Source: Cellvibrio sp. UBA7671 (lineage in GTDB: Bacteria > Pseudomonadota > Gammaproteobacteria > Pseudomonadales > Cellvibrionaceae). From it: a DNA stretch of 64,000 nucleotides. This document shows, one piece after another, positions 1-64,000 of the stretch (the first letter of the stretch is position 1; the number at the start of each line of letters is the position of its first letter). The notes below the pieces were generated by a model. That model was given only the letters and a program-made list of their open reading frames with translations. It was not told the origin of the DNA and did no database searches. The DNA lies in assembly GCA_002483145.1 (NCBI GenBank), contig DLHJ01000016.1:62001-126000 (forward strand), in the 5' to 3' direction. The translations under genes were made by a program, and so were the position numbers.

Positions 1-814
1 TGGCAGTCGAAGGTGATTCGATGCTCGCCGCGACTGCCGGTGTTTCAACAGCAGATGGCTCGGTAACCACAACTGGTGCTTCAACTGCTGGGGCAGCAGG
101 TGCCTCAACAACAGCAGTTGGTGCAGGTGCAGCAGTTTCAGTGGTGCTTTCTATTTTTTTGGCTGGCGCTTTTTTAATAGGGGCTTTTTTTGCGACAGGT
201 TTTTTAGCGGCTGCAACTTTTGGAGCTGGCTGTTCGGCAGCAACTGCAGCGTGGGCAGTTTCAGGTGTTGCAGTAGGCTTGATTTTGGTCGCTTTGGCTT
301 TAGTCGCCTTGGTTTTGGTTGCGGCGCTTTTTACTGGCTCTGTTGTTTTTGTTTCGGGCTTTTTCGCTACTTTTTTGGTTGCGGTTTTTTCAGCTTTGGG
401 TGCATCAACATTTGCTGTAGCTGTTTTTGCAGGTTTTACTTTGGCGGCCTTACCGGCTTTTTTAGCATTGCCTTTGAGCTGTTCTGCAACCGCCTTGGCA
501 ATTTCTTTGCTCGCCGCTTGCGCTGCTTTTAAGCTGTCCAGCAATGCTTGTGCGCCTGCAACCACTTTGGCTTGCGCGGCTAAATCTTTTTTCGCCTGGC
601 TCAGGCGCGCTTTGGCAGCGGGCGTTTTGCTTTCTTTTTTCGCCAGGTCAGCCACTTTTTTCTTGGCGCTGACCAGCGCTTTGTTTTCCGCAGCAACTGT
701 TTTTTCTGCAGCAGCAAGTTCTTGCGCGCGCGCTTTATCCAGCGCAGCACCTAGCTTGGCGATTTCTTGTTCCAATTCAGCAATTGAATTTTTTGGAGTT
801 TTGGTGGCGGCCAT
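1..814 (-). CDS. algP: AlgP-like histone H1-like DNA-binding protein (3' end cut off by window edge)
   Basis: The minus-strand frame is open from an ATG at 814 to the window edge. It begins MAATKTPKNSIAELEQEIAK, with a coiled-coil-like N-terminal region of about 140 residues rich in Ala, Lys and Glu. A long Lys/Ala/Pro/Thr low-complexity tail follows, with AKK, KPV and KATK-type units resembling histone H1. In Pseudomonas, AlgP (AlgR3) has this organisation and sits next to an FKBP gene, algQ and dsbB/dsbH, exactly as here. AlgP-type proteins are thought to bind DNA and influence transcription, including of alginate genes, but the molecular role is uncertain. The plus strand also carries a long open frame here, which is a compositional shadow. 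No stop codon is visible, so the full length is unknown. Confidence 0.8.
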   Translation of the reverse strand, partial: MAATKTPKNSIAELEQEIAKLGAALDKARAQELAAAEKTVAAENKALVSAKKKVADLAKKESKTPAAKARLSQAKKDLAAQAKVVAGAQALLDSLKAAQAASKEIAKAVAEQLKGNAKKAGKAAKVKPAKTATANVDAPKAEKTATKKVAKKPETKTTEPVKSAATKTKATKAKATKIKPTATPETAHAAVAAEQPAPKVAAAKKPVAKKAPIKKAPAKKIESTTETAAPAPTAVVEAPAAPAVEAPVVVTEPSAVETPAVAASIESPSTA

Positions 815-1253
815 AAAAAATACCTGTATGAAAAAAGCGTTGAAAACGTCTAATGAGTGGCACAGCAAATTGTTGATGCATTTCGGGCGAATTGTAGCTG
901 CGCCCCACTAAAAAGTGTATGCCTCTATGCGGGGCGATGGGCTTGTACTTTAGCTGGCAATAACCCTGAGCGATAGAGGGTAAAGGACGTGAACTTTGTG
1001 AAAAGCAAGCAGTCTGAACCGGTTCTGATGCTAGCCGCTTAAGCGCCCTGGAGGTAAATGGGCTGCAGCACACACTTTGGCTAGCGGTTTAACATGGGTA
1101 GGCGCTAAAAACGCGCACATTTGGCTGGAGTTGGTATACCATTGCCGCCTGCTCTGGCGCCGCAGTATAAGGTGTCGGCTAGGACCAAGTGAGCGGCACG
1201 CTTGCTTCACACAGACAACGATTACAAATCAATGATTACTAATAAGGTGCATT
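815..1253. other. Intergenic region between divergent algP-like and FKBP genes
   Basis: About 440 bases separate the two divergent start codons, and they must hold both promoters. I could not assign a convincing -35/-10 pair, RNA gene or regulator site. The short open frames on either strand have no plausible ribosome-binding site or recognisable product. The FKBP gene is preceded by AAGGTG just upstream of its ATG. Confidence 0.5.
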
Positions 1254-1997
1254 ATGTTTAACAAACGTTTATTGGTTGTTGGCCTGATGGCTGCTACTGC
1301 TGGCTTGATGGGCTGCAACAAAAAAGAAGAAGCAAAACCGGTTGATGACAGTGCAAAGCTGGCGACTCTGGAGCAAAAAGCGAACTACATCATTGGTCAA
1401 AATTTGGGTAAAAACCTGCAAAATGGTGGCCTGACCATTGAGCCTGACTCATTGTCATTGGCGCTGACTGATATCCGCGATGGCAAACCTTCTCGCATCA
1501 GTGAAGAAGATATGCAAAAGATCATGCAGGAAGTTCAGCAAAAAGCCATGGCTAAACAAGAAGAAGAACAAAAGAAACTGAGCGAAACCAATATTGCTGA
1601 AGGCAAAAAATTCCTCGAAGAAAACAAGGCTAAAGAAGGTGTAACTACCACTGCAAGCGGCCTGCAATACAAAGTAATCACCGAAGGTAAAGGCGCCAAG
1701 CCAAAAGCGACTGACACTGTTACTGTTAACTATGTCGGCAAGCTGATCAACGGTACTGAATTTGATAGCTCTGTTAAAAATGGCCAACCAGCAACCTTCC
1801 CGTTGGATGGTGTAATTCCAGGCTGGACTGAAGCCCTGCAATTGATGCCACAAGGCTCCAAGTGGGAAATCGTAATCCCGTCAGAGTTGGCGTACGGCGC
1901 TGGCGGTCAAGGCCCAATCCCACCATCATCAACCTTGATTTTTGAAGTTGAATTGTTGGAAATCAAAGCGCCTGAAGCTGCGGCAGAAGCTAAATAA
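1254..1997 (+). CDS. FKBP-type peptidyl-prolyl isomerase lipoprotein (FkpA/Mip-like)
   Basis: Predicted periplasmic peptidyl-prolyl cis-trans isomerase and folding chaperone of 247 aa. The N-terminus is a lipoprotein signal ending in the lipobox LMGC (Cys21); Asn at +2 is compatible with outer-membrane sorting. Residues about 30-125 form the helical FKBP N-terminal dimerisation domain. Residues about 145-240 are the FKBP domain, with recognisable VNYVGKL, GTEFDSS, VIPGW and FEVELLEI segments. Mip/FkpA proteins of this layout are V-shaped dimers that assist envelope protein folding. A strong terminator follows immediately. An FKBP gene occupies the same position between algP and algQ in Pseudomonas. 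Confidence 0.93.
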   Translation: MFNKRLLVVGLMAATAGLMGCNKKEEAKPVDDSAKLATLEQKANYIIGQNLGKNLQNGGLTIEPDSLSLALTDIRDGKPSRISEEDMQKIMQEVQQKAMAKQEEEQKKLSETNIAEGKKFLEENKAKEGVTTTASGLQYKVITEGKGAKPKATDTVTVNYVGKLINGTEFDSSVKNGQPATFPLDGVIPGWTEALQLMPQGSKWEIVIPSELAYGAGGQGPIPPSSTLIFEVELLEIKAPEAAAEAK

Positions 1998-2021
1998 GAT
2001 TTGACCCGATCTTATGACGAT

Positions 2022-2051
2022 AAAAAAACCCGCTCATGAGCGGGTTTTTTT
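2022..2051. terminator. Bidirectional Rho-independent terminator
   Basis: CCCGCTC and GAGCGGG form a 7-bp GC-rich stem, preceded by seven A and followed by seven T. It can therefore end transcription of the FKBP gene from the left and of rsd from the right. Confidence 0.9.
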
Positions 2052-2078
2052 ATGGCAGTAATTTTATGGTTTGACTAA

Positions 2079-2543
2079 TTAGCTAACCAAATCTTTGTGC
2101 GATGTGTGCAGCACCGAGATAAGGCGGTCTTCGGTACTAAAACGCACTTCGAGTGCTTCGCCCAAGTGCGACAGGTCGGCCGTGAGCGAGCTGATGTCAT
2201 CGGTTTCTAAATACTTATCATTGAAATCCAGCAGTCTTTCGGTGGTGGTATCGATAGTGTCATAGAGTTTGCTGGCTTCTTGCAGGGCTTCTGCGTCATC
2301 AAACTCGCGCCCTTCTTTGATCAATTGATCGTAGACTTCAAAGTGGCCAGCGGATACATAGTCCACCAGGATCTGGCAAAAGCTGCGCAATTTCTCACCG
2401 CGCTGCAGGTCACTCAAGTCCTGGTCCAAGCCGCTCAGTGCACAGTATTGCACCAGCATTGCCTGACGCTCTTCCAGCCAGCGATCAATAATTTCACTCA
2501 CACCGCCCCAGCGTTCTTTGGCACTTTTGCAATTTTCTAACAT
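2079..2543 (-). CDS. rsd: Anti-sigma-70 factor Rsd/AlgQ
   Basis: A 154-aa helical cytoplasmic protein of the Rsd/AlgQ family (E. coli Rsd is 158 aa). The family signature is visible at the N-terminus: LENCKSAKERWGGV followed by a helix with IDRWLEERQ. Rsd binds region 4 of the housekeeping sigma factor and favours alternative sigma factors in stationary phase; AlgQ is its Pseudomonas counterpart, linked to alginate control. It lies upstream of and codirectional with no close partner: dsbB is 134 bp upstream on the same strand. The ATG at 2543 is the only sensible start. Confidence 0.93.
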   Translation of the reverse strand: MLENCKSAKERWGGVSEIIDRWLEERQAMLVQYCALSGLDQDLSDLQRGEKLRSFCQILVDYVSAGHFEVYDQLIKEGREFDDAEALQEASKLYDTIDTTTERLLDFNDKYLETDDISSLTADLSHLGEALEVRFSTEDRLISVLHTSHKDLVS

Positions 2544-2677
2544 CAGGTAATCCTATGCGTTGTTCGACGCAGTGTGTTTTTAATGAGGCCGCACGCTGGC
2601 TTCAGGAAGAGTCAAACACACTGCTGTTGGTTTTGAGTTTGCCACAATAGGCCATCTTCTGCGTGAGGGCAAGACAC

Positions 2678-3175
2678 CTAGACCAGTTTGTCTTGCTTGC
2701 GCAGCAGTTGGTATAGGTTCACTGCAGCCAAGCCGATAAAGGCCATAAACGTCCAGGCGGCAAGGCTTAGACCAAGGATTTTATCGACGTGGGCACAGTT
2801 GCCATCGCCCTGCAGTAGCAGCTCCAGCGCTTCCATAAACGGGAACACTTCAAACATATAAGCCAAACCGGGTCCACAGGCGGGCACCTGATCGGCAGGT
2901 AAACTTTGTAACCATAGTTGGCGACCAGCAAAACAGGCACCAAGGATGGCACTGACAATACCCAATACGGCATAGGTGCGCCGGCCAGTGAGCGCAGGAT
3001 TATGCAGTGCTGCAGCCAGTGCCAAGAGGCCAGTGAGGACCACGAAACCGCGCTGGGTGATACACAGCGAACAGGGGATCATCTTCATCACGTGCTCCAT
3101 ATAGGAAGCGGCGAGGATCATTAATGTGCAGGCGATAAAGATAAGAAAATTGGTGTTGCGAAAACTGGGGATCAT
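2678..3175 (-). CDS. dsbB: Disulfide bond formation protein DsbB (DsbH-type)
   Basis: Inner-membrane quinone-dependent oxidase of 165 aa that reoxidises DsbA. Four hydrophobic segments are visible. The first periplasmic loop contains the CSLC redox pair (about residues 36-39). The second loop carries the other two cysteines (in PACGPG and GNCAHV), which in DsbB receive electrons from DsbA. The ATG at 3175 is preceded by AAGGA with good spacing. The gene follows the conserved algQ-dsbB neighbourhood of pseudomonads. Confidence 0.92.
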   Translation of the reverse strand: MIPSFRNTNFLIFIACTLMILAASYMEHVMKMIPCSLCITQRGFVVLTGLLALAAALHNPALTGRRTYAVLGIVSAILGACFAGRQLWLQSLPADQVPACGPGLAYMFEVFPFMEALELLLQGDGNCAHVDKILGLSLAAWTFMAFIGLAAVNLYQLLRKQDKLV

Positions 3176-3414
3176 AATAAATCCTTAAAAAGGGATACTG
3201 CTTATTGTTGGGTGTGCGTTTGGTCGATAAGGGGTGCGGCTAATGGTAAGCAATAAGCCTGCACCAGAGCCAGTAGTTTTCTGCTCTCGATTGTGCAATG
3301 GCAACGCAAAAGCGCAGCCTGACGCCAGCGGAATAGTCTATGCTTTGGGGCAGTGCGATTATCGCGTCAGTTGGAGCGCAAAGTAGCGCGCAAGTTCAGA
3401 TGTTTGGAGCGAAT

Positions 3415-3984
3415 ATGAAAGTGGCTGTTAAATATTGTGTTGCAATCCTTGGGTGGGTATCGGCGCTGCCGACCTTGGCCAGTGGTGGTGGACCTGCGGT
3501 AGCGGAGGGGGTTAATTATATTCCGCTGGAACCTGCGTTAGTGGTGAATTACGGTGGGCCGGGTAAGGCGCGGTTTATCAAGGCGGAATTATCGATTCGC
3601 ACAGAAACCGGAGAGGATGCCACTGAGGTGATGCATCACTTACCATTAATCCGCGATCGTCTGGTGAGTATCCTTAGCGCGCAAACGGAAGAGGCGATCA
3701 GCACCGCTGAAGGTAAAGAATATTTACGCGTGTATGCGTTGGCTGAAATTAATAAAGCGCTCTTGAAAGTGGAAGGGCACGATCCCGACGAGCATGACGA
3801 AAAACACGGTGCGGATAAAAAGAAAGATGCCGCTAAAAAAATTGCCAAGCACGATGATGAAAAAGAACCTGAGCATAAAATGGAGGATGCTACAGCATCG
3901 GCGGCACCTTCCCTCGATTCTATCAAGCCAGTCAAAGGCCCTGCGTCTGATTTGTTTTTCAATAATTTTGTCGTGCAGAAATAA
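3415..3984 (+). CDS. Exported FliL-domain protein with a charged insertion
   Basis: I chose the ATG at 3415 because GGAG lies 5 nt upstream; it gives 189 aa. The first about 23 residues look like a cleavable signal peptide (ending LPTLA), not the cytoplasmic tail plus transmembrane anchor of flagellar FliL. The FliL core is visible: YIPLEPALVVNY, ARFIKAELSIRT, HLPLIRDRLVSILS, EGKEYLRVYALAEIN, and the terminal strand DLFFNNFVVQ. Between the last helix and last strand sits a stretch of about 65 residues rich in Asp, Glu, His and Lys, which is absent from ordinary FliL. FliL supports stator function in the flagellar motor, but there are no flagellar genes nearby, so this orphan's role is unknown. 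Confidence 0.8.
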   Translation: MKVAVKYCVAILGWVSALPTLASGGGPAVAEGVNYIPLEPALVVNYGGPGKARFIKAELSIRTETGEDATEVMHHLPLIRDRLVSILSAQTEEAISTAEGKEYLRVYALAEINKALLKVEGHDPDEHDEKHGADKKKDAAKKIAKHDDEKEPEHKMEDATASAAPSLDSIKPVKGPASDLFFNNFVVQK

Positions 3985-3987
3985 TGC

Positions 3988-4024
3988 AGTGAATCAGTCG
4001 CTCGTTGCGGGCGACTGATTCACT
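3988..4024. terminator. Long perfect hairpin between convergent genes
   Basis: A 14-bp perfect stem (AGTGAATCAGTCGC with its complement) and a 9-nt loop start 4 nt after the FliL-domain gene and end 25 nt before the gshA stop. It lacks a T-tract, so termination may be inefficient or it may mainly protect 3' ends. Confidence 0.6.
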
Positions 4025-4048
4025 ATTTGCGCCGTAATAATGCCTGCC

Positions 4049-5677
4049 TTAACTTCCGCAACCGGTACAACCGCGATACTGGGCGTAATAGCTTTCCAGA
4101 TAGGTATCAAAATTCACTTGTTGCTTAGTTTCCAATTCCGTTTGTGTTTGCAGTGACTGCGCGCTCATCTGCGCAAATTCTGTGTAGTCTTTTTCTGCCA
4201 ATGGCCGCGTTGCAAAATAAGCACGATGCTGTTCAGCCAATGCCAGTGTGTGCGCGTAAAAACTTTGCTGCGCGCTGGTCATATCGCGCAGTACACGCGC
4301 TGAAGGCGTCAGCTCGGGATTTTCCAGTTTGGCAAATTGCAGGGTGAGTGACTGACGATAAGCATCGCCACCTTTAGCCTGGTCGAGCAATTCCGCACAG
4401 GCAGTGCTGCCCTGCAAAATTTCCTGTGCCCATATGCGCATGGGTACGCTGTTATCGCCGCGCAATAGTTCCAGTGCTGGATCGCGTCCGCTATTGACGA
4501 TGCGCTTTTGGTTCTCCTGCCCCTGATAAAATTCGCGCTCGTCAGTTGCCGGGCTATCGCTCAATAAACAGTAAAGTAAAAATGCATCCATCACTTCCAT
4601 CTGCTCGATGGTAATGCCGAGCGGCTCGTACGGATTTAAATCCACACAGCGCACTTCCACGTATTCCACGCCGCGCAAGCGCAATGCTTGCAATGCCGTT
4701 TCGCCCCGCTCGGTGGTGCGTTTGGGGCGAATGCTGGAATAAAATTCATTTTCGATTTGCAGCAAACTGCTGTTGAGTTGCTGATAATTTCCTGCGCTAT
4801 CTTTTACGCCGATTTGCTCATAAGCTGGATGGCTGTGGGTAATCGCACCGCACAATGTTTTTAAATAATCGCTGAGGTTGTTGTAATTCACTAACAGGGT
4901 TTTTTGCGCATCACTCTGGTAGCCCAAATCGCCCATACGCAGCGATGTTGCATAAGGCAAATACATGGTTTCTTCAGCGGCGGGAAACGGCTGCAATTTG
5001 TGCGCGCGATTTTTTACAAAACAGGAACAGACTGCAGGCGATGCGCCAAATAAATAAATCAGCAACCAAAAATTGCGGCGAAAATTGCGGATCAAGCCAA
5101 AGTAGCGTTCGGTTTTAAAATCCTGTAGTGATTGCTGGTTGCCGCTCTGTGTTTGCAGCGCGCGCCAAAAATCATCCGGCAAACTAAAGTTGTAGTGGAT
5201 ACCCGCAATGGTTTGCATGGAGCGGCCATAGCGATGCCCCAATCCTACGCGATACACCGTTTTCATCTTGCCGCTGTTGGATGTGCCGTAACGCGCAACC
5301 GGAATTTCCGCATCGCTGCCTAGCGTGCAAGGCATACTCGCAGGCCAAAGGCGTTCGCGGTTACTGTCGAGTTGTTGATAGGTGAAGCGATGGGTGTTAT
5401 CCAGTTGCTCGAGCAAATGTTCCACATCAGTGAATGGCTCGGTGATGAATTCGAGCAGCGCTTCGCTGTAGTCAGTGGTGATATGCGGGTGCGTGAGTGC
5501 TGAGCCGAGTGCCTGTGGGTGATCGGTCTGCGCCAGTGTGCCTTCCGGTGTAACGCGCAGGCTTTCTTTTTCTAGCCCGCGCAATATTCCCCGCAAGCTG
5601 GCATTGTTGGCTGGCTCAGCGAAGGTGGCGAGCAGTTCGTGCGATAGGCGCTGGTCTAAGCCTTGGGATACAGACAC
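4049..5677 (-). CDS. gshA: Glutamate-cysteine ligase
   Basis: Proteobacterial-type gamma-glutamylcysteine synthetase (542 aa from the chosen start), which performs the first, ATP-dependent step of glutathione synthesis in the cytosol. The N-terminal ILRGLEKESLRV segment and the Arg- and Glu-rich core (EYVEVRCVDLNPYEP) are typical. There is no ATG near the N-terminus. I prefer a GTG at 5677 because AAGGA lies 7 nt upstream of it; the upstream TTG at 5704 has no such site. The small gene at 5758-6090 is upstream on the same strand, with an 80-nt gap. Confidence 0.93.
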   Translation of the reverse strand: MSVSQGLDQRLSHELLATFAEPANNASLRGILRGLEKESLRVTPEGTLAQTDHPQALGSALTHPHITTDYSEALLEFITEPFTDVEHLLEQLDNTHRFTYQQLDSNRERLWPASMPCTLGSDAEIPVARYGTSNSGKMKTVYRVGLGHRYGRSMQTIAGIHYNFSLPDDFWRALQTQSGNQQSLQDFKTERYFGLIRNFRRNFWLLIYLFGASPAVCSCFVKNRAHKLQPFPAAEETMYLPYATSLRMGDLGYQSDAQKTLLVNYNNLSDYLKTLCGAITHSHPAYEQIGVKDSAGNYQQLNSSLLQIENEFYSSIRPKRTTERGETALQALRLRGVEYVEVRCVDLNPYEPLGITIEQMEVMDAFLLYCLLSDSPATDEREFYQGQENQKRIVNSGRDPALELLRGDNSVPMRIWAQEILQGSTACAELLDQAKGGDAYRQSLTLQFAKLENPELTPSARVLRDMTSAQQSFYAHTLALAEQHRAYFATRPLAEKDYTEFAQMSAQSLQTQTELETKQQVNFDTYLESYYAQYRGCTGCGS

Positions 5678-5757
5678 TTCAGATTCCTTTAGCTGCAAGA
5701 GCAATCGGGTAGGCCGCAGGGGGCGTAAATAACGGGATAGGGATAAGTGGACAAAGT

Positions 5758-6090
5758 TTAGGTCAAGTCAGCCTGTGGTGCCGAGGATTCATCCGGTGCG
5801 CCGGGTGCTGCAGCCTGCTCCAGGGTTTCAAATAAATCTTTACCTGCTTTGGGCAGTGGTTCGGGCATCAATTCCGGGTCGATCACTGGCAAGCCTTTCT
5901 CATTGGCGCTGCAACTGAGCACTTTAATGCGCTGCCGGTAGTCTTTGGAGCTGGCTTCAAACATCTGGTTGATGGCTTCATCCTTATGTACGGTTTTGTA
6001 GAGCGCAGCCAGATCGCGCCCATCCAGCCAGTTGTTTTGGCGGCCGAGAAAAAGTTTGTCTTGGTTTTGCAGAATAAATAGGTCACTCAT
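5758..6090 (-). CDS. Conserved hypothetical protein, upstream of gshA
   Basis: I start it at the ATG at 6090, preceded by GGTGGA, giving 110 aa. It begins MSDLFILQNQDKLFLGRQ. The first about 75 residues look folded and cytoplasmic, and the last about 30 are Pro/Ala/Glu-rich and probably disordered. No signal peptide or membrane segment is visible. It is codirectional with gshA and could be cotranscribed with it. I recognise no functional motif. Confidence 0.7.
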   Translation of the reverse strand: MSDLFILQNQDKLFLGRQNNWLDGRDLAALYKTVHKDEAINQMFEASSKDYRQRIKVLSCSANEKGLPVIDPELMPEPLPKAGKDLFETLEQAAAPGAPDESSAPQADLT

Positions 6091-6188
6091 AATCCACCCA
6101 CAGTTGATCAAAAAATGCCAAGCGCTTTTAACAACAAGTTGAAGAATAGTAAGGCGCCGATGTGGGGGTGGCAGCGCCCAACTTCAAG

Positions 6189-7190
6189 TTATTTCTTACC
6201 CGGCGCAGGCCCGGTGCTTTTGCGGATAATAAATTCCGTTGGCAATACACACTCGCGCTGGCTCAGCGGTTCACCCTCAATCACTTTTAGCAGCATATCC
6301 ATCGCCATTTTTCCCATCTCTTCCGCCGGTTGCGAAATAGTGGTGAGGCTGGGGTCGGAATATTTGGCGTAGGCGATATCGTCAAAACCAGTGACCGACA
6401 TATCTTCCGGAATGCGGATGCCCTGGTTTTTCAGGGTTTGCATAGCGCCTATCGCCATTTCATCGTTCATCGAGAAAACCGCTGTTGGGCGAACTTTCAT
6501 ATTGCAGAACTGGAAGGCAGCGTTGAGGCCTGACCACATGGTGAAGTCGCCCTCGGCAATCAGATCCTTCTCAAAGGGTATACCCGCGTCTGCCAGAGCT
6601 TCTTTGTAACCCTCGAGGCGGTCGATGGCGTGAGGGTTGTCCTTCAGGCCAGAGATCACCCCAATGCGCTTGTGGCCGAGGCTGATCAGGTAATTCACCA
6701 TAGTTTTGGCGGCGGCGCGGTTGTCGATGCGGATCGCCGGGCCGGTGGTGTATTCGCAGCCGCAGGCGTTGACGCAGGGGATATCGGGCGGAATGTTGTT
6801 CTGGCTTTTTTCCGAGCTGGGGCGTAGCTGCACTATACCGTCAGCCAGACGAGTTTCTACACGGCGGATGTACTCCATTTCCCGCTCAGGTGTGCCACGG
6901 GTATCGCCCAGCAGTACCGCGTAGCCCTTTTGTTGGGCGCGGTCTTCCAGGGCACGGATAAAAAGGGAATAGAAAGGGTTCGCGATATCGGGAACCAGCA
7001 CCACGACCGCATAGGCGCGCGCCGAGCGGAAGTTGCGTGCGAGCATATTGGGGCGATAGCCGACTTGCGCGATTGCGTTGTGAACTTTTTCCAGGCTTTC
7101 GTCGGAGACTTTTTCGGGGTTGCTCAGGGCTCGTGAAACAGTTGCAACAGATACGCCAGCCAGGCGAGCAACATCGCGAATATTGGACAT
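6189..7190 (-). CDS. LacI-family transcriptional repressor of the mannan locus
   Basis: A 333-aa LacI/GalR-family regulator. The N-terminal helix-turn-helix is clear (IRDVARLAGVSVATVSRAL, followed by the hinge segment GYRPNMLAR). A periplasmic-binding-protein-like sugar domain then runs to about residue 325 (VLVPDIANPFYS, ISLGHKRIGVISG, PTAVFSMNDEMAIG). The N-terminal part resembles CytR. It is transcribed away from the Na+/sugar symporter, and a 14-bp palindrome of LacI-operator type lies between them at 7305-7318. I infer local control and autoregulation, with a manno-oligosaccharide or derivative as inducer; the ligand cannot be read from the sequence. Confidence 0.92.
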   Translation of the reverse strand: MSNIRDVARLAGVSVATVSRALSNPEKVSDESLEKVHNAIAQVGYRPNMLARNFRSARAYAVVVLVPDIANPFYSLFIRALEDRAQQKGYAVLLGDTRGTPEREMEYIRRVETRLADGIVQLRPSSEKSQNNIPPDIPCVNACGCEYTTGPAIRIDNRAAAKTMVNYLISLGHKRIGVISGLKDNPHAIDRLEGYKEALADAGIPFEKDLIAEGDFTMWSGLNAAFQFCNMKVRPTAVFSMNDEMAIGAMQTLKNQGIRIPEDMSVTGFDDIAYAKYSDPSLTTISQPAEEMGKMAMDMLLKVIEGEPLSQRECVLPTEFIIRKSTGPAPGKK

Positions 7191-7304
7191 AAAAACGACC
7201 TTTAGGAGCCGATATGGGGGTGAGTTGAGATTGGATTTATTGAAGATTGACTTATTTGCCGGAAAATTTACTACAGCTCGTCAAAAGAGACTAGAAAAAT
7301 AACA

Positions 7305-7318
7305 TGTAAACGGTTACA
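7305..7318. promoter_or_regulatory. Putative LacI-family operator O1
   Basis: TGTAAACGGTTACA is a near-perfect palindrome with the central CG typical of LacI-family sites. It sits 115 nt upstream of the repressor start and 193 nt upstream of the symporter start. It matches 12 of 14 positions of the site at 20924 and closely matches the one at 9438, giving a consensus TGTAAWCGRTTACA. Confidence 0.75.
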
Positions 7319-7510
7319 TTAGTTTGCCATGTCGGTGCTTATGGTCACTCTTGATATATGCTTGGATGATCTGACACTGACGATTGCCGTTTTACCCTGA
7401 GTCTCAGCCCCTCTGTTAAACATTATTGTTGATGAGTTGCCGCACGGAAGTAATGGGATCAGATAAGAAAAGCGATCATTCGATCTACATAATAAATTCG
7501 GAATCTGTTC

Positions 7511-9382
7511 ATGAATCTTCCACTTCTGGATATAGCCATCATCCTTGCCTATGTCATTGCAACCCTGGTGGTGGGCTTCTGGATTTCCAGTCGCGCGTCA
7601 AAAGATATTAAAAGTTATTTTCTCGGTGGCAATAAACTTTCTTGGTGGCAGCTTGGCCTGTCGAATGCGTCCGGCATGTTCGATATTTCCGGCACCATGT
7701 GGCTGGTGTATTTATTGTTTGTGTATGGGCTGACCAGCGTGTTTATTCCCTGGTTGTGGCCGGTGTTCAACCAGATTTTCCTGATGGTATTTCTCTCTGC
7801 GTGGCTGCGCCGTTCTGGTGTGATGACCGGCGCAGAGTGGATTACTTTCCGCTTTGGCGAGGGACGCGGAGCGCGCCTTTCGCATTTAATTGTGGTGCTG
7901 TTTGCGCTAGTCAATGTGATCGGGTTTATCGCCTATGGATTTATCGGTATCGGAAAATTTGCGGCAGTATTTATGCCTTGGCAATTGTCCACCGACTCGC
8001 ACATGAATGACGTGTTTTACGGTTTGATCATCACTGCGATTACGACGCTCTATGTGGTGAAAGGCGGCATGTTCAGCGTGGTATTCACTGAAGTTTTCCA
8101 ATTTGTGATTATGACCATTGCCTGCATTGCGGTTGGTGTTATTGCCATGCAGCGCGTCTCACCGGAAATGCTCAATGCCGCCATCCCGGAAGGTTGGACC
8201 AGTATTTTCTTCAGTTGGGAATTGAATCTGGATTGGTCAGAAAAACTGGCAGCTGCCAATGACAAAATCGACGCCGATGGTTATGAATTATTTGCCATCT
8301 TTTTTATGCTGATGTTGTTTAAAGGTACTTTGCAAAGTTTGGCCGGGCCGCAACCCACTTATGATATGCAGCGAGTGCTCTCCTCAAAATCACCGAAAGA
8401 TGCTGCCAAAATGAGTGGTTTTGTCACCATCGTTTTAATGTTCCCGCGCTACATGCTGATTGCCGGTTTAACCGTGCTTGCGCTGGGTTTGTTTATGGGC
8501 GATTTAAATGCGATGGGCAAAGACGTCGATTTTGAACAGATATTGCCAATGGTATTGGCGGGTGAGATTTTGCCGAGTGGATTATTGGGATTATTAATTG
8601 CCGGTTTACTCGCTGCGTTTATGTCTACCTTTGCGGCAACGGTAAACGCAGCGCCCGCTTATGTCGTGAATGATTTATATAAACGCTATATCAATGCGGA
8701 TGCAGCGCCAAAAACCTATGTGCGCATGAGTTATTTTATTTCGGTGTTGTTTGTAATCCTCGGCGTAGCGATCGGCTTTTTTATCCCCACCTTGAATCAA
8801 GTTATTCAATGGTTGGTAAGCGCGCTCTATGGTGGTTACACCGCATCCAATGTCCTCAAATGGTATTGGTGGCGCTTTAATGGGTACGGGTATTTCTGGG
8901 GAATGGTCGCTGGTTTTGCCATTGCGTTCCCACTGATTTTTACCGATATATCTCCCATTAATGCATTTCCGTTTATGTTCATTGCCTGTATCGCCGCCTG
9001 TGTAATTGGATCGCTGCTGACCAAACCGGATGATATGGACGTGCTGAAAAAGTTTTACACCAAAGTTCGCCCCTGGGGTTTCTGGGCGCCAGTATTGGCC
9101 GAAGTGCAAAAAGACTATCCGCAAGTTGGCGCCAACAAAAATTTTGCGCGTGATGCAATCAATGTAGTGGTGGGAATTGTATGGCAAACCTCACTGGTGG
9201 CGGCGCCGATTTTCATGGTGATCAAACACTGGCCTGAATTTATTATCGCTATGGTTATTGCGGTTATTACCAGTATTTTCCTCTGGTTTAACTGGTACAA
9301 AAAATTGGAAGACTATGCAGCAGATACACCTGCGGTGCTATTGCAAGGCACTAATGACGAACATTTATTAACTAAATCCTGA
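7511..9382 (+). CDS. Sodium:solute symporter (SSS family), probable mannobiose transporter
   Basis: A 623-aa polytopic inner-membrane protein of the solute:sodium symporter family, with about 14 hydrophobic segments. The family N-terminus is clear: a first membrane helix, then SRASKDIKSYFLGG and LSWWQLGLSNASG. The C-terminal extension with further membrane spans is usual for sugar-type members. It is the first plus-strand gene of the mannan locus. The downstream GH130 and epimerase are cytoplasmic and act on disaccharides, so mannobiose or a related oligosaccharide is the likely substrate (inference). It lies downstream of operator O1; the ATG at 7511 has GGAA upstream. Confidence 0.88.
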   Translation: MNLPLLDIAIILAYVIATLVVGFWISSRASKDIKSYFLGGNKLSWWQLGLSNASGMFDISGTMWLVYLLFVYGLTSVFIPWLWPVFNQIFLMVFLSAWLRRSGVMTGAEWITFRFGEGRGARLSHLIVVLFALVNVIGFIAYGFIGIGKFAAVFMPWQLSTDSHMNDVFYGLIITAITTLYVVKGGMFSVVFTEVFQFVIMTIACIAVGVIAMQRVSPEMLNAAIPEGWTSIFFSWELNLDWSEKLAAANDKIDADGYELFAIFFMLMLFKGTLQSLAGPQPTYDMQRVLSSKSPKDAAKMSGFVTIVLMFPRYMLIAGLTVLALGLFMGDLNAMGKDVDFEQILPMVLAGEILPSGLLGLLIAGLLAAFMSTFAATVNAAPAYVVNDLYKRYINADAAPKTYVRMSYFISVLFVILGVAIGFFIPTLNQVIQWLVSALYGGYTASNVLKWYWWRFNGYGYFWGMVAGFAIAFPLIFTDISPINAFPFMFIACIAACVIGSLLTKPDDMDVLKKFYTKVRPWGFWAPVLAEVQKDYPQVGANKNFARDAINVVVGIVWQTSLVAAPIFMVIKHWPEFIIAMVIAVITSIFLWFNWYKKLEDYAADTPAVLLQGTNDEHLLTKS

Positions 9383-9392
9383 TAGTTATTTT

Positions 9393-9420
9393 TTGCGCTG
9401 CAGATTTTCCTGCAGTGCAA
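9393..9420 (+). terminator. Intergenic hairpin between symporter and GH130
   Basis: An 11-bp stem with one G-T pair (TTGCGCTGCAG with CTGCAGTGCAA, 6-nt loop) begins just after the symporter stop. It lacks a good T-tract (AAAATTTT follows). It may be a weak terminator or a processing/stability element giving different transporter and enzyme levels. Confidence 0.5.
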
Positions 9421-9437
9421 AAAATTTTAACTACCGG

Positions 9438-9451
9438 TGTAATCGATTACG
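9438..9451. promoter_or_regulatory. Putative LacI-family operator O2
   Basis: TGTAATCGATTACG is a near-perfect palindrome lying 72 nt upstream of the GH130 start, within the 140-nt gap after the symporter. It shares the architecture of O1, which suggests a second regulated promoter driving GH130, the epimerase and the GH5 gene. Confidence 0.75.
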
Positions 9452-9522
9452 TTTAAATCCGTTGGGTGATGAAACACCTATCAGAACGACACACTAGCAA
9501 AACTCATTGGAGTATTGGGAAC

Positions 9523-10704
9523 ATGAGTAGTTTTAAAGAAAAAGCCAAGGCGCTGTTGCAACAACACGAAGTGCTGGTCACCAAAAAAAATACTGTGAAA
9601 GCGCAGGGCAATGGTATTTACGATTGTTACGAGAACCCGATTCTCACCGCAGAACATGCGCCTATTTTTTGGCGTTACGATCTGAATGAAAAAACCAATC
9701 CGCATTTGATGGAGCGCCAGGGCGTTAATGCCGCATTTAACTCAGGTGCGATCTTATGGAACGGTAAATATATTTTGGCCGTGCGTGTTGAAGGTGTTGA
9801 TCGCAAATCGTTTTTTGCGATTGCTGAAAGCCCGAACGGCATCGACAATTTCCGCTTTTGGGATTATCCCATCACCATGCCGGAAACGGATCGCCCGGAT
9901 ACCAACGTCTATGACATGCGTTTGACCGCGCATGAAGATGGCTACATCTACGGTTTATTTTGCACCGAACGCAAAGATTTAAATCACCCTAACGATACCT
10001 CTGCAGCAGAAGCCCAATGCGGTATCGCGCGCACTAAAGATTTAATTAGCTGGGAGCGTTTGCCGGATTTAATTACTTACTCCGGCCAGCAGCGCAACGT
10101 GGTTTTGCATCCGGAATTTATCGATGGTAAATACGGTTTGTTCACGCGCCCGCAAGATGGTTTTATCAGTGTTGGCGGTGGCGGCGGTATCGGTTGGGGT
10201 TTAGTGGACGACATGACCCGCGCTGAAGTGAAATCGGAAGTGATCGTAGACGGCAAGGTTTACCACACCATTAAAGAAGTCAAAAATGGCCAGGGCCCGG
10301 CGCCAATTAAAACCGCAGAAGGTTGGTTAAACCTCGCGCACGGCGTGCGCAATACTGCTGCAGGTTTGCGTTACACATTGTATATGTTCATGACGGAATT
10401 GGAGCGCCCCTGGGTTGTTACGCACAGCCCGGCAGGCCATTTTATTGCACCGCATGGCGCAGAACGTGTGGGCGATGTTTCCAACGTGGCATTTGCCAAT
10501 GGCTGGATAGTGAATGAAAAAAATGAAGTATTTATTTATTACGCGTCATCCGATACGCGCATGCATGTTGCTACTTCAACCGTGGAAAAGCTGATCGACT
10601 ATTGCAAAAACACGCCGGCAGATGGTTTGCGCTCTGCTGCCTCTGTTGCGGTGCGCAATGAATTGATCAGTGCAAATTTAAAAGTGCTTAAGGACTTGGT
10701 GTAA
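9523..10704 (+). CDS. GH130 4-O-beta-mannosyl-glucose phosphorylase
   Basis: A cytoplasmic phosphorylase of 393 aa (no signal peptide) with the length and motifs of GH130 subfamily 1, such as FNSGAILWNGKYILAVRVEG, TNVYDMRLT (with the Asp used as proton donor in the family), and the Gly-rich loop SVGGGGGIGWGL. Characterised members split beta-1,4-mannosylglucose with phosphate to mannose-1-phosphate and glucose. I place the start at the ATG at 9523, preceded by GGAG; a frame-compatible ATG at 9466 overlaps the promoter zone. It is separated from the epimerase by only 3 nt, matching the known mannobiose epimerase-phosphorylase pathway. Confidence 0.9.
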   Translation: MSSFKEKAKALLQQHEVLVTKKNTVKAQGNGIYDCYENPILTAEHAPIFWRYDLNEKTNPHLMERQGVNAAFNSGAILWNGKYILAVRVEGVDRKSFFAIAESPNGIDNFRFWDYPITMPETDRPDTNVYDMRLTAHEDGYIYGLFCTERKDLNHPNDTSAAEAQCGIARTKDLISWERLPDLITYSGQQRNVVLHPEFIDGKYGLFTRPQDGFISVGGGGGIGWGLVDDMTRAEVKSEVIVDGKVYHTIKEVKNGQGPAPIKTAEGWLNLAHGVRNTAAGLRYTLYMFMTELERPWVVTHSPAGHFIAPHGAERVGDVSNVAFANGWIVNEKNEVFIYYASSDTRMHVATSTVEKLIDYCKNTPADGLRSAASVAVRNELISANLKVLKDLV

Positions 10705-10707
10705 CCC

Positions 10708-11925
10708 ATGCAGGTCGCAAGTCTTCCTGTGCGTTCTGCACCACTGCAACAAGAATTTCGAGCAGAGTTAATTGCTATTGCTGATTGGTGGGCTGCACAT
10801 ACAGTCGATCATGAGCAGGGTGGCTTTTACGGCGAAATTGATGCGCAGAATCAGCCGGTCAAACATGCGAGCAAGGGGATTATTTTAAATGCGCGTATTT
10901 TGTGGTTTTTTAGCGAAGTCGCGCAGGAGGTGGATAACCCCGTTTATCGCAATTGCGCGACGCGCGCCTACGATTATGTGATAGCGCACTTTTTCGATAA
11001 TGAACACGGCGGTGTATATTGGGAATTAAATGCAGCTGGCATGCCCATTAATACCAAAAAGCAAGTTTATGCGCAGGCGTTTACGATTTATGCGCTCTGC
11101 GCTTACTACCAGCTCACGCGCGACGAACAGGCACTCGCGCATGCGCTGGAATGTTTTAATTTAGTTGAACGATACGCAATTGATCACGCGCATGAAGGTT
11201 ATCTTGAAGCCTTTACACGCGAGTGGGGCGTGATTGATGATTTGCGCCTCAGCGAAAAAGATTTGAACTACCCCAAATCCCAAAATACGCATTTGCACAT
11301 ACTGGAAGCCTATACAACCTTGTATCAGGCGCACCCCGGCGCAGAAGTCAAAGCAGCGCTTAGGTACAATATTGAGATGTTCGATAAGTACATGATCGAT
11401 AAAAATACGCATCACCTGCGTATGTTTATGGATCTGGAGTGGAAAGATTTTTCTCCGGGTTATACCTACGGGCATGATATTGAAGCCAGTTGGTTAATTG
11501 CAAAAGCATTGGAATCACTCGGTGATGCAGTGTACACCTCCAAATTAACGCCGACACTGATCAGCATTGCACAGGTGACTGTAAATGAGGCTATTGGTGA
11601 GCACGGGCAGGTGATCGACTCGTTTGATTTTTCTACCCGACGTACTAATGTAGATACTGTCTGGTGGGTGCAGGCTGAGGCTCTGGTTGGTTTTCTGTAT
11701 GCCTATGCCACTACCGGTGAAGAGCAGTATTATCGCGCGGCTGAAAATTGTTGGAGGTTTATTAAAACCTATCAAATCGATCATGAGCGCGGCGAGTGGT
11801 TTTGGTTATCCAGCCTGAATAAACTGAATTCTGATTCTTACTATAAAGTGGGTTTTTGGAAATGCCCCTATCACAATGGTCGCGCAATGATGGAAGCAAT
11901 TCGCTATCTGCAAAAAAGTGTTTGA
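10708..11925 (+). CDS. AGE-family epimerase, probable mannobiose/cellobiose 2-epimerase
   Basis: A cytoplasmic 405-aa (alpha/alpha)6-barrel epimerase of the N-acylglucosamine/cellobiose 2-epimerase family. Visible motifs include WWAAHTVDHEQGGFYGEID at the N-terminus, YGHDIEASWL and CPYHNGRAMMEA, carrying the paired histidines used in proton transfer. In organisms with the mannobiose pathway this enzyme turns beta-1,4-mannobiose into mannosylglucose for GH130. The near overlap with GH130 and the upstream symporter make that role the likely one here; a plain cellobiose 2-epimerase cannot be excluded. Confidence 0.88.
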   Translation: MQVASLPVRSAPLQQEFRAELIAIADWWAAHTVDHEQGGFYGEIDAQNQPVKHASKGIILNARILWFFSEVAQEVDNPVYRNCATRAYDYVIAHFFDNEHGGVYWELNAAGMPINTKKQVYAQAFTIYALCAYYQLTRDEQALAHALECFNLVERYAIDHAHEGYLEAFTREWGVIDDLRLSEKDLNYPKSQNTHLHILEAYTTLYQAHPGAEVKAALRYNIEMFDKYMIDKNTHHLRMFMDLEWKDFSPGYTYGHDIEASWLIAKALESLGDAVYTSKLTPTLISIAQVTVNEAIGEHGQVIDSFDFSTRRTNVDTVWWVQAEALVGFLYAYATTGEEQYYRAAENCWRFIKTYQIDHERGEWFWLSSLNKLNSDSYYKVGFWKCPYHNGRAMMEAIRYLQKSV

Positions 11926-11955
11926 ACTGGTTACTTTTCTCAGCGGAAATAAATA

Positions 11956-13308
11956 ATGAATAAATACAATCGATTTTCAATTGCTGCGTTTTTGATGGCG
12001 TGTTTGTTTGCCTTGGTCGCCTGTAATAACACCCAATCTGTGGCTTCTGCCGGGCCCGCTGCGGACGGTTTTGTCAAAGTTTCGGGTACGCATTTCCAGA
12101 AAAATGGCCAGCCCTATTACATCGCCGGTACCAATATGTGGTACGCAGCCTATTTAGGTTCGCCCAGTAAGGTAGGTGATCGCGCGCGCCTGGCCAAAGA
12201 GTTGGATACGCTCAAGGCAATGGGTGTAAACAATTTGCGCGTACTGGCAGTATCGGAAAAAAGCGATATCAATTCATCGGTAAAACCGGCCACGACAAAT
12301 GGCTTTGGTAATTACGATGAAAGCTTGCTGCAAGGTCTGGACTATTTATTGGTTGAATTGGCCAAGCGCGATATGACGGTAGTGTTGTACTTTAATAATT
12401 TCTGGCAATGGTCTGGCGGTATGACGCAATACATGAGCTGGATTGATGGCCAACCGGTACAGGACCCGAATGTCACCAATGATTGGGAAGGCTTCATGGC
12501 CAAATCTGCCAGCTTTTATCAGAGCGAAAAAGCGCAGCAGGAGTATCGCAATACCATTAAAAAAATTATCACTCGCACAAATACTGTCAATGGCAAAGCC
12601 TATGCGGATGATGCAACGATTATGTCCTGGCAATTGGCCAATGAACCGCGTCCGGGCAATTCCAAAACCACGGCGAAAGAAAAACAAATTTATATTGATT
12701 GGATCAATGGGGTTACCGCTTACATCAAAAGTCTCGATCCACACCATTTGGTTAGCACCGGTAGTGAAGGCCTGATGGGTTCTGTTAACGATGCAAAATT
12801 ATTTGCCGATGCGCACAGTTCAGTGAATGTAGATTACCTGACTTACCATATGTGGATCAGAAATTGGGGCTGGTTTGATAAGACCAAACCGGCTGAAACC
12901 TGGGATACCGGGTGGGAAAAAGGTAAAGATTATTTGAATTCGCACATCGATGCTGCCAAAGCGATAAATAAACCTATCGTATTGGAGGAGTTTGGTTTGG
13001 ATCGCGATATGGGTTCATACGATATTAAAGCGACTACGCAATACCGCGATAAATTTTATCAGCAGGTGTTCGATGTGCTTCTGCCGCGCATGCAAAAAGG
13101 CGAGCCAATTGCCGGTTACAATTTTTGGGCATGGAATGGTGCAGGGCGCACGACGCGCAGTAATTATTGGTGGCAGGAAGGCGATGACCTGAATGGCGAT
13201 CCACCACAAGAGCAGCAGGGTATGTACGGTGTGTTCGATACAGATACCTCGACCATTGCGATCATCCAACAATTTAATAATAGTATTCACGCTCTCAATA
13301 AAAAATAA
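11956..13308 (+). CDS. GH5 endo-beta-1,4-mannanase lipoprotein
   Basis: A 450-aa secreted lipoprotein with an N-terminal signal and lipobox LVAC; Asn at +2 is compatible with outer-membrane sorting. The single catalytic domain is GH5 of the mannanase type (subfamily 7-like): YYIAGTNMWYAAYLG, a WQLANEPRPG acid/base motif (Glu230), and a LEEFGLD nucleophile motif (Glu345). No carbohydrate-binding module is visible. It probably cuts mannan or manno-oligosaccharides at the cell surface, feeding the symporter. It is 30 nt downstream of the epimerase and followed by a strong terminator, so it probably closes that transcription unit. Confidence 0.9.
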   Translation: MNKYNRFSIAAFLMACLFALVACNNTQSVASAGPAADGFVKVSGTHFQKNGQPYYIAGTNMWYAAYLGSPSKVGDRARLAKELDTLKAMGVNNLRVLAVSEKSDINSSVKPATTNGFGNYDESLLQGLDYLLVELAKRDMTVVLYFNNFWQWSGGMTQYMSWIDGQPVQDPNVTNDWEGFMAKSASFYQSEKAQQEYRNTIKKIITRTNTVNGKAYADDATIMSWQLANEPRPGNSKTTAKEKQIYIDWINGVTAYIKSLDPHHLVSTGSEGLMGSVNDAKLFADAHSSVNVDYLTYHMWIRNWGWFDKTKPAETWDTGWEKGKDYLNSHIDAAKAINKPIVLEEFGLDRDMGSYDIKATTQYRDKFYQQVFDVLLPRMQKGEPIAGYNFWAWNGAGRTTRSNYWWQEGDDLNGDPPQEQQGMYGVFDTDTSTIAIIQQFNNSIHALNKK

Positions 13309-13322
13309 ATGATTGAACAGTA

Positions 13323-13353
13323 AAAAACTGCAATGTGAATTGCAGTTTTTTTT
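13323..13353. terminator. Rho-independent terminator after GH5
   Basis: A 12-bp perfect stem (AAAAACTGCAAT with ATTGCAGTTTTT, 4-nt loop) is followed by a T-run, closing the unit that ends with the GH5 gene. Confidence 0.85.
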
Positions 13354-13389
13354 ACAAATCATTTAATTTGTATGATTAGTATTATCCAT

Positions 13390-13441
13390 AAATAAAAACA
13401 CCGGCGTTCTTAAATTAAAAACGACATTCTCAAATAAAAAC
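13390..13441. repeat. Imperfect A-rich direct repeats upstream of the GH27 gene
   Basis: Three copies of AAATWAAAAAC begin at about 13390, 13412 and 13432. The first two are followed by a diverged arm ending TTCT, so the period is about 20-22 bp, near two helical turns. They lie 22-74 nt before the GH27 start and could be regulator sites or AT-rich promoter elements. Confidence 0.5.
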
Positions 13442-13463
13442 TGCAATTACACAGGTAAATTTT

Positions 13464-14681
13464 ATGACTAACAAACTATTGCTCAGTCTCGGTTTTATTG
13501 CCGCAGCGCTGGTGCTGGGTGGCCAAGCCCATGCGCAAAAATTTGATCAGCTCGCCAAAACGCCGCAGTTGGGTTGGAACAGTTGGAATACTTTTGCCTG
13601 CAATGTAAATGAAAACATGATTCGTGAAATGGCCGATGCGATGGTGTCATCGGGCATGAAAGAAGTGGGTTATGAATACATTAATATCGATGATTGCTGG
13701 CACGGTGAACGCGATAAACAAGGTTTTATCCAAGTTGATAAAAAGAATTTTCCATCGGGTATGAAAGCGCTTGCTGATTATGTGCATTCTAAAGGATTAA
13801 AAATCGGACTTTATTCTGACGCAGGCGCAACCACCTGTGCCGGTCGTGCGGGTAGCCGTGGTCATGAGTATCAAGATGCAGTTACTTATGCGAGCTGGGG
13901 AATTGATTACGTCAAATACGATTGGTGCGATACCAAAGATATCAATCCCAAATCGGCCTACGCCACTATGCGTGATGCGATTTATAAAGCGGGCCGCCCA
14001 ATGTTGTTTAGCATTTGCGAGTGGGGCGATAACAAACCCTGGGAGTGGGCAACTGACGTTGGTCATTCATGGCGCACCACCGGCGATATTTATCCCTGCT
14101 GGAATTGCGAGCACAACCACGGCTCCTGGTCGTCATGGGGCGTATTGCCCATCCTCGATAAACAAGCGGGTTTGCGTAAATACGCCGGTCCGGGACACTG
14201 GAATGATATGGACATGATGGAAGTCGGCAACGGCATGACCGAAGAGGAAGATCGCGCGCACTTTTCGCTCTGGGCAATTATGGCTTCACCACTGATCGCC
14301 GGTAATGATTTGCGCAACATGAGCGAGGCCACCAAAAAAATTCTCACCCACAAAGATACACTTGCCATCAATCAGGACAAGCTAGGTGTGCAAGCCATGA
14401 AATGGATTGATGAAGGCGACTTTGAAATTTTTGTAAAACCCTTGGAAAAAGGTGAGTTTGCTGTCCTGTTTTTAAATCGCGCCGATGCGGCAACGACTTA
14501 TAGTTTGGATTGGGCATTCCATTACATGAAAGACGATATCAGCAAACACGAAATTTTCTTCGACAAGAAAAAATTCAACTGGCGCGATATCTGGAGCGAT
14601 GAAAAAGGCAGCACGGCAGAAAAACTCACTATCAATGTGCCTGCACATGGTGTCAGGGTGCTGCGGTTAATTCCACAGTGA
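13464..14681 (+). CDS. GH27 alpha-galactosidase, secreted
   Basis: A 405-aa enzyme with a Sec signal peptide ending near AHA-QKF. The GH27 domain begins PQLGWNSWNTFACN, with YVKYDWCD holding the nucleophile (Asp153) and WNDMDMMEVGN holding the acid/base (Asp250). The C-terminal about 100 residues form the usual beta-sandwich. It removes alpha-1,6-galactosyl side groups from galactomannan or its oligosaccharides, so mannanases and the mannobiose pathway can proceed. It has its own terminator, and the preceding gene is terminated too, so it is likely a separate transcript. No LacI-type operator was seen in its 155-nt upstream region. Confidence 0.94.
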   Translation: MTNKLLLSLGFIAAALVLGGQAHAQKFDQLAKTPQLGWNSWNTFACNVNENMIREMADAMVSSGMKEVGYEYINIDDCWHGERDKQGFIQVDKKNFPSGMKALADYVHSKGLKIGLYSDAGATTCAGRAGSRGHEYQDAVTYASWGIDYVKYDWCDTKDINPKSAYATMRDAIYKAGRPMLFSICEWGDNKPWEWATDVGHSWRTTGDIYPCWNCEHNHGSWSSWGVLPILDKQAGLRKYAGPGHWNDMDMMEVGNGMTEEEDRAHFSLWAIMASPLIAGNDLRNMSEATKKILTHKDTLAINQDKLGVQAMKWIDEGDFEIFVKPLEKGEFAVLFLNRADAATTYSLDWAFHYMKDDISKHEIFFDKKKFNWRDIWSDEKGSTAEKLTINVPAHGVRVLRLIPQ

Positions 14682-14701
14682 TCTAAAAATCTGTTTTCTC
14701 T

Positions 14702-14727
14702 AAAGCCAGCTTTCGCTGGCTTTTTTA
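14702..14727 (+). terminator. Rho-independent terminator after GH27
   Basis: AGCCAGC-TTTC-GCTGGCT forms a 7-bp stem (extended by A-T pairs), followed by a T-run, 20 nt after the alpha-galactosidase stop. Confidence 0.88.
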
Positions 14728-14927
14728 TTGGGTGTGGATGCTGGTGTCCATGTCCAGAATGGGCTTACGGGCCGGTCAGGTGTATCTGCCGATACCAATG
14801 CTCATGCAACTAAAGTGAGCCAATTTAAACAGGGATTAATGAGGCAGATTATTCTCGCCAAGCGCTGGGTGTTGAGTGGGTGGGTAGGTGGTGCGCTGGC
14901 AAATTTGCCTTGATGCTGTGTATAAAC

Positions 14928-14956
14928 AAAAAAACCTCCGCGCGGGAGGTTTTTTT
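14928..14956. terminator. Terminator downstream of tRNA-Phe
   Basis: AACCTCC-GCGCG-GGAGGTT flanked by an A-run and a T-run works in both directions. On the minus strand it lies about 80 nt after the tRNA 3' end and probably ends that transcript. The 200 nt between this and the GH27 terminator contain only short unsupported frames. Confidence 0.82.
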
Positions 14957-15033
14957 CATGTCTATCGCATTGGTATAGACGCTTTGTGACGATCAAGTAC
15001 GTGATTTTAGCACCTTGATCCACAAGGGAATCA

Positions 15034-15109
15034 TGGTGCCCAGACCCGGAATCGAACCAGGGACACGAGGATTTTCAATCCACTGCTCTACCGACTGAGC
15101 TATCTGGGC
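15034..15109 (-). tRNA. tRNA-Phe (GAA)
   Basis: The minus strand gives a full 76-nt cloverleaf: acceptor GCCCAGA pairing with TCTGGGC, D-arm AGCTCAGTCGGTAGAGCA, anticodon loop with GAA in ATTGAAAATCC, and T-arm GGTTCGAATCC. The 3' CCA is encoded. Confidence 0.97.
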
Positions 15110-15158
15110 GTGTCACTTGCTTGTTTGCTGTGTGAAGCTCGCTTCGCAAGAGGCGCGT

Positions 15159-15187
15159 ATTAAACCCGCTTGGGCATTTTGAGTCAA
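15159..15187 (-). promoter_or_regulatory. Sigma-70 promoter of tRNA-Phe
   Basis: On the minus strand TTGACT (15187-15182) and TTTAAT (15164-15159) are separated by 17 nt. The bases after the -10 are ACGCGCC, a GC-rich discriminator typical of stringently controlled stable-RNA promoters. Transcription would start near 15152, giving a leader of about 43 nt. Confidence 0.75.
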
Positions 15188-15223
15188 TACCAAAAAGTAA
15201 AAATAGTTATTACATCCGCTCTT

Positions 15224-16384
15224 TCAAACCGTTTTCACGTCTTTCTGTAAAAGTTGCTTCCGGTATTCAGTCGGCGACATTCCCACCAAACGATTAAAAA
15301 AGCGATGGAAAGCCGATTTACTGTTAAAGCCTGCGTGCAATAACACATCCATTACCGTCATATCGGCGTGTTGAGCGTCGCCCAGCAAACGTTTCGCTTC
15401 TTCCACTCGGTAGCTGTTCATAAATTCAAAAAAATTGGTGCCGTAGTGTTTGTTGATTACGGCGGAGACTTCTTTTACCGGCAGGTTGATGCGTTTGGAA
15501 AACTCATCGATATTCAGGTTTTGTTTTAAAAATAATTTCTGGACTTCCATGCCTAACTGTACTTTTTGAATCGCTGAGTCGGTCAGTTTTTCATCGGTTT
15601 TGTCTTTGGCGACTTCCGGTTTGGTGGTGAGTAATTTGTGGGTGTGCACCACACTGTTGATAAACAATGCATTGATCAAAATGAAAATAATGTAGTTTTC
15701 GGTAATTCCAAATAGATCAGATATTTGCGGAGCACCCAGTGCCACTGTGTTGGCAACAACATGCACCAGAATTGAGAAGCTCCAGGTAAACAAAAAACCC
15801 AAACTCAGCATATTAAGCCAAGTGGGTTCGGTGGGAGAAAAGTTGGAGTATTGATTGTGCAAACCGATCCGGTACAGGCGCACACGGTTAACGGCGGCGA
15901 GCGCATAAAAGAACGGCATGATTTTAATAAAATGCCAGAGGCTATTGGCAATTTGGCGCTCGGTTTCAGTCTGACCAATGGTTTTAAAGCGCAAGTCAGA
16001 GCTGTCGAGTTGGAATACCAAGAGCCACAAGAGTGAAATCACAATGGGGATGAGGTGCAGCAAATGGCGCCGGGCAAACTGGAATGCGTCTTCGGTGAGC
16101 GATATTACATAGAACAGCAGCATCGGCCCTTTAAGCAGCTGTGCTGTTGCCAAAAAGTAGGGCAGCAGTGTTTCATCAAATAGGTCAAACAGCATTACAT
16201 CGTCGTTCCAGAGCACCATAATGCAGGCTGAGCTGACGGCAATCGATAATAGGAAAATGCTGAGCAGGCGGTTGGCGAGTTGATTTTTGACCGGGAGTAT
16301 CGCCTGAAAAATTACCAGTAGGATACACTCGGCGACCGTCATAAACAGAATCACGTCGTGTATGTTGAATATGTGCTTTTGCAT
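15224..16384 (-). CDS. Membrane-bound AraC-family transcriptional regulator
   Basis: A 386-aa protein. The N-terminal about 240 residues carry six or seven hydrophobic segments (first about residues 10-30). The C-terminal about 100 residues are an AraC/XylS double helix-turn-helix (NIDEFSKRINLPVKEVSAVI, HAGFNSKSAFHRFF, RLVGMSPTEYRKQ). Such proteins hold the DNA-binding domain at the inner membrane and probably sense a membrane or periplasmic signal. No obvious target operon is adjacent: the tRNA is downstream and an alpha/beta hydrolase is divergent at 16587, which could be its target. Confidence 0.87.
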   Translation of the reverse strand: MQKHIFNIHDVILFMTVAECILLVIFQAILPVKNQLANRLLSIFLLSIAVSSACIMVLWNDDVMLFDLFDETLLPYFLATAQLLKGPMLLFYVISLTEDAFQFARRHLLHLIPIVISLLWLLVFQLDSSDLRFKTIGQTETERQIANSLWHFIKIMPFFYALAAVNRVRLYRIGLHNQYSNFSPTEPTWLNMLSLGFLFTWSFSILVHVVANTVALGAPQISDLFGITENYIIFILINALFINSVVHTHKLLTTKPEVAKDKTDEKLTDSAIQKVQLGMEVQKLFLKQNLNIDEFSKRINLPVKEVSAVINKHYGTNFFEFMNSYRVEEAKRLLGDAQHADMTVMDVLLHAGFNSKSAFHRFFNRLVGMSPTEYRKQLLQKDVKTV

Positions 16385-16586
16385 GAGTTCAAACCCTGGT
16401 TGTCATTGTTATGTGTTTTTTAGGTCTGGTGGTTCGACCGCAAGATTATAGAGGATGGCATGGGTTGTGTCGCATCGAATTCCTGAATGCTGTGATTTCG
16501 TTGTCATCCGCTATTTTTACCCGTTAATGTGAATGTGCATAAATCGGCGGCTATTTTCTTATTGTTACCGGATACATAAGCAAACT

Positions 16587-17588
16587 ATGAGTGATTCCAG
16601 AGGCAGTCAATCCCATTTCGATTCTGCGGGGCGCGACTTTTTAAGGGCGCACCTGCCGGGACTTCTGTTTTCCCCCGCTGCGGATGCGAACTGGGCTACA
16701 GATGCCACCGTGCAGGCCTACCTGGATTTTTATGCGATCAATTTCGCGCGAACCCATACGGGCATCACCCATGGTTTTGGCGCAATCGATGCGTGCGGTT
16801 TTCGCAACGCCACCCATTACTGGCTGCCGGAAAACCCTAAAGGTACTTTGGTGGTGGTGCACGGTTATTACGATCACGTGGGGCTTTTTGGCAATGCGAT
16901 TGAGTTTGGTCTGCAACAAGGCTTTGCGGTATTGGCGTTTGACTTGCCTGGCCATGGCCTGAGTAGCGGAGAGCAGGTTGCAATCGATTCGTTTGATCAC
17001 TATGCCGATGTGTTGGATGTAATTTTAACCATTGCACAGAAACTCTTGCCCGCACCTTACTTTGCCTTGGGGCAGAGCACCGGCGGTTCAGTGTTATTGA
17101 ATTATCTCTGGCGTTACGACAGTGCGCGACCGGCGCCTTGGTTGGCGCGCATCGCCTTGTGCGCACCGCTGATACTGCCGCGCGGCTGGCGCTATTCCGG
17201 CCGGTTTTTGTATGCGTTGGTGCACTCGTTTATCAAGCGAATGCCGCGCGGCCGCTCGCGTAATTCCCACAATCCGGACTTTATCCGCTTTGTTGATGAG
17301 CTGGATTGTTTACAATCGCGCACGCTGTCGGTGCGCTGGGTGGGTGCGATGGAAGCTTGGGATCAGCAGTTTCGCCGTTTTCCCCCGCTTGAGAAATCGC
17401 TCTTGGTCATTCAGGGTACTGACGATTTAACAGTCGCCTGGCGTTACAACTTGCAGCAGATTTGGCGCGCATTGCCCAATGCCCGGATCGAGTTGATTCC
17501 TGGTGCCGGGCATCAACTGGTCAATGAGAGCAGCGATTTGCGGGCGCAAGTTTTTACGGCGATTAATCGCCACTTCTTTGGTGATTGA
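16587..17588 (+). CDS. Alpha/beta hydrolase (monoacylglycerol lipase/lysophospholipase-like)
   Basis: A serine hydrolase of 333 aa from the ATG at 16587. The hydrolase fold is clear: VVHGYYDHVGLFG near the oxyanion hole, DLPGHGLSSGE, the nucleophile elbow GQSTGG, an Asp after the last strands (GTDDLTV) and the final His in GAGHQLVNE. The best family match is the PldB/monoglyceride-lipase group. There is no signal peptide, so it is cytosolic or membrane-peripheral. An upstream in-frame ATG at 16533 would add 18 residues without clear homology. It is divergent from the membrane AraC regulator. Confidence 0.85.
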   Translation: MSDSRGSQSHFDSAGRDFLRAHLPGLLFSPAADANWATDATVQAYLDFYAINFARTHTGITHGFGAIDACGFRNATHYWLPENPKGTLVVVHGYYDHVGLFGNAIEFGLQQGFAVLAFDLPGHGLSSGEQVAIDSFDHYADVLDVILTIAQKLLPAPYFALGQSTGGSVLLNYLWRYDSARPAPWLARIALCAPLILPRGWRYSGRFLYALVHSFIKRMPRGRSRNSHNPDFIRFVDELDCLQSRTLSVRWVGAMEAWDQQFRRFPPLEKSLLVIQGTDDLTVAWRYNLQQIWRALPNARIELIPGAGHQLVNESSDLRAQVFTAINRHFFGD

Positions 17589-17684
17589 CTTGTCGATCTG
17601 CGCGCTCATCAGGCACACTCGCCCCAGCTTACTATTCCCCTTTCCCATTATCTCTACCTGACCAGCGTAGAAAAGGAGCTTGCT

Positions 17685-18653
17685 TTGCATCAGCCCAACC
17701 GAACGATTAAAGACTACTTGTTTATCCTGCTCAAGGGTTTGTGTATGGGGGCCGCCGATGTAGTGCCTGGCGTTTCCGGCGGCACCATCGCATTTATTAC
17801 CGGTATCTACGATGAGTGGCTCAGTTCGCTCAAACGCTGTACACCAGCGGTGCTGTTGATGCTCAAGCGAGAGGGGATTGTTAAAACCTGGCAATACATT
17901 AATGGCAATTTTCTGGTGGCCTTGTTTGGCGGCATTCTTATCAGCCTCAAGACGTTTGCTGCAGTGGTACTAGTGGCGATGGATGCTTACCCGATTTTGG
18001 TCTGGGCGTTTTTTTCCGGTTTGGTCGCCGCGTCGATTTATCATTTGGTGCGCGAGCAGCGTGGTTGGGGGCTGACTGAAGCCTTTGGTTTGCTGTTCGG
18101 CATTGCATTTATTCTCGCCATCTCTTTTATGGCGCCCGCGCAGTTGCCCGGGCACGGCTGGATTTTGTTCCTCGGCGGTTTTGTTGCCATCTGCGCCATG
18201 ATTCTGCCGGGCATTTCCGGGAGTTTTATTTTATTGTTGGTTGGTCTGTATCCGGTATTTTTGCAGGCAATCCACAATCTGGAAATCGTGAAATTACTCT
18301 GGTTCGGCGCCGGGTGTATCTGCGGTTTAGTGGTCTTCTCGCGTTTCCTGCTCTGGCTGCTGCACAGCTATCACAACCAAACCCTGTCGGTGCTGATCGG
18401 CTTTCTGGTGGGGTCACTCTATGTCACCTGGCCCTGGAAAAACGCCCTGCTCACTACAACTGACAGCCATGGTCGCACCGTGGTGTTGCAGCAAGAAAAC
18501 CTCAATCCTTTCAACTTTCTCGCGGTGACGGGCAATGAGCCGACCATCGGCTTGGCCATACTATGGGCCTTTCTGGGTGTGGCGTTGGTGCTGGGAGTGG
18601 AATTGGCGGCACATTGGATCAAGCGTCGTACCACAGCTCCGGCCTCTGTCTAA
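17685..18653 (+). CDS. DUF368 membrane protein (undecaprenyl-phosphate transporter family)
   Basis: A 322-aa inner-membrane protein with about eight hydrophobic segments and the DUF368 signatures GAADVVPGVSGGTIAFITGIY and, in the second half, MILPGISGSFILLLVGLY. This inverted repeat of the P-G-x-S-G motif is the family hallmark. DUF368 proteins, together with DedA proteins, have been shown to act in recycling C55 lipid carrier across the membrane. The start codon is TTG at 17685, chosen because AAAAGGAG ends 6 nt upstream and no ATG fits. A terminator follows. Confidence 0.88.
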   Translation: MHQPNRTIKDYLFILLKGLCMGAADVVPGVSGGTIAFITGIYDEWLSSLKRCTPAVLLMLKREGIVKTWQYINGNFLVALFGGILISLKTFAAVVLVAMDAYPILVWAFFSGLVAASIYHLVREQRGWGLTEAFGLLFGIAFILAISFMAPAQLPGHGWILFLGGFVAICAMILPGISGSFILLLVGLYPVFLQAIHNLEIVKLLWFGAGCICGLVVFSRFLLWLLHSYHNQTLSVLIGFLVGSLYVTWPWKNALLTTTDSHGRTVVLQQENLNPFNFLAVTGNEPTIGLAILWAFLGVALVLGVELAAHWIKRRTTAPASV

Positions 18654-18666
18654 TCCTGCGCTAACA

Positions 18667-18703
18667 AAAACGCCGCGTTCATTGCTGGACGCGGCGTTTT
18701 TTT
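18667..18703. terminator. Terminator between DUF368 gene and serA
   Basis: A 12-bp stem (AAAACGCCGCGT with ACGCGGCGTTTT, 10-nt loop) is followed by Ts. It lies between convergent genes and can serve both. Confidence 0.9.
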
Positions 18704-18729
18704 ATTGAGCTATTAAAAATTGGTAATGC

Positions 18730-19959
18730 TTAGAACAACACTCTGCAACGAATAGTCCCTTCAATATTCTTCAACTGCTCCAGTGCGATCTCATCGTAAG
18801 GGGAGTTGATGTCCACTACCACGTAGCCCACCTTGTCATTGGTTTGCAGGTATTGAGATGCGATGTTGATGTGGTTGTCGGAGAAGATCTTGTTAATTTT
18901 CGACAACACGCCCGGTACGTTGGCGTGGACGTGCAGCAGGCGGTGCGCATCCGGGTGGCCGGGCAGGGCAACTTCAGGGAAGTTGACCGAGCTGGTGGTG
19001 GTGCCGTTATCAGAGTACTTGATCAGTTTTTCCGCTACTTCCAAGCCGATATTGGCCTGGGCTTCCATGGTGGAGCCGCCTATATGCGGGGTGAGGATCA
19101 CATTGTCCAAACCGCGCAGTGGGCTGATAAATTCGTCGCCGTTGGCTTTGGGCTCTTCCGGGAACACATCGATTGCAGCGCCGGCGATGTGGCTGGACTT
19201 AATGGCATCGGCCAGCGCATCAATATCCACTACTGTGCCGCGCGAAGCGTTGATCAGGATCGCCCCCGGTTTCATCAGGCCAATTTCACGCGCGCCAATC
19301 ATCATTTGCGTCGATTGGTTTTCCGGCACATGCAGGCTGATGATGTCGGAAGTGGCGAGCAGTTCATCCAGGCTGCGTACCTGGGTGGCATTGCCCAGCG
19401 GCAACTTGGTGACCACATCGACAAACTGTACTTTCATGCCCAGGGATTCTGCCAGCACGCTGGTTTGGCTGCCAATCGATCCATAGCCGATCAGGCCGAG
19501 GGTCTTGCCGCGAATCTCAAATGAGCCATTGGCCGATTTGTCCCAGCCGCCGCGATGGCAGACAAAGTTTTTCTGCGGAATATTGCGCAGCAGCAAAATT
19601 GCCTCGGCAATCACCAATTCAGCGACCGAGCGGGTATTGGAGTAGGGCGCGTTAAAGACCGCAACGCCGTGCTCTTGCGCCGCTTTCAGGTCCACTTGAT
19701 TGGTGCCGATGCAGAAGCAGCCCGCGGCGATCAGCTTGGGCGCATTTTCAAAGACGCGGCGGGTCAATTGGGTGCGCGAGCGCAGGCCGACAAAGTGGGC
19801 ATCCTGGATTTTGGCGATAAGCTCATCTTCGCCCAATGCGGTTTTCAGGTATTCAACATTGGTATAGCCCTGTGCATTCAGGCTATCCACCGCTGATTGG
19901 TGCACTCCTTCCAGCAACAGAAACTTGATCTTGCTTTTGTCTAACGAGGTCTTGCTCAT
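18730..19959 (-). CDS. serA: D-3-phosphoglycerate dehydrogenase
   Basis: A 409-aa NAD-dependent enzyme for the first step of serine synthesis. The start is the ATG at 19959, preceded by AGGAG; the upstream frame extension is spurious. The Rossmann NAD-binding domain (LGLIGYGSIGSQT) is flanked by the catalytic domain with the HIGGST active-site His. The last about 80 residues are an ACT domain for serine feedback (VHANVPGVLSKINKIFSDN). Length and ACT domain match the E. coli-type enzyme. Confidence 0.96.
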   Translation of the reverse strand: MSKTSLDKSKIKFLLLEGVHQSAVDSLNAQGYTNVEYLKTALGEDELIAKIQDAHFVGLRSRTQLTRRVFENAPKLIAAGCFCIGTNQVDLKAAQEHGVAVFNAPYSNTRSVAELVIAEAILLLRNIPQKNFVCHRGGWDKSANGSFEIRGKTLGLIGYGSIGSQTSVLAESLGMKVQFVDVVTKLPLGNATQVRSLDELLATSDIISLHVPENQSTQMMIGAREIGLMKPGAILINASRGTVVDIDALADAIKSSHIAGAAIDVFPEEPKANGDEFISPLRGLDNVILTPHIGGSTMEAQANIGLEVAEKLIKYSDNGTTTSSVNFPEVALPGHPDAHRLLHVHANVPGVLSKINKIFSDNHINIASQYLQTNDKVGYVVVDINSPYDEIALEQLKNIEGTIRCRVLF

Positions 19960-20082
19960 GGGAACAACTCCTAAAGTGCCAGGCACCTAAAATTAAAAGT
20001 CGGTCAGCGCGTCTCCGGGAGCTAGGGCATCAAACGGGAGACGGAAGGGGCAGGCTGAAAAAGGCGCGCATCATACCACAGC

Positions 20083-20805
20083 TCAGGCGGGCTGCGCCCC
20101 CTGCAGATCGACCAGAATAATTGCCGGGTCGGCACCGTTTTGGCGATAGCGCCAGCGCACATCCAGATCCAGTAAGCGCATCCCGTAAATCCGCTCGGTG
20201 TCCAGTTGCTGATATTGAGGGCGCGGGTCTTGTTGCAGAATTTGGGTGATCAAACCGGCCAGGTCAGTGCCTGTACGCTGCCAATACTCGACACACACCG
20301 CCATGAGCGTGGCGGGGATATCCACAGCGATCAGCTCGGGTGGTGCATCGGCAAACGAATTTTCTGCTTCCAATACACAATCAACGTAGGGCACGTAGGG
20401 TTTGATATCGAGCACCGGTGTACCTTCGAGCAAATCCACGCCGCTGATCTGCACAAACAGTTTTCCCTTGCGTTCGCTGACACCCCGATAACGCACGACC
20501 GACAAACCGATCGGCGCCGGGCGGGTGGGCGAGCGGGTGGCGAATACCCCGAGGGTTTTGTTACCACCCAAGCGCGGTGGTTTAACTTTGGCTTTCCACT
20601 CTTCGCGCTTATTGGCATGGAAGACAAACTGAATCCACACATGGGTACAACCTTCCATGCCTTCAAATGCAGCAGGGTCGTTATAGGGCGGCAGTAGCTC
20701 AATCTCGGCGCAGGCCAGCGGCGCCAGGCCCGGTTGGCGGGGAATGCCAAACTTCTCCTTGAAGCAGGAGTGCACTAGGCCGATGGCGGGGAAGTTGAAG
20801 TCCAT
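20083..20805 (-). CDS. trmO: tRNA (adenine(37)-N6)-methyltransferase TrmO
   Basis: TsaA/TrmO-family protein of 240 aa that methylates the N6 position of t6A37 in Thr tRNAs. The N-terminal beta-barrel domain shows IGLVHSCFKEKFGIPRQPGL, CTHVWIQFVFH and RSPTRPAPIGLSVV, the conserved SAM-binding features. I start at the ATG at 20805; an in-frame TTG at 20838 adds 11 residues with no better ribosome site. It is divergent from the GH26 gene and shares a 184-nt intergenic region that also holds operator O3. Confidence 0.9.
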   Translation of the reverse strand: MDFNFPAIGLVHSCFKEKFGIPRQPGLAPLACAEIELLPPYNDPAAFEGMEGCTHVWIQFVFHANKREEWKAKVKPPRLGGNKTLGVFATRSPTRPAPIGLSVVRYRGVSERKGKLFVQISGVDLLEGTPVLDIKPYVPYVDCVLEAENSFADAPPELIAVDIPATLMAVCVEYWQRTGTDLAGLITQILQQDPRPQYQQLDTERIYGMRLLDLDVRWRYRQNGADPAIILVDLQGAQPA

Positions 20806-20923
20806 AAATGGTCGCTGCGCAGAAGTGAAGTGGCGCAAGGCTAGGCAAAAGTTTGCGCTATCTCAACCGTTTTTAGTTGAGGGATGGCACAATCCTGCGC
20901 CATAACTGCTGGCATACAGTTAA

Positions 20924-20937
20924 TGAAATCGGTTACA
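20924..20937. promoter_or_regulatory. Putative LacI-family operator O3 upstream of GH26
   Basis: TGAAATCGGTTACA matches O1 at 12 of 14 positions and has the same central CG. It sits 52 nt before the GH26 start codon, a plausible location for repression. This connects the GH26 gene to the mannan locus 13 kb away. Confidence 0.7.
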
Positions 20938-20989
20938 TTGTGCAAAAATACGTTATCCAACAATAACTATCTACAGCTTGGGAGATCCC

Positions 20990-22216
20990 ATGAGCCTATC
21001 TTATTCCCTTGTTCGCACAGCACTCGCGGTACTGACCACCTGCGGATTGCTACTGGGGTGCGACCAGCAGTCCTCGTCATCAAGTACACCACCTATCGCT
21101 GAGCAACGCTACGCTCACAAGCTCAGCGACAAAAATGCCAGCGCCGAAACCCTCGCGCTCTACAACAATCTCGCCGCTTTACGCGGCCGGCACATGCTGT
21201 TCGGGCATGAAGATAGCCTCGCTTATGGCGTCAATTGGGAGGGCGATCTCGACCGCTCCGATGTGCGCGATGTGACCGGTTCCAACCCGGCCGTCTACGG
21301 TTGGGAGTTGGGCGGTTTGGAATTGGGACACGAAAAGAATCTGGATGGGGTCAACTTCAAGCAAATGCAGGAGTGGATTAAGGCGGGCTACAGCCGTGGC
21401 GGAGTTATTACCATCAGCTGGCATATGTACAGCCCGGTATCCGGCGCCAATTCATGGGATAAAACCCCGACGGTGCACGAATTGGTTCCCGGCGGAGCCA
21501 AGCACGACGTGTTTAAGGCTTACCTCGATACTTTTGTCGCCTTTAATGAAGGACTGGTAGCAACCGATGCGGCCGGCAATAAACACGCTATTCCGATTAT
21601 TTTCCGCCCCTGGCATGAGCACAACGGCGATTGGTTCTGGTGGGGCAAAGGCCATGTGAGCGAGCAGGATTACATCGCCCTCTGGCAATTCACGGTGAAA
21701 TACCTGCGCGATGAAAAAGGTGTCCACAACCTTATCTATGCCTACTCACCCGACCGCAGCCGCATCGATCTAAGCAAATTCGAGAGCGATTATTTTTATG
21801 GTTATCCGGGGGATGAATATGTCGATGTGATTGGATTGGATAATTATTGGGATGTTGGCCATGAAGCTAATACCGCGTCGGTGGATGAACAAAAAGCAGG
21901 GTTTGTCACCGCGCTCAAAGGCATCGTCAAAGTTGCCCAGGCGCGCAATAAAATTGCTGCGCTCACGGAGACGGGCAACAACCGGCTAACTATTCACAAC
22001 TTCTGGACTGAGCGCATCCTCAACCCGATTTTGGCGGGCGCCGAGGCGCAGCAAATCACCTACATGATGGTCTGGCGCAATGCCAATCTGGCGCGAGAAA
22101 AATCAGAACAATTTTTTGCACCCTATCCGGGGCAGGCGACAGCCGAGGATTTTAAAACCTTCTTAGCCCATCCTTTTGTGCTGTTTGAGAGTGAGCTTCC
22201 AAAGCTTTACGAATAG
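20990..22216 (+). CDS. GH26 endo-beta-1,4-mannanase lipoprotein
   Basis: A 408-aa mannanase starting at the ATG at 20990 (GGAG 5 nt upstream). It has a lipoprotein signal with lipobox LLGC and a short Ser-rich linker. The GH26 domain is complete: FGHEDSLAYGV, ITISWHMYSP, FRPWHEHNGDWFWWG with the acid/base Glu210, and ALTETG with the nucleophile Glu327. Cellvibrio GH26 lipoproteins such as Man26A release mannobiose. Asp follows the lipid-bearing Cys, which in E. coli would retain the protein in the inner membrane. Operator O3 upstream suggests control by the LacI regulator at 6189. Confidence 0.93.
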   Translation: MSLSYSLVRTALAVLTTCGLLLGCDQQSSSSSTPPIAEQRYAHKLSDKNASAETLALYNNLAALRGRHMLFGHEDSLAYGVNWEGDLDRSDVRDVTGSNPAVYGWELGGLELGHEKNLDGVNFKQMQEWIKAGYSRGGVITISWHMYSPVSGANSWDKTPTVHELVPGGAKHDVFKAYLDTFVAFNEGLVATDAAGNKHAIPIIFRPWHEHNGDWFWWGKGHVSEQDYIALWQFTVKYLRDEKGVHNLIYAYSPDRSRIDLSKFESDYFYGYPGDEYVDVIGLDNYWDVGHEANTASVDEQKAGFVTALKGIVKVAQARNKIAALTETGNNRLTIHNFWTERILNPILAGAEAQQITYMMVWRNANLAREKSEQFFAPYPGQATAEDFKTFLAHPFVLFESELPKLYE

Positions 22217-22432
22217 CGTTTTTGGATGAAAAAATCGATTGTTTATTTTTATTAATAAAATGATGTCTTTCGCTGTCATTTTATAGCTGTCGGCTAAATT
22301 GACACTTTAATGTGACGTATTTGGCATTAGTTGGCGCGAATTGTTGATATCACTAGAAAAAATTAAATAGGCATACCTTGTGCTTAGTGGTGAATACACA
22401 AATAAGATGACACTACTACAAAGGATACTTTT

Positions 22433-23368
22433 ATGACGTTTTGTTCCAAAATATTTGCCGTAGCTGGATTGGTATCGCTGTCGGCGATGGCATCTGCCTC
22501 ACCTTTGAGCGACTACAACCTGATTCTGTTTGGCGATTTGAATACCAACAGCAATGTGAAGGTTTACGGCAAGGCGCTGATTGGCGGTGACCTGAAATCC
22601 AGTGGCGAATTTGGATCGCACCTGACAGATTCGTCATTCAATGCCACCAACAACGTTGAAGTGCTCGGCAGCGTCACCTCGCCCAACCTAACTATCCAGA
22701 ATGGTTATTTGGGTTATGGCGAGACCAAGTCGATCGGCAACCTCAACTGTAATGAAGGCGGTCTGCCCCAGAATTCCTGCGTAAGGGAATTGGATGATGT
22801 GGGTGCTGTGACTGACAAGCTTGACGGTTTTTATGATGCCCTCAGCGCTGAGTCAGATTTTTATCGCGACTTTACCCAAGTGGGGAGCGTTTCTGGCACC
22901 ACTATGAGTTACAGCGGTTTTGCTACTGATTTGGTGGTATTCAATATTGCGGGTAGCGATCTGTTTGCCAATAACGCCAACTGGCAATTGAATTTTGGTA
23001 ATGCAGGCAAGGTAGTCATCAACGTCTCCGGTTCTGTTCTAAGCAATCCGGGTTCAGTGAATTTGAGCGGCAATGGTTTCACCTCCAGCACCTACTCCAA
23101 CATCCTGTGGAATTTCTACGATGCTACCAGCCTGAATTTGGGTAATGGTTGGAAAGGAAATGTGTTGGCATTGGATGCTGATGTGAAAATCATGAATGAT
23201 ATCGACGGCTCCCTGGCTGCTAAATCTTACACCGGCTCGGGTCAAATTCATCACTACTACTGGGATTACACCCCGCCTACCGAAGAGGTACCGGAAAGTG
23301 GTTCTTTGGTGTTGTTGTTGAGTGGTTTGGGCTTGTTGGGGCTTACTCGCTTGCGTCGTCGCAGCTAA
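22433..23368 (+). CDS. Choice-of-anchor A domain protein with PEP-CTERM sorting signal
   Basis: A 311-aa secreted protein with a signal peptide (MTFCSKIFAVAGLVSLSAMASA). Its choice-of-anchor A domain begins LSDYNLILFGDLNTNSNVKV. The C-terminus is a textbook PEP-CTERM signal: the motif VPESGS, a hydrophobic stretch, then RLRRRS. PEP-CTERM proteins are processed by an exosortase at the inner membrane and are often linked to exopolysaccharide and biofilm. No exosortase is in the window. The region before it (22217-22432) has AAGGA as a ribosome site but no promoter I can assign. A terminator follows. Confidence 0.88.
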   Translation: MTFCSKIFAVAGLVSLSAMASASPLSDYNLILFGDLNTNSNVKVYGKALIGGDLKSSGEFGSHLTDSSFNATNNVEVLGSVTSPNLTIQNGYLGYGETKSIGNLNCNEGGLPQNSCVRELDDVGAVTDKLDGFYDALSAESDFYRDFTQVGSVSGTTMSYSGFATDLVVFNIAGSDLFANNANWQLNFGNAGKVVINVSGSVLSNPGSVNLSGNGFTSSTYSNILWNFYDATSLNLGNGWKGNVLALDADVKIMNDIDGSLAAKSYTGSGQIHHYYWDYTPPTEEVPESGSLVLLLSGLGLLGLTRLRRRS

Positions 23369-23383
23369 GTTGAAAGTGTTTTT

Positions 23384-23418
23384 AAAAAATGCCCCGATCA
23401 CCCGGGGCATTTTTTTTG
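23384..23418. terminator. Terminator between PEP-CTERM gene and phosphoesterase
   Basis: ATGCCCCG-ATCACC-CGGGGCAT is flanked by an A-run and an eight-base T-run. It lies between convergent genes and is effectively bidirectional. Confidence 0.9.
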
Positions 23419-23444
23419 CCAGTTACCCAATAATGAGTGACTCG

Positions 23445-25487
23445 CTAGGGGAGTGGTTTGATCTTGCCATTTTTCAGGTCCAGCAAAAAATGATCGCTTG
23501 GTGCATCGCCGGAAAATTGCACTAGGATGTTCAATAATGTGCCCAATTTTTCCTGATAAATAGTGCGCGGCTTAGTTGATTGTTTTTTTGTGTTTTGCCG
23601 ATCGCTAACCAACAACTGTTGTGCGAGCAATTCATAATGCTTGAACCGTCGCGGATCAATATCCTTTAACGCCAGCTGATCGGCGCTCCACAATCGATAA
23701 AAATCCACGCTTAAATCCGTTCCTGTCCAGGTTGAAAAACTATCGAGCGATAATCCGTTTTTCTTTGCAAAACTTGCTGCCTGTCTGGTTGCTAGCTGCC
23801 ACTCACCTGCTAGCGAATTATCCTGATCCTGATGATTAATCAGTGCCCCTATCTGAGCAAGGCTTATGTCGGTTTTTAATTGAGAAATAATCAACAGCTG
23901 CGCGCCATTTAATTGCATCAAGAGTTGGCGGATATCTGCAGGCCAATCTTGCGGCAAAAAGCGCAAACGTGCCAGTTCGCGCAGATGCCATTCGGTAAAT
24001 TGGCGATAATTTTTGGCATGGAGAATGTTTTTATCCCAGATGTCGGGCGCATCGATAGACTGCAAATAATTCCACTCAGTAAGGTAATGCCCGAAGAGTT
24101 CGTCAAAACGCGGAACATCTTTTAATACAATAGTTTCAACTTCAATTTGCTGGTCGGGTCTGATGCTCAGGATTTTATAGGCGGGAATATAAGCGGCGAG
24201 CGAAGGTGCCTGGATGTTAAATAACACCTTGTTGTGCTCACCGCGATAAACACCTGTGTCATTGATATGCATATGGCCAGCCACATGAATTTTCAGCCCA
24301 GTGTCCGCCAACATTTTGCTGGTGTTGGTACTTGGGTTGCGGCTCAGTTGAAATTTTTGTTCGCCCATTAACTGCGCTATATCAGCGCTGGCGCCGTCAT
24401 AAAATTCCTGCATGGGAAAATGGGAAAATGCAATCAGGGTTTTATCTTGTGCCTGTGCTCGCTGCACTACATCGGTTATCCACTCCAGCAAATGGGTTTT
24501 GTGGGTGATGACTTTGTTATAGCCTGCATCACTGGATCCTAAAAAATTTTCTGCGTTTTGTGGATTACCATCAGTACCTAATTTAGGTTGGTAGACATTG
24601 GCATCAATCGCTAGCAGCCAAAGCCCCGCTGTTGGCTCGACCAAATAGCTGCTATCCGCCACTTGATTACAGTCGCTGTAATGGGGCTTTTTATATTTTC
24701 CGCCAGTTCCCTGATGGCATATCTCATAGTGTCTCTTATCAAATTGGGCTTCGTGTTTTGCTTTCGAAAAATCGTAGTGGAATTTCTTTTCACTAGAGTA
24801 AGGCGTTTCAAAATATCGATAACTCTTCTTTGGATAAAATCCGTGTTCACCAAGCAAATCCATAATAGGTTTATAACCCAACTCCTGTACATCATCGGAA
24901 CAGATAACTGCATGCCTGTCTTTATCATTGTCGTAATTTTTATTTTTACACAGTGGATGTTGCAAGCTAAAAACTGGTTGCTCCTTTCCTCCTGCACCTA
25001 AATAATCTGGTTTACCCGCTGGATGTGAAAATGGCCTGGTTGGATCGTGGTTGCCCGGCGCTGCAAAAAATTCAATGCCGTATTGGTGATGGTATTTATC
25101 GAGAATATTTTTTAACCCACGCATGTGAACCGGTTGACCGTCATCGCTAAAGTCGCCGGGCAAAGCAACGTACTTGATCTTGCGTTTTACAATGTCATCG
25201 AGTGCCGCGAGCAAGGCAAAATAATTTTCATTAAACAGGCGCGTGGACTGCAGTTGCGCGCGCATCGAGCGGATGTTGGCATTTTGTTTACCCTGCGCAG
25301 TATTTGTCGGAAGCCCCTGAAATACTTCATCGCTGAAGTGGCCATAAATATCGTGAAAGTGTATGTCTGGCATAAACGCAATCTGCATGTGGTCGACAGC
25401 CAGCGTCGATTTCTGCATATCTGCCTCACAGTTCACAGTAAAAAGAACCAGGCCATTCAGCAGTATTAGCAAGAAAGTAAATTTCAT
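23445..25487 (-). CDS. Exported calcineurin-like metallophosphoesterase
   Basis: A large metallophosphoesterase (680 aa from the ATG at 25487, which begins an apparent signal peptide MKFTFLLILLNGLVLFTV). All family motifs are present in order: DIHFHD, PGDFSDDG, PGNHDP, FSHFP and AGHMH, so it should bind a two-metal centre and hydrolyse phosphomonoesters or diesters in the periplasm or outside. The about 270-residue C-terminal part is helical and unrecognised. The start is not certain: no strong ribosome site is visible, and a TTG at 25553 would add 22 residues. It is divergent from a TonB-dependent receptor with a candidate Pho box between. Confidence 0.86.
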   Translation of the reverse strand: MKFTFLLILLNGLVLFTVNCEADMQKSTLAVDHMQIAFMPDIHFHDIYGHFSDEVFQGLPTNTAQGKQNANIRSMRAQLQSTRLFNENYFALLAALDDIVKRKIKYVALPGDFSDDGQPVHMRGLKNILDKYHHQYGIEFFAAPGNHDPTRPFSHPAGKPDYLGAGGKEQPVFSLQHPLCKNKNYDNDKDRHAVICSDDVQELGYKPIMDLLGEHGFYPKKSYRYFETPYSSEKKFHYDFSKAKHEAQFDKRHYEICHQGTGGKYKKPHYSDCNQVADSSYLVEPTAGLWLLAIDANVYQPKLGTDGNPQNAENFLGSSDAGYNKVITHKTHLLEWITDVVQRAQAQDKTLIAFSHFPMQEFYDGASADIAQLMGEQKFQLSRNPSTNTSKMLADTGLKIHVAGHMHINDTGVYRGEHNKVLFNIQAPSLAAYIPAYKILSIRPDQQIEVETIVLKDVPRFDELFGHYLTEWNYLQSIDAPDIWDKNILHAKNYRQFTEWHLRELARLRFLPQDWPADIRQLLMQLNGAQLLIISQLKTDISLAQIGALINHQDQDNSLAGEWQLATRQAASFAKKNGLSLDSFSTWTGTDLSVDFYRLWSADQLALKDIDPRRFKHYELLAQQLLVSDRQNTKKQSTKPRTIYQEKLGTLLNILVQFSGDAPSDHFLLDLKNGKIKPLP

Positions 25488-25589
25488 AATGAGGAAAGTC
25501 GTTAGTGTGTTAGGGCGTGCAATAAGAGAGTTTGCATCAGTTGTTCTGTGCAAAAAATGAAATGACTTTCGGAAGTTTATAGCAGCTTA

Positions 25590-25607
25590 ACTACACATTT
25601 ATGACAG
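25590..25607 (-). promoter_or_regulatory. Candidate Pho box (PhoB site) upstream of the phosphoesterase
   Basis: On the minus strand the 18 bases read CTGTCATAAATGTGTAGT. The first half-site CTGTCAT and the AAAT spacer match the PhoB consensus exactly; the second half matches at 4 of 7. A TATAAACT stretch 8-10 nt further gives a -10 at the usual spacing. It points toward the metallophosphoesterase, about 100 nt from its start. Confidence 0.5.
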
Positions 25608-25842
25608 AGGTAGTTTTGCGCTATTGATTTGCGTTTTAATTGTTAATTATTGTTAAAAGGGCTATTAGGTTGATGATAGCAATAAAAGTGAAATGCGCGC
25701 CTATTACATTTCCGCCGCGTTTCTAATTCCTGTTCAGGAGAGTTGATCTGCTTGGGAAGTAAAAAGGAATTTTCTCTTTTTATGAGAGCTAGAAATGGTC
25801 GTTTGTTGTTTTTCTAACTGTAATAAATAAGAGGAAGTTAAC

Positions 25843-28635
25843 GTGAGAGTCCATAACAAATCCACTATTCATACCAGCAGAAGTCAGTTAAGTGTTGCGA
25901 TTACACGTGTCATTCTTGGTGCGACCCTGGCAACTCTATCGCTGCAGGGCATGGCGCAAAGTTCGGATCAATTGGAAGAAGTGGTTGTGACTGGCAGCTA
26001 CGCGAAAAGTCTTGAAAAGGCCATCGATATTAAACGTAACTCGATTGGTTTCTCTGACTCTATTGTCGCGACCGACATTGCCGATTTCCCCGAGCAAAAC
26101 CTCGCTGAAGCTTTGCAACGTATGCCGGGCGTCACTATCGAACGCAATAAGGGCTTAGGTAGTAAAGTAAACGTACGCAGCCTGCCGAGCGAATTTACCC
26201 ATGTTTCTATCAATAATCTTTCCACGGCTTCGGGCAGTGGCGGCCGCGATGTTGAGTTCGATATTTTTGCGTCAGAAATTATTCAAAGTGTAACCGTAAA
26301 AAAATCGCCCACCGCTGCCGATGAAGAAGGTGGCATTGCGGGTTCAGTGCTGATTTCGACTGCGCGCCCGTTTGATTATAACGAATCAAAATTTGTTGTC
26401 TCGGCTGAAGGCGCACACAATTCAATCTCTGATGAAATTGACCCAAAAGTATCTTTGCTGGCGAGCGACACTTTTGGCGATTTTGGCGCATTGGTTTCAT
26501 TTTCAATGGCGGAGCGCACGAATAGAACCGATTCCAATTCCGGTATTAACTTCCGCCCACTGTCGCGCTGGACCGAAAAAACCGGCTCGTCAAAATGGCA
26601 AGCTGATCAAACCGTCGCAGTGCTTGAGCGGGATACGGGTGTAGTAATTACTGATCGCTTCAACAAAGATGTAACCAATCGAGTTGTGTTCCACGACAAA
26701 ATTGGCGATCGCGCTTATTTGAATGAGCAGGATAAATGGGGCGCAACAGCGGCCTTCCAATACCAACCCAGCAGCACCTTTAGCCTCGCCTTTGATGCCA
26801 TGCTCGGCGGTTACGACAACACAGAAGATGAATATGATGCTGCGGCGTACACGGCATCAAGTATAAGTGCATTGGAAACTGTTCACGCTTATGACAATAC
26901 AACGCTGGCAAAACACGGCATTCTGGTATTAACCGATGTTTCCTACGCTGCGACACAGCACGAATTTTTGAGCAAAGAAAACGTCCACGAAACAGATTTC
27001 ACCCAATACAGCCTGAATATGGATTGGGAAATTGGCGGTTGGTTAATTGAAGGGTTTGCCGGCTACTCAGGTGCAGAAAAAACTTCCGATACCAGCAACC
27101 TGAAACATGTTGCCTTTGCACCCTCGCGCAGCCGCTACACTAACAATGGTGGTGAGACATTGTTAAGCGCTAATCCAAATAGCTTTGATATGTACAATTC
27201 GCCGCAAAAATATTTATTTGATTCCTACGAAGTGAATCTCGAAGAAATCCAGGATGATAAATACGCAGCACAATTGGATTTTATCAAGCCGCTGGAATTA
27301 AATTTTCTGAGCGCGTTAGACCAAGTGCAATTCGGCGCGCGCTATACCGATAAATCCAAGGAGCGTGATCGCGGTACTACCACCGTGCGCGGGCCAAAAG
27401 CGGGCGACAATTCATGGCGCAATGTGCGCACCCTGCAAGACAGTGAGCTGACGCCCATTTCTGAATTGGTGCCCGGTGGCAATTATTTGTCGCAATCATC
27501 AAACAGCCCTTCGTGGTCGCAAGTATCCAATAGTTATGCGCGCGATACCTTCCGCTATGACGGTTTTAAAGTGGATTTTGCCGATAGCGAATACTACCGG
27601 GTCGATGAAGAAGTTGTGAGCCTCTATGCTATGGCTGATTTTAAATTTGATTTGGCTGCAATGCCGGTGATGGTGAATACCGGTGTGCGTTCAATCGATA
27701 CGTCAGTGCTTTCGTTTGGCTATCACCAAATTCAAAATGCAAATGGCTCAACTGGCTATACACCTACGCCTATCTCAAAGGAAGGTAGTTATACCGATGT
27801 GTTGCCCAGCATCAATATGAATATGGAATTGCGCTATGGTTTGATTTTGCGCGCGGCCGCTTCCGAAACCTTAATGCGCCCAGCACTGGGTGACATTGCG
27901 TATAAGCGCACCGTAAGCCTCAATGATTTTAAATATCGCGATGGGAACCCCGATCTTAAACCCACTTATGCGGATCAATGGGAATTGGGTCTGGAATGGT
28001 ATGTTGGTGAAGGCGCTCTCTTTGCTGCATCTTACTTCGAGAAAAAAATTGAAGGTGTGGTGCGCGAGTCGCTTACTGGCGTAGTAAAAGATGTGACCAA
28101 ATACAATGCTAACGGCACCATCGATGGCGTGTATGATTTTGAGATTTATCAAAAAGTGAATGCTGAAGGCGATTACGATGTGTCCGGCGTGGAATTAATT
28201 GCACAATTCCCACTGAGTATGTTGCATGAATCTCTGGATGGTTTTGGTATCAATGCCAACTACACCATGCTGGACAACTCACTGACCGGCGAATCGGATT
28301 TGGATATTCCCGCTCCACCGGAAGGTCTGGCAGATGAGACTTACAACCTGACGTTCTATTACGAAAATGAAAAATTCGACGCGCGCGTTTCTTACAACTA
28401 CAAAGACAAATATGTCGAATACATCGCTAGCGATATGTACCCGGTTTACCGCGATGCCTATGGCCAAACCGATCTTTCTCTGGGGTATCAAGTGACGGAA
28501 AATATCAAAGTGATGTTGGAAGGTATCAACATGACCGATGAAGAAACCAGTGCTTATACGATTGATCCGTCATTCCCATCCATGTACGAATTTTCCGGTC
28601 GTCGCGTCAGTTTGGGCGTGAGAGCGGACTTTTAA
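25843..28635 (+). CDS. TonB-dependent outer-membrane receptor
   Basis: A 930-aa receptor starting at GTG 25843 after GAGGAAG. A signal peptide (ending GMAQ) is followed by a TonB box-like EEVVVTG. The plug domain (about residues 55-175) shows QNLAEALQRMPGVTIER and VNVRSLPSEF and is of the Xanthomonas/Caulobacter TonB-receptor type. The long beta-barrel ends with a C-terminal Phe (RVSLGVRADF). Such receptors import carbohydrates or other bulky ligands using TonB energy. The substrate cannot be told: the neighbour is a phosphoesterase with a possible Pho box, suggesting a phosphorylated compound, yet the family is also used for plant glycans. Confidence 0.93.
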   Translation: MRVHNKSTIHTSRSQLSVAITRVILGATLATLSLQGMAQSSDQLEEVVVTGSYAKSLEKAIDIKRNSIGFSDSIVATDIADFPEQNLAEALQRMPGVTIERNKGLGSKVNVRSLPSEFTHVSINNLSTASGSGGRDVEFDIFASEIIQSVTVKKSPTAADEEGGIAGSVLISTARPFDYNESKFVVSAEGAHNSISDEIDPKVSLLASDTFGDFGALVSFSMAERTNRTDSNSGINFRPLSRWTEKTGSSKWQADQTVAVLERDTGVVITDRFNKDVTNRVVFHDKIGDRAYLNEQDKWGATAAFQYQPSSTFSLAFDAMLGGYDNTEDEYDAAAYTASSISALETVHAYDNTTLAKHGILVLTDVSYAATQHEFLSKENVHETDFTQYSLNMDWEIGGWLIEGFAGYSGAEKTSDTSNLKHVAFAPSRSRYTNNGGETLLSANPNSFDMYNSPQKYLFDSYEVNLEEIQDDKYAAQLDFIKPLELNFLSALDQVQFGARYTDKSKERDRGTTTVRGPKAGDNSWRNVRTLQDSELTPISELVPGGNYLSQSSNSPSWSQVSNSYARDTFRYDGFKVDFADSEYYRVDEEVVSLYAMADFKFDLAAMPVMVNTGVRSIDTSVLSFGYHQIQNANGSTGYTPTPISKEGSYTDVLPSINMNMELRYGLILRAAASETLMRPALGDIAYKRTVSLNDFKYRDGNPDLKPTYADQWELGLEWYVGEGALFAASYFEKKIEGVVRESLTGVVKDVTKYNANGTIDGVYDFEIYQKVNAEGDYDVSGVELIAQFPLSMLHESLDGFGINANYTMLDNSLTGESDLDIPAPPEGLADETYNLTFYYENEKFDARVSYNYKDKYVEYIASDMYPVYRDAYGQTDLSLGYQVTENIKVMLEGINMTDEETSAYTIDPSFPSMYEFSGRRVSLGVRADF

Positions 28636-28660
28636 CATAAAAAAGAGAAGATAAAAAAAG

Positions 28661-28697
28661 AAAAAAGGATGCTCCGTTTGGGGCATCCTTTTTTTAT
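28661..28697. terminator. Terminator between TonB receptor and chemotaxis gene
   Basis: AAGGATGCTCC and GGGGCATCCTT form an 11-bp stem (one T-G pair, short loop) with flanking A- and T-runs, between convergent genes. Confidence 0.9.
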
Positions 28698-28718
28698 TAA
28701 TGCTGTAGGGAAAATTAG

Positions 28719-30338
28719 TTATACAGCAAAGTGCGCGATCTGGGTTTCCAGATCTTTGGTGGTGTCATCCAATCGCCGTGCTATCTGCTCGGACTTGCGC
28801 GCATCCTGATTCAAACTGTCGATTAGGTTGACGACCTGAATAATGTTTTTATTAATTTCTTCCGCGGTATAACTTTGCTCTTCGGCCGCCGTGGCGATTT
28901 GCATATTCATGCCTAATATCGCAGAGATGGATTGGGTAATTTGGTTGATCGATTGGCCCGCTTGTCCTGCCATCTCCAGGGTCGCGCCGGTTTTGCCCTG
29001 GCTGGTTTTCATCGCATTCATCGCGTTGGTTGCGCCGCGTTGCACCGCTTCAATAATTTGTTGAATCTCCGCTGTAGAATCCTGCGTGCGTTTGGCGAGT
29101 GAGCGGACTTCATCGGCCACTACCGCAAAGCCGCGCCCCTGCTCTCCGGCGCGCGCCGCTTCAATCGCCGCATTGAGAGCGAGCAAGTTGGTCTGCTCGG
29201 CTACATTTTTAATCACATCAAGCACGCCGCCAATGCGATTGGTATCGGCCTCGAGCTGGGTCATAGCTGTGCCGACGCGGTTGACCTCGGTATTTAATTG
29301 GTTGATTGCATCGAGGGTGTTGTCCATCATTTTTAAACCCTGATGTGCATTTTGATCGGCGCTCTGGGCTGCGTCTGCCGCACCACCTGCATTGCTCGCC
29401 ACTTCCTGTACGGTCGCCGTCATTTCAGTGATGGCAGCGGAAACCTGATCGGTGGAGTGATGGGCTTGGTCGGTATAGCGCGCCACGGCCGAGGCGCTCT
29501 GGCTAATTTGGTTCGATGCGTCAGCAAGTTTCTGCATGGAGTTTTGTACTGTGGTCACCACCTGCACAATACTTTGCTGTACTTGATGGATATTGCGCCC
29601 GAGTTTGCCCAGCTCACCTGCATCTTTGAATTGTAAGGTCTGGCGGAAATTGCCGCCCGCGAGCAAAGCGAGATGGTCATTAATAGTCGCCAAGGGCTTA
29701 ATAAGGCTTTTGCGCAGGATAATCAGCACCATAAATACCACTAGAACCCCGCCCAGCAGAATCAATGCGCTTGCCCAGAAGGAGACACTTTTACTCGCTG
29801 CCAGATTGGTTTCCGTGTCCGTGGTGACACGAGCGCTAATCAGCTGCGCCGATTCTTCCAGTAATTTGCTCGGCTCGCGGTCAATCCCGGTGACTGCCTT
29901 GTCACCTGCAGAAGGGTCAAAGTTGGCTGCTTTAAACGCATCCAAACCGGTTTGGTATTTACCGAACGCTATTTGATGAGCTTGTAAAAAAGCCTCGACT
30001 TTGGCGCGGCTATCGCCTGTGAGTTCACCCCTCAGCTTTGTGCCCTGCTGTTGGATATCCCGGTGCAGGGCTTCAAATTGCGTCCAGTACTGCATGAGTT
30101 TTTGCGGGTCCTTACCGCGCAGCAGCACGTTTTTCCACTCTTGCACCTGGGTCTTGAACTGGTAATTCATCTTGTTGATGCTGCGCTCTTGCGCGACTGA
30201 ACCGGCGATCAGACGGTTATAGTCGGAGATGGTGTCACTGAGCAGGGAAATGGCGATGCCGCTGATCATCACAAACAGGATAATGCCAGCGCTTACTGCA
30301 ACCAGTAGGCGCCCTTGGATACTGGAAAAGGAGAGCAT
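28719..30338 (-). CDS. Methyl-accepting chemotaxis protein
   Basis: A 539-aa chemoreceptor. A transmembrane helix at residues about 8-32 is followed by a helical periplasmic domain (about 33-185), a second membrane helix (about 186-210), HAMP, and the cytoplasmic signalling domain. The hairpin tip is intact ([34 protein letters not shown]). No C-terminal CheR-binding pentapeptide is present. It is the most distal gene on the strand carrying GH43, pirin and GH5, so it may sense a breakdown product of the same polysaccharide, but cotranscription is not shown. Confidence 0.94.
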
Positions 30339-30410
30339 GGTAGAAGGCCTTCAAAATGATGGAAGTCCTCCGAGTATAGGAGACAAAATGCGACAGTGAT
30401 GGCTGGCGTA

Positions 30411-32051
30411 TTAAGCAATTGCGCTGTAGCGGAAATCACGCAGCTGCACCTTGCCGCCACCCGCGCAGTAAATGCCCACCTTCAAACTTAAAAACCCGCC
30501 AAACACATTGTGGTTCAAACCCGACACCTCCATGCGGGTAGGATGGCGCTCCCAGGTGCGGCCGGCATCTTGCGAATACTCATAGGTGATGACCTGCTGG
30601 TCATTGGTAATACGCATCCGCAGGTTGCGGGTTTTAAGCGGGATACGCGCCCAACTTTGCTCCTCAGCGTATTGAAAACTTTTAATCGCATCGGCAGTAA
30701 AACCCATGCCCACAAAGGCTTTGTGATTGTAAAACAGCAGCAGGCCCGCTTCGGCATCGCCCACTAACGTGAAATCGACTGCAACCTGATAGGCGCGATC
30801 ACCCACTCCGCAAGTTAGCGGTGATGAGTCAGCGGGTGATGTTCCTTTGGCTGCGAGCTCCAGCATTTTTTTGCTGTAAACGACGCGCGCCATTTCCTGC
30901 GCGCCCGGCTGGTGAAAGCACCACTGGCTGCCAATTTTATTGCGCGCAAAATTATCAGATAAGACGATGCCGTGTGCACCGCTTGATGCGGGATTGGGTT
31001 TGGGTAAGGGCTGTGAAAGATCGCCGCCGGTCGCGCGGAACCAGCCATCATCCGTCCATTCAATGGGTTCCAGAATGGTTTGACGGCCAAGGGTTCTAAA
31101 ACCTTTTTCGTAAGCGTGATAGATCATCCACCAGCCGCTACTTTTGCCGTTGATAGCCGGACCTTCAATTAATGTGGCGTGACCGCGCGACCACCAAGGC
31201 TCTGCTTCCGATTGCGAGCGCACTAAAGGGTTGTGCGGGCAGTGTTCCCAGGGGCCGTGAATGGAGTGTGAGCGCGCGGCAATGACCATATGCCCGGTCA
31301 CTGGCCCTGCTGTACCGCCCACCGCCGTAACTAAATAAAACCATTCACCGCGGCGCAATAGTTTGGGGCCTTCGGGCGCAAAGTTTTCGACTATCCAGTC
31401 GTCGGGATAACGCCAGGGACTGTAGGCCGCCTCGATCTCGCCATCGGTCGCCAGTCCATCATCGCTCAACCGGATTTTGCGAATGCCATTCACAAATAAA
31501 TAACGTTTGCCATCCTCGCCCACTGCGTGGCCAGGGTCGATACAACCATCGATTTTTAAATCGATTGGATCACTCCAGGGGCCATTAATATTATCCGCCC
31601 AAATGACATAGGTGCCCCAAGGTTTACCATCGGGTGCGGCGGGAATATAAATGTAATAGCGATCGCCGTGTTTGCATAAATCCAATGCCCACACAGTGCC
31701 AATATTTTTTTGTAGTGCCGGACCTATAGGTGTCCAGTTCACCAGATCGCGCGAGTGCCAAATAATAATTCCCGGGTAGGAATTAAACGACGAAAACGTC
31801 ATGTAGTAATCATCGCCATCTTTCAACACGGTAGGGTCGGGGTGGTCACCGGCGAGAATCGGATTTAAAAAAGTGCCGTTACCTAAATCGGCTTTGCGCT
31901 GGCCTTCAATACCGCGCGCCCAGTGTGGACGCAATGGAGCAACGGTTGGTGTGCAAGGTGCGGCCTGCGCGCCACCGATAAATGTGAGCGGTGATGCAGC
32001 GGCGCCCGCGAGACAGGCTTTAAAAATATTTCTGCGGGTGATGTCCAGCAT
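30411..32051 (-). CDS. GH43 glycosidase with Tat signal and C-terminal beta-sandwich
   Basis: A 546-aa enzyme starting at the ATG at 32051 (GAGG upstream). The N-terminus MLDITRRNIFKACLAGAAAS is a Tat-type signal with a twin Arg and a phenylalanine at the right place. The five-bladed propeller (about residues 45-340) keeps the GH43 triad: base Asp in GDHPDPT, Asp in DGCIDPGHAV, and acid Glu in APEGPKLL. The remaining about 180 residues form a beta-sandwich resembling DUF1349-type modules found on beta-xylosidases. The likely substrates are xylo- or arabino-oligosaccharides, in the periplasm. It is 98 nt downstream of the pirin-like gene. Confidence 0.88.
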   Translation of the reverse strand: MLDITRRNIFKACLAGAAASPLTFIGGAQAAPCTPTVAPLRPHWARGIEGQRKADLGNGTFLNPILAGDHPDPTVLKDGDDYYMTFSSFNSYPGIIIWHSRDLVNWTPIGPALQKNIGTVWALDLCKHGDRYYIYIPAAPDGKPWGTYVIWADNINGPWSDPIDLKIDGCIDPGHAVGEDGKRYLFVNGIRKIRLSDDGLATDGEIEAAYSPWRYPDDWIVENFAPEGPKLLRRGEWFYLVTAVGGTAGPVTGHMVIAARSHSIHGPWEHCPHNPLVRSQSEAEPWWSRGHATLIEGPAINGKSSGWWMIYHAYEKGFRTLGRQTILEPIEWTDDGWFRATGGDLSQPLPKPNPASSGAHGIVLSDNFARNKIGSQWCFHQPGAQEMARVVYSKKMLELAAKGTSPADSSPLTCGVGDRAYQVAVDFTLVGDAEAGLLLFYNHKAFVGMGFTADAIKSFQYAEEQSWARIPLKTRNLRMRITNDQQVITYEYSQDAGRTWERHPTRMEVSGLNHNVFGGFLSLKVGIYCAGGGKVQLRDFRYSAIA

Positions 32052-32149
32052 GGATAACCTCAAGTAAAAAAGTGATTAAAAAATTAGAGTAATTTTCAGG
32101 ATGATCACTTTAATTTTTTGTACAGATTGTTTTTGCCCGGGTTTATTAT

Positions 32150-32959
32150 TTATAGGCGTAAAATTTTCGCTGCGGCAGAAATTCCGTTATGTCCAAGCTG
32201 TAGAGCTTCGGTTGAGGTGTGCACTGACGTATTTTGGAGAATTAAATCGTGGCCAAATTCCAGCGAAGAACCCAACACTAGAATCGAATCAGCTTGCGCG
32301 TGAAAATCTATTTTTGCAGTGGGGCGATTAAAAATACTCACGCCACTTGGCAGGGTTTTCCCCGTGCTCGTAGTTACAAGTCCGCTGACCACGGTTACCC
32401 ATGCAAACTGATGGTTCAGCGGTAACTCATAACTCCAGTATTGTTGTGTCTTAAGCGGCACGACTAAATAATTCAACTGGGAGGGAATCGCAAAGTCGCT
32501 GCGTTTTTTGCCGTGCCAGCCAATTAATAATTTTGCGGGGTCGCCATCTGCTGCGTTTGGTTCCGCTTGTAAATAGGCGGTCTGTGGGGGTGAATTTTCC
32601 AGTGCGGGCGATAGGGCAATACCCATTTGTACGGCGATAAAGTCGCGGGTAATGGGCGCTATTGAATGCCAAATGCCGGCGCCCGCAATGACCCAGGCCC
32701 AGCTGTCTTTTTGTAATCGACCCTGTTTGCCAGTGGAGTCCGAGTAAGCGGCCTCACCGGCAATCACGTAGGTGATAATCGCTTGTCCTGATGCCGGTGT
32801 TAACGCGGGTTCACCTTGCAGGCTTTGGGCGCTCAACAAGTTGAGCGATACAAAGGGTTTGATTTTTTCGATATCACTTTCTGCTGCAAACAAATTATTT
32901 TTATGCTGCAGATAAGTGGCTGTCATGTTGCTATTGCTGTCGGTTGTTGAAGTGGTCAT
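32150..32959 (-). CDS. Pirin-family bicupin lacking most metal ligands
   Basis: A 269-aa cytoplasmic protein; the ATG at 32959 is preceded by GAGGA. The fold is recognisable from TYVIAGEAAYSDSTGKQG, WVIAGAGIWHS and the pirin C-terminal cupin (SVHTSTEALQLGHNGI). Canonical pirins bind metal through two His of a PHPHRG motif, one His of GIxHSE and its Glu. Here the first motif is replaced by TPASGQ and the Glu by Ile, leaving a single ligand. It should therefore not be a quercetinase-type enzyme. It sits between GH5 and GH43 genes on the same strand, 34 nt from GH5 upstream. Function unknown. Confidence 0.82.
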   Translation of the reverse strand: MTTSTTDSNSNMTATYLQHKNNLFAAESDIEKIKPFVSLNLLSAQSLQGEPALTPASGQAIITYVIAGEAAYSDSTGKQGRLQKDSWAWVIAGAGIWHSIAPITRDFIAVQMGIALSPALENSPPQTAYLQAEPNAADGDPAKLLIGWHGKKRSDFAIPSQLNYLVVPLKTQQYWSYELPLNHQFAWVTVVSGLVTTSTGKTLPSGVSIFNRPTAKIDFHAQADSILVLGSSLEFGHDLILQNTSVHTSTEALQLGHNGISAAAKILRL

Positions 32960-32993
32960 GTTTTTTTCCTCGGCGATCTTGTGAGAAAAAGCG

Positions 32994-34307
32994 TTATTGC
33001 ACACCAGCGCCATTCATCAGCGCATCAAACGCTTGCTGGTCCAATACTTTGTTATTGGTGCGATCAAGCAGTTCACCTATATCCCATAAGAAGGGCACCA
33101 TGCCGTTGGCGATGGCTTGTTTGGTGATGTAATTGAGGTAATAGGCGCGGCCATCGAGATGCAATTGCAAATCGGCGCCGGTTAAGTTTTTGCGCACGCC
33201 TGTGCCAAATTCGCCCATGATCACGGGAATGCCTTTATCCACAAATTTCGTTTTCATGGATTTGAATTGCTGATCGACATAATCTTCTTCGCCCCAGGTG
33301 GGGTTGTGAGCGGTGTCGGTGGTGGAGTGAAATCCCTTGCCCCAATAAAAAAACTGGTTGCCCCAGCTTTCATCTTTGGTCATGCCGGTGTAATTCCAGG
33401 GGCTGTAAAAATGAATCTCGGCCATCAGGCGGTTGGCGACTGAATCAGTTGGTAGTGCTGTCATCAGCGTGTTGGTTTTTTCGATATCGGTGGATGGCCC
33501 CTGCACGATAAGCACACGCTGCGCATTTTTGCCGCCGGTTGCGCGCACTGTGTCGATAAAAGTTTGGTGATAGGAGTGCAACACCGCCATCTGCGCGGCA
33601 GTTTCAACATTGGGTTCGTTGGCGCTGGCAAAGAGGACGCGCTCGTCAAAATCGCGCAGCTGTGTGGCGATCTGTTCCCAGAAAGCTTTCTGTTTTGCGT
33701 TGTTTTGTTCCTGCTTGGCGGGTACCACATTGTTTTCCAGCCAGCCGCCGTCCCAGTGGATATTGACGATCACGTAGAGATTGTTATCAACACAATACTG
33801 CACCACCTCTTTCACACGATTGAGCCAGTTGGGGTCGATTTCAGCGGTGGTTTGGTTGGCGTATTGATCCCATGACACGGGCAGGCGCACTGCACTAAAG
33901 CCCGCTTGTTTTACGAAGGCTACAAACTCTTTAGTGATTTTTGGATTGCCCCAATAGGTTTCCGATTTACCGCCCATGGCTTCCAGTGTATTGCCGATGT
34001 TAAAGCCGATCTTGATCTTACTGGCGATTTGCGTGGCAGTGCTCTCCATGCCGGTGGTATCGGCAGGCAGAGGATTCAGGTTGTAGCTGGGGTAAATTCC
34101 GCCGGTTGCCGGAGCGCTGGAGGAAGAAGCCGCGATGCTGGATGGCACCGCAACAGCTGATGAGCTAATCGCTGCCATAGAGCTCGGGGTTGTAGACGAT
34201 TGTTGAGGTTTGGAGCTGGCTGCTGGAGTCGCTGCGCCACCGCCACCGCCACATCCCAGCAGGGAGACTAATAGGCTTGATAACAGAAGTCTGTTTTTTA
34301 AGGTCAT
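32994..34307 (-). CDS. GH5 endo-glucanase/xyloglucanase lipoprotein
   Basis: A 437-aa lipoprotein with lipobox LLGC followed by Gly residues and a Ser/Ala/Pro linker of about 50 residues, typical of Cellvibrio cell-surface enzymes. The single GH5 domain starts GFNIGNTLEAMGG and shows ETYWGNPKIT, VRLPVSW, the acid/base motif ASANEPN and the nucleophile motif IMGEFGTG. The pattern fits GH5 subfamily 4 (endo-beta-1,4-glucanases and xyloglucanases) better than the mannanases; the substrate needs a test. It is immediately downstream of an AraC-type regulator on the same strand. Confidence 0.88.
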   Translation of the reverse strand: MTLKNRLLLSSLLVSLLGCGGGGGAATPAASSKPQQSSTTPSSMAAISSSAVAVPSSIAASSSSAPATGGIYPSYNLNPLPADTTGMESTATQIASKIKIGFNIGNTLEAMGGKSETYWGNPKITKEFVAFVKQAGFSAVRLPVSWDQYANQTTAEIDPNWLNRVKEVVQYCVDNNLYVIVNIHWDGGWLENNVVPAKQEQNNAKQKAFWEQIATQLRDFDERVLFASANEPNVETAAQMAVLHSYHQTFIDTVRATGGKNAQRVLIVQGPSTDIEKTNTLMTALPTDSVANRLMAEIHFYSPWNYTGMTKDESWGNQFFYWGKGFHSTTDTAHNPTWGEEDYVDQQFKSMKTKFVDKGIPVIMGEFGTGVRKNLTGADLQLHLDGRAYYLNYITKQAIANGMVPFLWDIGELLDRTNNKVLDQQAFDALMNGAGVQ

Positions 34308-34460
34308 AGCAATTCTCTTTATTGTTGTGAATAACCTGCAGCTGCCAGATACAGCAGCTCGGGAAATTTTGACGTGAGAGTTTTGCTAATGACGGGTGGC
34401 AAGTGGTAATGCTTGCGTTAAAAAGGCTATCAATTGGTAAAAAGTTGAAGTTTTTTTAAT

Positions 34461-35630
34461 TTAAGTTGAAGAGCCGGGGGTTTTGTCGCACAGGCTTTTA
34501 TAGATTTTGGGGGTGCAGCTGTATTCTTCTTTGAAGAGTTTGTTGAAGTAGGAGACGTTTTTGTAACCTACCGAGTAGGCGATTTCGGCGATGTTGGCAT
34601 CTTCCGCTTGCGCCAATAAACGCGCCGCTTCGGTCAGGCGCAGTTTGTTCAAGTAGCCGGTAAAGGTAAAACCCAGTTCGGATTTGAGGATGTCATTAAT
34701 TTTGGTGCGGCTCACGCCTATTTCGCTGGCCATGGCATCCAGACCCAGCTCGGGGTTGGCGTAGCGTGTGGCCATGAAATGCAGTATGGCGCTGCGGTCT
34801 TTATCGCGCAGCGGCTCAACAGATAATTGTTGGTAGGCAATCAGCGGTCGGTCGCGCTGGATTTTGTTGTGCAGCTCCCGAATCAGGGTGTAAGTATGCT
34901 GGCGGAAAAACCACAGGGCGTAAGCGCCCCAAAGCAGCAGCAAAAAAGCGCCGTACAGGTATAAATAAAATCCGTTGTGCCCGATCAGGGTGATCTCACT
35001 CAACTGGACGTTGGTGTCCATATCCATTTGGGTCTGGACGCTGCTGCCAAAATTGAGCTTCGCCACTTTGTTGAGCTTGTATTCCTTGCGCGACAATTCG
35101 ACCTTAAACATTTCGAACCACCATTGCGGGGTTTCCAGGCGGGTGAGGTCAAGCTCGACTGCGCGCCACTCGGGGCCGCAAGAAAAAAAAGTGGAGGGCG
35201 AGCGATAACTCAAAAAGTCGCCGGCCTTGGATACCTGCTCATCAAAAGTGAGCAAGGAGAAACTCAGGGTGTTGGCGGTGGAGCATTTCGCGCTAAAGAC
35301 AATTTTGTCGAACGCGGATAAATCCACCAGTACAGGCGCATTCTTGGGGTCGGTAAAAATCAGATTAACGGCTACAAACGGATATTGCGCTTGACGGGTC
35401 AGGGTGAAATTAAAATTCAAACTGAAAGTGTCATCGGCAATCCGGAGGCTGGAGCTTCCGCCCTGATAGACATCCGTTTGCGGCTCGGTTTGCCACCGAA
35501 GATCGGCTTGGCCGCCGGGTAAGAGCGCGACCTGCATAAACGTTTTGCTCACGCACAGATAACCAAGCGCCCCGCTCACCACCAGCAGGCAGAGCAGGGC
35601 GATAAGGGCTCGGTTATAAAAGTGCTGCAT
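34461..35630 (-). CDS. Transmembrane AraC-family regulator with periplasmic beta-sandwich sensor
   Basis: A 389-aa protein with two membrane helices (about residues 7-27 and 222-241). The about 195 residues between them should lie in the periplasm. They look like a beta-rich jelly roll with aromatic and charged runs (WRAVELDLTRLETPQWWFEM), similar in style to carbohydrate-binding modules. The C-terminal about 100 residues are an AraC DNA-binding domain (LDAMASEIGVSRTKINDIL, YSVGYKNVSYFNKLF). It precedes GH5, pirin and GH43, so I infer it senses a glycan fragment and activates this operon. Confidence 0.87.
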   Translation of the reverse strand: MQHFYNRALIALLCLLVVSGALGYLCVSKTFMQVALLPGGQADLRWQTEPQTDVYQGGSSSLRIADDTFSLNFNFTLTRQAQYPFVAVNLIFTDPKNAPVLVDLSAFDKIVFSAKCSTANTLSFSLLTFDEQVSKAGDFLSYRSPSTFFSCGPEWRAVELDLTRLETPQWWFEMFKVELSRKEYKLNKVAKLNFGSSVQTQMDMDTNVQLSEITLIGHNGFYLYLYGAFLLLLWGAYALWFFRQHTYTLIRELHNKIQRDRPLIAYQQLSVEPLRDKDRSAILHFMATRYANPELGLDAMASEIGVSRTKINDILKSELGFTFTGYLNKLRLTEAARLLAQAEDANIAEIAYSVGYKNVSYFNKLFKEEYSCTPKIYKSLCDKTPGSST

Positions 35631-35647
35631 AAACGCGCTGCTGTTTT

Positions 35648-36322
35648 TTAGCGCGGAAAGAGGGTTTTCACACCCTCTTTGGTGCCGAGCAACAAGACGT
35701 CAGCCGGTTGCGCTGCAAATAAACCGTTGGTCACAACACCAGTGATTTGGTTGATGCGGGTTTCCAGACCGACCGGATCGATAATCTGCAGGTTGTACAC
35801 ATCGAGAATCACATTGCCGTTGTCGGTCACTACACCCTCGCGGTACACCGGTGTGCCGCCGAGTTTGACCAATTCACGCGCGACATAAGAGCGCGCCATA
35901 GGAATGACTTCAACTGGCAACGGGAACTTGCCCAGCACATCCACCCATTTGCTTTCGTCGGCAATGCACACAAATTCTTTGGATACTGCGCGCACGATTT
36001 TTTCGCGCGTCAAGGCAGCGCCGCCGCCTTTAATCAAATGTAAATAAGCGTTGCTTTCATCGGCGCCATCGACATATACCACCAGCTCAGTCACCGAGTT
36101 GCAATCCAGCACGTCTATCCCGAGTTTCTTCAGGCGTGCGGCTGAGGCGTCTGAACTTGCCACAGCACCGGCGAATTGGCTTTTGATCTCGCCCAGATAA
36201 TCGATAAAAAAATTCGCGGTCGAACCAGTGCCGACACCGATAATCGAGTCGCTAAACAGTTTGGGTTTGATGTATTCGATCGCCGCGCGTGCGACAGCTT
36301 GTTTGAGTTGGTCTTGGGTCAT
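35648..36322 (-). CDS. rpiA: Ribose-5-phosphate isomerase A
   Basis: A 224-aa cytoplasmic isomerase of the pentose phosphate pathway, starting at the ATG at 36322. Conserved segments include [47 protein letters not shown] and the ending [17 protein letters not shown]. The divergent neighbour is ilvA, the arrangement found in Pseudomonas. It is 17 nt from the AraC gene stop side, but they probably belong to different units. Confidence 0.97.
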
Positions 36323-36467
36323 GTGATTATTCTCGGGAGCTGGGTCAAAATCTTGCCGCATTATACGGATTTTCGCCGTGCCAGCGGCGGCTAAATTGTT
36401 TACACTGCGGCGACTTTTTCATTCATTGACTAAACAGTCCACCTCACTCGCGAATGCCAGAACTCCC

Positions 36468-37982
36468 ATGCCTGAAACTTACATAAAACGTATCCTCAAT
36501 GCCCGTATCTACGATCTCGCGGTGGAAACCCCGCTCGACGAAGCGCGTCTGCTCTCTGCGCGCACTGGCAATAAAGTCCTGCTTAAGCGCGAAGACTTGC
36601 AACCGGTGTTCTCGTTCAAATTGCGCGGTGCCTACAACAAGCTGTTGCAGCTGACTGAAGACGAGCGCAACCGCGGTGTGATTTGCGCCTCTGCCGGTAA
36701 CCACGCGCAGGGTGTTGCACTTGGCTCCCAGCATTTGGGGATCAAAGCCACTATCGTAATGCCGCGCACGACGCCCGCGATTAAAGTCGATGCAGTAAAA
36801 GCGCGCGGTGCCAAAGTGGTGTTGCATGGCGATAGCTACGACGAAGCCTCTGCCCACGCCAAAAAGCTGGTGGAAGAAAAAGGGCTTACCTATGTGCACC
36901 CTTTTGATGATCCGGATGTGATCGCAGGACAGGGCACGATTGCGATGGAAATCCTGCGCCAGTATCCCGGCAAAATCGACGCGATTTTTATCGCAGTCGG
37001 CGGTGGCGGCTTGGCGGCTGGTATTTCCGCTTATTTGAAATATGTTCGCCCCGAGATCAAGATCATCGCGGTGGAATCGGAAGAGTCTGCCTGCTTGAAA
37101 GCGGCACTGGAAAAGAAAAAGCGCGTGGTACTGCCGCAAGTGGGTATCTTTGCCGACGGCATCGCAGTGGCGCAAATCGGCGAGGAGACTTTCCGCGTGC
37201 TGCGTAAAACGGTCGATGAATGCATCACCGTGACTAACGACGAAATTTGCGCGGGCATCAAAGATATTTTTGAAGATACCCGCTCGATTGCCGAGCCAGC
37301 AGGCGCAACGGGTATCGCGGGGCTGAAAAAATACGTGGCGGAACACGGCATCACCGGCCAAACCCTGATCGCGATTGACTGTGGTGCCAACATCAACTTT
37401 GATCGCCTGCACTACATTAGCGAGCGCACGGAAATCGGCGAGCAGCGCGAAGCGATTCTGGCGGTAACCATTCCCGAGCGCCCTGGTGCCTACAAGGAAT
37501 TCTGCAAAGCCTTAGGCAAGCGCAATATCACCGAATTTAACTATCGCTATGCCGATGCCAAAGACGCCAAGATTTTTGTTGGCGTGCAAGTGGCAGCAGG
37601 TGGCAATGATCGCGCGGATCTGGTCAGTGGGTTGCATTCACAGGGTTATGACCTCGTGGATATGACCGAGAACGAGCTGGCGAAATTGCATATCCGCCAT
37701 TTGGTGGGCGGCCACGCTCCGCAAATTACCGATGAAGTGCTCTACCGCTTTGAGTTCCCCGAGCGTCCGGGTGCGCTCATGACGTTCCTCAATAAAGTTG
37801 CCGGTCGCTGGAATATCTCCCTGTTCCACTATCGCAACCACGGCTCGGCGTCGGCGCGCGTGCTGGTCGGCATGCAAGTGCCGAAAAAAGAATATGCCGA
37901 CCTGCAAGCGTTTTTGAATGACCTGAATTATCCCTATTGGGATGAAACCAAAAACGAAGCCGCCAAGTTCTTTCTGGGTTGA
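36468..37982 (+). CDS. ilvA: Biosynthetic threonine ammonia-lyase
   Basis: A PLP-dependent 504-aa enzyme that deaminates threonine to 2-oxobutyrate for isoleucine synthesis. The PLP lysine lies in FSFKLRGAYNK and the phosphate loop in VGGGGLAAG. Two C-terminal ACT-like domains (about residues 325-500) carry the allosteric sites, as expected for the biosynthetic rather than the catabolic form. The start is the ATG at 36468; the upstream frame extension runs into the rpiA promoter region. A UUCG-loop terminator follows. Confidence 0.96.
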   Translation: MPETYIKRILNARIYDLAVETPLDEARLLSARTGNKVLLKREDLQPVFSFKLRGAYNKLLQLTEDERNRGVICASAGNHAQGVALGSQHLGIKATIVMPRTTPAIKVDAVKARGAKVVLHGDSYDEASAHAKKLVEEKGLTYVHPFDDPDVIAGQGTIAMEILRQYPGKIDAIFIAVGGGGLAAGISAYLKYVRPEIKIIAVESEESACLKAALEKKKRVVLPQVGIFADGIAVAQIGEETFRVLRKTVDECITVTNDEICAGIKDIFEDTRSIAEPAGATGIAGLKKYVAEHGITGQTLIAIDCGANINFDRLHYISERTEIGEQREAILAVTIPERPGAYKEFCKALGKRNITEFNYRYADAKDAKIFVGVQVAAGGNDRADLVSGLHSQGYDLVDMTENELAKLHIRHLVGGHAPQITDEVLYRFEFPERPGALMTFLNKVAGRWNISLFHYRNHGSASARVLVGMQVPKKEYADLQAFLNDLNYPYWDETKNEAAKFFLG

Positions 37983-38017
37983 TCCCGGTTACGGCTTTGT
38001 TATTACTTGTTCGATAA

Positions 38018-38039
38018 AAAGGGCGCTTCGGCGCCCTTT
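38018..38039 (+). terminator. Terminator after ilvA
   Basis: AAAGGGCGC-TTCG-GCGCCCTTT is a 9-bp stem with a stable UUCG tetraloop, followed by TTGTTGTTTT. Confidence 0.88.
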
Positions 38040-38214
38040 GTTGTTTTGGTCCTGAAGCATTTTGCCTATCCACATCTATCCTTAACCCATTCGTCCGAAG
38101 GGTTAATTTATGTTCAGGCACTGGCGTGCCGGTGATTTTGGTGTAATCTGGACAACGTTGTCAGAAAAATCCACATGCCAAATCAATCAACTAAATAGAG
38201 GCAGGAGTTCCATA

Positions 38215-40803
38215 ATGAAATCTGCAGGTCAACACATAGCTGCGCGGTTGGGCGCATTGACGCTCGCGCTGGGGCTTGCCCAGGGCGTCTTCGCCGCTAA
38301 CCTCAGCCAACAACAACTCAATGAATTTGCGGGCAAGGCCCAGCTGCGTTTTGGCGTGGTGAACAATCTGGCGGCCAAGCCGCAAGCGAAATTGACGCTG
38401 ACCAATGACTCTGGAACAGCCTTGCCTGCGGGGCAGGGTGAGTGGAGGATTTATTTTCATTCCGTGCGCAAATTGGACTCGACGTTAATAGACGGTTTGA
38501 GCCTGCGCCATGTGCAAGGTGACCTGCACGAGTTGGCACCGACAGTCGGGTTTAAAGGCCTCGCTGTGGGCGCAAGCTTGTCAGTGCCCTATACCGCCAG
38601 TGCGCATATGGTGAGTTATACCGATTTTATGCCGCGTGCATTTATCGCCCAGCAGGGGGCGGATGCGGTGGTGTTCGCCAATACCGATACTGAAAACCTG
38701 AAAGAATTTGTCGAGCCTTTTACCAAAGCTGAACAGTTGCAGCGCTTCTCGCCCGACCTCTATCCCATCGCCACTGCGGCCACCCGCTATCAGGATAATC
38801 TTGCCGTTAACCAAGCGGCCGCCAAGCTCGATGCCAGCCCCAAAATTATCCCTACACCGGCCGATGTGAAATATCGCAAAGGCACAGCGACACTTGATAG
38901 CAGTTGGCAAATTCGCTACGCCGGGCGTTTAACCAGCGAGGCAAACTATTTTGCCGATCAATTAAAAACAGCTGGTGTAACACTGACCTCTGCTGCTGAC
39001 CATGTCGCAGCAACAGGCAAAGTGATTGAGTTGAAAGTTGATAGCGCAAATGCAACAGCCGAAGCATACACACTTGATATCGCCGCCGACAAAATTACCA
39101 TCATCGGCAGCGATAACGCCGGTGCTTTCTACGGCATCCAAAGCGTGTTGAGTTTGCTGCCCGCGCAAGCAGCGAGCAGCCATGCACTGCCGCTATTGAG
39201 TGCGAAGGATGCACCGCGTTACAGCTGGCGCGGCATGCAATATGACATGGGGCGCAACTTTCATGGCAAGGATGTAACACTGCGTTTGATCGAGCAGATG
39301 GCGCGTTACAAACTCAATAAATTGCATTTGCATTTAACAGAGGATGAGGGCTGGCGCTTGGAAATTCCTGGCCTGCCGGAGCTGACAGACATAGGTGCCA
39401 AGCGCTGTTTTGATCTGACGGAGCAGACTTGTTTACTGACCCAATTGGGTACAGGTCCGCACGCATCCGGTTCGGGTAATGGTTATTACACTACGGCCGA
39501 TTTTATTGAAATTATAAAATTCGCCAGCGCCCGCCATATCGAAGTGGTGCCTGAAATCGATATGCCCGGCCACGCGCGCGCAGCGGTGAAGTCCATGGAA
39601 GCGCGCTACAAAAAATTGCTGAAGGCCGGTAAAAAAGCCGAAGCTGAACAGTATTTGTTATCCGACCCATTGGATAAATCCCAATACATCACCGTGCAAA
39701 GTTACACCGACAACTCGATCAACGTCTGCCTGCCATCGACCTACGCGTTTGTCGATAAAGTCATTTATGAATTACAGCAGATGTATCGCAAAGCGGGCAC
39801 CAAGCTCGTCACTTTCCATATGGGCGGCGATGAAGTGGGCGCAGGTTCCTGGACTGCATCACCTGCCTGTAACGCACTCTTTGCCAAAGGTGAACAGGGT
39901 GTTGCTGGCCCGGCCGATTTGAAGCCTTACTTTGTTAGCAAAGTTTCTGCGATCACATCGGCGCGCGGTTTGGATTTGGCGGGTTGGGAAGATGGTTTGA
40001 TGTATGACCCGGTCAACACCTTTAATCGCAGCCAATTTGCCAACAAACATGTGCTCGCCAATGCCTGGGATAATATCTGGGAGTGGGGTGTTGCTGACCG
40101 CGCCTATCGTTTGGCGAATGCGGGTTATGAACCGATTTTATCGCCCGCGACCCATTTGTATTTCGATCATCCCCATGAAGTGAATCCGGAAGAGCGCGGC
40201 TATTATTGGGCAGCGCGCTACACAGATACTGCAAAAGTATTTGGTTTTATGCCGGATAACCTCTACGCCAATGCCGATAAAGCCCGCAACGGCGCGCCGA
40301 TTGAAAATCTCGAAGCGCTGGTAGGCCGCGCTATGCCCGCACTGGAAAAACCGGAGAATTTGCGCGGTATGCAAGGGCAGGTGTGGACTGAAACTATCCG
40401 CACCGGTGCGCAGATGGAGCAGATGATTTATCCGCGTTTGATTCCACTCGCCGAGCGCGCCTGGCACAAGGCCCCATGGGAAGGTGATAGACCGGATGCC
40501 GCTGCACGCACTGCTGATTGGGCTGCATTCGCGGTGCAATTAAGCGTAAAAGAATTGCCGAAGCTGGCTGCGTTGGGGGGCGATTTTTATCTGCCACCAC
40601 CTGGTGGTGTAGTGGACGACGGCAAATTGTTGGCGAATACGGCGCTGCCTGGTTTGGCAATTGAGTTCAGCATCGACAACGGCTTAAGCTGGAATGCATA
40701 CACGGATGAGCACGCCGTGAGTAAATCTGAAGTCTTGTTACGCACCCGCTTGGGCGAGGGGACTAGCCGTGTAACAACCGCTGAAACGAAGCAAGGTAAT
40801 TAA
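38215..40803 (+). CDS. GH20 beta-N-acetylhexosaminidase (chitobiase)
   Basis: An 862-aa secreted enzyme starting at the ATG at 38215 (AGGAG 7 nt upstream), with a Sec signal peptide ending near GVFA-ANL. The four chitobiase domains can be followed: an N-terminal carbohydrate-binding beta-sandwich, the GH20b domain, the GH20 barrel (RGMQYDMGRNFHG onward) and a C-terminal Ig-like domain. The catalytic pair is in HMGGDEVG (Asp539-Glu540), the same numbering as Serratia chitobiase. It releases GlcNAc from chitobiose in the periplasm. No neighbouring chitin genes are present. Confidence 0.94.
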   Translation: MKSAGQHIAARLGALTLALGLAQGVFAANLSQQQLNEFAGKAQLRFGVVNNLAAKPQAKLTLTNDSGTALPAGQGEWRIYFHSVRKLDSTLIDGLSLRHVQGDLHELAPTVGFKGLAVGASLSVPYTASAHMVSYTDFMPRAFIAQQGADAVVFANTDTENLKEFVEPFTKAEQLQRFSPDLYPIATAATRYQDNLAVNQAAAKLDASPKIIPTPADVKYRKGTATLDSSWQIRYAGRLTSEANYFADQLKTAGVTLTSAADHVAATGKVIELKVDSANATAEAYTLDIAADKITIIGSDNAGAFYGIQSVLSLLPAQAASSHALPLLSAKDAPRYSWRGMQYDMGRNFHGKDVTLRLIEQMARYKLNKLHLHLTEDEGWRLEIPGLPELTDIGAKRCFDLTEQTCLLTQLGTGPHASGSGNGYYTTADFIEIIKFASARHIEVVPEIDMPGHARAAVKSMEARYKKLLKAGKKAEAEQYLLSDPLDKSQYITVQSYTDNSINVCLPSTYAFVDKVIYELQQMYRKAGTKLVTFHMGGDEVGAGSWTASPACNALFAKGEQGVAGPADLKPYFVSKVSAITSARGLDLAGWEDGLMYDPVNTFNRSQFANKHVLANAWDNIWEWGVADRAYRLANAGYEPILSPATHLYFDHPHEVNPEERGYYWAARYTDTAKVFGFMPDNLYANADKARNGAPIENLEALVGRAMPALEKPENLRGMQGQVWTETIRTGAQMEQMIYPRLIPLAERAWHKAPWEGDRPDAAARTADWAAFAVQLSVKELPKLAALGGDFYLPPPGGVVDDGKLLANTALPGLAIEFSIDNGLSWNAYTDEHAVSKSEVLLRTRLGEGTSRVTTAETKQGN

Positions 40804-41086
40804 CACCAGCCAGCGCAAGGACGCGCTACGGCTTCACTCATCACAGCGTAAAAACCCTTCTTTTCCAGTCTTTTTTAACCGCGGCTGCTGGAAAACGCTA
40901 AAAACCTCGGGAAAAACGCATTATTTTTGCGATATTGTGCTGCTTTTTGCGATTTTATCCATCGCTCGTGTTTCATTATTACCATTCCTTGCCTATTATT
41001 TATTCACGTCACAGCCTCGGGCTGTTTTGTGGTTGACGTAAGGGCTGTTGTTTTTTTCAAAAATAATGTTGCGCAAGGTTACAACC

Positions 41087-41209
41087 ATGAAAGTCGATGT
41101 TCTCTCCGTTGTAATTTTTTTGTTTTGCTTGGGAGTATGTGTAACCCTGTTGGATATAGGCGCGTTAGTGTCATTTGCAGAGGCCGCCGTAGAATCCACC
41201 TCTGAGTAG
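41087..41209 (+). CDS. Small single-span membrane peptide (40 aa), hypothetical
   Basis: An ATG at 41087 with AAGG 8 nt upstream opens a 40-codon frame ending TAG, followed after about 30 nt by a strong terminator. The product is MKVDVLSVV..., with one hydrophobic segment of about 24 residues and an acidic C-terminus (AEAAVESTSE), the layout of a bitopic small membrane protein. The preceding 283 nt after the GH20 stop contain no other gene I can support. I know of no homolog. Confidence 0.5.
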   Translation: MKVDVLSVVIFLFCLGVCVTLLDIGALVSFAEAAVESTSE

Positions 41210-41237
41210 TAACAGGCGAGTAAACGGAATTTTCGAC

Positions 41238-41269
41238 AACAACTCCCGCTTCGGCGGGAGTTGTTTTTT
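41238..41269. terminator. Terminator between small ORF and fau
   Basis: CAACTCCCGC-TTCG-GCGGGAGTTG (10-bp stem, UUCG loop) plus a T-run follows the small gene; it also faces the 3' end of fau. Confidence 0.9.
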
Positions 41270-41308
41270 GTGGAGTGAGATTTTCGGCGGGATGCGATGG
41301 AGACAATA

Positions 41309-41947
41309 TTAGGTTTGCGTCAGGATAATTTCTTTATCGGTTGCAATCGCAAACAGCGGTATATCCCAAGTATCAGTGGCAAGTGCATCGACTTGCTGGC
41401 AAGCGTGCGCCAAACCAATCAGCACCGGTTTCCCTGTCAGTTTTTTTTGTTTGAAGGCGAAGGTCGCATCGTAAAAACCGCCTCCCATTCCCAACCTCGC
41501 TCCTGTCCGATCAAATCCAACTAGCGGCATCAAGACTACATCTAGCAATTGCGCCGACATTCTGTGCTGTGAGCGGAAGTCCGGCTCAGGAATACCAAAG
41601 CGATTTTTGGTGAGTGGGGCATCGGGTGTGTATTCCACAAACCACAAATCCTTGCGCTTGTCCGGTCGCAGCACCGGTAAAAAGCAATGCTTTTCCATTT
41701 TCCACAGCTGCCGGATAATCGGCTCAGGGTCGATTTCACCATCATTTGCCATATACAGAGCAACATTGCGCGCGCGCATAAATTGCGGCAGCTTCATCAA
41801 ATGGCGTAGCAGGAACATCGATGCCTGCAGTTGTTGGGTGGGATTAAGGGCATGGCGGCGCGCACGCAATTCATTGCGCAGTTGCTTTTTGGTCAGTGCG
41901 AGATGATTGAGTGGTTGGTCGTATTGGGAATCAAACGAATCGGCCAT
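41309..41947 (-). CDS. fau: 5-formyltetrahydrofolate cyclo-ligase
   Basis: A 212-aa YgfA-family enzyme that converts 5-formyl-THF to 5,10-methenyl-THF using ATP. Conserved segments are KKQLRNELRARRHAL near the N-terminus, VALYMANDGEIDPEPII, and MPLVGFDRTGARLGMGGGFYDATFA. The ATG at 41947 is preferred. It lies directly downstream of 6S RNA, the standard gammaproteobacterial ssrS-ygfA arrangement, and is probably read through from the 6S promoter. Confidence 0.95.
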   Translation of the reverse strand: MADSFDSQYDQPLNHLALTKKQLRNELRARRHALNPTQQLQASMFLLRHLMKLPQFMRARNVALYMANDGEIDPEPIIRQLWKMEKHCFLPVLRPDKRKDLWFVEYTPDAPLTKNRFGIPEPDFRSQHRMSAQLLDVVLMPLVGFDRTGARLGMGGGFYDATFAFKQKKLTGKPVLIGLAHACQQVDALATDTWDIPLFAIATDKEIILTQT

Positions 41948-41979
41948 AAATAGCCTTAAAAAAAACACAGAAGTGAGTT

Positions 41980-42157
41980 AAGAGACCCCGAAATGCCGCA
42001 ACCAAGCTGGCCTTGAACCCATAGGTTCAAGGAGGTAGCACCTGTGGTTTTTAAGGCTTTCCGTCAGGCGGACATGCACACCAAACACAACGAGACACCA
42101 CCAGTTTTGTGGAAATCGGCTCAAGGACTTGTCGGTTTGCAAACATTCCAGGGCGTG
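41980..42157 (-). ncRNA. ssrS: 6S RNA
   Basis: Located between zapA and fau on the same strand, as in E. coli and Pseudomonas. Read on the minus strand, the ends CCCTGGAATG (42153-42144) and CATTTCGGGG (41995-41986) pair over 10 bp to close a long rod-like hairpin. Internal pieces match pseudomonad 6S RNA, notably GAGCCGAT near the 5' side, TGTCCGCCTGACGG, and CCTTGAACCTATGGGTTCAAGG in the 3' arm. TATACT at 42168-42163 serves as the -10. 6S RNA mimics an open promoter and sequesters sigma-70 polymerase in stationary phase. The exact ends are estimated. Confidence 0.87.
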
Positions 42158-42284
42158 GCGCCAGTATAACCCAAGGTCACTGGCCTTCCGCAAATGAAAT
42201 TATGCTTGGCTTAGTTAACCGGTTAGCTGTTAATCGTCTTAAACGGGGCTGGTAAAAAGGTGCAATTTGCGCTTGTGCTCGCTT

Positions 42285-42584
42285 TTAAACCAGATTGGCC
42301 AAACTGCGATCCAGTTTTTCATTCAGACGCAGCAAATCACTGTGGTTGGCTGATCCTCCAGTGCCTGCGCTGCTAGTTTTCGCTTGCAACAATTCATGGC
42401 TCAGGTTGAGCGCAGCCATTACCGCAATGCGCTCAAGGCCGATGACGGCGCCGGTACCGCGGATCGCCTTCATGCGCTCGTCAAGTAATTGCGCCGACTC
42501 CACCAAGGCCTGGCGCTCTTCGCGCGGGCAGGCGACCTGGTATTCTTTATCGAGGATTTTTACAAAAACAGTTTCGTTGCTCAT
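42285..42584 (-). CDS. zapA: Cell division protein ZapA
   Basis: A 99-aa FtsZ-ring-associated protein. The N-terminal domain shows VKILDKEYQVACPREERQALVESAQLLDERM, and the C-terminal half is a coiled coil. ZapA crosslinks FtsZ filaments at midcell. It is 11 nt downstream of a small ZapB-like gene and upstream of 6S RNA, a classical order. Confidence 0.94.
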   Translation of the reverse strand: MSNETVFVKILDKEYQVACPREERQALVESAQLLDERMKAIRGTGAVIGLERIAVMAALNLSHELLQAKTSSAGTGGSANHSDLLRLNEKLDRSLANLV

Positions 42585-42595
42585 TGATGCCTCGA

Positions 42596-42802
42596 TTACT
42601 CAGCGTCCAAATTACGTAAATGGGTGATCATGGCTTCTACGCGGCTGCGCGCCAATTCATTCTTCTCGATCAGGCGTACCCGCTCGCGCTGCCACTCGCT
42701 TTCGCGGGTTTTCAGTTCGGCGTTTTCTTGCTGCAGGCGATTGCACAGCAGGATCAGCTTATCCAGCTTGGTTTCGAGGGCGAGTAACAGATCGTCAGAC
42801 AT
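42596..42802 (-). CDS. TIGR02449-type small coiled-coil protein (ZapB-like)
   Basis: A 68-aa nearly all-helical protein (LETKLDKLILLCNRLQQENAELKTRE) with a heptad pattern throughout. It is a common partner immediately upstream of zapA in pseudomonads and relatives. Its size and coiled coil resemble ZapB, which binds ZapA at the division ring, so a divisome role is likely but inferred. Confidence 0.85.
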   Translation of the reverse strand: MSDDLLLALETKLDKLILLCNRLQQENAELKTRESEWQRERVRLIEKNELARSRVEAMITHLRNLDAE

Positions 42803-43032
42803 GATAATAAATAACCAATAAATAGCGCGGGTCGCCCACTATATTGCGCACTCGACGGGTGGTCAATCGCGCAGCCCAAGTTAATGTGAATTCGAGAAGT
42901 TGGTTGTTATCAAATGATAAACAAACAGGTTTTACTTGAACCGCCTCAACCTTATAAATCGCTATATAAAAAGTTTGCAGAGTCACCCAAGCCAATCGTG
43001 ATAGCATTCATCCACTGCGATGAGAGGCCTCT

Positions 43033-43647
43033 ATGACCGATACAACTTCCCCCGAACAACTGCTCACTCCCCTGAATTTTGACGATCTGGCCAACCTGTT
43101 GGCGCCCCTCGGCACCCTCAATAGCCCCTCCGAACTGCACGGTTTGTTGTGCGGGAAATTATCGGGCGGTGCGACCCTGAGCGAAATCAACTGGTTGTTG
43201 GAGGCGGTCGAATTCCTCGATTTTATCGCCGCCCCCGACGAGCAAGTGCGCATCGCTCTAAGCCGTTTGTATCACACCACCTGCGATCAATTGCGCGGCC
43301 AATTCAGTTTGAAACTCATGCTGCCGGACGATGACAACACGCTCAATGATCGCGTGCGCGCCCTAAGCGAATGGTGTCACGGGTTCCTCACAGGATTCGG
43401 CAGTGTTGATCACCAGGGCAAACGTGTGATCAACGAAGAATTTGAAGAAATGCTCCAGGACCTGGCGAACATCGTACAAATCCAGGCCGATGATGAAGAG
43501 GATGAACCCAGCGCAGAGGCGGATTACATGGAAGTCACCGAATATGTCCGCGTCGTTGTCAACTCACTCTATTTTGAATTTTCTGCCGAACATGCTGAAG
43601 GTGTAAATCCTGCAAGCATGGCGCCAGCGTCGAATCAATTGCATTAA
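43033..43647 (+). CDS. ygfB: UPF0149 family protein YgfB
   Basis: A 204-aa acidic helical protein of the YgfB/YecA family, with FDDLANLLAPLGTLNSPSELHGLLCG and the central WCHGFLTGFG motif. It precedes pepP and ubiH as in E. coli and Pseudomonas. In P. aeruginosa YgfB represses ampDh3 by antagonising AlpA; whether this applies here is unknown. The three following genes are contiguous or overlapping, so this is the head of an operon. Confidence 0.92.
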   Translation: MTDTTSPEQLLTPLNFDDLANLLAPLGTLNSPSELHGLLCGKLSGGATLSEINWLLEAVEFLDFIAAPDEQVRIALSRLYHTTCDQLRGQFSLKLMLPDDDNTLNDRVRALSEWCHGFLTGFGSVDHQGKRVINEEFEEMLQDLANIVQIQADDEEDEPSAEADYMEVTEYVRVVVNSLYFEFSAEHAEGVNPASMAPASNQLH

Positions 43648-43665
43648 TTGTTTGCGAGTGCCTCT

Positions 43666-44994
43666 ATGAGAATTTCCAAAACTGAATTTGCCCGCCGCCG
43701 CAAAACTTTGATGGCGCACATGGAGCCCAACTCCATCGCCATAGTTCCCGCCGCGCCTGAGCGTCCGCGCAGCCGCGACACCGAATATCACTACCGTCAG
43801 GACAGCGACTTTTTATATCTGTCAGGTTTTGAAGAACCCAAAGCGGTGCTGGTGTTAATCCCTGGCCGCGAACATGGCGAATATGTTTTGTTTGTGCGCG
43901 AGCGCAACCGCGAACGCGAAATTTGGGACGGTTATCGCGCTGGCCCCGAAGGTGCGTGCAGTGAATTTGAAGCCGACGATGCATTTCCTATCGACGATAT
44001 CGATGAAATTTTACCGGGCTTGCTTGAGGGCAAACAGCGCGTTTATTACTCCATGGGTAAAGACAGCGAATTCGATAAACATGTGATGGACTGGGTCAAC
44101 ACCATCCGCGCCAAAGTGCGCTCAGGTGCAACCCCACCCGGCGAGTTTTTGGATTTAAGTCATTTTTTAAATGATATGCGTTTATTTAAAAGCGCCGCTG
44201 AATTGCGTGTGATGAAAGAAGCCGGCGAAATTTCTGCGCGCGCTCATGTGCGCGCCATGAAAGCGAGTAAAGCGGGCGTGATGGAATACCAACTCGAAGC
44301 CGAAATCCTGCATGAATTCCAAATGAGCGGCGCGCGTTTTCCCGCGTATAACACGATTGTTGGCGGCGGAAAAAATGGCTGCATTTTGCATTACATCGAA
44401 AATTCTGCGCCGCTCAAAAATGGTGATCTGGTGTTGATCGATGCGGGATGCGAACTGGATTATTACGCCGCTGACATCACCCGCACCTTTCCCGTCAGCG
44501 GAAAATTTTCTCCTGAACAAAAAGCCCTCTACGAAATTTGTTTGCAAGCCCAGCTCGAAGCCATCGCTGAATGTAAGCCAGGTAAGCATTGGAATGATCC
44601 TCACGAAGCCACAGTGCGCGTCATCACTGAAGGTTTGGTAAAAATTGGTTTGCTTGAAGGTGACGTAAGCGAATTAATTAAAAGTGAAGCTTACAAAGAA
44701 TTTTATATGCATCGCGCCGGTCACTGGCTGGGAATGGACGTGCACGATGTCGGCGATTATAAAGTCGGTGGTGAATGGCGTGTGCTCGAACCGGGTATGG
44801 TGATGACTGTTGAACCGGGTATTTATGTTGCTCCCGACAATGAGCGCGTCGCCAAAAAATGGCGCGGCATTGGCATCCGCATCGAAGACGATGTGGTTAT
44901 CACCAAAGACGGCAACGAAGTGCTTACTAAAGACGTACCAAAAACTGTTGTGGAAATCGAAGCCTTGATGGCAGGGACTTATGCGGGCGCTTGA
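43666..44994 (+). CDS. pepP: Xaa-Pro aminopeptidase
   Basis: A cytosolic metallopeptidase of 442 aa (ATG at 43666) that releases an N-terminal residue next to proline. The N-terminal domain starts ISKTEFARRRKTLMAHM. The pita-bread catalytic domain shows all metal ligands: Asp in LIDAGCELD, Asp in YYAADITRTFPVSG, His in HRAGHWLGMDVHD, Glu in VEPGIYV and Glu in IRIEDDVVI. It lies between ygfB and a glycosyltransferase whose start overlaps its last 14 nt. Confidence 0.96.
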   Translation: MRISKTEFARRRKTLMAHMEPNSIAIVPAAPERPRSRDTEYHYRQDSDFLYLSGFEEPKAVLVLIPGREHGEYVLFVRERNREREIWDGYRAGPEGACSEFEADDAFPIDDIDEILPGLLEGKQRVYYSMGKDSEFDKHVMDWVNTIRAKVRSGATPPGEFLDLSHFLNDMRLFKSAAELRVMKEAGEISARAHVRAMKASKAGVMEYQLEAEILHEFQMSGARFPAYNTIVGGGKNGCILHYIENSAPLKNGDLVLIDAGCELDYYAADITRTFPVSGKFSPEQKALYEICLQAQLEAIAECKPGKHWNDPHEATVRVITEGLVKIGLLEGDVSELIKSEAYKEFYMHRAGHWLGMDVHDVGDYKVGGEWRVLEPGMVMTVEPGIYVAPDNERVAKKWRGIGIRIEDDVVITKDGNEVLTKDVPKTVVEIEALMAGTYAGA

Positions 44995-46507
44995 TAGTAA
45001 TGCAGATTTTTATCAAGTAAATACATGGAGAGCTGCTCCCTGGTTAGTTGATGCATTTTGTATCGGCGGATTAGTCATTTCGGCACTAATTGCATTACTT
45101 TGGAATTATCAAGGCCTACCCATGCAGTATTGGGATGAAAGCCGCAATGCAAATAACGCGTTGGAAATGGCGCTCGGCTCCGGTTGGCTTGTGCCAACCT
45201 ACGAAGGCGTTCCTGATCATTGGAATACCAAACCGCCGCTACTAATTTGGCTGATTGCCGGCTTAATGAAACTGGATTTGCCGCCCTTATTGGCTTTGCG
45301 CCTGCCCTCCGCATTGGCCGCCGCTGCAACTCTGATTATGGTTTGGGCCGCTGTACGTTTTGGTTTACGCGATAGATTGGCTGCGCTAATCGCTGCAGCG
45401 CTCTTGCTAAGCTCCAAGGGTTACACGGGCATTCACGGTGCTCACACAGGTGACTTTGATACACTTCTCGCGTTATTTACGACAGGGTATGTGCTGAGCG
45501 TTTGGCAAGCGTTGGCACAATCAGGGCGACAAAAAATAGTCTGGATGTTGAGCACGGGAATTTTTCTGGTATTGGCGGTGATGACCAAAGGTCCAGCAGG
45601 CTTTTTTGGTGTAGTAGGCCTGTGTTTATTTTTACTCCTAACTGGTCAGGTGCTAAATGTTATTAATGATTGGCGCTGGTGGTTAGTAGCAATATTTTCC
45701 TGCTTAATTTGCGCAAGTTATTACATCGTTCGTGAAAGCTACGATGCAGGTTATTTGCAGGCAGTGTGGATGAATGAGCTGGGTGGCCGCTACAGCGAAA
45801 CGAATGAATCACACTACAAAGGTACCTGGTTTTATCTGCGTGAACTGCTTAAGCAGTGGGTACCCGGGTGCTTGTTTTTATTGTTACTTGGTTATTCACT
45901 GTTGGGCGCGGATGTCGCGCGCAAACGTCTTGCGCAGATAACCTTTTTATCGGGCGCAGGAATTTTAATTCTACTTACCACCGCCAAAACGCAGCTTCAT
46001 TGGTATCTAATTCCGGTGATTCCTTTACTGTGCATAGCTGCCGCTATCGCTTTGGTTGACGCTATAAAAAAAGGTATGCAAGTTCCTATTAATTACTGGC
46101 GAGCATTTCTTGTTATGTTTATTGCTTTACCTGTGATTATTTCTGTTTTTAGGAATGCAATAAGTTTGCCCGCAAAATCAAAAGATAAAACCCATATCAG
46201 TCAATACGGTATTCTATTTAATCATTTGCACACCGCTGGGCGAATGTCCAATCGCATAATTGTTCTCGATGACGGGGCGGACAATACAGCAGGCTTCACT
46301 GACTACAATCCGGAACTCAAGTTCTATGCTCAGCTTGAAAAACAAAAGGGAATTGATGTTCAGGTTGCCAGACTCGCTGATGCCAATTTGGTAAATGGGC
46401 TAGTCGCAACCTGTGATTATAAAAATATGGTAACAGTGCGCCAGTTAATTACCGCGCCTTTAGTTGAGAGCGCTGTGTGTGTGGCAGGTTATAAGGATCG
46501 GCAATGA
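44981..46507 (+). CDS. ArnT-like glycosyltransferase (GT39/GT83 family) membrane protein
   Basis: A 508-aa protein with about ten to twelve membrane helices. The first periplasmic loop carries the catalytic acidic motif (QYWDESRNANNALEMA) and the KPPLLIWL segment typical of ArnT and related polyprenyl-phosphate-sugar transferases. These enzymes add a sugar from a lipid carrier to lipid A, a protein or another glycan outside the inner membrane. It starts inside pepP (14-nt overlap) and overlaps the UbiH-UbiI gene by 4 nt, so it is translationally coupled. Its place inside the pepP-ubiH operon is unusual. The acceptor is unknown. Confidence 0.87.
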   Translation: MRALDSNADFYQVNTWRAAPWLVDAFCIGGLVISALIALLWNYQGLPMQYWDESRNANNALEMALGSGWLVPTYEGVPDHWNTKPPLLIWLIAGLMKLDLPPLLALRLPSALAAAATLIMVWAAVRFGLRDRLAALIAAALLLSSKGYTGIHGAHTGDFDTLLALFTTGYVLSVWQALAQSGRQKIVWMLSTGIFLVLAVMTKGPAGFFGVVGLCLFLLLTGQVLNVINDWRWWLVAIFSCLICASYYIVRESYDAGYLQAVWMNELGGRYSETNESHYKGTWFYLRELLKQWVPGCLFLLLLGYSLLGADVARKRLAQITFLSGAGILILLTTAKTQLHWYLIPVIPLLCIAAAIALVDAIKKGMQVPINYWRAFLVMFIALPVIISVFRNAISLPAKSKDKTHISQYGILFNHLHTAGRMSNRIIVLDDGADNTAGFTDYNPELKFYAQLEKQKGIDVQVARLADANLVNGLVATCDYKNMVTVRQLITAPLVESAVCVAGYKDRQ

Positions 46508-49047
46508 ACGTTGTAATCCAAAAAGATACTTTTGATATCGTCATTATTGGAGGCGGCATGGTGGGCGCTAGTCTCGCCAGTTTGCTTTCTGCCAGTCAAC
46601 CACAATTGCGTATTGCGTTGATTGAAGCGCAGGCGTTCGCGCGTGCGGATGAAATGCATTTCCAACCGAGTTTTGACGCGCGCTCGACAGCGCTCGCATA
46701 CGGCACTGTTGCGATTTTGCGCGAGTTGGGTTTGTGGGATTTATTGCAGCAACACATAACGCCTATTGCGCAAGTGCATGTATCTGATCGTGGGCATTTT
46801 CTGGGCGGTGTGATCGATGCAAAAGAAAATAATCTCGATGCTGTAGGTTATGTGGTTGAAAATGCCTGGTTGGGAAAGGTTCTGCTCGAACATGTACAAG
46901 CACAACATAATATTCAATGTTTTGCTTCATCTACAGTAACTGCGTTAACCCCACAACAAGATTGTGCATTGTTGAATGTTAAAACTAACGCGCAAGAATT
47001 CTTAATAAAAACATCACTTGCTGTGATCGCCGATGGTGGCGATTCACCCTTGCGTAAATCGCTCGGCATAGGTACGCAAGTGCGCGCTTATGGTCAAACC
47101 GCTATCATTACCAATGTCGAATTTTCCGAGCCACATCATGGCGTTGCTTACGAGCGTTTTACAGCCGATGGCCCAGTTGCGCTTTTGCCCTTAGGTGAAT
47201 CCAATAGTGCACAGCAATCTGCATTAGTTTGGACTTTACCTGCGGCGCAAGCCGATCAAATTCTGGCACTAAATGATGCCGATTTTCTTATACAGTTGCA
47301 GGAGCGATTTGGTTTTCGTGTGGGGCGGTTTAATCGTGTTGCCAAACGTTTTTCCTATCCATTGCAGCTGGTGTTGGCTGAAGAGCAAATTCGTTCGCAT
47401 TTGGTGTTGCTCGGCAACGCTGCACATTTTTTACATCCGGTGGCGGGGCAGGGGTTTAATCTCGCGTTGCGCGATTGCGTCTGTTTGGTAGAAACCCTGC
47501 GCGAGGCAATTGCGGAAAAGAAATCACCCGGCGATTTGACGGTATTGCAATCCTATCTCCACAAGCAATCGCTTGATCAGCAAATTACGATTGAATTTAG
47601 CGATAAATTAGTGCGGCTGTTTTCCAGCGATCAGTTGCCTCTGATCGCCATGCGTCATCTAGGCTTATTAAGCCTCGAATCTATTCCTCTCATTAAAAAC
47701 CAATTTATCGCGCAGACCATGGGTACTGCTGGTCGCCAATTTCGTTGGAAGTTGGATGAAGTGAATTCTGCATCAGTCGGCGATGAAGAAATTATTGATT
47801 CTTGCTTGCGCGGGAGTGACGACGAGTCGGCAAATAATTCAGAGTTTGATGTAATTATTGTCGGTGCCGGTTTGGTTGGTGCGTCGCTCGCCTGTACGAT
47901 TGCACAAACTGATGCAGCTCAGAACTTGCGTATTGCCGTAATCGAAGCTGGCAGTGATGTACAACATTTTAGCGGCGATCATTTTGATCCGCGTGTAGTT
48001 GCACTTACGCATGCATCGCAAAAATTATTAGCAGATATCGGCTGCTGGGATGACATAGTCGCGCAACGTGTCTGTGCCTATCGCGAAATGAAAGTCTGGG
48101 ACGGTGAAGGCACCGCTGCGATTGAGTTTGATTGTGCCGAGGTACATCAAAGCCATCTCGGGCATATCATCGAAAACTCGGTGATCGTCAATCAATTGCG
48201 TGTGCGTATGGCGCAGCATAACAATATTTTCCTGATCCAACCGGTTGCCGTTGCGCAAGTTATTCCTGCACAAGCCGAGTTTCCTCGCGTGCGTGTGCAA
48301 TTATCCAACGGTAACGAAATTACAGCTCCGCTATTAATTGCCGCCGATGGAGCGCAATCTAAAGTACGCGAACTTACAGAATTTTCTACGCGCGAGTGGG
48401 AGTATGGCCAGCAGGCGATTATCACTACGGTACGCACTGAGCGGCCGCACGAATTTACCGCGTGGCAACGCTTTATGCACACCGGGCCGCTGGCATTTTT
48501 ACCGCTGCAACATAATGGCGATGCACATAGTTGTTCGATCGTCTGGTCAGCAGAAGATGATTTGGCCTCAGAATTAATAGCGTTGAATGATGAAGATTTC
48601 TGTGCGCGTTTAACCTCCGCATTTGAGGCGCGCCTTGGTCGCGTTATCGCTTGCGATAAACGCTATGCAATCCCTTTGCGCCAGCGTCATGCTACTAGTT
48701 ATATCCAGCCCGGTATCGCATTGGTTGGCGATGCGGCACACAACATTCATCCGCTCGCAGGGCAGGGTGTCAATTTAGGTTTGCTCGACGTGATCGCGCT
48801 TGCGCAAGAAATCGAACGAGCCCTCACGCGCGCTATTCCGCTTGCGGACTATTCAATCCTGCGCCGTTACCAGCGCCAGCGTCTCGCCAGTAATCTGGGC
48901 ATGATGTCGGCAATGGAGGGCTTCAAGCGTTTGTTTGGCAATCGCACTCTGGCCGTAAATTGGTTGCGCAATACTGGCATGCGCCAACTAAACTCTGTAT
49001 CAGCAATTAAAAAAATCATTATCAATACTGCACTGGGTGTTTCTTGA
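46504..49047 (+). CDS. ubiH-ubiI: Fused UbiH-UbiI ubiquinone biosynthesis monooxygenase
   Basis: One 847-aa frame encodes two complete class A flavin monooxygenases. The N-terminal half (about residues 8-415) is UbiH-like: IIGGGMVGASLASLL for FAD, the internal DG motif, and LLGNAAHFLHPVAGQGFNLA, with the GN variant typical of UbiH. After a linker of about 25 residues, the C-terminal half (about 448-847) is UbiI/VisC-like: VIIVGAGLVGASLA, ADGAQSKVRE and LVGDAAHNIHPLAGQG. UbiH and UbiI hydroxylate the ubiquinone ring. In E. coli they are adjacent separate genes after pepP, so this is a fusion of neighbours, with no frameshift needed. Confidence 0.9.
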   Translation: MNVVIQKDTFDIVIIGGGMVGASLASLLSASQPQLRIALIEAQAFARADEMHFQPSFDARSTALAYGTVAILRELGLWDLLQQHITPIAQVHVSDRGHFLGGVIDAKENNLDAVGYVVENAWLGKVLLEHVQAQHNIQCFASSTVTALTPQQDCALLNVKTNAQEFLIKTSLAVIADGGDSPLRKSLGIGTQVRAYGQTAIITNVEFSEPHHGVAYERFTADGPVALLPLGESNSAQQSALVWTLPAAQADQILALNDADFLIQLQERFGFRVGRFNRVAKRFSYPLQLVLAEEQIRSHLVLLGNAAHFLHPVAGQGFNLALRDCVCLVETLREAIAEKKSPGDLTVLQSYLHKQSLDQQITIEFSDKLVRLFSSDQLPLIAMRHLGLLSLESIPLIKNQFIAQTMGTAGRQFRWKLDEVNSASVGDEEIIDSCLRGSDDESANNSEFDVIIVGAGLVGASLACTIAQTDAAQNLRIAVIEAGSDVQHFSGDHFDPRVVALTHASQKLLADIGCWDDIVAQRVCAYREMKVWDGEGTAAIEFDCAEVHQSHLGHIIENSVIVNQLRVRMAQHNNIFLIQPVAVAQVIPAQAEFPRVRVQLSNGNEITAPLLIAADGAQSKVRELTEFSTREWEYGQQAIITTVRTERPHEFTAWQRFMHTGPLAFLPLQHNGDAHSCSIVWSAEDDLASELIALNDEDFCARLTSAFEARLGRVIACDKRYAIPLRQRHATSYIQPGIALVGDAAHNIHPLAGQGVNLGLLDVIALAQEIERALTRAIPLADYSILRRYQRQRLASNLGMMSAMEGFKRLFGNRTLAVNWLRNTGMRQLNSVSAIKKIIINTALGVS
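47798..47817. repeat. REP-like hairpin inside the UbiH-UbiI linker
   Basis: ATTCTTGC-TTGC-GCGGGAGT folds into an 8-bp stem (three G-U pairs in RNA) with a 4-nt loop. It is followed by GACGACG, like widespread intergenic repeats of the form ATTCxxGCTTxCGCGGGAATGACG. It encodes the linker residues SCLRGSDD. No second copy was seen in the window. Confidence 0.4.
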
Positions 49048-49068
49048 GTCGGCGCTAGAGGTGAGTCT

Positions 49069-49584
49069 ATGGATGTAGAGGCGATACTGTCAGTCACGCC
49101 CTTTGATTGGCATGCGATTGGAACCTCGCTGTTGTGCGGGAGCATTATCGGTATTGAGCGCCAGTTACGCGGCAAGCCGGTGGGAATCCGCACCTCTTCC
49201 CTGATCACGCTAGGCACTTATATTTTTATCGCGGCATCGCTGTATGTTTCGGCCCACATGGCGGGTCCGGAAAAAGTGGTCACAGATCCCTCGCGCATTA
49301 TCGGGCAGGTAATTACCGGTATTGGCTTTCTCGGTGCAGGGGTAATGCTGGCGCGCGATGGTTTTGTGCTGGGCGTTACATCGGCGGCTACCATCTGGAT
49401 GTTGGCGTCTATTGGCGTTGTAATTGCGATAGGCTACAACATGGTGGCGATCAAATTATCACTGGTGGTTATTCTGGTGCTCGTGGGGGTAGACTTTCTT
49501 GAGGACTACTCGCAGGCATTTACGCGCGGCGTACATAAAAAATATCAGGACTGGCGCGGTAAAGGTAAATCCAGTTCAGATTAG
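49069..49584 (+). CDS. MgtC/SapB-family membrane protein
   Basis: A 171-aa inner-membrane protein with about five helices. The MgtC signature is clear (GSIIGIERQLRGKPVGIRTSSLI, IIGQVITGIGFLGAGVML, VLGVTSAATIWMLASIGV). It lacks the C-terminal cytoplasmic ACT-like domain of Salmonella MgtC; the last about 25 residues are basic and cytoplasmic. Family members are linked to Mg2+ limitation and regulation of F-ATPase. It starts 21 nt after the UbiH-UbiI gene, so cotranscription is possible. Confidence 0.9.
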   Translation: MDVEAILSVTPFDWHAIGTSLLCGSIIGIERQLRGKPVGIRTSSLITLGTYIFIAASLYVSAHMAGPEKVVTDPSRIIGQVITGIGFLGAGVMLARDGFVLGVTSAATIWMLASIGVVIAIGYNMVAIKLSLVVILVLVGVDFLEDYSQAFTRGVHKKYQDWRGKGKSSSD

Positions 49585-49620
49585 TTGGTGTAGAAAAGTA
49601 ACATTTTTAAAGAAGTATTT

Positions 49621-49995
49621 ATGTCAAAACTACTGATTGTTGCAAACGTATTAAATAGCCTCCTATTAATTATTTTAGTTGCATCCATTGCCGGTTTTAT
49701 TTCATTTCTTAATATCTACGGATTATTTTTAGCCTGCGTCACTGCAACAATTGCCTGGGGCGTTTTTAAACAGCAGCGCTGGGGATATTTTGCGGCGGCT
49801 GCCTGGGCGCTGGCATGTTATCAATTAGCAAAGCAAGGTTACGAATTTCAAAGCATTAAGCGCCACGTGATGATTCTTGGGTTTACTTTAATTCCGCTTG
49901 CACTGTTTTTGCACGAAACCTTGGGTAAAGCGACTGCAAAATCTGCACAAAATAATGGCAAGCAAAGCGATGACAGCCGAAAAATGCCCGATTAA
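49621..49995 (+). CDS. Hypothetical membrane protein
   Basis: A 124-aa protein with three or four hydrophobic segments in the first about 100 residues (first about 5-28) and a polar, Lys/Ser-rich tail. It starts 36 nt after the MgtC-like gene on the same strand. No family is recognised. Confidence 0.7.
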   Translation: MSKLLIVANVLNSLLLIILVASIAGFISFLNIYGLFLACVTATIAWGVFKQQRWGYFAAAAWALACYQLAKQGYEFQSIKRHVMILGFTLIPLALFLHETLGKATAKSAQNNGKQSDDSRKMPD

Positions 49996-50058
49996 TTGTG
50001 TGCCTCTTACACAGCATTACAAAAAGTGTCGATAATCACTAATTTCATAGATAACTGC

Positions 50059-50087
50059 TTGACTCGATAAGGCTTAGTGTTTTAATT
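50059..50087 (+). promoter_or_regulatory. Candidate sigma-70 promoter and structured leader of the cold-shock gene
   Basis: TTGACT (50059-50064) and TTAATT (50082-50087) have a 17-nt spacer. Transcription near 50093 would give a leader of about 185 nt. The leader contains two hairpins: AATAGCTT/AAGCTATT at 50179-50200 and GTCAGC/GCTGAC at 50238-50252. Long structured leaders are typical of cspA-type mRNAs, where they sense cold. Confidence 0.55.
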
Positions 50088-50277
50088 TTGAACTGCTACA
50101 GATTGAGATCCGCCCCAAGACTAGACTTTTGTAAGACAACCGCTTGCTGAAGACACTTGGACGTACCACGACCTGAGCAATAGCTTTATTTCAAGCTATT
50201 TCACTCTGGCTTTTAGTAAAGTCGGTTTTTTTGTTCGGTCAGCTACGCTGACGTTTTAGATGCAAGATGAGGAAGCT

Positions 50278-50487
50278 ATGTCAGATCTAGTCTCTGGTGT
50301 TGTTAAATGGTTCAACGATGACAAGGGTTATGGTTTTATTGAGCGTGAAGGTGGTGCAGATGTATTTGTACACTTCCGTGCAATCAACGGCAATGGCCGT
50401 AAAACCTTGAAAGAAGGTCAGAAAGTGACTTTCGAAGTAACCCAAGGTCAAAAGGGTCCGCAAGCAGAAAACGTAACTCCACTCTAA
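50278..50487 (+). CDS. CspA-family cold-shock protein
   Basis: A 69-aa single-domain nucleic-acid chaperone starting at the ATG at 50278 (AGGA upstream). Both RNA-binding motifs are present: KGYGFIERE (RNP1) and DVFVHFRAI (RNP2), preceded by VKWFNDD. Binding melts mRNA secondary structure, usually on cold shock but sometimes constitutively. A 282-nt region precedes it, with a promoter and hairpins. Confidence 0.95.
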
Positions 50488-50503
50488 GTTGAGTGAGTTC
50501 CGA

Positions 50504-50533
50504 AAAGGGTGATTGAGCAATCAATCGCCCTTT
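50504..50533 (+). terminator. Hairpin after the cold-shock gene
   Basis: AAAGGGTGATTG and CAATCGCCCTTT form a 12-bp stem (one T-G pair) with a 6-nt loop, 16 nt after the stop. The T-tract is interrupted (GCTGTTTT), so efficiency is uncertain. Confidence 0.65.
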
Positions 50534-50628
50534 GCTGTTTTAGGGGCTTGTTGTCTTCTCATTCGCTATTCTCTTCCACTCTTTATGAGCGTTGGGTTTT
50601 TGTTGCCCTCGCTGTTGGCTTTTCCTCC

Positions 50629-50946
50629 ATGTTTGATCTGCAATCCATTATTTGGCTCACCTGCATAGCGATTTTTATTTATTACTGGCGCGGTGCGCTG
50701 CTCGTTAAAGATCGCGCTTATCATGCAGCGCAAAAGCGCTGCGAAGAAATGCAAGTGCAGTTGCTGGATGAAAACGTCTATCTGCGGCGCCTGTGGTTCA
50801 AACGCAATGAACTGGGAAAGTTATCGCTCTGGCGCGCATTTTATTTTGAGTTCACGGTGTCAGGTGCAGATCGCTATTTTGGTCGCGTGATTATGCTTGG
50901 CTCTCGCATTACCCAGGTCGAACTCGACCCGCATCGCGTTCACTGA
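50629..50946 (+). CDS. DUF3301 family protein
   Basis: A 105-aa protein from the ATG at 50629, with one N-terminal membrane helix (SIIWLTCIAIFIYYW). It is followed by a cytoplasmic helix and a small beta domain (RNELGKLSLWRAFYFEF). This matches DUF3301, a small family of unknown function in gammaproteobacteria. An in-frame start at 50509 would cover the terminator hairpin and is unlikely. The Nudix gene follows after 20 nt. Confidence 0.75.
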   Translation: MFDLQSIIWLTCIAIFIYYWRGALLVKDRAYHAAQKRCEEMQVQLLDENVYLRRLWFKRNELGKLSLWRAFYFEFTVSGADRYFGRVIMLGSRITQVELDPHRVH

Positions 50947-50966
50947 TTTTCAACTCCGGATTGCAC

Positions 50967-51521
50967 ATGACAGAAAAGTTCCCCAGAGAAAAAGTCGGTG
51001 GATGGAAAACAAAAACCTCGTCAATTGTTTACGAAAATCCCTGGCTAAAAGTTTCCCACGAAGAAGTCATAACCCCTAAAGGTACCGATGGTATCTACGG
51101 TGTTGTGCATTTTAAAAATACCGCAATCGGTGTAGTGCCAATTGATGATGAGGGCAATACCTGGCTGGTAAAACAAAGCCGCTATACCCTCAATCAATTT
51201 ACCTGGGAAATTCCGGAAGGCGGCTGTCCGCAAGGCGAAAGCCCGTTACATGCTGCGCAGCGTGAACTGGAAGAAGAGGTTGGCCTGCAGGCCCATAATT
51301 GGCAGCAGTTAATGACCATGCATTTATCCAATTCAGTCACTGATGAATTTTGTGTAGTGTTTGTTGCGCGGGATTTATTTCCCGGGCAACAACAGCTTGA
51401 GGTCACTGAAGATATTGAAGTTAAAAAGTTGCCGCTTATTGATGCCATTGAAATGGTAAAGCGCGGTGAGATTACCGATGGTATTTCTGTTGCCGCTTTG
51501 TTGCGTGTTGCCTTGGGTTAG
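50967..51521 (+). CDS. Nudix hydrolase (ADP-ribose pyrophosphatase-like)
   Basis: A 184-aa cytosolic enzyme starting at the ATG at 50967. The Nudix box is intact (GGCPQGESPLHAAQRELEEEVGL), with preceding strands WLVKQSRYTLNQFTWEIPEGG. The proline after IPEGG and the length fit ADP-sugar diphosphatases, probably ADP-ribose or related nucleotides. It lies 20 nt downstream of the DUF3301 gene, a probable two-gene unit. Confidence 0.9.
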   Translation: MTEKFPREKVGGWKTKTSSIVYENPWLKVSHEEVITPKGTDGIYGVVHFKNTAIGVVPIDDEGNTWLVKQSRYTLNQFTWEIPEGGCPQGESPLHAAQRELEEEVGLQAHNWQQLMTMHLSNSVTDEFCVVFVARDLFPGQQQLEVTEDIEVKKLPLIDAIEMVKRGEITDGISVAALLRVALG

Positions 51522-51669
51522 TCGCCCACCTCCACAGGCTAAAAGGATAAACAGCTATTGGAGTCGATTAAGGCGAGCTACACTTTTTTACAGATTGGTA
51601 ATCCAGCTCTGTTTAGAGTTAATAGTCATGCCTGTGTGTACCAGGGTTTAATTGATAAAGGAAATCTCA

Positions 51670-52512
51670 ATGAAAGTTATCCCGTTTATAACATCAATAA
51701 TATTGTTGGCAACTGCCGCGCAGTTAAGCGCGAATACCTGTGAAAAAAACTTCGTTGCCGAAGGTGATCCTCGCAACGGTGCCGAGTTCTCAACGTCCAC
51801 TACCATTAACGATCTTGGTTCGGCTAGTGCGCTGGGACAGTTGCGCGCGATTGCGTTAGCAGATGGTTTTAATGTATTGGGTGAGGAATCAACTGGGTCC
51901 CAAGGTACCCTCACCATCGAACAGAAAAATGGGCGCCATCCATTTTTGATCTATCTCACAGCGGTTAACAAGGGTACAGCTGCGGATGTCAGCATTCGCA
52001 CAAAACTGAATCGGCGCACCGTGGCAAAACCGGAAGATATTCGAGCCGGTATGTGTGGCATGGTGGCCAGAATTAAAACCGGAGCTGAAGGAGATGCTAT
52101 AGCGGCCGCTGCGAGAGCGGCGATCGTACCAGAACCCATAGTTGAGATTCAGCCTCGCTGGTTAGCAAAAGATATTTACCGATTGTCAAAACGTAAAACC
52201 GCAGAAATGATCACCGCGCATTACAAGGGTAAACGTTATCTTTTGGATGGGACTATAGGTTCACCACTTGAAAACGAAGGCACCATTGAACTCTGGTATA
52301 AAGTTACCATTGACAGGAACGGCATCCTTCAAACGCTCGACGCGGATGAATCTACTTTCTGGCCGCCGATTGTTTGTCGTATGGCGCCAGAGGCTCGCGC
52401 CAGAGCAGCAAAATTACAGGAAGGTGAATTCGCCAAATTAACCGGCACGGTTTCCCATTATTGGCAGGGCAGTCCGAGTAAGCTGGTGTTGAAAGATTGC
52501 CGTTTTGAGTAA
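51670..52512 (+). CDS. Secreted hypothetical protein
   Basis: A 280-aa protein from the ATG at 51670 (GGA upstream) with a Sec signal peptide (MKVIPFITSIILLATAAQLSA). The middle about 110 residues form a beta-rich region of unknown type. The C-terminal about 110 residues (AEMITAHYKGKRYLLDGTIGS to KDCRFE) look like an OB-fold of the tRNA_anti-like periplasmic type, but this is tentative. Both of its mature ends hold cysteines that may form disulfides. No neighbour gives a functional clue. Confidence 0.75.
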   Translation: MKVIPFITSIILLATAAQLSANTCEKNFVAEGDPRNGAEFSTSTTINDLGSASALGQLRAIALADGFNVLGEESTGSQGTLTIEQKNGRHPFLIYLTAVNKGTAADVSIRTKLNRRTVAKPEDIRAGMCGMVARIKTGAEGDAIAAAARAAIVPEPIVEIQPRWLAKDIYRLSKRKTAEMITAHYKGKRYLLDGTIGSPLENEGTIELWYKVTIDRNGILQTLDADESTFWPPIVCRMAPEARARAAKLQEGEFAKLTGTVSHYWQGSPSKLVLKDCRFE

Positions 52513-52545
52513 GCGGCGCACAGTGTTTGCCAGCACTTTATTGGC

Positions 52546-53268
52546 TTAGTCATTGCGGTTGGGTGAAAGTAGGCTTCGTAACCAATTCAGCCAACCGTTA
52601 TTGCCCAGCATAAATTTATCCAGCTGATCCTGATTATAAAAATAATGCTCCGCATTGTTAAACAATAATTCTCGTTTGAGCATTCTGCGCTTGGGATTAA
52701 TCGTTTTAATAATGCGCGCTGGATTACCTGCCGCTACTGAATTTGCAGGAATGTTTTTGGTCACTACCGATCCTGCCCCCACCACTGAGTTCTCGCCAAT
52801 GGTTACGCCTTTGTTGACGATAACTCGCTCACCCAGCCATACATTATTTTCAATCACCACAGATTTGGTGCAGCGAAATGGGCGGATGCGGTTGTAAATG
52901 CCGTGCCAATCGCTATCGCTAATAGTGACATTGGCCGCGAACATACAGTTATCGCCAATACGAATTGATTTTGCAGCTGAGATGCGCACGCCCGGTGAAA
53001 TCAAACAGTAATCGCCAATAACAATTTCCGCATCGGCTTGTTTACTTGGCCAACTGGTAAAGCGCACACAGTTATCGCTCGCGCAAATAATTTGCGCATA
53101 TTTTCCCAAATGAATATTGCGGCCAAAAATGACCAGGCTGCGCGGGTGTGCAATTTCAGGAACGCTACCCAAGCTATCAAATTGCGGTGCAATAAAACGC
53201 TTCACATACCATTGGTTGATAATTTTATAGAGTCGTTTGACCGGGTAGGGTGTGCTGCTGCGGCGCAT
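52546..53268 (-). CDS. Left-handed beta-helix acyltransferase (colanic/LPS O-acetyltransferase-like)
   Basis: A 240-aa hexapeptide-repeat acyltransferase. Several imperfect repeats are visible (IVIGDYCLISPGVRISAAKS, VWLGERVIVNKGVTIGENSVVGAGSVVTKNI), with SVAAGNPARIIK at the C-terminal end of the helix. The first about 60 residues place it with WbbJ/WcaF-type transferases that acetylate surface polysaccharides. It is divergent from a small methyltransferase, and the two may modify a surface glycan; no larger polysaccharide cluster is present. Confidence 0.9.
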   Translation of the reverse strand: MRRSSTPYPVKRLYKIINQWYVKRFIAPQFDSLGSVPEIAHPRSLVIFGRNIHLGKYAQIICASDNCVRFTSWPSKQADAEIVIGDYCLISPGVRISAAKSIRIGDNCMFAANVTISDSDWHGIYNRIRPFRCTKSVVIENNVWLGERVIVNKGVTIGENSVVGAGSVVTKNIPANSVAAGNPARIIKTINPKRRMLKRELLFNNAEHYFYNQDQLDKFMLGNNGWLNWLRSLLSPNRND

Positions 53269-53358
53269 AAGGCGAATTCGCTTGTTAAATAGGTGAAGAT
53301 GTTTGTTGCGAGTGCATGTCTGTTAGAATAAATGCAGTGATTATGAGCGAGAATAACA

Positions 53359-53967
53359 ATGCTGCCAATTGATATAAATTCAGTAAAAGGTTTTTTGGAT
53401 GGCGAAGAGGGTGCTGTTTTATACGAGCAGGCGCTCGCGGTAGCCGCACTCGGTCCCTGTTTGGAAATTGGCAGTTACTGTGGTAAATCCACTGTTTATC
53501 TCGGCAGTGCCTGCAAAAAAGCCAATAGTGTTTTATTTGCAGTTGATCATCATCGCGGCTCGGAAGAGCATCAATTGGGCGAGGAGTATCACGACCCTGC
53601 GCTCTATGATGCGCAATTTGGCAAAATGGATAGCTTCCGTGAATTTCGCCATACGCTTGCGCGTGCGCAGCTTGAAAATACGGTGGTGCCCATTGTTGCT
53701 CCATCACAACTAGCTGCGCGTTATTGGGCTACACCTTTAAGTATGGTGTTTATTGATGGTGGCCATAGTATGGAGGCTGCGTTAACCGATTACCGCGCTT
53801 GGGCGCCGCACGTAGTGCGTGGTGGGTGGCTCGCGATTCACGATGTATTTCCCAATCCCGCCGATGGCGGTCGTCCGCCGTTTGAAATTTGGAAGTTGGC
53901 TCAGGCTTCGGGTTTATTCGAGGCTATGCCGTTGATAAAAACCCTCGGCCTGTTGCGGCGCGTATAA
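53359..53967 (+). CDS. Class I SAM-dependent methyltransferase (Methyltransf_24-like)
   Basis: A 202-aa methyltransferase. Motif I is in GPCLEIGSYCGKSTVYLGS, an acidic residue follows at FAVDHHRG, and VFIDGGHSMEAALTDYRAW corresponds to the later motifs. The fold resembles cephalosporin hydroxylase/rhamnosyl O-methyltransferase-type enzymes. It is divergent from the acyltransferase (91-nt gap). The substrate is unknown. Confidence 0.82.
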   Translation: MLPIDINSVKGFLDGEEGAVLYEQALAVAALGPCLEIGSYCGKSTVYLGSACKKANSVLFAVDHHRGSEEHQLGEEYHDPALYDAQFGKMDSFREFRHTLARAQLENTVVPIVAPSQLAARYWATPLSMVFIDGGHSMEAALTDYRAWAPHVVRGGWLAIHDVFPNPADGGRPPFEIWKLAQASGLFEAMPLIKTLGLLRRV

Positions 53968-54002
53968 AAAATTACACCGCTTACAAAACACGGCGAGTGT
54001 CA

Positions 54003-54821
54003 TCATTTAATTACCCAAATAAACGCAAAGCCGCCGCGATAAGAGTGATCAGTCGACACCAGCGAGCTTTTATTAAAATCGGTTCCGCTGATATTGTCGT
54101 AGCGAATAAATAATGCAAGCCGGGTTTTAATCCCGCTGTGATTAAAGCTGCGGCTCAATGCCATTTGATTATTCCAACCGCTATAGCCTCCATCGGCATC
54201 AAAATAACGGCGCGCTTCAGTCACATACTCTTGTTTTACATTGTAGTAATAATCGTGATAGTCATCGCTCGCAAACATCACGCCTGCGCGATAAGTAAAT
54301 GTCCAATCACTAAGCCGGGTGCGATAAACAAATTGCGGTTGAAAGGCGGAGCCGATATAACCTGATTCATCTGCATCTATGGCAAACACCGCTCGCCAAG
54401 GGATTTGTAAATGCCAGCCGTGTGAAAAATCAGCGCCTGTTAAATTGATATTAAACGATGGCCCAAGCTCCAGAGTGGAGCCTAATTCCGGCATATCTTC
54501 ACGCAGTTCATTTTTGTCGGTATCGGGAGTAATGGCCGCACTGGCGCTAAAAGTAAATTCGTATTGATCGGTGCGTAAAAAATTTCCGCGAATACCCTCT
54601 CGATCCGAGCGAATTATTTTTCCGCGATAGACAACATAGGGGATCGGGCTGATAAAACTGCGGTACTCATCAGACCCACGATAATCAGGACCGGTGACAG
54701 CTCCTATGCCTAATCCAAGTTCCCATTTTTTATCGGTGTCATCCTGCGCATTGCTGATATTGCAAATACCGGTGAGCAGGATCGATGTAACGGCGAGCTT
54801 CAATAAGTAATGTAAATTCAT
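54003..54821 (-). CDS. MipA/OmpV-family outer-membrane protein
   Basis: A 272-aa beta-barrel with a Sec signal peptide (ending NISNA-QDD). The family start KWELGLGIGAVTGPDYRGSDEY is followed by alternating amphipathic strands and a C-terminal YRGGFAFIWVIK. MipA was described as a scaffold for murein synthesis in E. coli, but most family members are of unknown role. It stands alone between a methyltransferase and dbpA. Confidence 0.9.
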   Translation of the reverse strand: MNLHYLLKLAVTSILLTGICNISNAQDDTDKKWELGLGIGAVTGPDYRGSDEYRSFISPIPYVVYRGKIIRSDREGIRGNFLRTDQYEFTFSASAAITPDTDKNELREDMPELGSTLELGPSFNINLTGADFSHGWHLQIPWRAVFAIDADESGYIGSAFQPQFVYRTRLSDWTFTYRAGVMFASDDYHDYYYNVKQEYVTEARRYFDADGGYSGWNNQMALSRSFNHSGIKTRLALFIRYDNISGTDFNKSSLVSTDHSYRGGFAFIWVIK

Positions 54822-54936
54822 AAAAAATGATCTAATCCAATAGTGCGCTTAGCCCTTATCGATGGGCGACTTGAAGGGATTTTACTGGTATTCTGCCGCC
54901 ATTATCCACGTAATTACTTATCCCATAGAGATTCCT

Positions 54937-56313
54937 GTGACTACCACTGCTTTTTCATCTTTACCGCTCAGCGCCGATATGCTCGCCAACCTTGAATCAC
55001 TCGGGTATAACGAGATGACACCCATTCAGGCAAAAAGTTTACCCCTGGTTTTGCAAGGACAAGATATTATTGCCCAGGCAAAAACCGGTAGCGGAAAAAC
55101 TGCCGCTTTCGGTATTGCGCTGCTGGAAAAATTAAATGTGCGTTTTTTTGGTGTACAGGCGTTAGTGCTTTGCCCAACGCGTGAGCTTGCTGATCAAGTC
55201 GCAAAAGAAATTCGTCGCCTTGCACGCTTGACCCATAACGTAAAAGTGTTGACGCTTTGTGGTGGTGTTTCAATTGGGCCGCAAATTGGCTCGCTTGAAC
55301 GTGGAGCGCACATTGTTGTCGGAACGCCGGGGCGTATTGTCGATCACATCGCTAAAGGCACATTAAAACTCGATAGCGTCAATCAGTTAGTTCTGGACGA
55401 AGCTGATCGTATGTTAGAGATGGGTTTTTCAGAAGATATCGATAAGGTATTAGAAGCCTGTAACACAGATCGCCAAACGTTATTATTTTCTGCTACCTAT
55501 CCTGACGATATAAAAAAAATCAGCACGCGCTGCCAGCGCGATCCGCAAATGGTTAGTGTGGAATCTATCCACTCCGAAACCAATATCGAACAGCACTTTT
55601 ATGAATTGCGTGCTGACGATGAAATCTATCCCGCCGTATTAACCGTGCTGGCGCATTTTCAACCGGAAACCTCCATCGCATTTTGCAATACCAAAATCGC
55701 TTGCGATGAATTGTTGGATTATTTGCGTGACCAGGGTGTGAATGCGTTGGCATTGCATGGTGACTTGGAACAAAAAGAGCGCGATCAGGTATTAGTGCGT
55801 TTTTCCAATAGAAGCTGTTCGGTATTGATTGCCACCGATGTTGCTGCACGCGGCATTGATATCAAAGGATTGGATGCAGTAATTAATGTGGATTTGGCAC
55901 GCGACAGCGAAGTGCATGTGCATCGCATTGGCCGCACCGGTCGTGCTGGTGAATCTGGCTTGGCATTAAATTTGGTCGTGCAGAAAGAAGTGCATAAAAT
56001 CAATCGCCTCGAAGATTATATGAAGCAGTCGATTGCTCTGGAGCCTCTGCCACAAGCCGATAAAAAATCTCTCCCTGTCCCCACCATGGTGACTTTGCAT
56101 ATTGATGGTGGCAAAAAAGATAAATTACGCCCTGGTGATATTATCGGTGCCTTAACCAAAGACGCAGGTTTACCCTTTGAAAAAATCGGTAAAATCGATA
56201 TGTTTGATTTTTCTGCTTATGTGGCAGTGGATCACAGCATCGCGCGCGCAGCATTAAAACAGTTGTCGGATGGAAAGTTAAAAGGACGAAAGTTTCGCGC
56301 GCGAAAACTCTAG
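54937..56313 (+). CDS. dbpA: ATP-dependent RNA helicase DbpA
   Basis: A 458-aa DEAD-box helicase that remodels 23S rRNA during 50S assembly. I choose the GTG at 54937, which gives the E. coli-like start TTTAFSSLPLSADMLANLE and length (E. coli DbpA is 457 aa); the ATG at 54862 adds an unlikely extension. Motifs are complete: AQAKTGSGKT, LDEADRM, FSAT and HRIGRTGRAG. The C-terminal about 75 residues are the RNA-binding domain that recognises hairpin 92 (VTLHIDGGKKDKLRPGDIIG). Confidence 0.95.
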   Translation: MTTTAFSSLPLSADMLANLESLGYNEMTPIQAKSLPLVLQGQDIIAQAKTGSGKTAAFGIALLEKLNVRFFGVQALVLCPTRELADQVAKEIRRLARLTHNVKVLTLCGGVSIGPQIGSLERGAHIVVGTPGRIVDHIAKGTLKLDSVNQLVLDEADRMLEMGFSEDIDKVLEACNTDRQTLLFSATYPDDIKKISTRCQRDPQMVSVESIHSETNIEQHFYELRADDEIYPAVLTVLAHFQPETSIAFCNTKIACDELLDYLRDQGVNALALHGDLEQKERDQVLVRFSNRSCSVLIATDVAARGIDIKGLDAVINVDLARDSEVHVHRIGRTGRAGESGLALNLVVQKEVHKINRLEDYMKQSIALEPLPQADKKSLPVPTMVTLHIDGGKKDKLRPGDIIGALTKDAGLPFEKIGKIDMFDFSAYVAVDHSIARAALKQLSDGKLKGRKFRARKL

Positions 56314-56379
56314 TAAGGCTTCAGATTTAGCTATCAGCGTACAGCACAAAAAAATAACGCATAAATAAAAGGAAAACCC

Positions 56380-57693
56380 ATGGCCATAGCAGCAGTCGTC
56401 ATAGCAATCCTGATCCTTGTGGTGCTCATTACCGGATTAAAACTCAATCCATTTCTCGCATTTCTGGTTTCGGCCATATCCGCCGCGATAATGCTGGGTA
56501 TTCCACTCGATAAAATTCCTGCAACAATTGAAGCGGGGATTGGTGCAATGTTGGGGTCGCTGGCCATTATTTTATGCCTCGGCGCCATGTTCGGAAAACT
56601 TGTTGCGGAGTCGGGCGCTGCGCAACAAATCAGTCGCAGTTTAATGAATTGGTGCGGGCCAAAATATATTACCTGGGCACTGATGCTCACCGGTTTTATC
56701 GTCGGTATACCCTTGTTTTACAATGTCGGATTCGTCTTGTTAGTACCGCTGGTATTTTCAGTAATGTACCAAACCAAATTGCCCGCAGTGTATTTAGGTA
56801 TTCCGCTGCTCGCCGCGCTCTCTGTGACTCACGGCTTTCTACCACCCCATCCATCACCTGTTGCATTGATTCCACAGTTCGGCGCGAGTATGGGCACCAC
56901 ATTGTTTTATGGAATCATGGTCGCCATTCCCACCATGATTGTCGCGGGGCCACTTTTTTCCTCCCGTTTGAAATCCATTCAAAGCACACCACTTGCTACC
57001 TTTAAACCGACTGATTTGCCAGAGGGTGAATTACCCGGCGTTGCCAATAGTTTTATTACTGCATTGCTGCCGGTGTTGTTAATTGCACTGAGCAGTATTG
57101 CTGTTTATACCTTGCCCACTGCGCTTGCAGAAACACCGCTGATAAAACTTCTAAGTAATTCGATGATAGTGCTGATGATCGCGCTTGCTATAGCGACAGT
57201 GACTTTGGGGTTAAAGCGCGGTATGAGCATTGGCAAAGTGATGAATGTGTATAGCGATGCAATTAAAGATATCGCTGTTATTTTATTGATTGTCGCTGGT
57301 GCCGGTGCATTAAAACAAGTGATGGTCGTTAGCGGAGTGAGCGAGCAGTTAGCGCACTCGCTGGAAAATATTGCACTCAATCCTTTGATATTGGCCTGGT
57401 TGATTGCAACCGTTATCCGCATTGCTCTGGGTTCTGCTACTGTTGCGGGCCTAACTGCAGCCGGTATTGTTGCGCCGATTATTCCGCTGACCGGTGCTGA
57501 CCCAAACCTGATGGTGTTGGCCATTGGTGCTGGTAGTTTAATGTGCTCCCACGTAAATGATTCAGGGTTTTGGATGTATAAGGAATATTTTAATTTGAGT
57601 TTAAAAGATACCTTTAAATCCTGGTCGCTGATGGAAACAATTATTGGGGTGATGGGATTAATTGGTGTGTTGGTATTGGATGTTTTTGTTTGA
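56380..57693 (+). CDS. Gluconate:H+ symporter, GntP family
   Basis: A 437-aa inner-membrane carrier with about 12-14 hydrophobic segments. Family hallmarks are GAMFGKLVAESGAAQQIS, GIPLFYNVGFVLLVPL, FLPPHPSPVALIPQFGA and CSHVNDSGFWMYKEYF. Relatives transport gluconate or related hexonates. No gluconate kinase or regulator is adjacent, so the substrate is an inference. A terminator follows. Confidence 0.93.
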   Translation: MAIAAVVIAILILVVLITGLKLNPFLAFLVSAISAAIMLGIPLDKIPATIEAGIGAMLGSLAIILCLGAMFGKLVAESGAAQQISRSLMNWCGPKYITWALMLTGFIVGIPLFYNVGFVLLVPLVFSVMYQTKLPAVYLGIPLLAALSVTHGFLPPHPSPVALIPQFGASMGTTLFYGIMVAIPTMIVAGPLFSSRLKSIQSTPLATFKPTDLPEGELPGVANSFITALLPVLLIALSSIAVYTLPTALAETPLIKLLSNSMIVLMIALAIATVTLGLKRGMSIGKVMNVYSDAIKDIAVILLIVAGAGALKQVMVVSGVSEQLAHSLENIALNPLILAWLIATVIRIALGSATVAGLTAAGIVAPIIPLTGADPNLMVLAIGAGSLMCSHVNDSGFWMYKEYFNLSLKDTFKSWSLMETIIGVMGLIGVLVLDVFV

Positions 57694-57711
57694 AGTTTGC
57701 TGCATTAAAAT

Positions 57712-57746
57712 AAAACGCCCGACCTGGAGGCAGATCGGGCGTTTTT
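57712..57746. terminator. Terminator between gntP-like gene and hslO
   Basis: AAAACGCCCGA and TCGGGCGTTTT form an 11-bp stem with a 12-nt loop and A/T flanks, between convergent genes. Confidence 0.9.
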
Positions 57747-57771
57747 CCAACCTACGGACACATGAAGAAAA

Positions 57772-58677
57772 TTAATGAAGTATATTGCCACCCAGTAATT
57801 TGCGCACTTCATCAGCCGCAAAATGATAGTGCTGGTTGCAGAACTGGCAGTCGATATCAATGCTACCTTTCTCGATTAATAATGATTCAACCTCTTCGTT
57901 GCCAATCGCCAGGAGTGCGTTAGCGCTGCGCTCGCGCGAGCAGCTGCAGGCAAAGCGCAACGCTTTTGGTTCATATAGTCGCAACGGTTGCTCGTTGAAT
58001 AGACGATAGAGCACTGTTGAATGCTCCAGCTCCAACAATTCCTCTGCCTTAATGGTGTCGGCCAGGGTGATAATGGTTTCCCATTTATCCTGGTTGTCTT
58101 CCTCGTTAGTAATTAATTGTTGCGGTAACGCCTGAATTAAAAATCCGGTCGCAATATCGTTATTGGCAGCAAACCACAAGCGGGTGGCAAGCTGTTCTGA
58201 TTGGTAAAAATAGTGCTCCAAACAACCCGCAAGATTTTCCGCATCCATAGGTACTATACCTTGATGGCGTTCAAGTGTGCCGCCGAAATTCTCACTGCGC
58301 TGCGGCTCAATAGTGATAACCAAAATGCCGTTGCCTAATAGCTTTTGCAGGCTACCATGACTGGCTAATTCATCGCTAAGTTCTATATTGGGATTAATGC
58401 GCACTATGCCACGCAAATCATTATGATGATTGCACTCAGCCATAATGGTGCTGACTGGGCCGTCACCGCGCGCTTGCAGAATAATTTTTCCATCAAACTT
58501 TAAGGTGCTGGATAACAATCCCACTGCTGCCAAAAATTCACCGAGTAAACGACGAATAGCGGGAACCTGCGGGTTGTGGCTTAACACTTCGCGATAGCTG
58601 TCACCCAAGGTGACTATCTCGCCGCGAATATCGCAGTCATCAAATAAAAAACGGTGCAGTAGATCATTGCTTGGCAT
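57772..58677 (-). CDS. hslO: Hsp33 redox-regulated chaperone
   Basis: A 301-aa chaperone holdase activated by oxidation. The C-terminal zinc site is intact: FACSCSRE and DCQFCNQHY supply the four cysteines. The core includes GDSYREVLSHN and VGLLSSTLKFDGKIILQARGDGP. It precedes nothing on its own strand and sits downstream of hslR and yrfG, the usual yrfG-hslR-hslO order. Confidence 0.96.
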   Translation of the reverse strand: MPSNDLLHRFLFDDCDIRGEIVTLGDSYREVLSHNPQVPAIRRLLGEFLAAVGLLSSTLKFDGKIILQARGDGPVSTIMAECNHHNDLRGIVRINPNIELSDELASHGSLQKLLGNGILVITIEPQRSENFGGTLERHQGIVPMDAENLAGCLEHYFYQSEQLATRLWFAANNDIATGFLIQALPQQLITNEEDNQDKWETIITLADTIKAEELLELEHSTVLYRLFNEQPLRLYEPKALRFACSCSRERSANALLAIGNEEVESLLIEKGSIDIDCQFCNQHYHFAADEVRKLLGGNILH

Positions 58678-58715
58678 ATATCTGTCTCATTAAAAAGCAG
58701 TTATCTCACTAACAA

Positions 58716-59147
58716 TTAATTGTCGTCGCCCAGTAAATTAATGCGCTGGAAGCGGTGAATATGGCGGCGGTCTTTTTTGCTGGGGCGCTGGTGGCTGATG
58801 ATGTAGCTGCCCAGCCCGGCTTTACGTTCGGCGGTGCGTTTTTCGCGCAGGGTTTTACTTTCTTCGGTTTCTTCGTACAACAATGCTGCTTCCGGTGCGC
58901 CGCGGCGCTGGGCAGATAACGCTTTTACCACAACGATTTTTTCATCCAGATCCTGGCGGATAGTTAACACCAAACCCACAGTGACTTCTTTGCTGGGTTT
59001 GATGCGCTGGCCATCGCAATGAATCTTGCCGCCGTCGATCGCCTGTTTGGAGAGGCTGCGGGTTTTAAAAAAGCGCGCGGCCCACAGCCATTTGTCAATG
59101 CGGATTTTATCGTCGTCATCGTCTTGTTCGGTTTTCTGCTTACTCAT
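58716..59147 (-). CDS. hslR: Hsp15 heat-shock protein (S4 domain)
   Basis: A 143-aa RNA-binding protein. The S4 domain is visible as IRIDKWLWAARFFKTRSLSKQAIDGG, and the C-terminus is basic (KDRRHIHRFQ). Hsp15 binds stalled 50S subunits carrying nascent chains. It starts 3 nt after yrfG ends, so both are translated from one mRNA with hslO. Confidence 0.95.
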   Translation of the reverse strand: MSKQKTEQDDDDDKIRIDKWLWAARFFKTRSLSKQAIDGGKIHCDGQRIKPSKEVTVGLVLTIRQDLDEKIVVVKALSAQRRGAPEAALLYEETEESKTLREKRTAERKAGLGSYIISHQRPSKKDRRHIHRFQRINLLGDDN

Positions 59148-59150
59148 ACA

Positions 59151-59807
59151 TTAATTTACCGCTGGCATAATTTCATCAAAGTGATGGATGGCTGGGTACT
59201 GCTCCATACGCCGCTCAATTTTGCTATCGGGCTGATGAATGCCCAGCAAATGTTTAATGCCAAAGGTTTTGGCAGAATCTAAAATGCGTACCGTGTCATC
59301 AATAAATAAGGTGCGCGCGGGATCAAATTGTTCACGCGCTTGTAATTCCTGCCAGAATTTTTGCGATTCTTTTGGCTCATTAAATTCGTGCGATGAAATA
59401 ATTACATCCAGCCATTGATCGATTTGGGTCACTTGCATTTTGAGCGATAGGCTTTGCGGGTGCGCATTAGTCACCAGCAATACTTTTTTGCCACGCGCGC
59501 GCAACCGCCGCAAAAATTCGCCAACATGGGGGCGGATCTGGATTTTGTGTTTGACTTCGTCTTTTAAGCTGACGATATCGACATCCAGTGCCTTGGACCA
59601 AAATTCCAGGCAGTACCACTGCAAGGTGCCTTCGTGTTGATGAATATCGGCTTTTAATTTTGCATTGGCGGTGGCCAGATCGACATTGTGGATTTGCGCG
59701 TAGCGCTGGGGCAGGTGATCCAACCAAAAATAATTATCGAAATGCAGATCCAACAAGGTACCATCCATATCCAGCATGACAGTATCTATTAAGTCCCAAT
59801 TGATCAT
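59151..59807 (-). CDS. yrfG: HAD-family hydrolase YrfG (GMP/IMP nucleotidase-like)
   Basis: A 218-aa haloacid-dehalogenase hydrolase with motif I DMDGTLLDLHFDNYFW, motif II VLLVTNAH, and the lysine/DD region TLFIDDTVRILDSAK. The adjacency to hslR-hslO and the divergent nudE match E. coli yrfG (nudF group nucleotidase of purine mononucleotides). Confidence 0.93.
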   Translation of the reverse strand: MINWDLIDTVMLDMDGTLLDLHFDNYFWLDHLPQRYAQIHNVDLATANAKLKADIHQHEGTLQWYCLEFWSKALDVDIVSLKDEVKHKIQIRPHVGEFLRRLRARGKKVLLVTNAHPQSLSLKMQVTQIDQWLDVIISSHEFNEPKESQKFWQELQAREQFDPARTLFIDDTVRILDSAKTFGIKHLLGIHQPDSKIERRMEQYPAIHHFDEIMPAVN

Positions 59808-59846
59808 AAAATTGTCTCACCACATTCTGCAAACTGTACTCGACCT

Positions 59847-60449
59847 ATGCCGACCAAGCCCAGTATTTTGAAGCGCGCGACAGTAGCGCGCAGCCGATTA
59901 TTCCGTGCCGATGAAATTCACCTGCGTTTTAGCAACGGTGAAGAGCGCACCTACGAGAAGCTCTGTTCCGGAGGGCCGGGGGCGGTGCTTATTGTACCCT
60001 TGCTCGATGAAAATACGGTGCTTTTGGTGCGCGAATATGCGGCCGGCATTGAGGATTACCACCTCGCGCTACCCAAAGGTGCGATCGACCAGGGCGAAAC
60101 CCTGCTGGCGGCGGCTAACCGTGAACTGAAAGAAGAGGTGGGTTACGGTGCCCGCAAACTGCAATTCCTCAAACGCATCAATCTCTCGCCCGCCTATATG
60201 GAGCACGGTATTAATGTAGTCATCGCCTGGGAGCTCTACCCCGAACGTCTGGAGGGCGATGAACCCGAGCCTATTGAAGTCGTGCCCTATCCTTTATCGG
60301 ATTTGCTGCAGCTGATTGCCCGCGCCGATGTCTGCGAAGGCCGCAGTATCGCGGCCCTGTTTATGGTTCGCGAATGGTTGGCGGGTAATTACCAGGCACC
60401 CGAGCCAGTGTTGGATTTATCCTTAACACCGGAGGTCAAGTATGACTAA
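59847..60449 (+). CDS. nudE: ADP compounds hydrolase NudE
   Basis: A 200-aa Nudix enzyme that hydrolyses ADP-ribose, NADH and diadenosine polyphosphates. The Nudix box reads KGAIDQGETLLAAANRELKEEVGYG, preceded by VREYAAGIEDYHLALP. It is divergent from yrfG with a 39-nt gap and overlaps cysQ by 8 nt, so the pair is translationally coupled. Confidence 0.95.
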   Translation: MPTKPSILKRATVARSRLFRADEIHLRFSNGEERTYEKLCSGGPGAVLIVPLLDENTVLLVREYAAGIEDYHLALPKGAIDQGETLLAAANRELKEEVGYGARKLQFLKRINLSPAYMEHGINVVIAWELYPERLEGDEPEPIEVVPYPLSDLLQLIARADVCEGRSIAALFMVREWLAGNYQAPEPVLDLSLTPEVKYD

Positions 60450-61323
60450 TCATCCTATCAGCGCCGAGTTGATCGAACAGCTAGTCGATCTCAGCCGCCG
60501 CGCGGGGGCGGCAATAATGGCTATCTACAACAACAAAGACAGCTACAACATCGAACAAAAGACCGATGAATCGCCTCTGACAGCGGCCGATTTAGCGGCA
60601 CACCGGTTGATTAGCGCTGAGTTGCCGAAGTTGTTGCCGCTGCCGGTTATCTCGGAAGAGGGGGAAATCCCCGAGTTTGCCGACCGCAATTTATGGGAAC
60701 ACTATTGGTTGGTCGATCCCCTCGATGGCACCAAGGAATTTATCGCCGGCAATGGCCAGTTCACCGTCAATATTGCGCTGATCCAGCGTGGCCGAGCACT
60801 TCTGGGTGTGGTTCATGTGCCAGTCACTGACGTCACTTACCTCGGAGTGCTGGATGCGCGCGATGCCAGTAGCATAGGTGCGTTCAAGTATATGGAGGGT
60901 GGCCATCGCAAACCTATCACCGTGCGTCCGCTACTGGAACGATTTTCCGGGAAGCAACCCTTTACTGTATTACTCAGCCATCGCCACAACACCCAGGCCA
61001 CTGTCGATTTAATGGAGACAATTACTCACAATTGGCCGGGTGCGATAGAGACCACTAATGCCGGTAGTTCACTTAAGTTTTGTGTGATTGCCGAAGGACT
61101 CGCGGATTTTTATCCGCGTTTGGCACCTACCTCGGAGTGGGATACCGCCGCGGCACAGGCTGTATTAGAGGCTGCAGGTGGGCAAGTCGTCTGCGCGAAC
61201 CCCTCATTGCCAGCGCTGATATACAACGCGTCTGAAGATTTGCTCAATCCACATTTTTATGCGCTAGGCGATAAAAACTTCTTTTGGGAAAAATTGTTGG
61301 TGGCCGATGAGTTGGTCAATTAA
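60442..61323 (+). CDS. cysQ: 3'(2'),5'-bisphosphate nucleotidase CysQ
   Basis: A 293-aa lithium-sensitive phosphatase of the inositol monophosphatase superfamily that recycles PAP formed in sulfate assimilation. Metal-binding motifs are present: SEEGEIPEF, LVDPLDGTKEFI and EWDTAAAQAVLEAAGG. It follows nudE as in many gammaproteobacteria; both degrade adenine nucleotide by-products. Confidence 0.95.
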   Translation: MTNHPISAELIEQLVDLSRRAGAAIMAIYNNKDSYNIEQKTDESPLTAADLAAHRLISAELPKLLPLPVISEEGEIPEFADRNLWEHYWLVDPLDGTKEFIAGNGQFTVNIALIQRGRALLGVVHVPVTDVTYLGVLDARDASSIGAFKYMEGGHRKPITVRPLLERFSGKQPFTVLLSHRHNTQATVDLMETITHNWPGAIETTNAGSSLKFCVIAEGLADFYPRLAPTSEWDTAAAQAVLEAAGGQVVCANPSLPALIYNASEDLLNPHFYALGDKNFFWEKLLVADELVN

Positions 61324-61574
61324 TCTTGTTGAATTTGAGCGGTTGCACCTGAGAGGTGCAGCGACAATCCCGCCGGTTTTATAACCAAAGTGCTAGTGGT
61401 TCGAGAAGAAAATATTCTAAGTTCAAGGTGGTTAATAGTTATGCATCTGGGCTAGTCTTCATTGGCAGGGAATGAAAATCTATACAGACCTACACAAAAC
61501 TTTCTCGAATCAAATAATCCTCTGCAACACCCGCCACACTACTTTTGTTATTCAGTTCTTAGGGAGCGTTATTC
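61324..61574. other. Intergenic region after cysQ
   Basis: The 250 nt contain a perfect 7-bp hairpin (TGCACCT-GAG-AGGTGCA, 61344-61360) without a T-tract. It could be a weak terminator. No RNA gene or promoter could be assigned. The small gene at 61575 has AGGGAG 9 nt upstream of its start. Confidence 0.45.
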
Positions 61575-61790
61575 ATGAGAAGACAAAGCAAAAATTTAAA
61601 GGCCGATTTTAATACTAGCCGTGCTGATTTAATGCGCGACAAACTGCTGCGCGAAATCTCCGATTATGAGCGCCAACTGGCCGAATTGAAATTAAATGGC
61701 GCGCAGGTGAATTTCACCATGATCCAAACTTATAAAGAATTAATCAGTGCGCGCCAAGCTATGCTGAAGCGTTTACCCGTGCATTACTAG
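61575..61790 (+). CDS. Small helical hypothetical protein
   Basis: A 71-aa basic protein that is almost entirely helical, with a coiled-coil-like stretch (RDKLLREISDYERQLAELK). It has a good ribosome site (AGGGAG) and ends 7 nt before the convergent GGDEF-EAL gene stop. No signal peptide or membrane segment is seen. No family is recognised. Confidence 0.7.
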   Translation: MRRQSKNLKADFNTSRADLMRDKLLREISDYERQLAELKLNGAQVNFTMIQTYKELISARQAMLKRLPVHY

Positions 61791-61797
61791 CAGCTAA

Positions 61798-63810
61798 TCA
61801 AGCGCTGCGACTTTTACCCCTTGGTGTAATGCTAAAGCGTGGATCATTAAATTCCTGCTGCAGATAAAGGGCTGTCGCCAAGTTAGGTTTAGCACACTGT
61901 TGTGCTAATTCATCATTGGCTGCGGCCTTAATTTTTTCAGCGGAACTATTTTTTGTTGCTGTGTGTGTCAACAATCCCCTTGTGGGAATACGCAAAGGTT
62001 TATGTTGCAGCCAATCATTGGCGTCGTTAAATGGCATGGGGCGGTGGATAAAATATCCCTGTACCTGATCGCAACCTAACTCGCGCAAACTACCGATCTG
62101 TTCAAACTCTTCCGCGCCCTCTGCGACTACCGCTAAGCCCAAAGCGTGAGCGATAGATACGATTCCCTTAGTAATATCCCAATCCACTCTATTGCCCGGT
62201 AAATCGGCGACAAATGAACGGTCAATTTTAATAATATCGAGCGGCAAGCGTTTGATATAGGTGAGCGATGCATAACCGGTTCCAAAATCATCTACCGCCA
62301 TGCGTGCACCCAAGTCGCGGCAACGCAGCATAATCCGTTTGGCGCGTTCCAAATCTTCCAGCATCGCCGTTTCAGTAATTTCAATAATTAAAGATTCACC
62401 AAATCCCTGTTGTTGCTCGCATAGAATTTGCAATTCCACTAAAAAAGACGGATGCAAAAAATGGCGCGGTGAAATATTGATATGGATATCGGGCGTTAAT
62501 GAATTTTTATTCCACAACCGCATTTGCCGTGCTGCTTCGCGCAATACCCAATTGCCCAAACGAAATTCCAAATCGCCGCGCCCGGATTCAAATGCCTGGA
62601 TTAAAGGCCCGGCGCTAATTACTTCTCCATCGGGTTTGCACCAGCGCAACAGGGCTTCAAAACCCACCACGCTTAAATCCTGCAATTGGCAAATGGGTTG
62701 ATACCACAATTGCAATTCGTTGCGCTCCAATGCACCTTCCACATCAACCACGGAAATTAATCGATTTTGTGGCTCTTCAGCTTTTACCGATGCGCGTTGG
62801 AATCTATCGCCGCCCTGGCTTTTGGCGATATACATAGCGGCATCGGCTTTGCGCAGCAAATTAATTTCATCGACACCGTCTTGCGGAGCCAGTACCACGC
62901 CGATGCTGCCACTTAAGCGACCGCGTTTGCGACCCTTGCCATAGGGTACACGCAGTGCCTGCAAAAAACGTTTCGCGAGAGTATCTATATGAGATTCATC
63001 GCACTCGGCGATAATTAAAAATTCATCGCCACCCAGACGGCCAATTTGATCGCCTTTGCGCACTACATCGGATAAACGCTGCGCTACATCGCGCAATAAA
63101 ATATCGCCAGTTTCGTGACCCCAGTGATCATTGGCGGATTTAAGCCCGTCAACGTCGATAAAAAATAAGGCAAACGGGCGATTGTAGCGGTGCAATTTTT
63201 CCAGGCTGTCGTCGACACAATTTAAAATTCCGCGCCGGTTTAATAATTTGGTGAGTGGATCAATAACCGCGAGCGAGCGCAATTGCGCTTCCAACTTTTC
63301 ACGATGGCAAGCAACCGCAATTTGGCTGGCAATGCGTTCCGCGAGTGTGAGCAGTTGCGGTGAAATATCGGCAACCGATTCGGTGTGTGCAAACCAGGAA
63401 GAGGCGAGAACACCCAATACTTTATCGGACGAGATGAGCGGGATCACCAGGTTGGATTGCAATCCAGCATCGACCAGCTGCTCCATGGCATCTGGAGCAT
63501 TGGGATAATTGCGCGTAAAAATGCTGGTTTTACTGGTGAGTACACGGCCGGAAATTCCGGTGGTGGACGAAAAGCGAAACCCTTTAAACGCATTGAGCAA
63601 ATGCTGCTGTTCACCTTCGAACAATTTATATTCAAAGGTCTGTGTTTCTTCATCGAGCAAAATTAACGCCGTGCCGTCGGCGCCCAATAGAGTGCGCACT
63701 GCGGCGGCAGCTTTTTTAAAGAAAATTTGAAAATCCGGTTCGAGCGTTAACGCATCCATGGCGGCCAGAAGTGATGGCACCGCTGTGTGTAACAATAACG
63801 AATTTTTCAT
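61798..63810 (-). CDS. GAF-GGDEF-EAL protein, bifunctional cyclic-di-GMP enzyme
   Basis: A 670-aa cytosolic protein. An N-terminal GAF sensor (about residues 10-165: FKKAAAAVRTLLGADGTALILLDE) is followed by a GGDEF domain with the intact active site RLGGDEF (about 175-340). An EAL domain comes next, with FEALLRW and the DDFGTGYASLTYIKRLPLD loop also intact (about 360-615). Both diguanylate cyclase and phosphodiesterase sites look functional, so direction depends on the GAF signal. The region 63811-64000 upstream holds no gene I can support. Confidence 0.94.
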   Translation of the reverse strand: MKNSLLLHTAVPSLLAAMDALTLEPDFQIFFKKAAAAVRTLLGADGTALILLDEETQTFEYKLFEGEQQHLLNAFKGFRFSSTTGISGRVLTSKTSIFTRNYPNAPDAMEQLVDAGLQSNLVIPLISSDKVLGVLASSWFAHTESVADISPQLLTLAERIASQIAVACHREKLEAQLRSLAVIDPLTKLLNRRGILNCVDDSLEKLHRYNRPFALFFIDVDGLKSANDHWGHETGDILLRDVAQRLSDVVRKGDQIGRLGGDEFLIIAECDESHIDTLAKRFLQALRVPYGKGRKRGRLSGSIGVVLAPQDGVDEINLLRKADAAMYIAKSQGGDRFQRASVKAEEPQNRLISVVDVEGALERNELQLWYQPICQLQDLSVVGFEALLRWCKPDGEVISAGPLIQAFESGRGDLEFRLGNWVLREAARQMRLWNKNSLTPDIHINISPRHFLHPSFLVELQILCEQQQGFGESLIIEITETAMLEDLERAKRIMLRCRDLGARMAVDDFGTGYASLTYIKRLPLDIIKIDRSFVADLPGNRVDWDITKGIVSIAHALGLAVVAEGAEEFEQIGSLRELGCDQVQGYFIHRPMPFNDANDWLQHKPLRIPTRGLLTHTATKNSSAEKIKAAANDELAQQCAKPNLATALYLQQEFNDPRFSITPRGKSRSA

Positions 63811-64000
63811 GGAGGCGTGCTCACAAGTACATCAAAAACACCCGGGTAAGGCATGGCTCCAGATAATTGCAATTAGCTTGCCAGCGATATTTTTATAAGC
63901 ACTTTTTTACAGAACTGACTAAATCTCGTGGCTTGATATGACAGAAATAGTAAAAACGCACGCGCACTAGTGCTGTTATGAAGAAGTAAACACCAAAAAA

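Follow-up and report, generated by a model that had tools for sequence, protein, structure and literature searches.

Genes and domains at the locus

In the synthesis of the respiratory lipid ubiquinone, UbiH and UbiI are normally two separate proteins. In the window, i.e. the whole stretch of 64,000 nucleotides from Cellvibrio sp. UBA7671 that was analysed, a single gene on the forward strand (46504-49047) combines a UbiH domain with a UbiI-type domain. It starts with ATG and comprises 847 codons with zero internal stops. Upstream on the same strand lie a ygfB-like gene (UPF0149, PF03695; 43033-43647), which is the first member of the conserved ygfB-pepP-ubiH-ubiI block and is placed as in E. 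coli, and pepP, encoding an Xaa-Pro aminopeptidase (43648-44994; NF008131 with 538.9 against a cut-off of 465). A gene for a glycosyltransferase-like membrane protein (PMT_2, PF13231; 44981-46507) is located between pepP and the fused gene, and its stop codon TGA overlaps the start codon ATG of the latter. In the genus, the upstream side can be seen at 18 other loci, and a PMT_2-like gene occupies this place only in G009. The initial annotation had described one uninterrupted frame of 847 amino acids containing both enzymes, and the reading of the frame and the profile matches bear this out, as does its conservation in 12 genomes. It was also right that ubiH and ubiI of E. coli are separate genes behind pepP, since the block there has the same order (ygfB, pepP, ubiH, ubiI). 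The E. coli proteins UbiH (b2907) and UbiI/VisC (b2906) share this gene order, the identity of the two enzymes and the GN (UbiH) and GD (UbiI) motifs with the fused gene. However, their coding regions are two genes separated by 22 nt, whereas in the window a single frame runs through both, with about 33 linker residues in between. According to PMC10470549, an E. coli mutant of ubiI alone grows in M9 succinate without a phenotype, and a ubiIK mutant is used there.

The N-terminal domain (residues 1-411; 46504-47736) is of the C1-hydroxylase type. Residues 1-422 alone pass the cut-offs of both UbiH equivalogs (TIGR01984: 414.5 vs 392.2 bits; NF004356: 452.9 vs 384), and the nearest solved chain of this half is 7mwa, a UbiH. 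The C-terminal domain (residues 445-847; 47836-49044) has 4n9x and 4k22 as nearest solved chains, and residues 446-847 alone pass the UbiH/UbiF/VisC/COQ6 subfamily model TIGR01988 (422.4 vs 224.65). Their best equivalog, NF004318, labelled methyl-methoxy-benzoquinol hydroxylase, reaches 440.9 with a cut-off of 653, and the UbiI equivalogs also fall short of their cut-offs (NF006461: 351.9 vs 633; NF005949: 338.9 vs 620). We therefore name the second half UbiI-type and do not treat it as a proven UbiI. With the UbiM model it scores 251.6, compared with the 351.9 and 338.9 of the two UbiI-type models.

Each half carries its own motifs, namely GGGMVG (46549-46566) and GNAAHFLHPVAGQGFN (GNAA at 47413-47424) in the first and GAGLVG (47863-47880) and GDAAHNIHPLAGQGVN (GDAA at 48727-48738) in the second. 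The GN and GD motifs assigned to the two halves by the initial annotation are thus both present, but GN is no oddity of this protein, since E. coli UbiH likewise has GN in place of GD (GNAAQTLHPIAGQGFN). In the tree, all 20 first-gene rows, including the window and E. coli UbiH, fall on one side (SH-aLRT 100), so that the first half groups with UbiH. The second half groups with the second genes following ubiH, and E. coli UbiF, on a long branch, stands on the same side next to ten second genes including the window half (support 88, unstarred). This position of UbiF and the scores below the equivalog cut-offs are the points that may speak against a UbiI function of the second half, which might then be a UbiF.

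Gene position and the presence of Coq7 favour UbiI over UbiF. The UbiI-type half directly follows ubiH in the ygfB-pepP-ubiH block, apart from the PMT-like gene inserted before the fused gene in the window, and the genome possesses a Coq7 gene over its cut-off for the C6 step. E. coli has UbiF, whereas a UbiF-like gene was not found in the search of the window's own genome. Nor did this search reveal a second UbiH-type hydroxylase at E ≤ 0.001, the sole other match being 45 residues long (E 6.8e-4). From these sequence comparisons, we infer that the fused gene encodes a bifunctional C1/C5 hydroxylase.

Occurrence within Cellvibrio and beyond

Within the genus, 21 genomes were searched and 20 had a match, the own genome counted. 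The one-frame fusion is present in 12 of these 20, i.e. in the own and 11 other genomes, seven have separate genes and one (G010) has an assembly gap (N) in the linker. Four of the fused genes come from single-contig genomes (G001, G004, G007, G014) and one from a genome of two contigs (G006); two fused loci, L096 and L099, bear Cellvibrio names, in line with the family named in the initial annotation. Since the fused genes form one clade (support 100/99), the fusion arose once, inside Cellvibrio, and the tree requires one change between the separate and the fused state if the gapped G010 is left out. The recurrence in 12 of the 20 genomes with a match also implies that the fusion is neither a product of chance nor a base error.

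The separate tandem genes of the genus (G003, G008, G013, G018, G011/G012/G015:C1/G020) are orthologous to the two halves, with 52-67% identity per half. At these eight loci, the order ygfB-pepP-ubiH-ubiI is found in all seven with a visible upstream side, and an mgtC-like gene follows in seven of the eight. The two frames overlap in G003, G008, G013 and G018, while a DUF3144 gene lies between them in G011, G012, G015:C1 and G020.

The initial annotation had looked to Cellvibrionaceae as a whole for this architecture. The matches listed for the family genomes, together with the reading of the junctions, reject a wide distribution in the family, and the known occurrences make up a single clade within Cellvibrio. 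Outside the genus, there is no one-frame fusion among the matches listed for 144 genomes of the family, 390 of the order, 369 of the class and 398 of the phylum. For the family and the order these are the top-ranking matches, for the class and the phylum those with E < 1e-100 and E < 1e-80, respectively, so that a divergent fusion could escape. The scan of related loci covered the best 80 of at least 384 confirmed matches. Long frames also occur in unfused pairs (925-940 amino acids in G012, G015:C1 and G020, 945 in G112 and 911 in G138), and in all five the DNA shows separate frames. None of twelve further long-frame cases from the order, class and phylum (686-1012 amino acids; L183-L189, L191-L195) proved to be fused on reading. 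A plasmid search matched 130 records, all below 60% identity, and among the best five rows one is annotated as separate genes. No published description of a UbiH-UbiI fusion was found in the literature that could be searched, in agreement with the initial annotation, which knew of no description.

The linker between the two domains

The interdomain linker (residues 412-444; 47737-47835) is predicted to be disordered and evolves under relaxed constraint. Strong purifying selection acts on both domains (dN/dS 0.07-0.09), whereas the ratio in the linker amounts to 0.65-0.70 (residues 418-442). The reading frame, by contrast, is kept. In the 12 fused genes the stretch between the two domain matches measures 84-102 nt, is always a multiple of three and has no in-frame stop, whereas base-shuffled copies of each linker are open in only 8-42% of shuffles. 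An ATG is located 4-6 codons ahead of the domain match in all seven separate ubiI genes tested and is absent there in all 12 fused genes. The kept frame indicates that UbiI must be translated; it does not show that the fusion is advantageous.

In the sub-clade of the window, the linker contains a copy of a dispersed palindromic repeat with the pattern GATTCCCGCNNNNGCGGGAATGAC (47797-47820), which is an in-frame part of the linker and for which an RNA hairpin is predicted. The own genome has 41 matches to this pattern with up to three mismatches, the linker copy included, compared to none for the reversed control. In G004, G019 and G007 the linker copy has 1, 1 and 3 mismatches, respectively, and a remnant of the repeat adjoins the assembly gap of G010.

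The AlphaFold2 model of the fused protein (pTM 0.51) has pLDDT values below 50 across residues 412-444, places the halves relative to each other without confidence and shows no defined contact between them. The confidence of this cofactor-free model is also low around the conserved GN (residues 306-313) and GD (745-752) motifs. Both points count against the reading as a tethered bifunctional enzyme. Direct channelling of the quinone between the domains, as initially suggested, is not supported, since UbiG works between the UbiI and the UbiH step in the pathway order given in section 13 of PMC10863985, and the halves have no confident relative placement.

A proposed tethered protein and its alternatives

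Besides Coq7, the genome contains genes for UbiG (279.3 bits), a UbiK-family BMFP protein (61.6 bits) and two proteins with the SCP2 domain, which is the domain of UbiJ, all over their cut-offs. Judged by these profile matches, they supply other parts of an O2-dependent pathway. The fused protein would belong to the Ubi complex. We consider it quite probable that the gene yields one bifunctional UbiH plus UbiI-type protein of single origin that supplies both enzymes in a 1:1 ratio and delivers them jointly to the Ubi complex on a flexible tether. The product would be a single polypeptide with two complete class A flavin hydroxylase domains, the N-terminal UbiH domain being responsible for C1 hydroxylation and the C-terminal UbiI-type domain for C5 hydroxylation, connected by a flexible linker of about 33 residues. 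The fusion probably came about in a Cellvibrio ancestor when ubiH lost its stop and the tightly adjacent ubiI its start. Because UbiI has lost its usual start codon, both enzymes would now be made in equal amounts, provided that no second product is made. The lipid would presumably be carried by UbiJ from the UbiI domain to the UbiH domain, with UbiG acting in between; the tether would hold the two sites within reach of the linker and form no tunnel.

It is a real possibility, if somewhat short of an even chance, that the fusion is selectively neutral. Loss of a stop would have joined two co-translated genes, the second start would have decayed, and the fused state would have been locked in with no stoichiometric or catalytic gain. 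This proposal also assumes one protein and is compatible with the tethered bifunctional enzyme, of which it denies only the benefit. The single origin on the tree fits it, as do a linker sequence that is nearly free to change and the finding that, outside the clade, all scorable relatives with a read junction have separate genes. Overlap of the two separate genes (ATGA) is seen in several relatives, where they may thus be coupled already. Moreover, without a start of its own, UbiI would be abolished by any stop, which makes a neutral ratchet possible. None of the 12 fused genes, which diverge down to 67% identity, has reverted to the separate state. This might be taken as a sign of benefit, but lock-in explains it as well. 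A published AlphaFold2 model of the Ubi complex (PMC10863985, where the UbiE-K model is named ma-sysbio-bei-28) combines UbiH, UbiI, UbiE and UbiG in one heterotetramer, and an effect of the fusion is plausible on this ground.

It is improbable in our view that two proteins are still made, whether because translation also starts internally close to the linker or because a protease cuts the exposed linker. Being predicted to be disordered, the linker would be accessible to proteases. There are in-frame TTG and GTG codons in the window linker, an ATG in that of G007 (upstream pairing energy -4.9), a GTG one codon before the UbiI match in G009 (-2.4) and GTG or TTG codons 2-4 codons inside this match in G001, G006, G007 and G017. 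However, no internal start is common to all 12 fused genes, and within the linker itself there is none in G005, G015b, G014 and G006. The candidates in the window linker have pairing energies of -0.9, -3.6 and -0.6, which is inside the background (5% quantile -5.9, 25% quantile -3.3), although this does not decide the matter, as some true ubiI starts are weak too (0.4 in G012, 0.1 in G020). Furthermore, an in-frame linker is what one product is expected to require. An assembly or sequencing artefact hiding a stop or frameshift between two normal genes, for which only the caution of the initial annotation and the gap in the G010 linker could be cited, is refuted by the same architecture with differing linkers in 12 genomes, four of them single-contig, and deserves practically no credence.

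Other cases of joined or shared functions in this pathway differ from the one described here. Lu et al. (2015), according to PMC8854274, engineered a fusion of UbiG and UbiE in Rhodobacter sphaeroides. It also unites two ubiquinone-pathway enzymes in one protein, but those are methyltransferases joined by man, whereas the present pair are natural hydroxylases. UbiL and UbiM, according to PMC5069965, are single flavin hydroxylases with a relaxed choice of position. There, too, one product performs more than one ring hydroxylation, however with one active site instead of two in tandem.

As a more tentative idea, the fused protein could be a natural obligate cross-link in the Ubi complex, with UbiH and UbiI in equal numbers and within the reach of about 33 residues, which by calculation span about 110 angstrom when fully stretched. 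It might have been kept because joint delivery lowers the leakage of reactive intermediates, and in the sub-clade of the window the tether might derive in part from a mobile palindromic repeat. According to the review PMC8854274, not even the stoichiometry of the complex that builds ubiquinone in bacteria is known. A natural 1:1 tether of two ring hydroxylases would fix their ratio and restrain their distance in any model of this complex, and the fused protein would be a single target to tag and purify. A comparison of the split and the fused form could test whether the proximity of the enzymes matters. Since the genus Cellvibrio includes relatives with and without the fusion, it also provides a clean example of tightly spaced genes becoming fused. 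In evolutionary terms the novelty is small but genuine, and it could help to clarify the arrangement of these enzymes in the cell.

Frame, identity and surroundings of the fused gene

The DNA of the window contains, at positions 46504-49047 of the forward strand, one open frame of 847 codons, whose ATG start shares bases with the TGA of the upstream gene. Scanned in pieces against profiles, residues 1-422 alone score above the two UbiH equivalog cut-offs, and residues 446-847 alone above that of the UbiH/UbiF/VisC/COQ6 subfamily; in the equivalog ranking of the second half NF004318 and two UbiI-type models come best, all below their own cut-offs. Among solved chains, the first half is closest in sequence to 7mwa (UbiH) and the second to 4n9x and 4k22 (VisC/UbiI); 4k22 and 7mwa stand at the top of the fold comparison. 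The glycine motif for FAD binding and the conserved GN/GD motif occur in each half. The proposal of the initial annotation that one frame encodes both hydroxylases is thus confirmed, as is the presence of the motifs in both halves. However, the GN variant is not peculiar to this protein: E. coli UbiH likewise has GN, the same as the first half, while E. coli UbiI and UbiF have GD, the same as the second.

Placing the halves in a tree, as had been suggested, succeeded for the first half only. In the tree of 41 proteins, this half and the other first genes, E. coli UbiH among them, fall on one side (20 first-gene rows in all, SH-aLRT 100). The second half groups with the second genes, but E. coli UbiF falls among them on a long branch (support 88), so that the tree by itself cannot separate UbiI from UbiF. 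Gene position, the Coq7 gene in the same genome and the absence of a second UbiH-type hydroxylase elsewhere in this genome favour UbiI.

A gene for a PMT-like membrane glycosyltransferase (44981-46507) separates pepP from the fused gene, with an overlap on either side. Of 18 further loci in the genus whose upstream side is visible, only that of G009 (Cellvibrio genome, 63% identity) has it too, which suggests insertion or loss at this spot. Head to head with ygfB-pepP are rpiA-, ilvA-, fau- and zapA-like genes, named by eye from their translations, and a 6S RNA (41981-42157), together at 35648-42584. This is the usual gammaproteobacterial arrangement; unlike there, a large hexosaminidase-like frame (38110-40803) separates ilvA and fau.

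Occurrence and origin of the fusion

The search of 21 Cellvibrio genomes including the window's own gave a match in 20, G016 being the only one without. Examination of the DNA of each locus revealed both halves in one stop-free frame in 12 genomes (G000, the window's own, G001, G002, G004, G005, G006, G007, G009, G014, G015, G017 and G019). G001, G004, G007 and G014 consist of one contig each and G006 of two. An assembly or sequencing artefact, in the form of a missed frameshift or stop, is ruled out by these 12 genomes, four of them single-contig. The copy of G017 lacks its 5' end. That of G015 may derive from a different species: its contig measures 4.3 kb, and the bin, with 6% contamination, includes an unfused pair as well. 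Locus L007 (contig C124 of G015) looks mosaic, with a UbiH half 90% and a UbiI half 79% like the window's, the latter seemingly nearer to G014; either internal recombination of the gene or chimaerism of the contig would account for this. In G010 a gap of N falls exactly on the linker, and this genome was left unscored. Separate genes are present in G003, G008, G011, G012, G013, G018 (where the contig ends inside ubiH) and G020, as well as at the second G015 locus.

The initial annotation had proposed a search across Cellvibrionaceae. It yielded the 12 Cellvibrio genomes but no fusion outside the genus among the matches listed: in the family (144 genomes) all listed matches beyond the genus that cover both halves are interrupted by one or more stops, and in the partly overlapping order, class and phylum sets (390, 369 and 398 genomes) none of those listed beyond the genus is stop-free. 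Rare or divergent fusions may still exist elsewhere. At the DNA level, none of 20 junctions outside the genus is fused. A set of 107 loci comprised 80 named ones (80 of at least 384 confirmed matches), 25 from family and order and two from E. coli. Of these, 104 were scorable (L146 and L168 show a single gene, L177 is E. coli ubiF) and only L096 (Cellvibrio sp. 79) and L099 (Cellvibrio sp. OA-2007) are fused, probably the same records as the loci of G009 and G005, respectively. Twelve loci with suspiciously long frames proved unfused in their DNA (0 of 12).

In a tree built from concatenated UbiH and UbiI portions (31 rows, G003 on a long branch), the 12 fused genes and G010 form one clade (100/99), joined to the nearest unfused clade with lower support (84/67). 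One state change is needed without G010 and two if G010 is counted as a separate group. The fusion of these two known enzymes in one Cellvibrio clade is therefore real and recurrent, probably with a single origin, most likely inside Cellvibrio.

The ubiH stop and ubiI start overlap as ATGA in G008, G013 and G018, and in G003 the ubiI ATG lies within the end of ubiH; the ancestor of the fused gene would have had similarly packed genes. The fused genes retain the UbiH tail type GTAGRxxxW, followed by 20-25 residues with little common sequence and then the UbiI domain. Seven separate ubiI genes tested have an ATG 4-6 codons ahead of the domain match; at this position it is absent in all 12 fused genes. 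In G011, G012, G015 (contig C1) and G020 (L059, L060, L063, L067) the domain matches are 354-405 nt apart, with a DUF3144 gene of 97-98 codons in between (assigned by Pfam scan of the G012 copy). The window's genome has its DUF3144 gene at C15:389891-390118, away from ubiH-ubiI. Five order members (L188, L189, L193, L194 and L195 in G307, G202, G384, G421 and G487) have about 500 nt between separate ubiH and ubiI domain matches, room for an additional small gene. DUF3144 is a candidate ubiquinone-related gene that may merit attention.

The linker and its palindromic repeat

AlphaFold2 (alignment of 28 rows) predicts two folded domains with a mean pLDDT of 82.0; since residues 412-444 are below 50 and the pTM is 0.51, the relative position of the halves is not predicted. 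Short low-pLDDT stretches (306-313, 745-752) coincide with the GN and GD motifs. Pooled pairwise dN/dS, rough because dS exceeds 1, is 0.070 in each domain versus 0.65 in residues 418-442 for six close species, and 0.09 versus 0.70 for twelve sequences. The domain matches of the fused genes are 84-102 nt apart; every such stretch has a length divisible by three and is free of in-frame stops. Mononucleotide shuffles of each stretch stay open in 8-42% of cases. The linker sequence thus drifts while its frame is retained. One polypeptide would need this frame, but equally the loss of its own start by UbiI would preserve it, and the retained frame is no proof of a benefit from fusion. Some linkers contain, or lie close to, start-type codons whose upstream pairing stays within the background range; this test has little power, as weak pairing is also seen at certain true ubiI starts.

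At 47797-47820 the linker contains, in frame, a copy of a dispersed palindromic repeat (commonest form GATACCCGCGTTCGCGGGTATGAC) with three mismatches to the pattern. Allowing up to three mismatches, the genome has 41 matches (the linker copy and 40 others) versus none for the reversed pattern. Many copies are paired in inverted orientation about 30-70 bases apart, for instance C15:296644 with 296686 and C12:22012 with 22053. The linkers of G004, G019 and G007 carry the repeat with 1, 1 and 3 mismatches, respectively, and G010 a remnant adjoining the assembly gap; the best fit in the other eight fused genes has 9-11. Since only part of the fused genes possess it, the repeat is probably younger than the fusion and tolerated in frame. 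An RNA hairpin is predicted for four linker copies, with G-U pairs in that of the window.

Possible consequences for the Ubi complex

No description of a natural UbiH-UbiI fusion was found in the open-licence literature searched, including passages of PMC5069965, PMC8854274, PMC11707229 and PMC10626278, in agreement with the initial annotation; an engineered UbiG-UbiE fusion is on record (PMC8854274). The product would supply two complete hydroxylases in one chain and equal numbers. The channelling of the quinone between the halves that had been envisaged is doubtful in view of the lipid route given in PMC10863985 (UbiI, UbiG, UbiH, UbiE, UbiF, UbiG, with UbiJ as carrier), since UbiG acts between the two fused enzymes. 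The same source models a heterotetramer of UbiE and UbiH with UbiG and UbiI. The window's genome encodes UbiG as well as UbiK-family and SCP2-domain proteins. The tether would most likely serve co-assembly and a fixed ratio rather than site-to-site hand-over, and the main use of the fusion would be as a way to probe how the Ubi complex is built.
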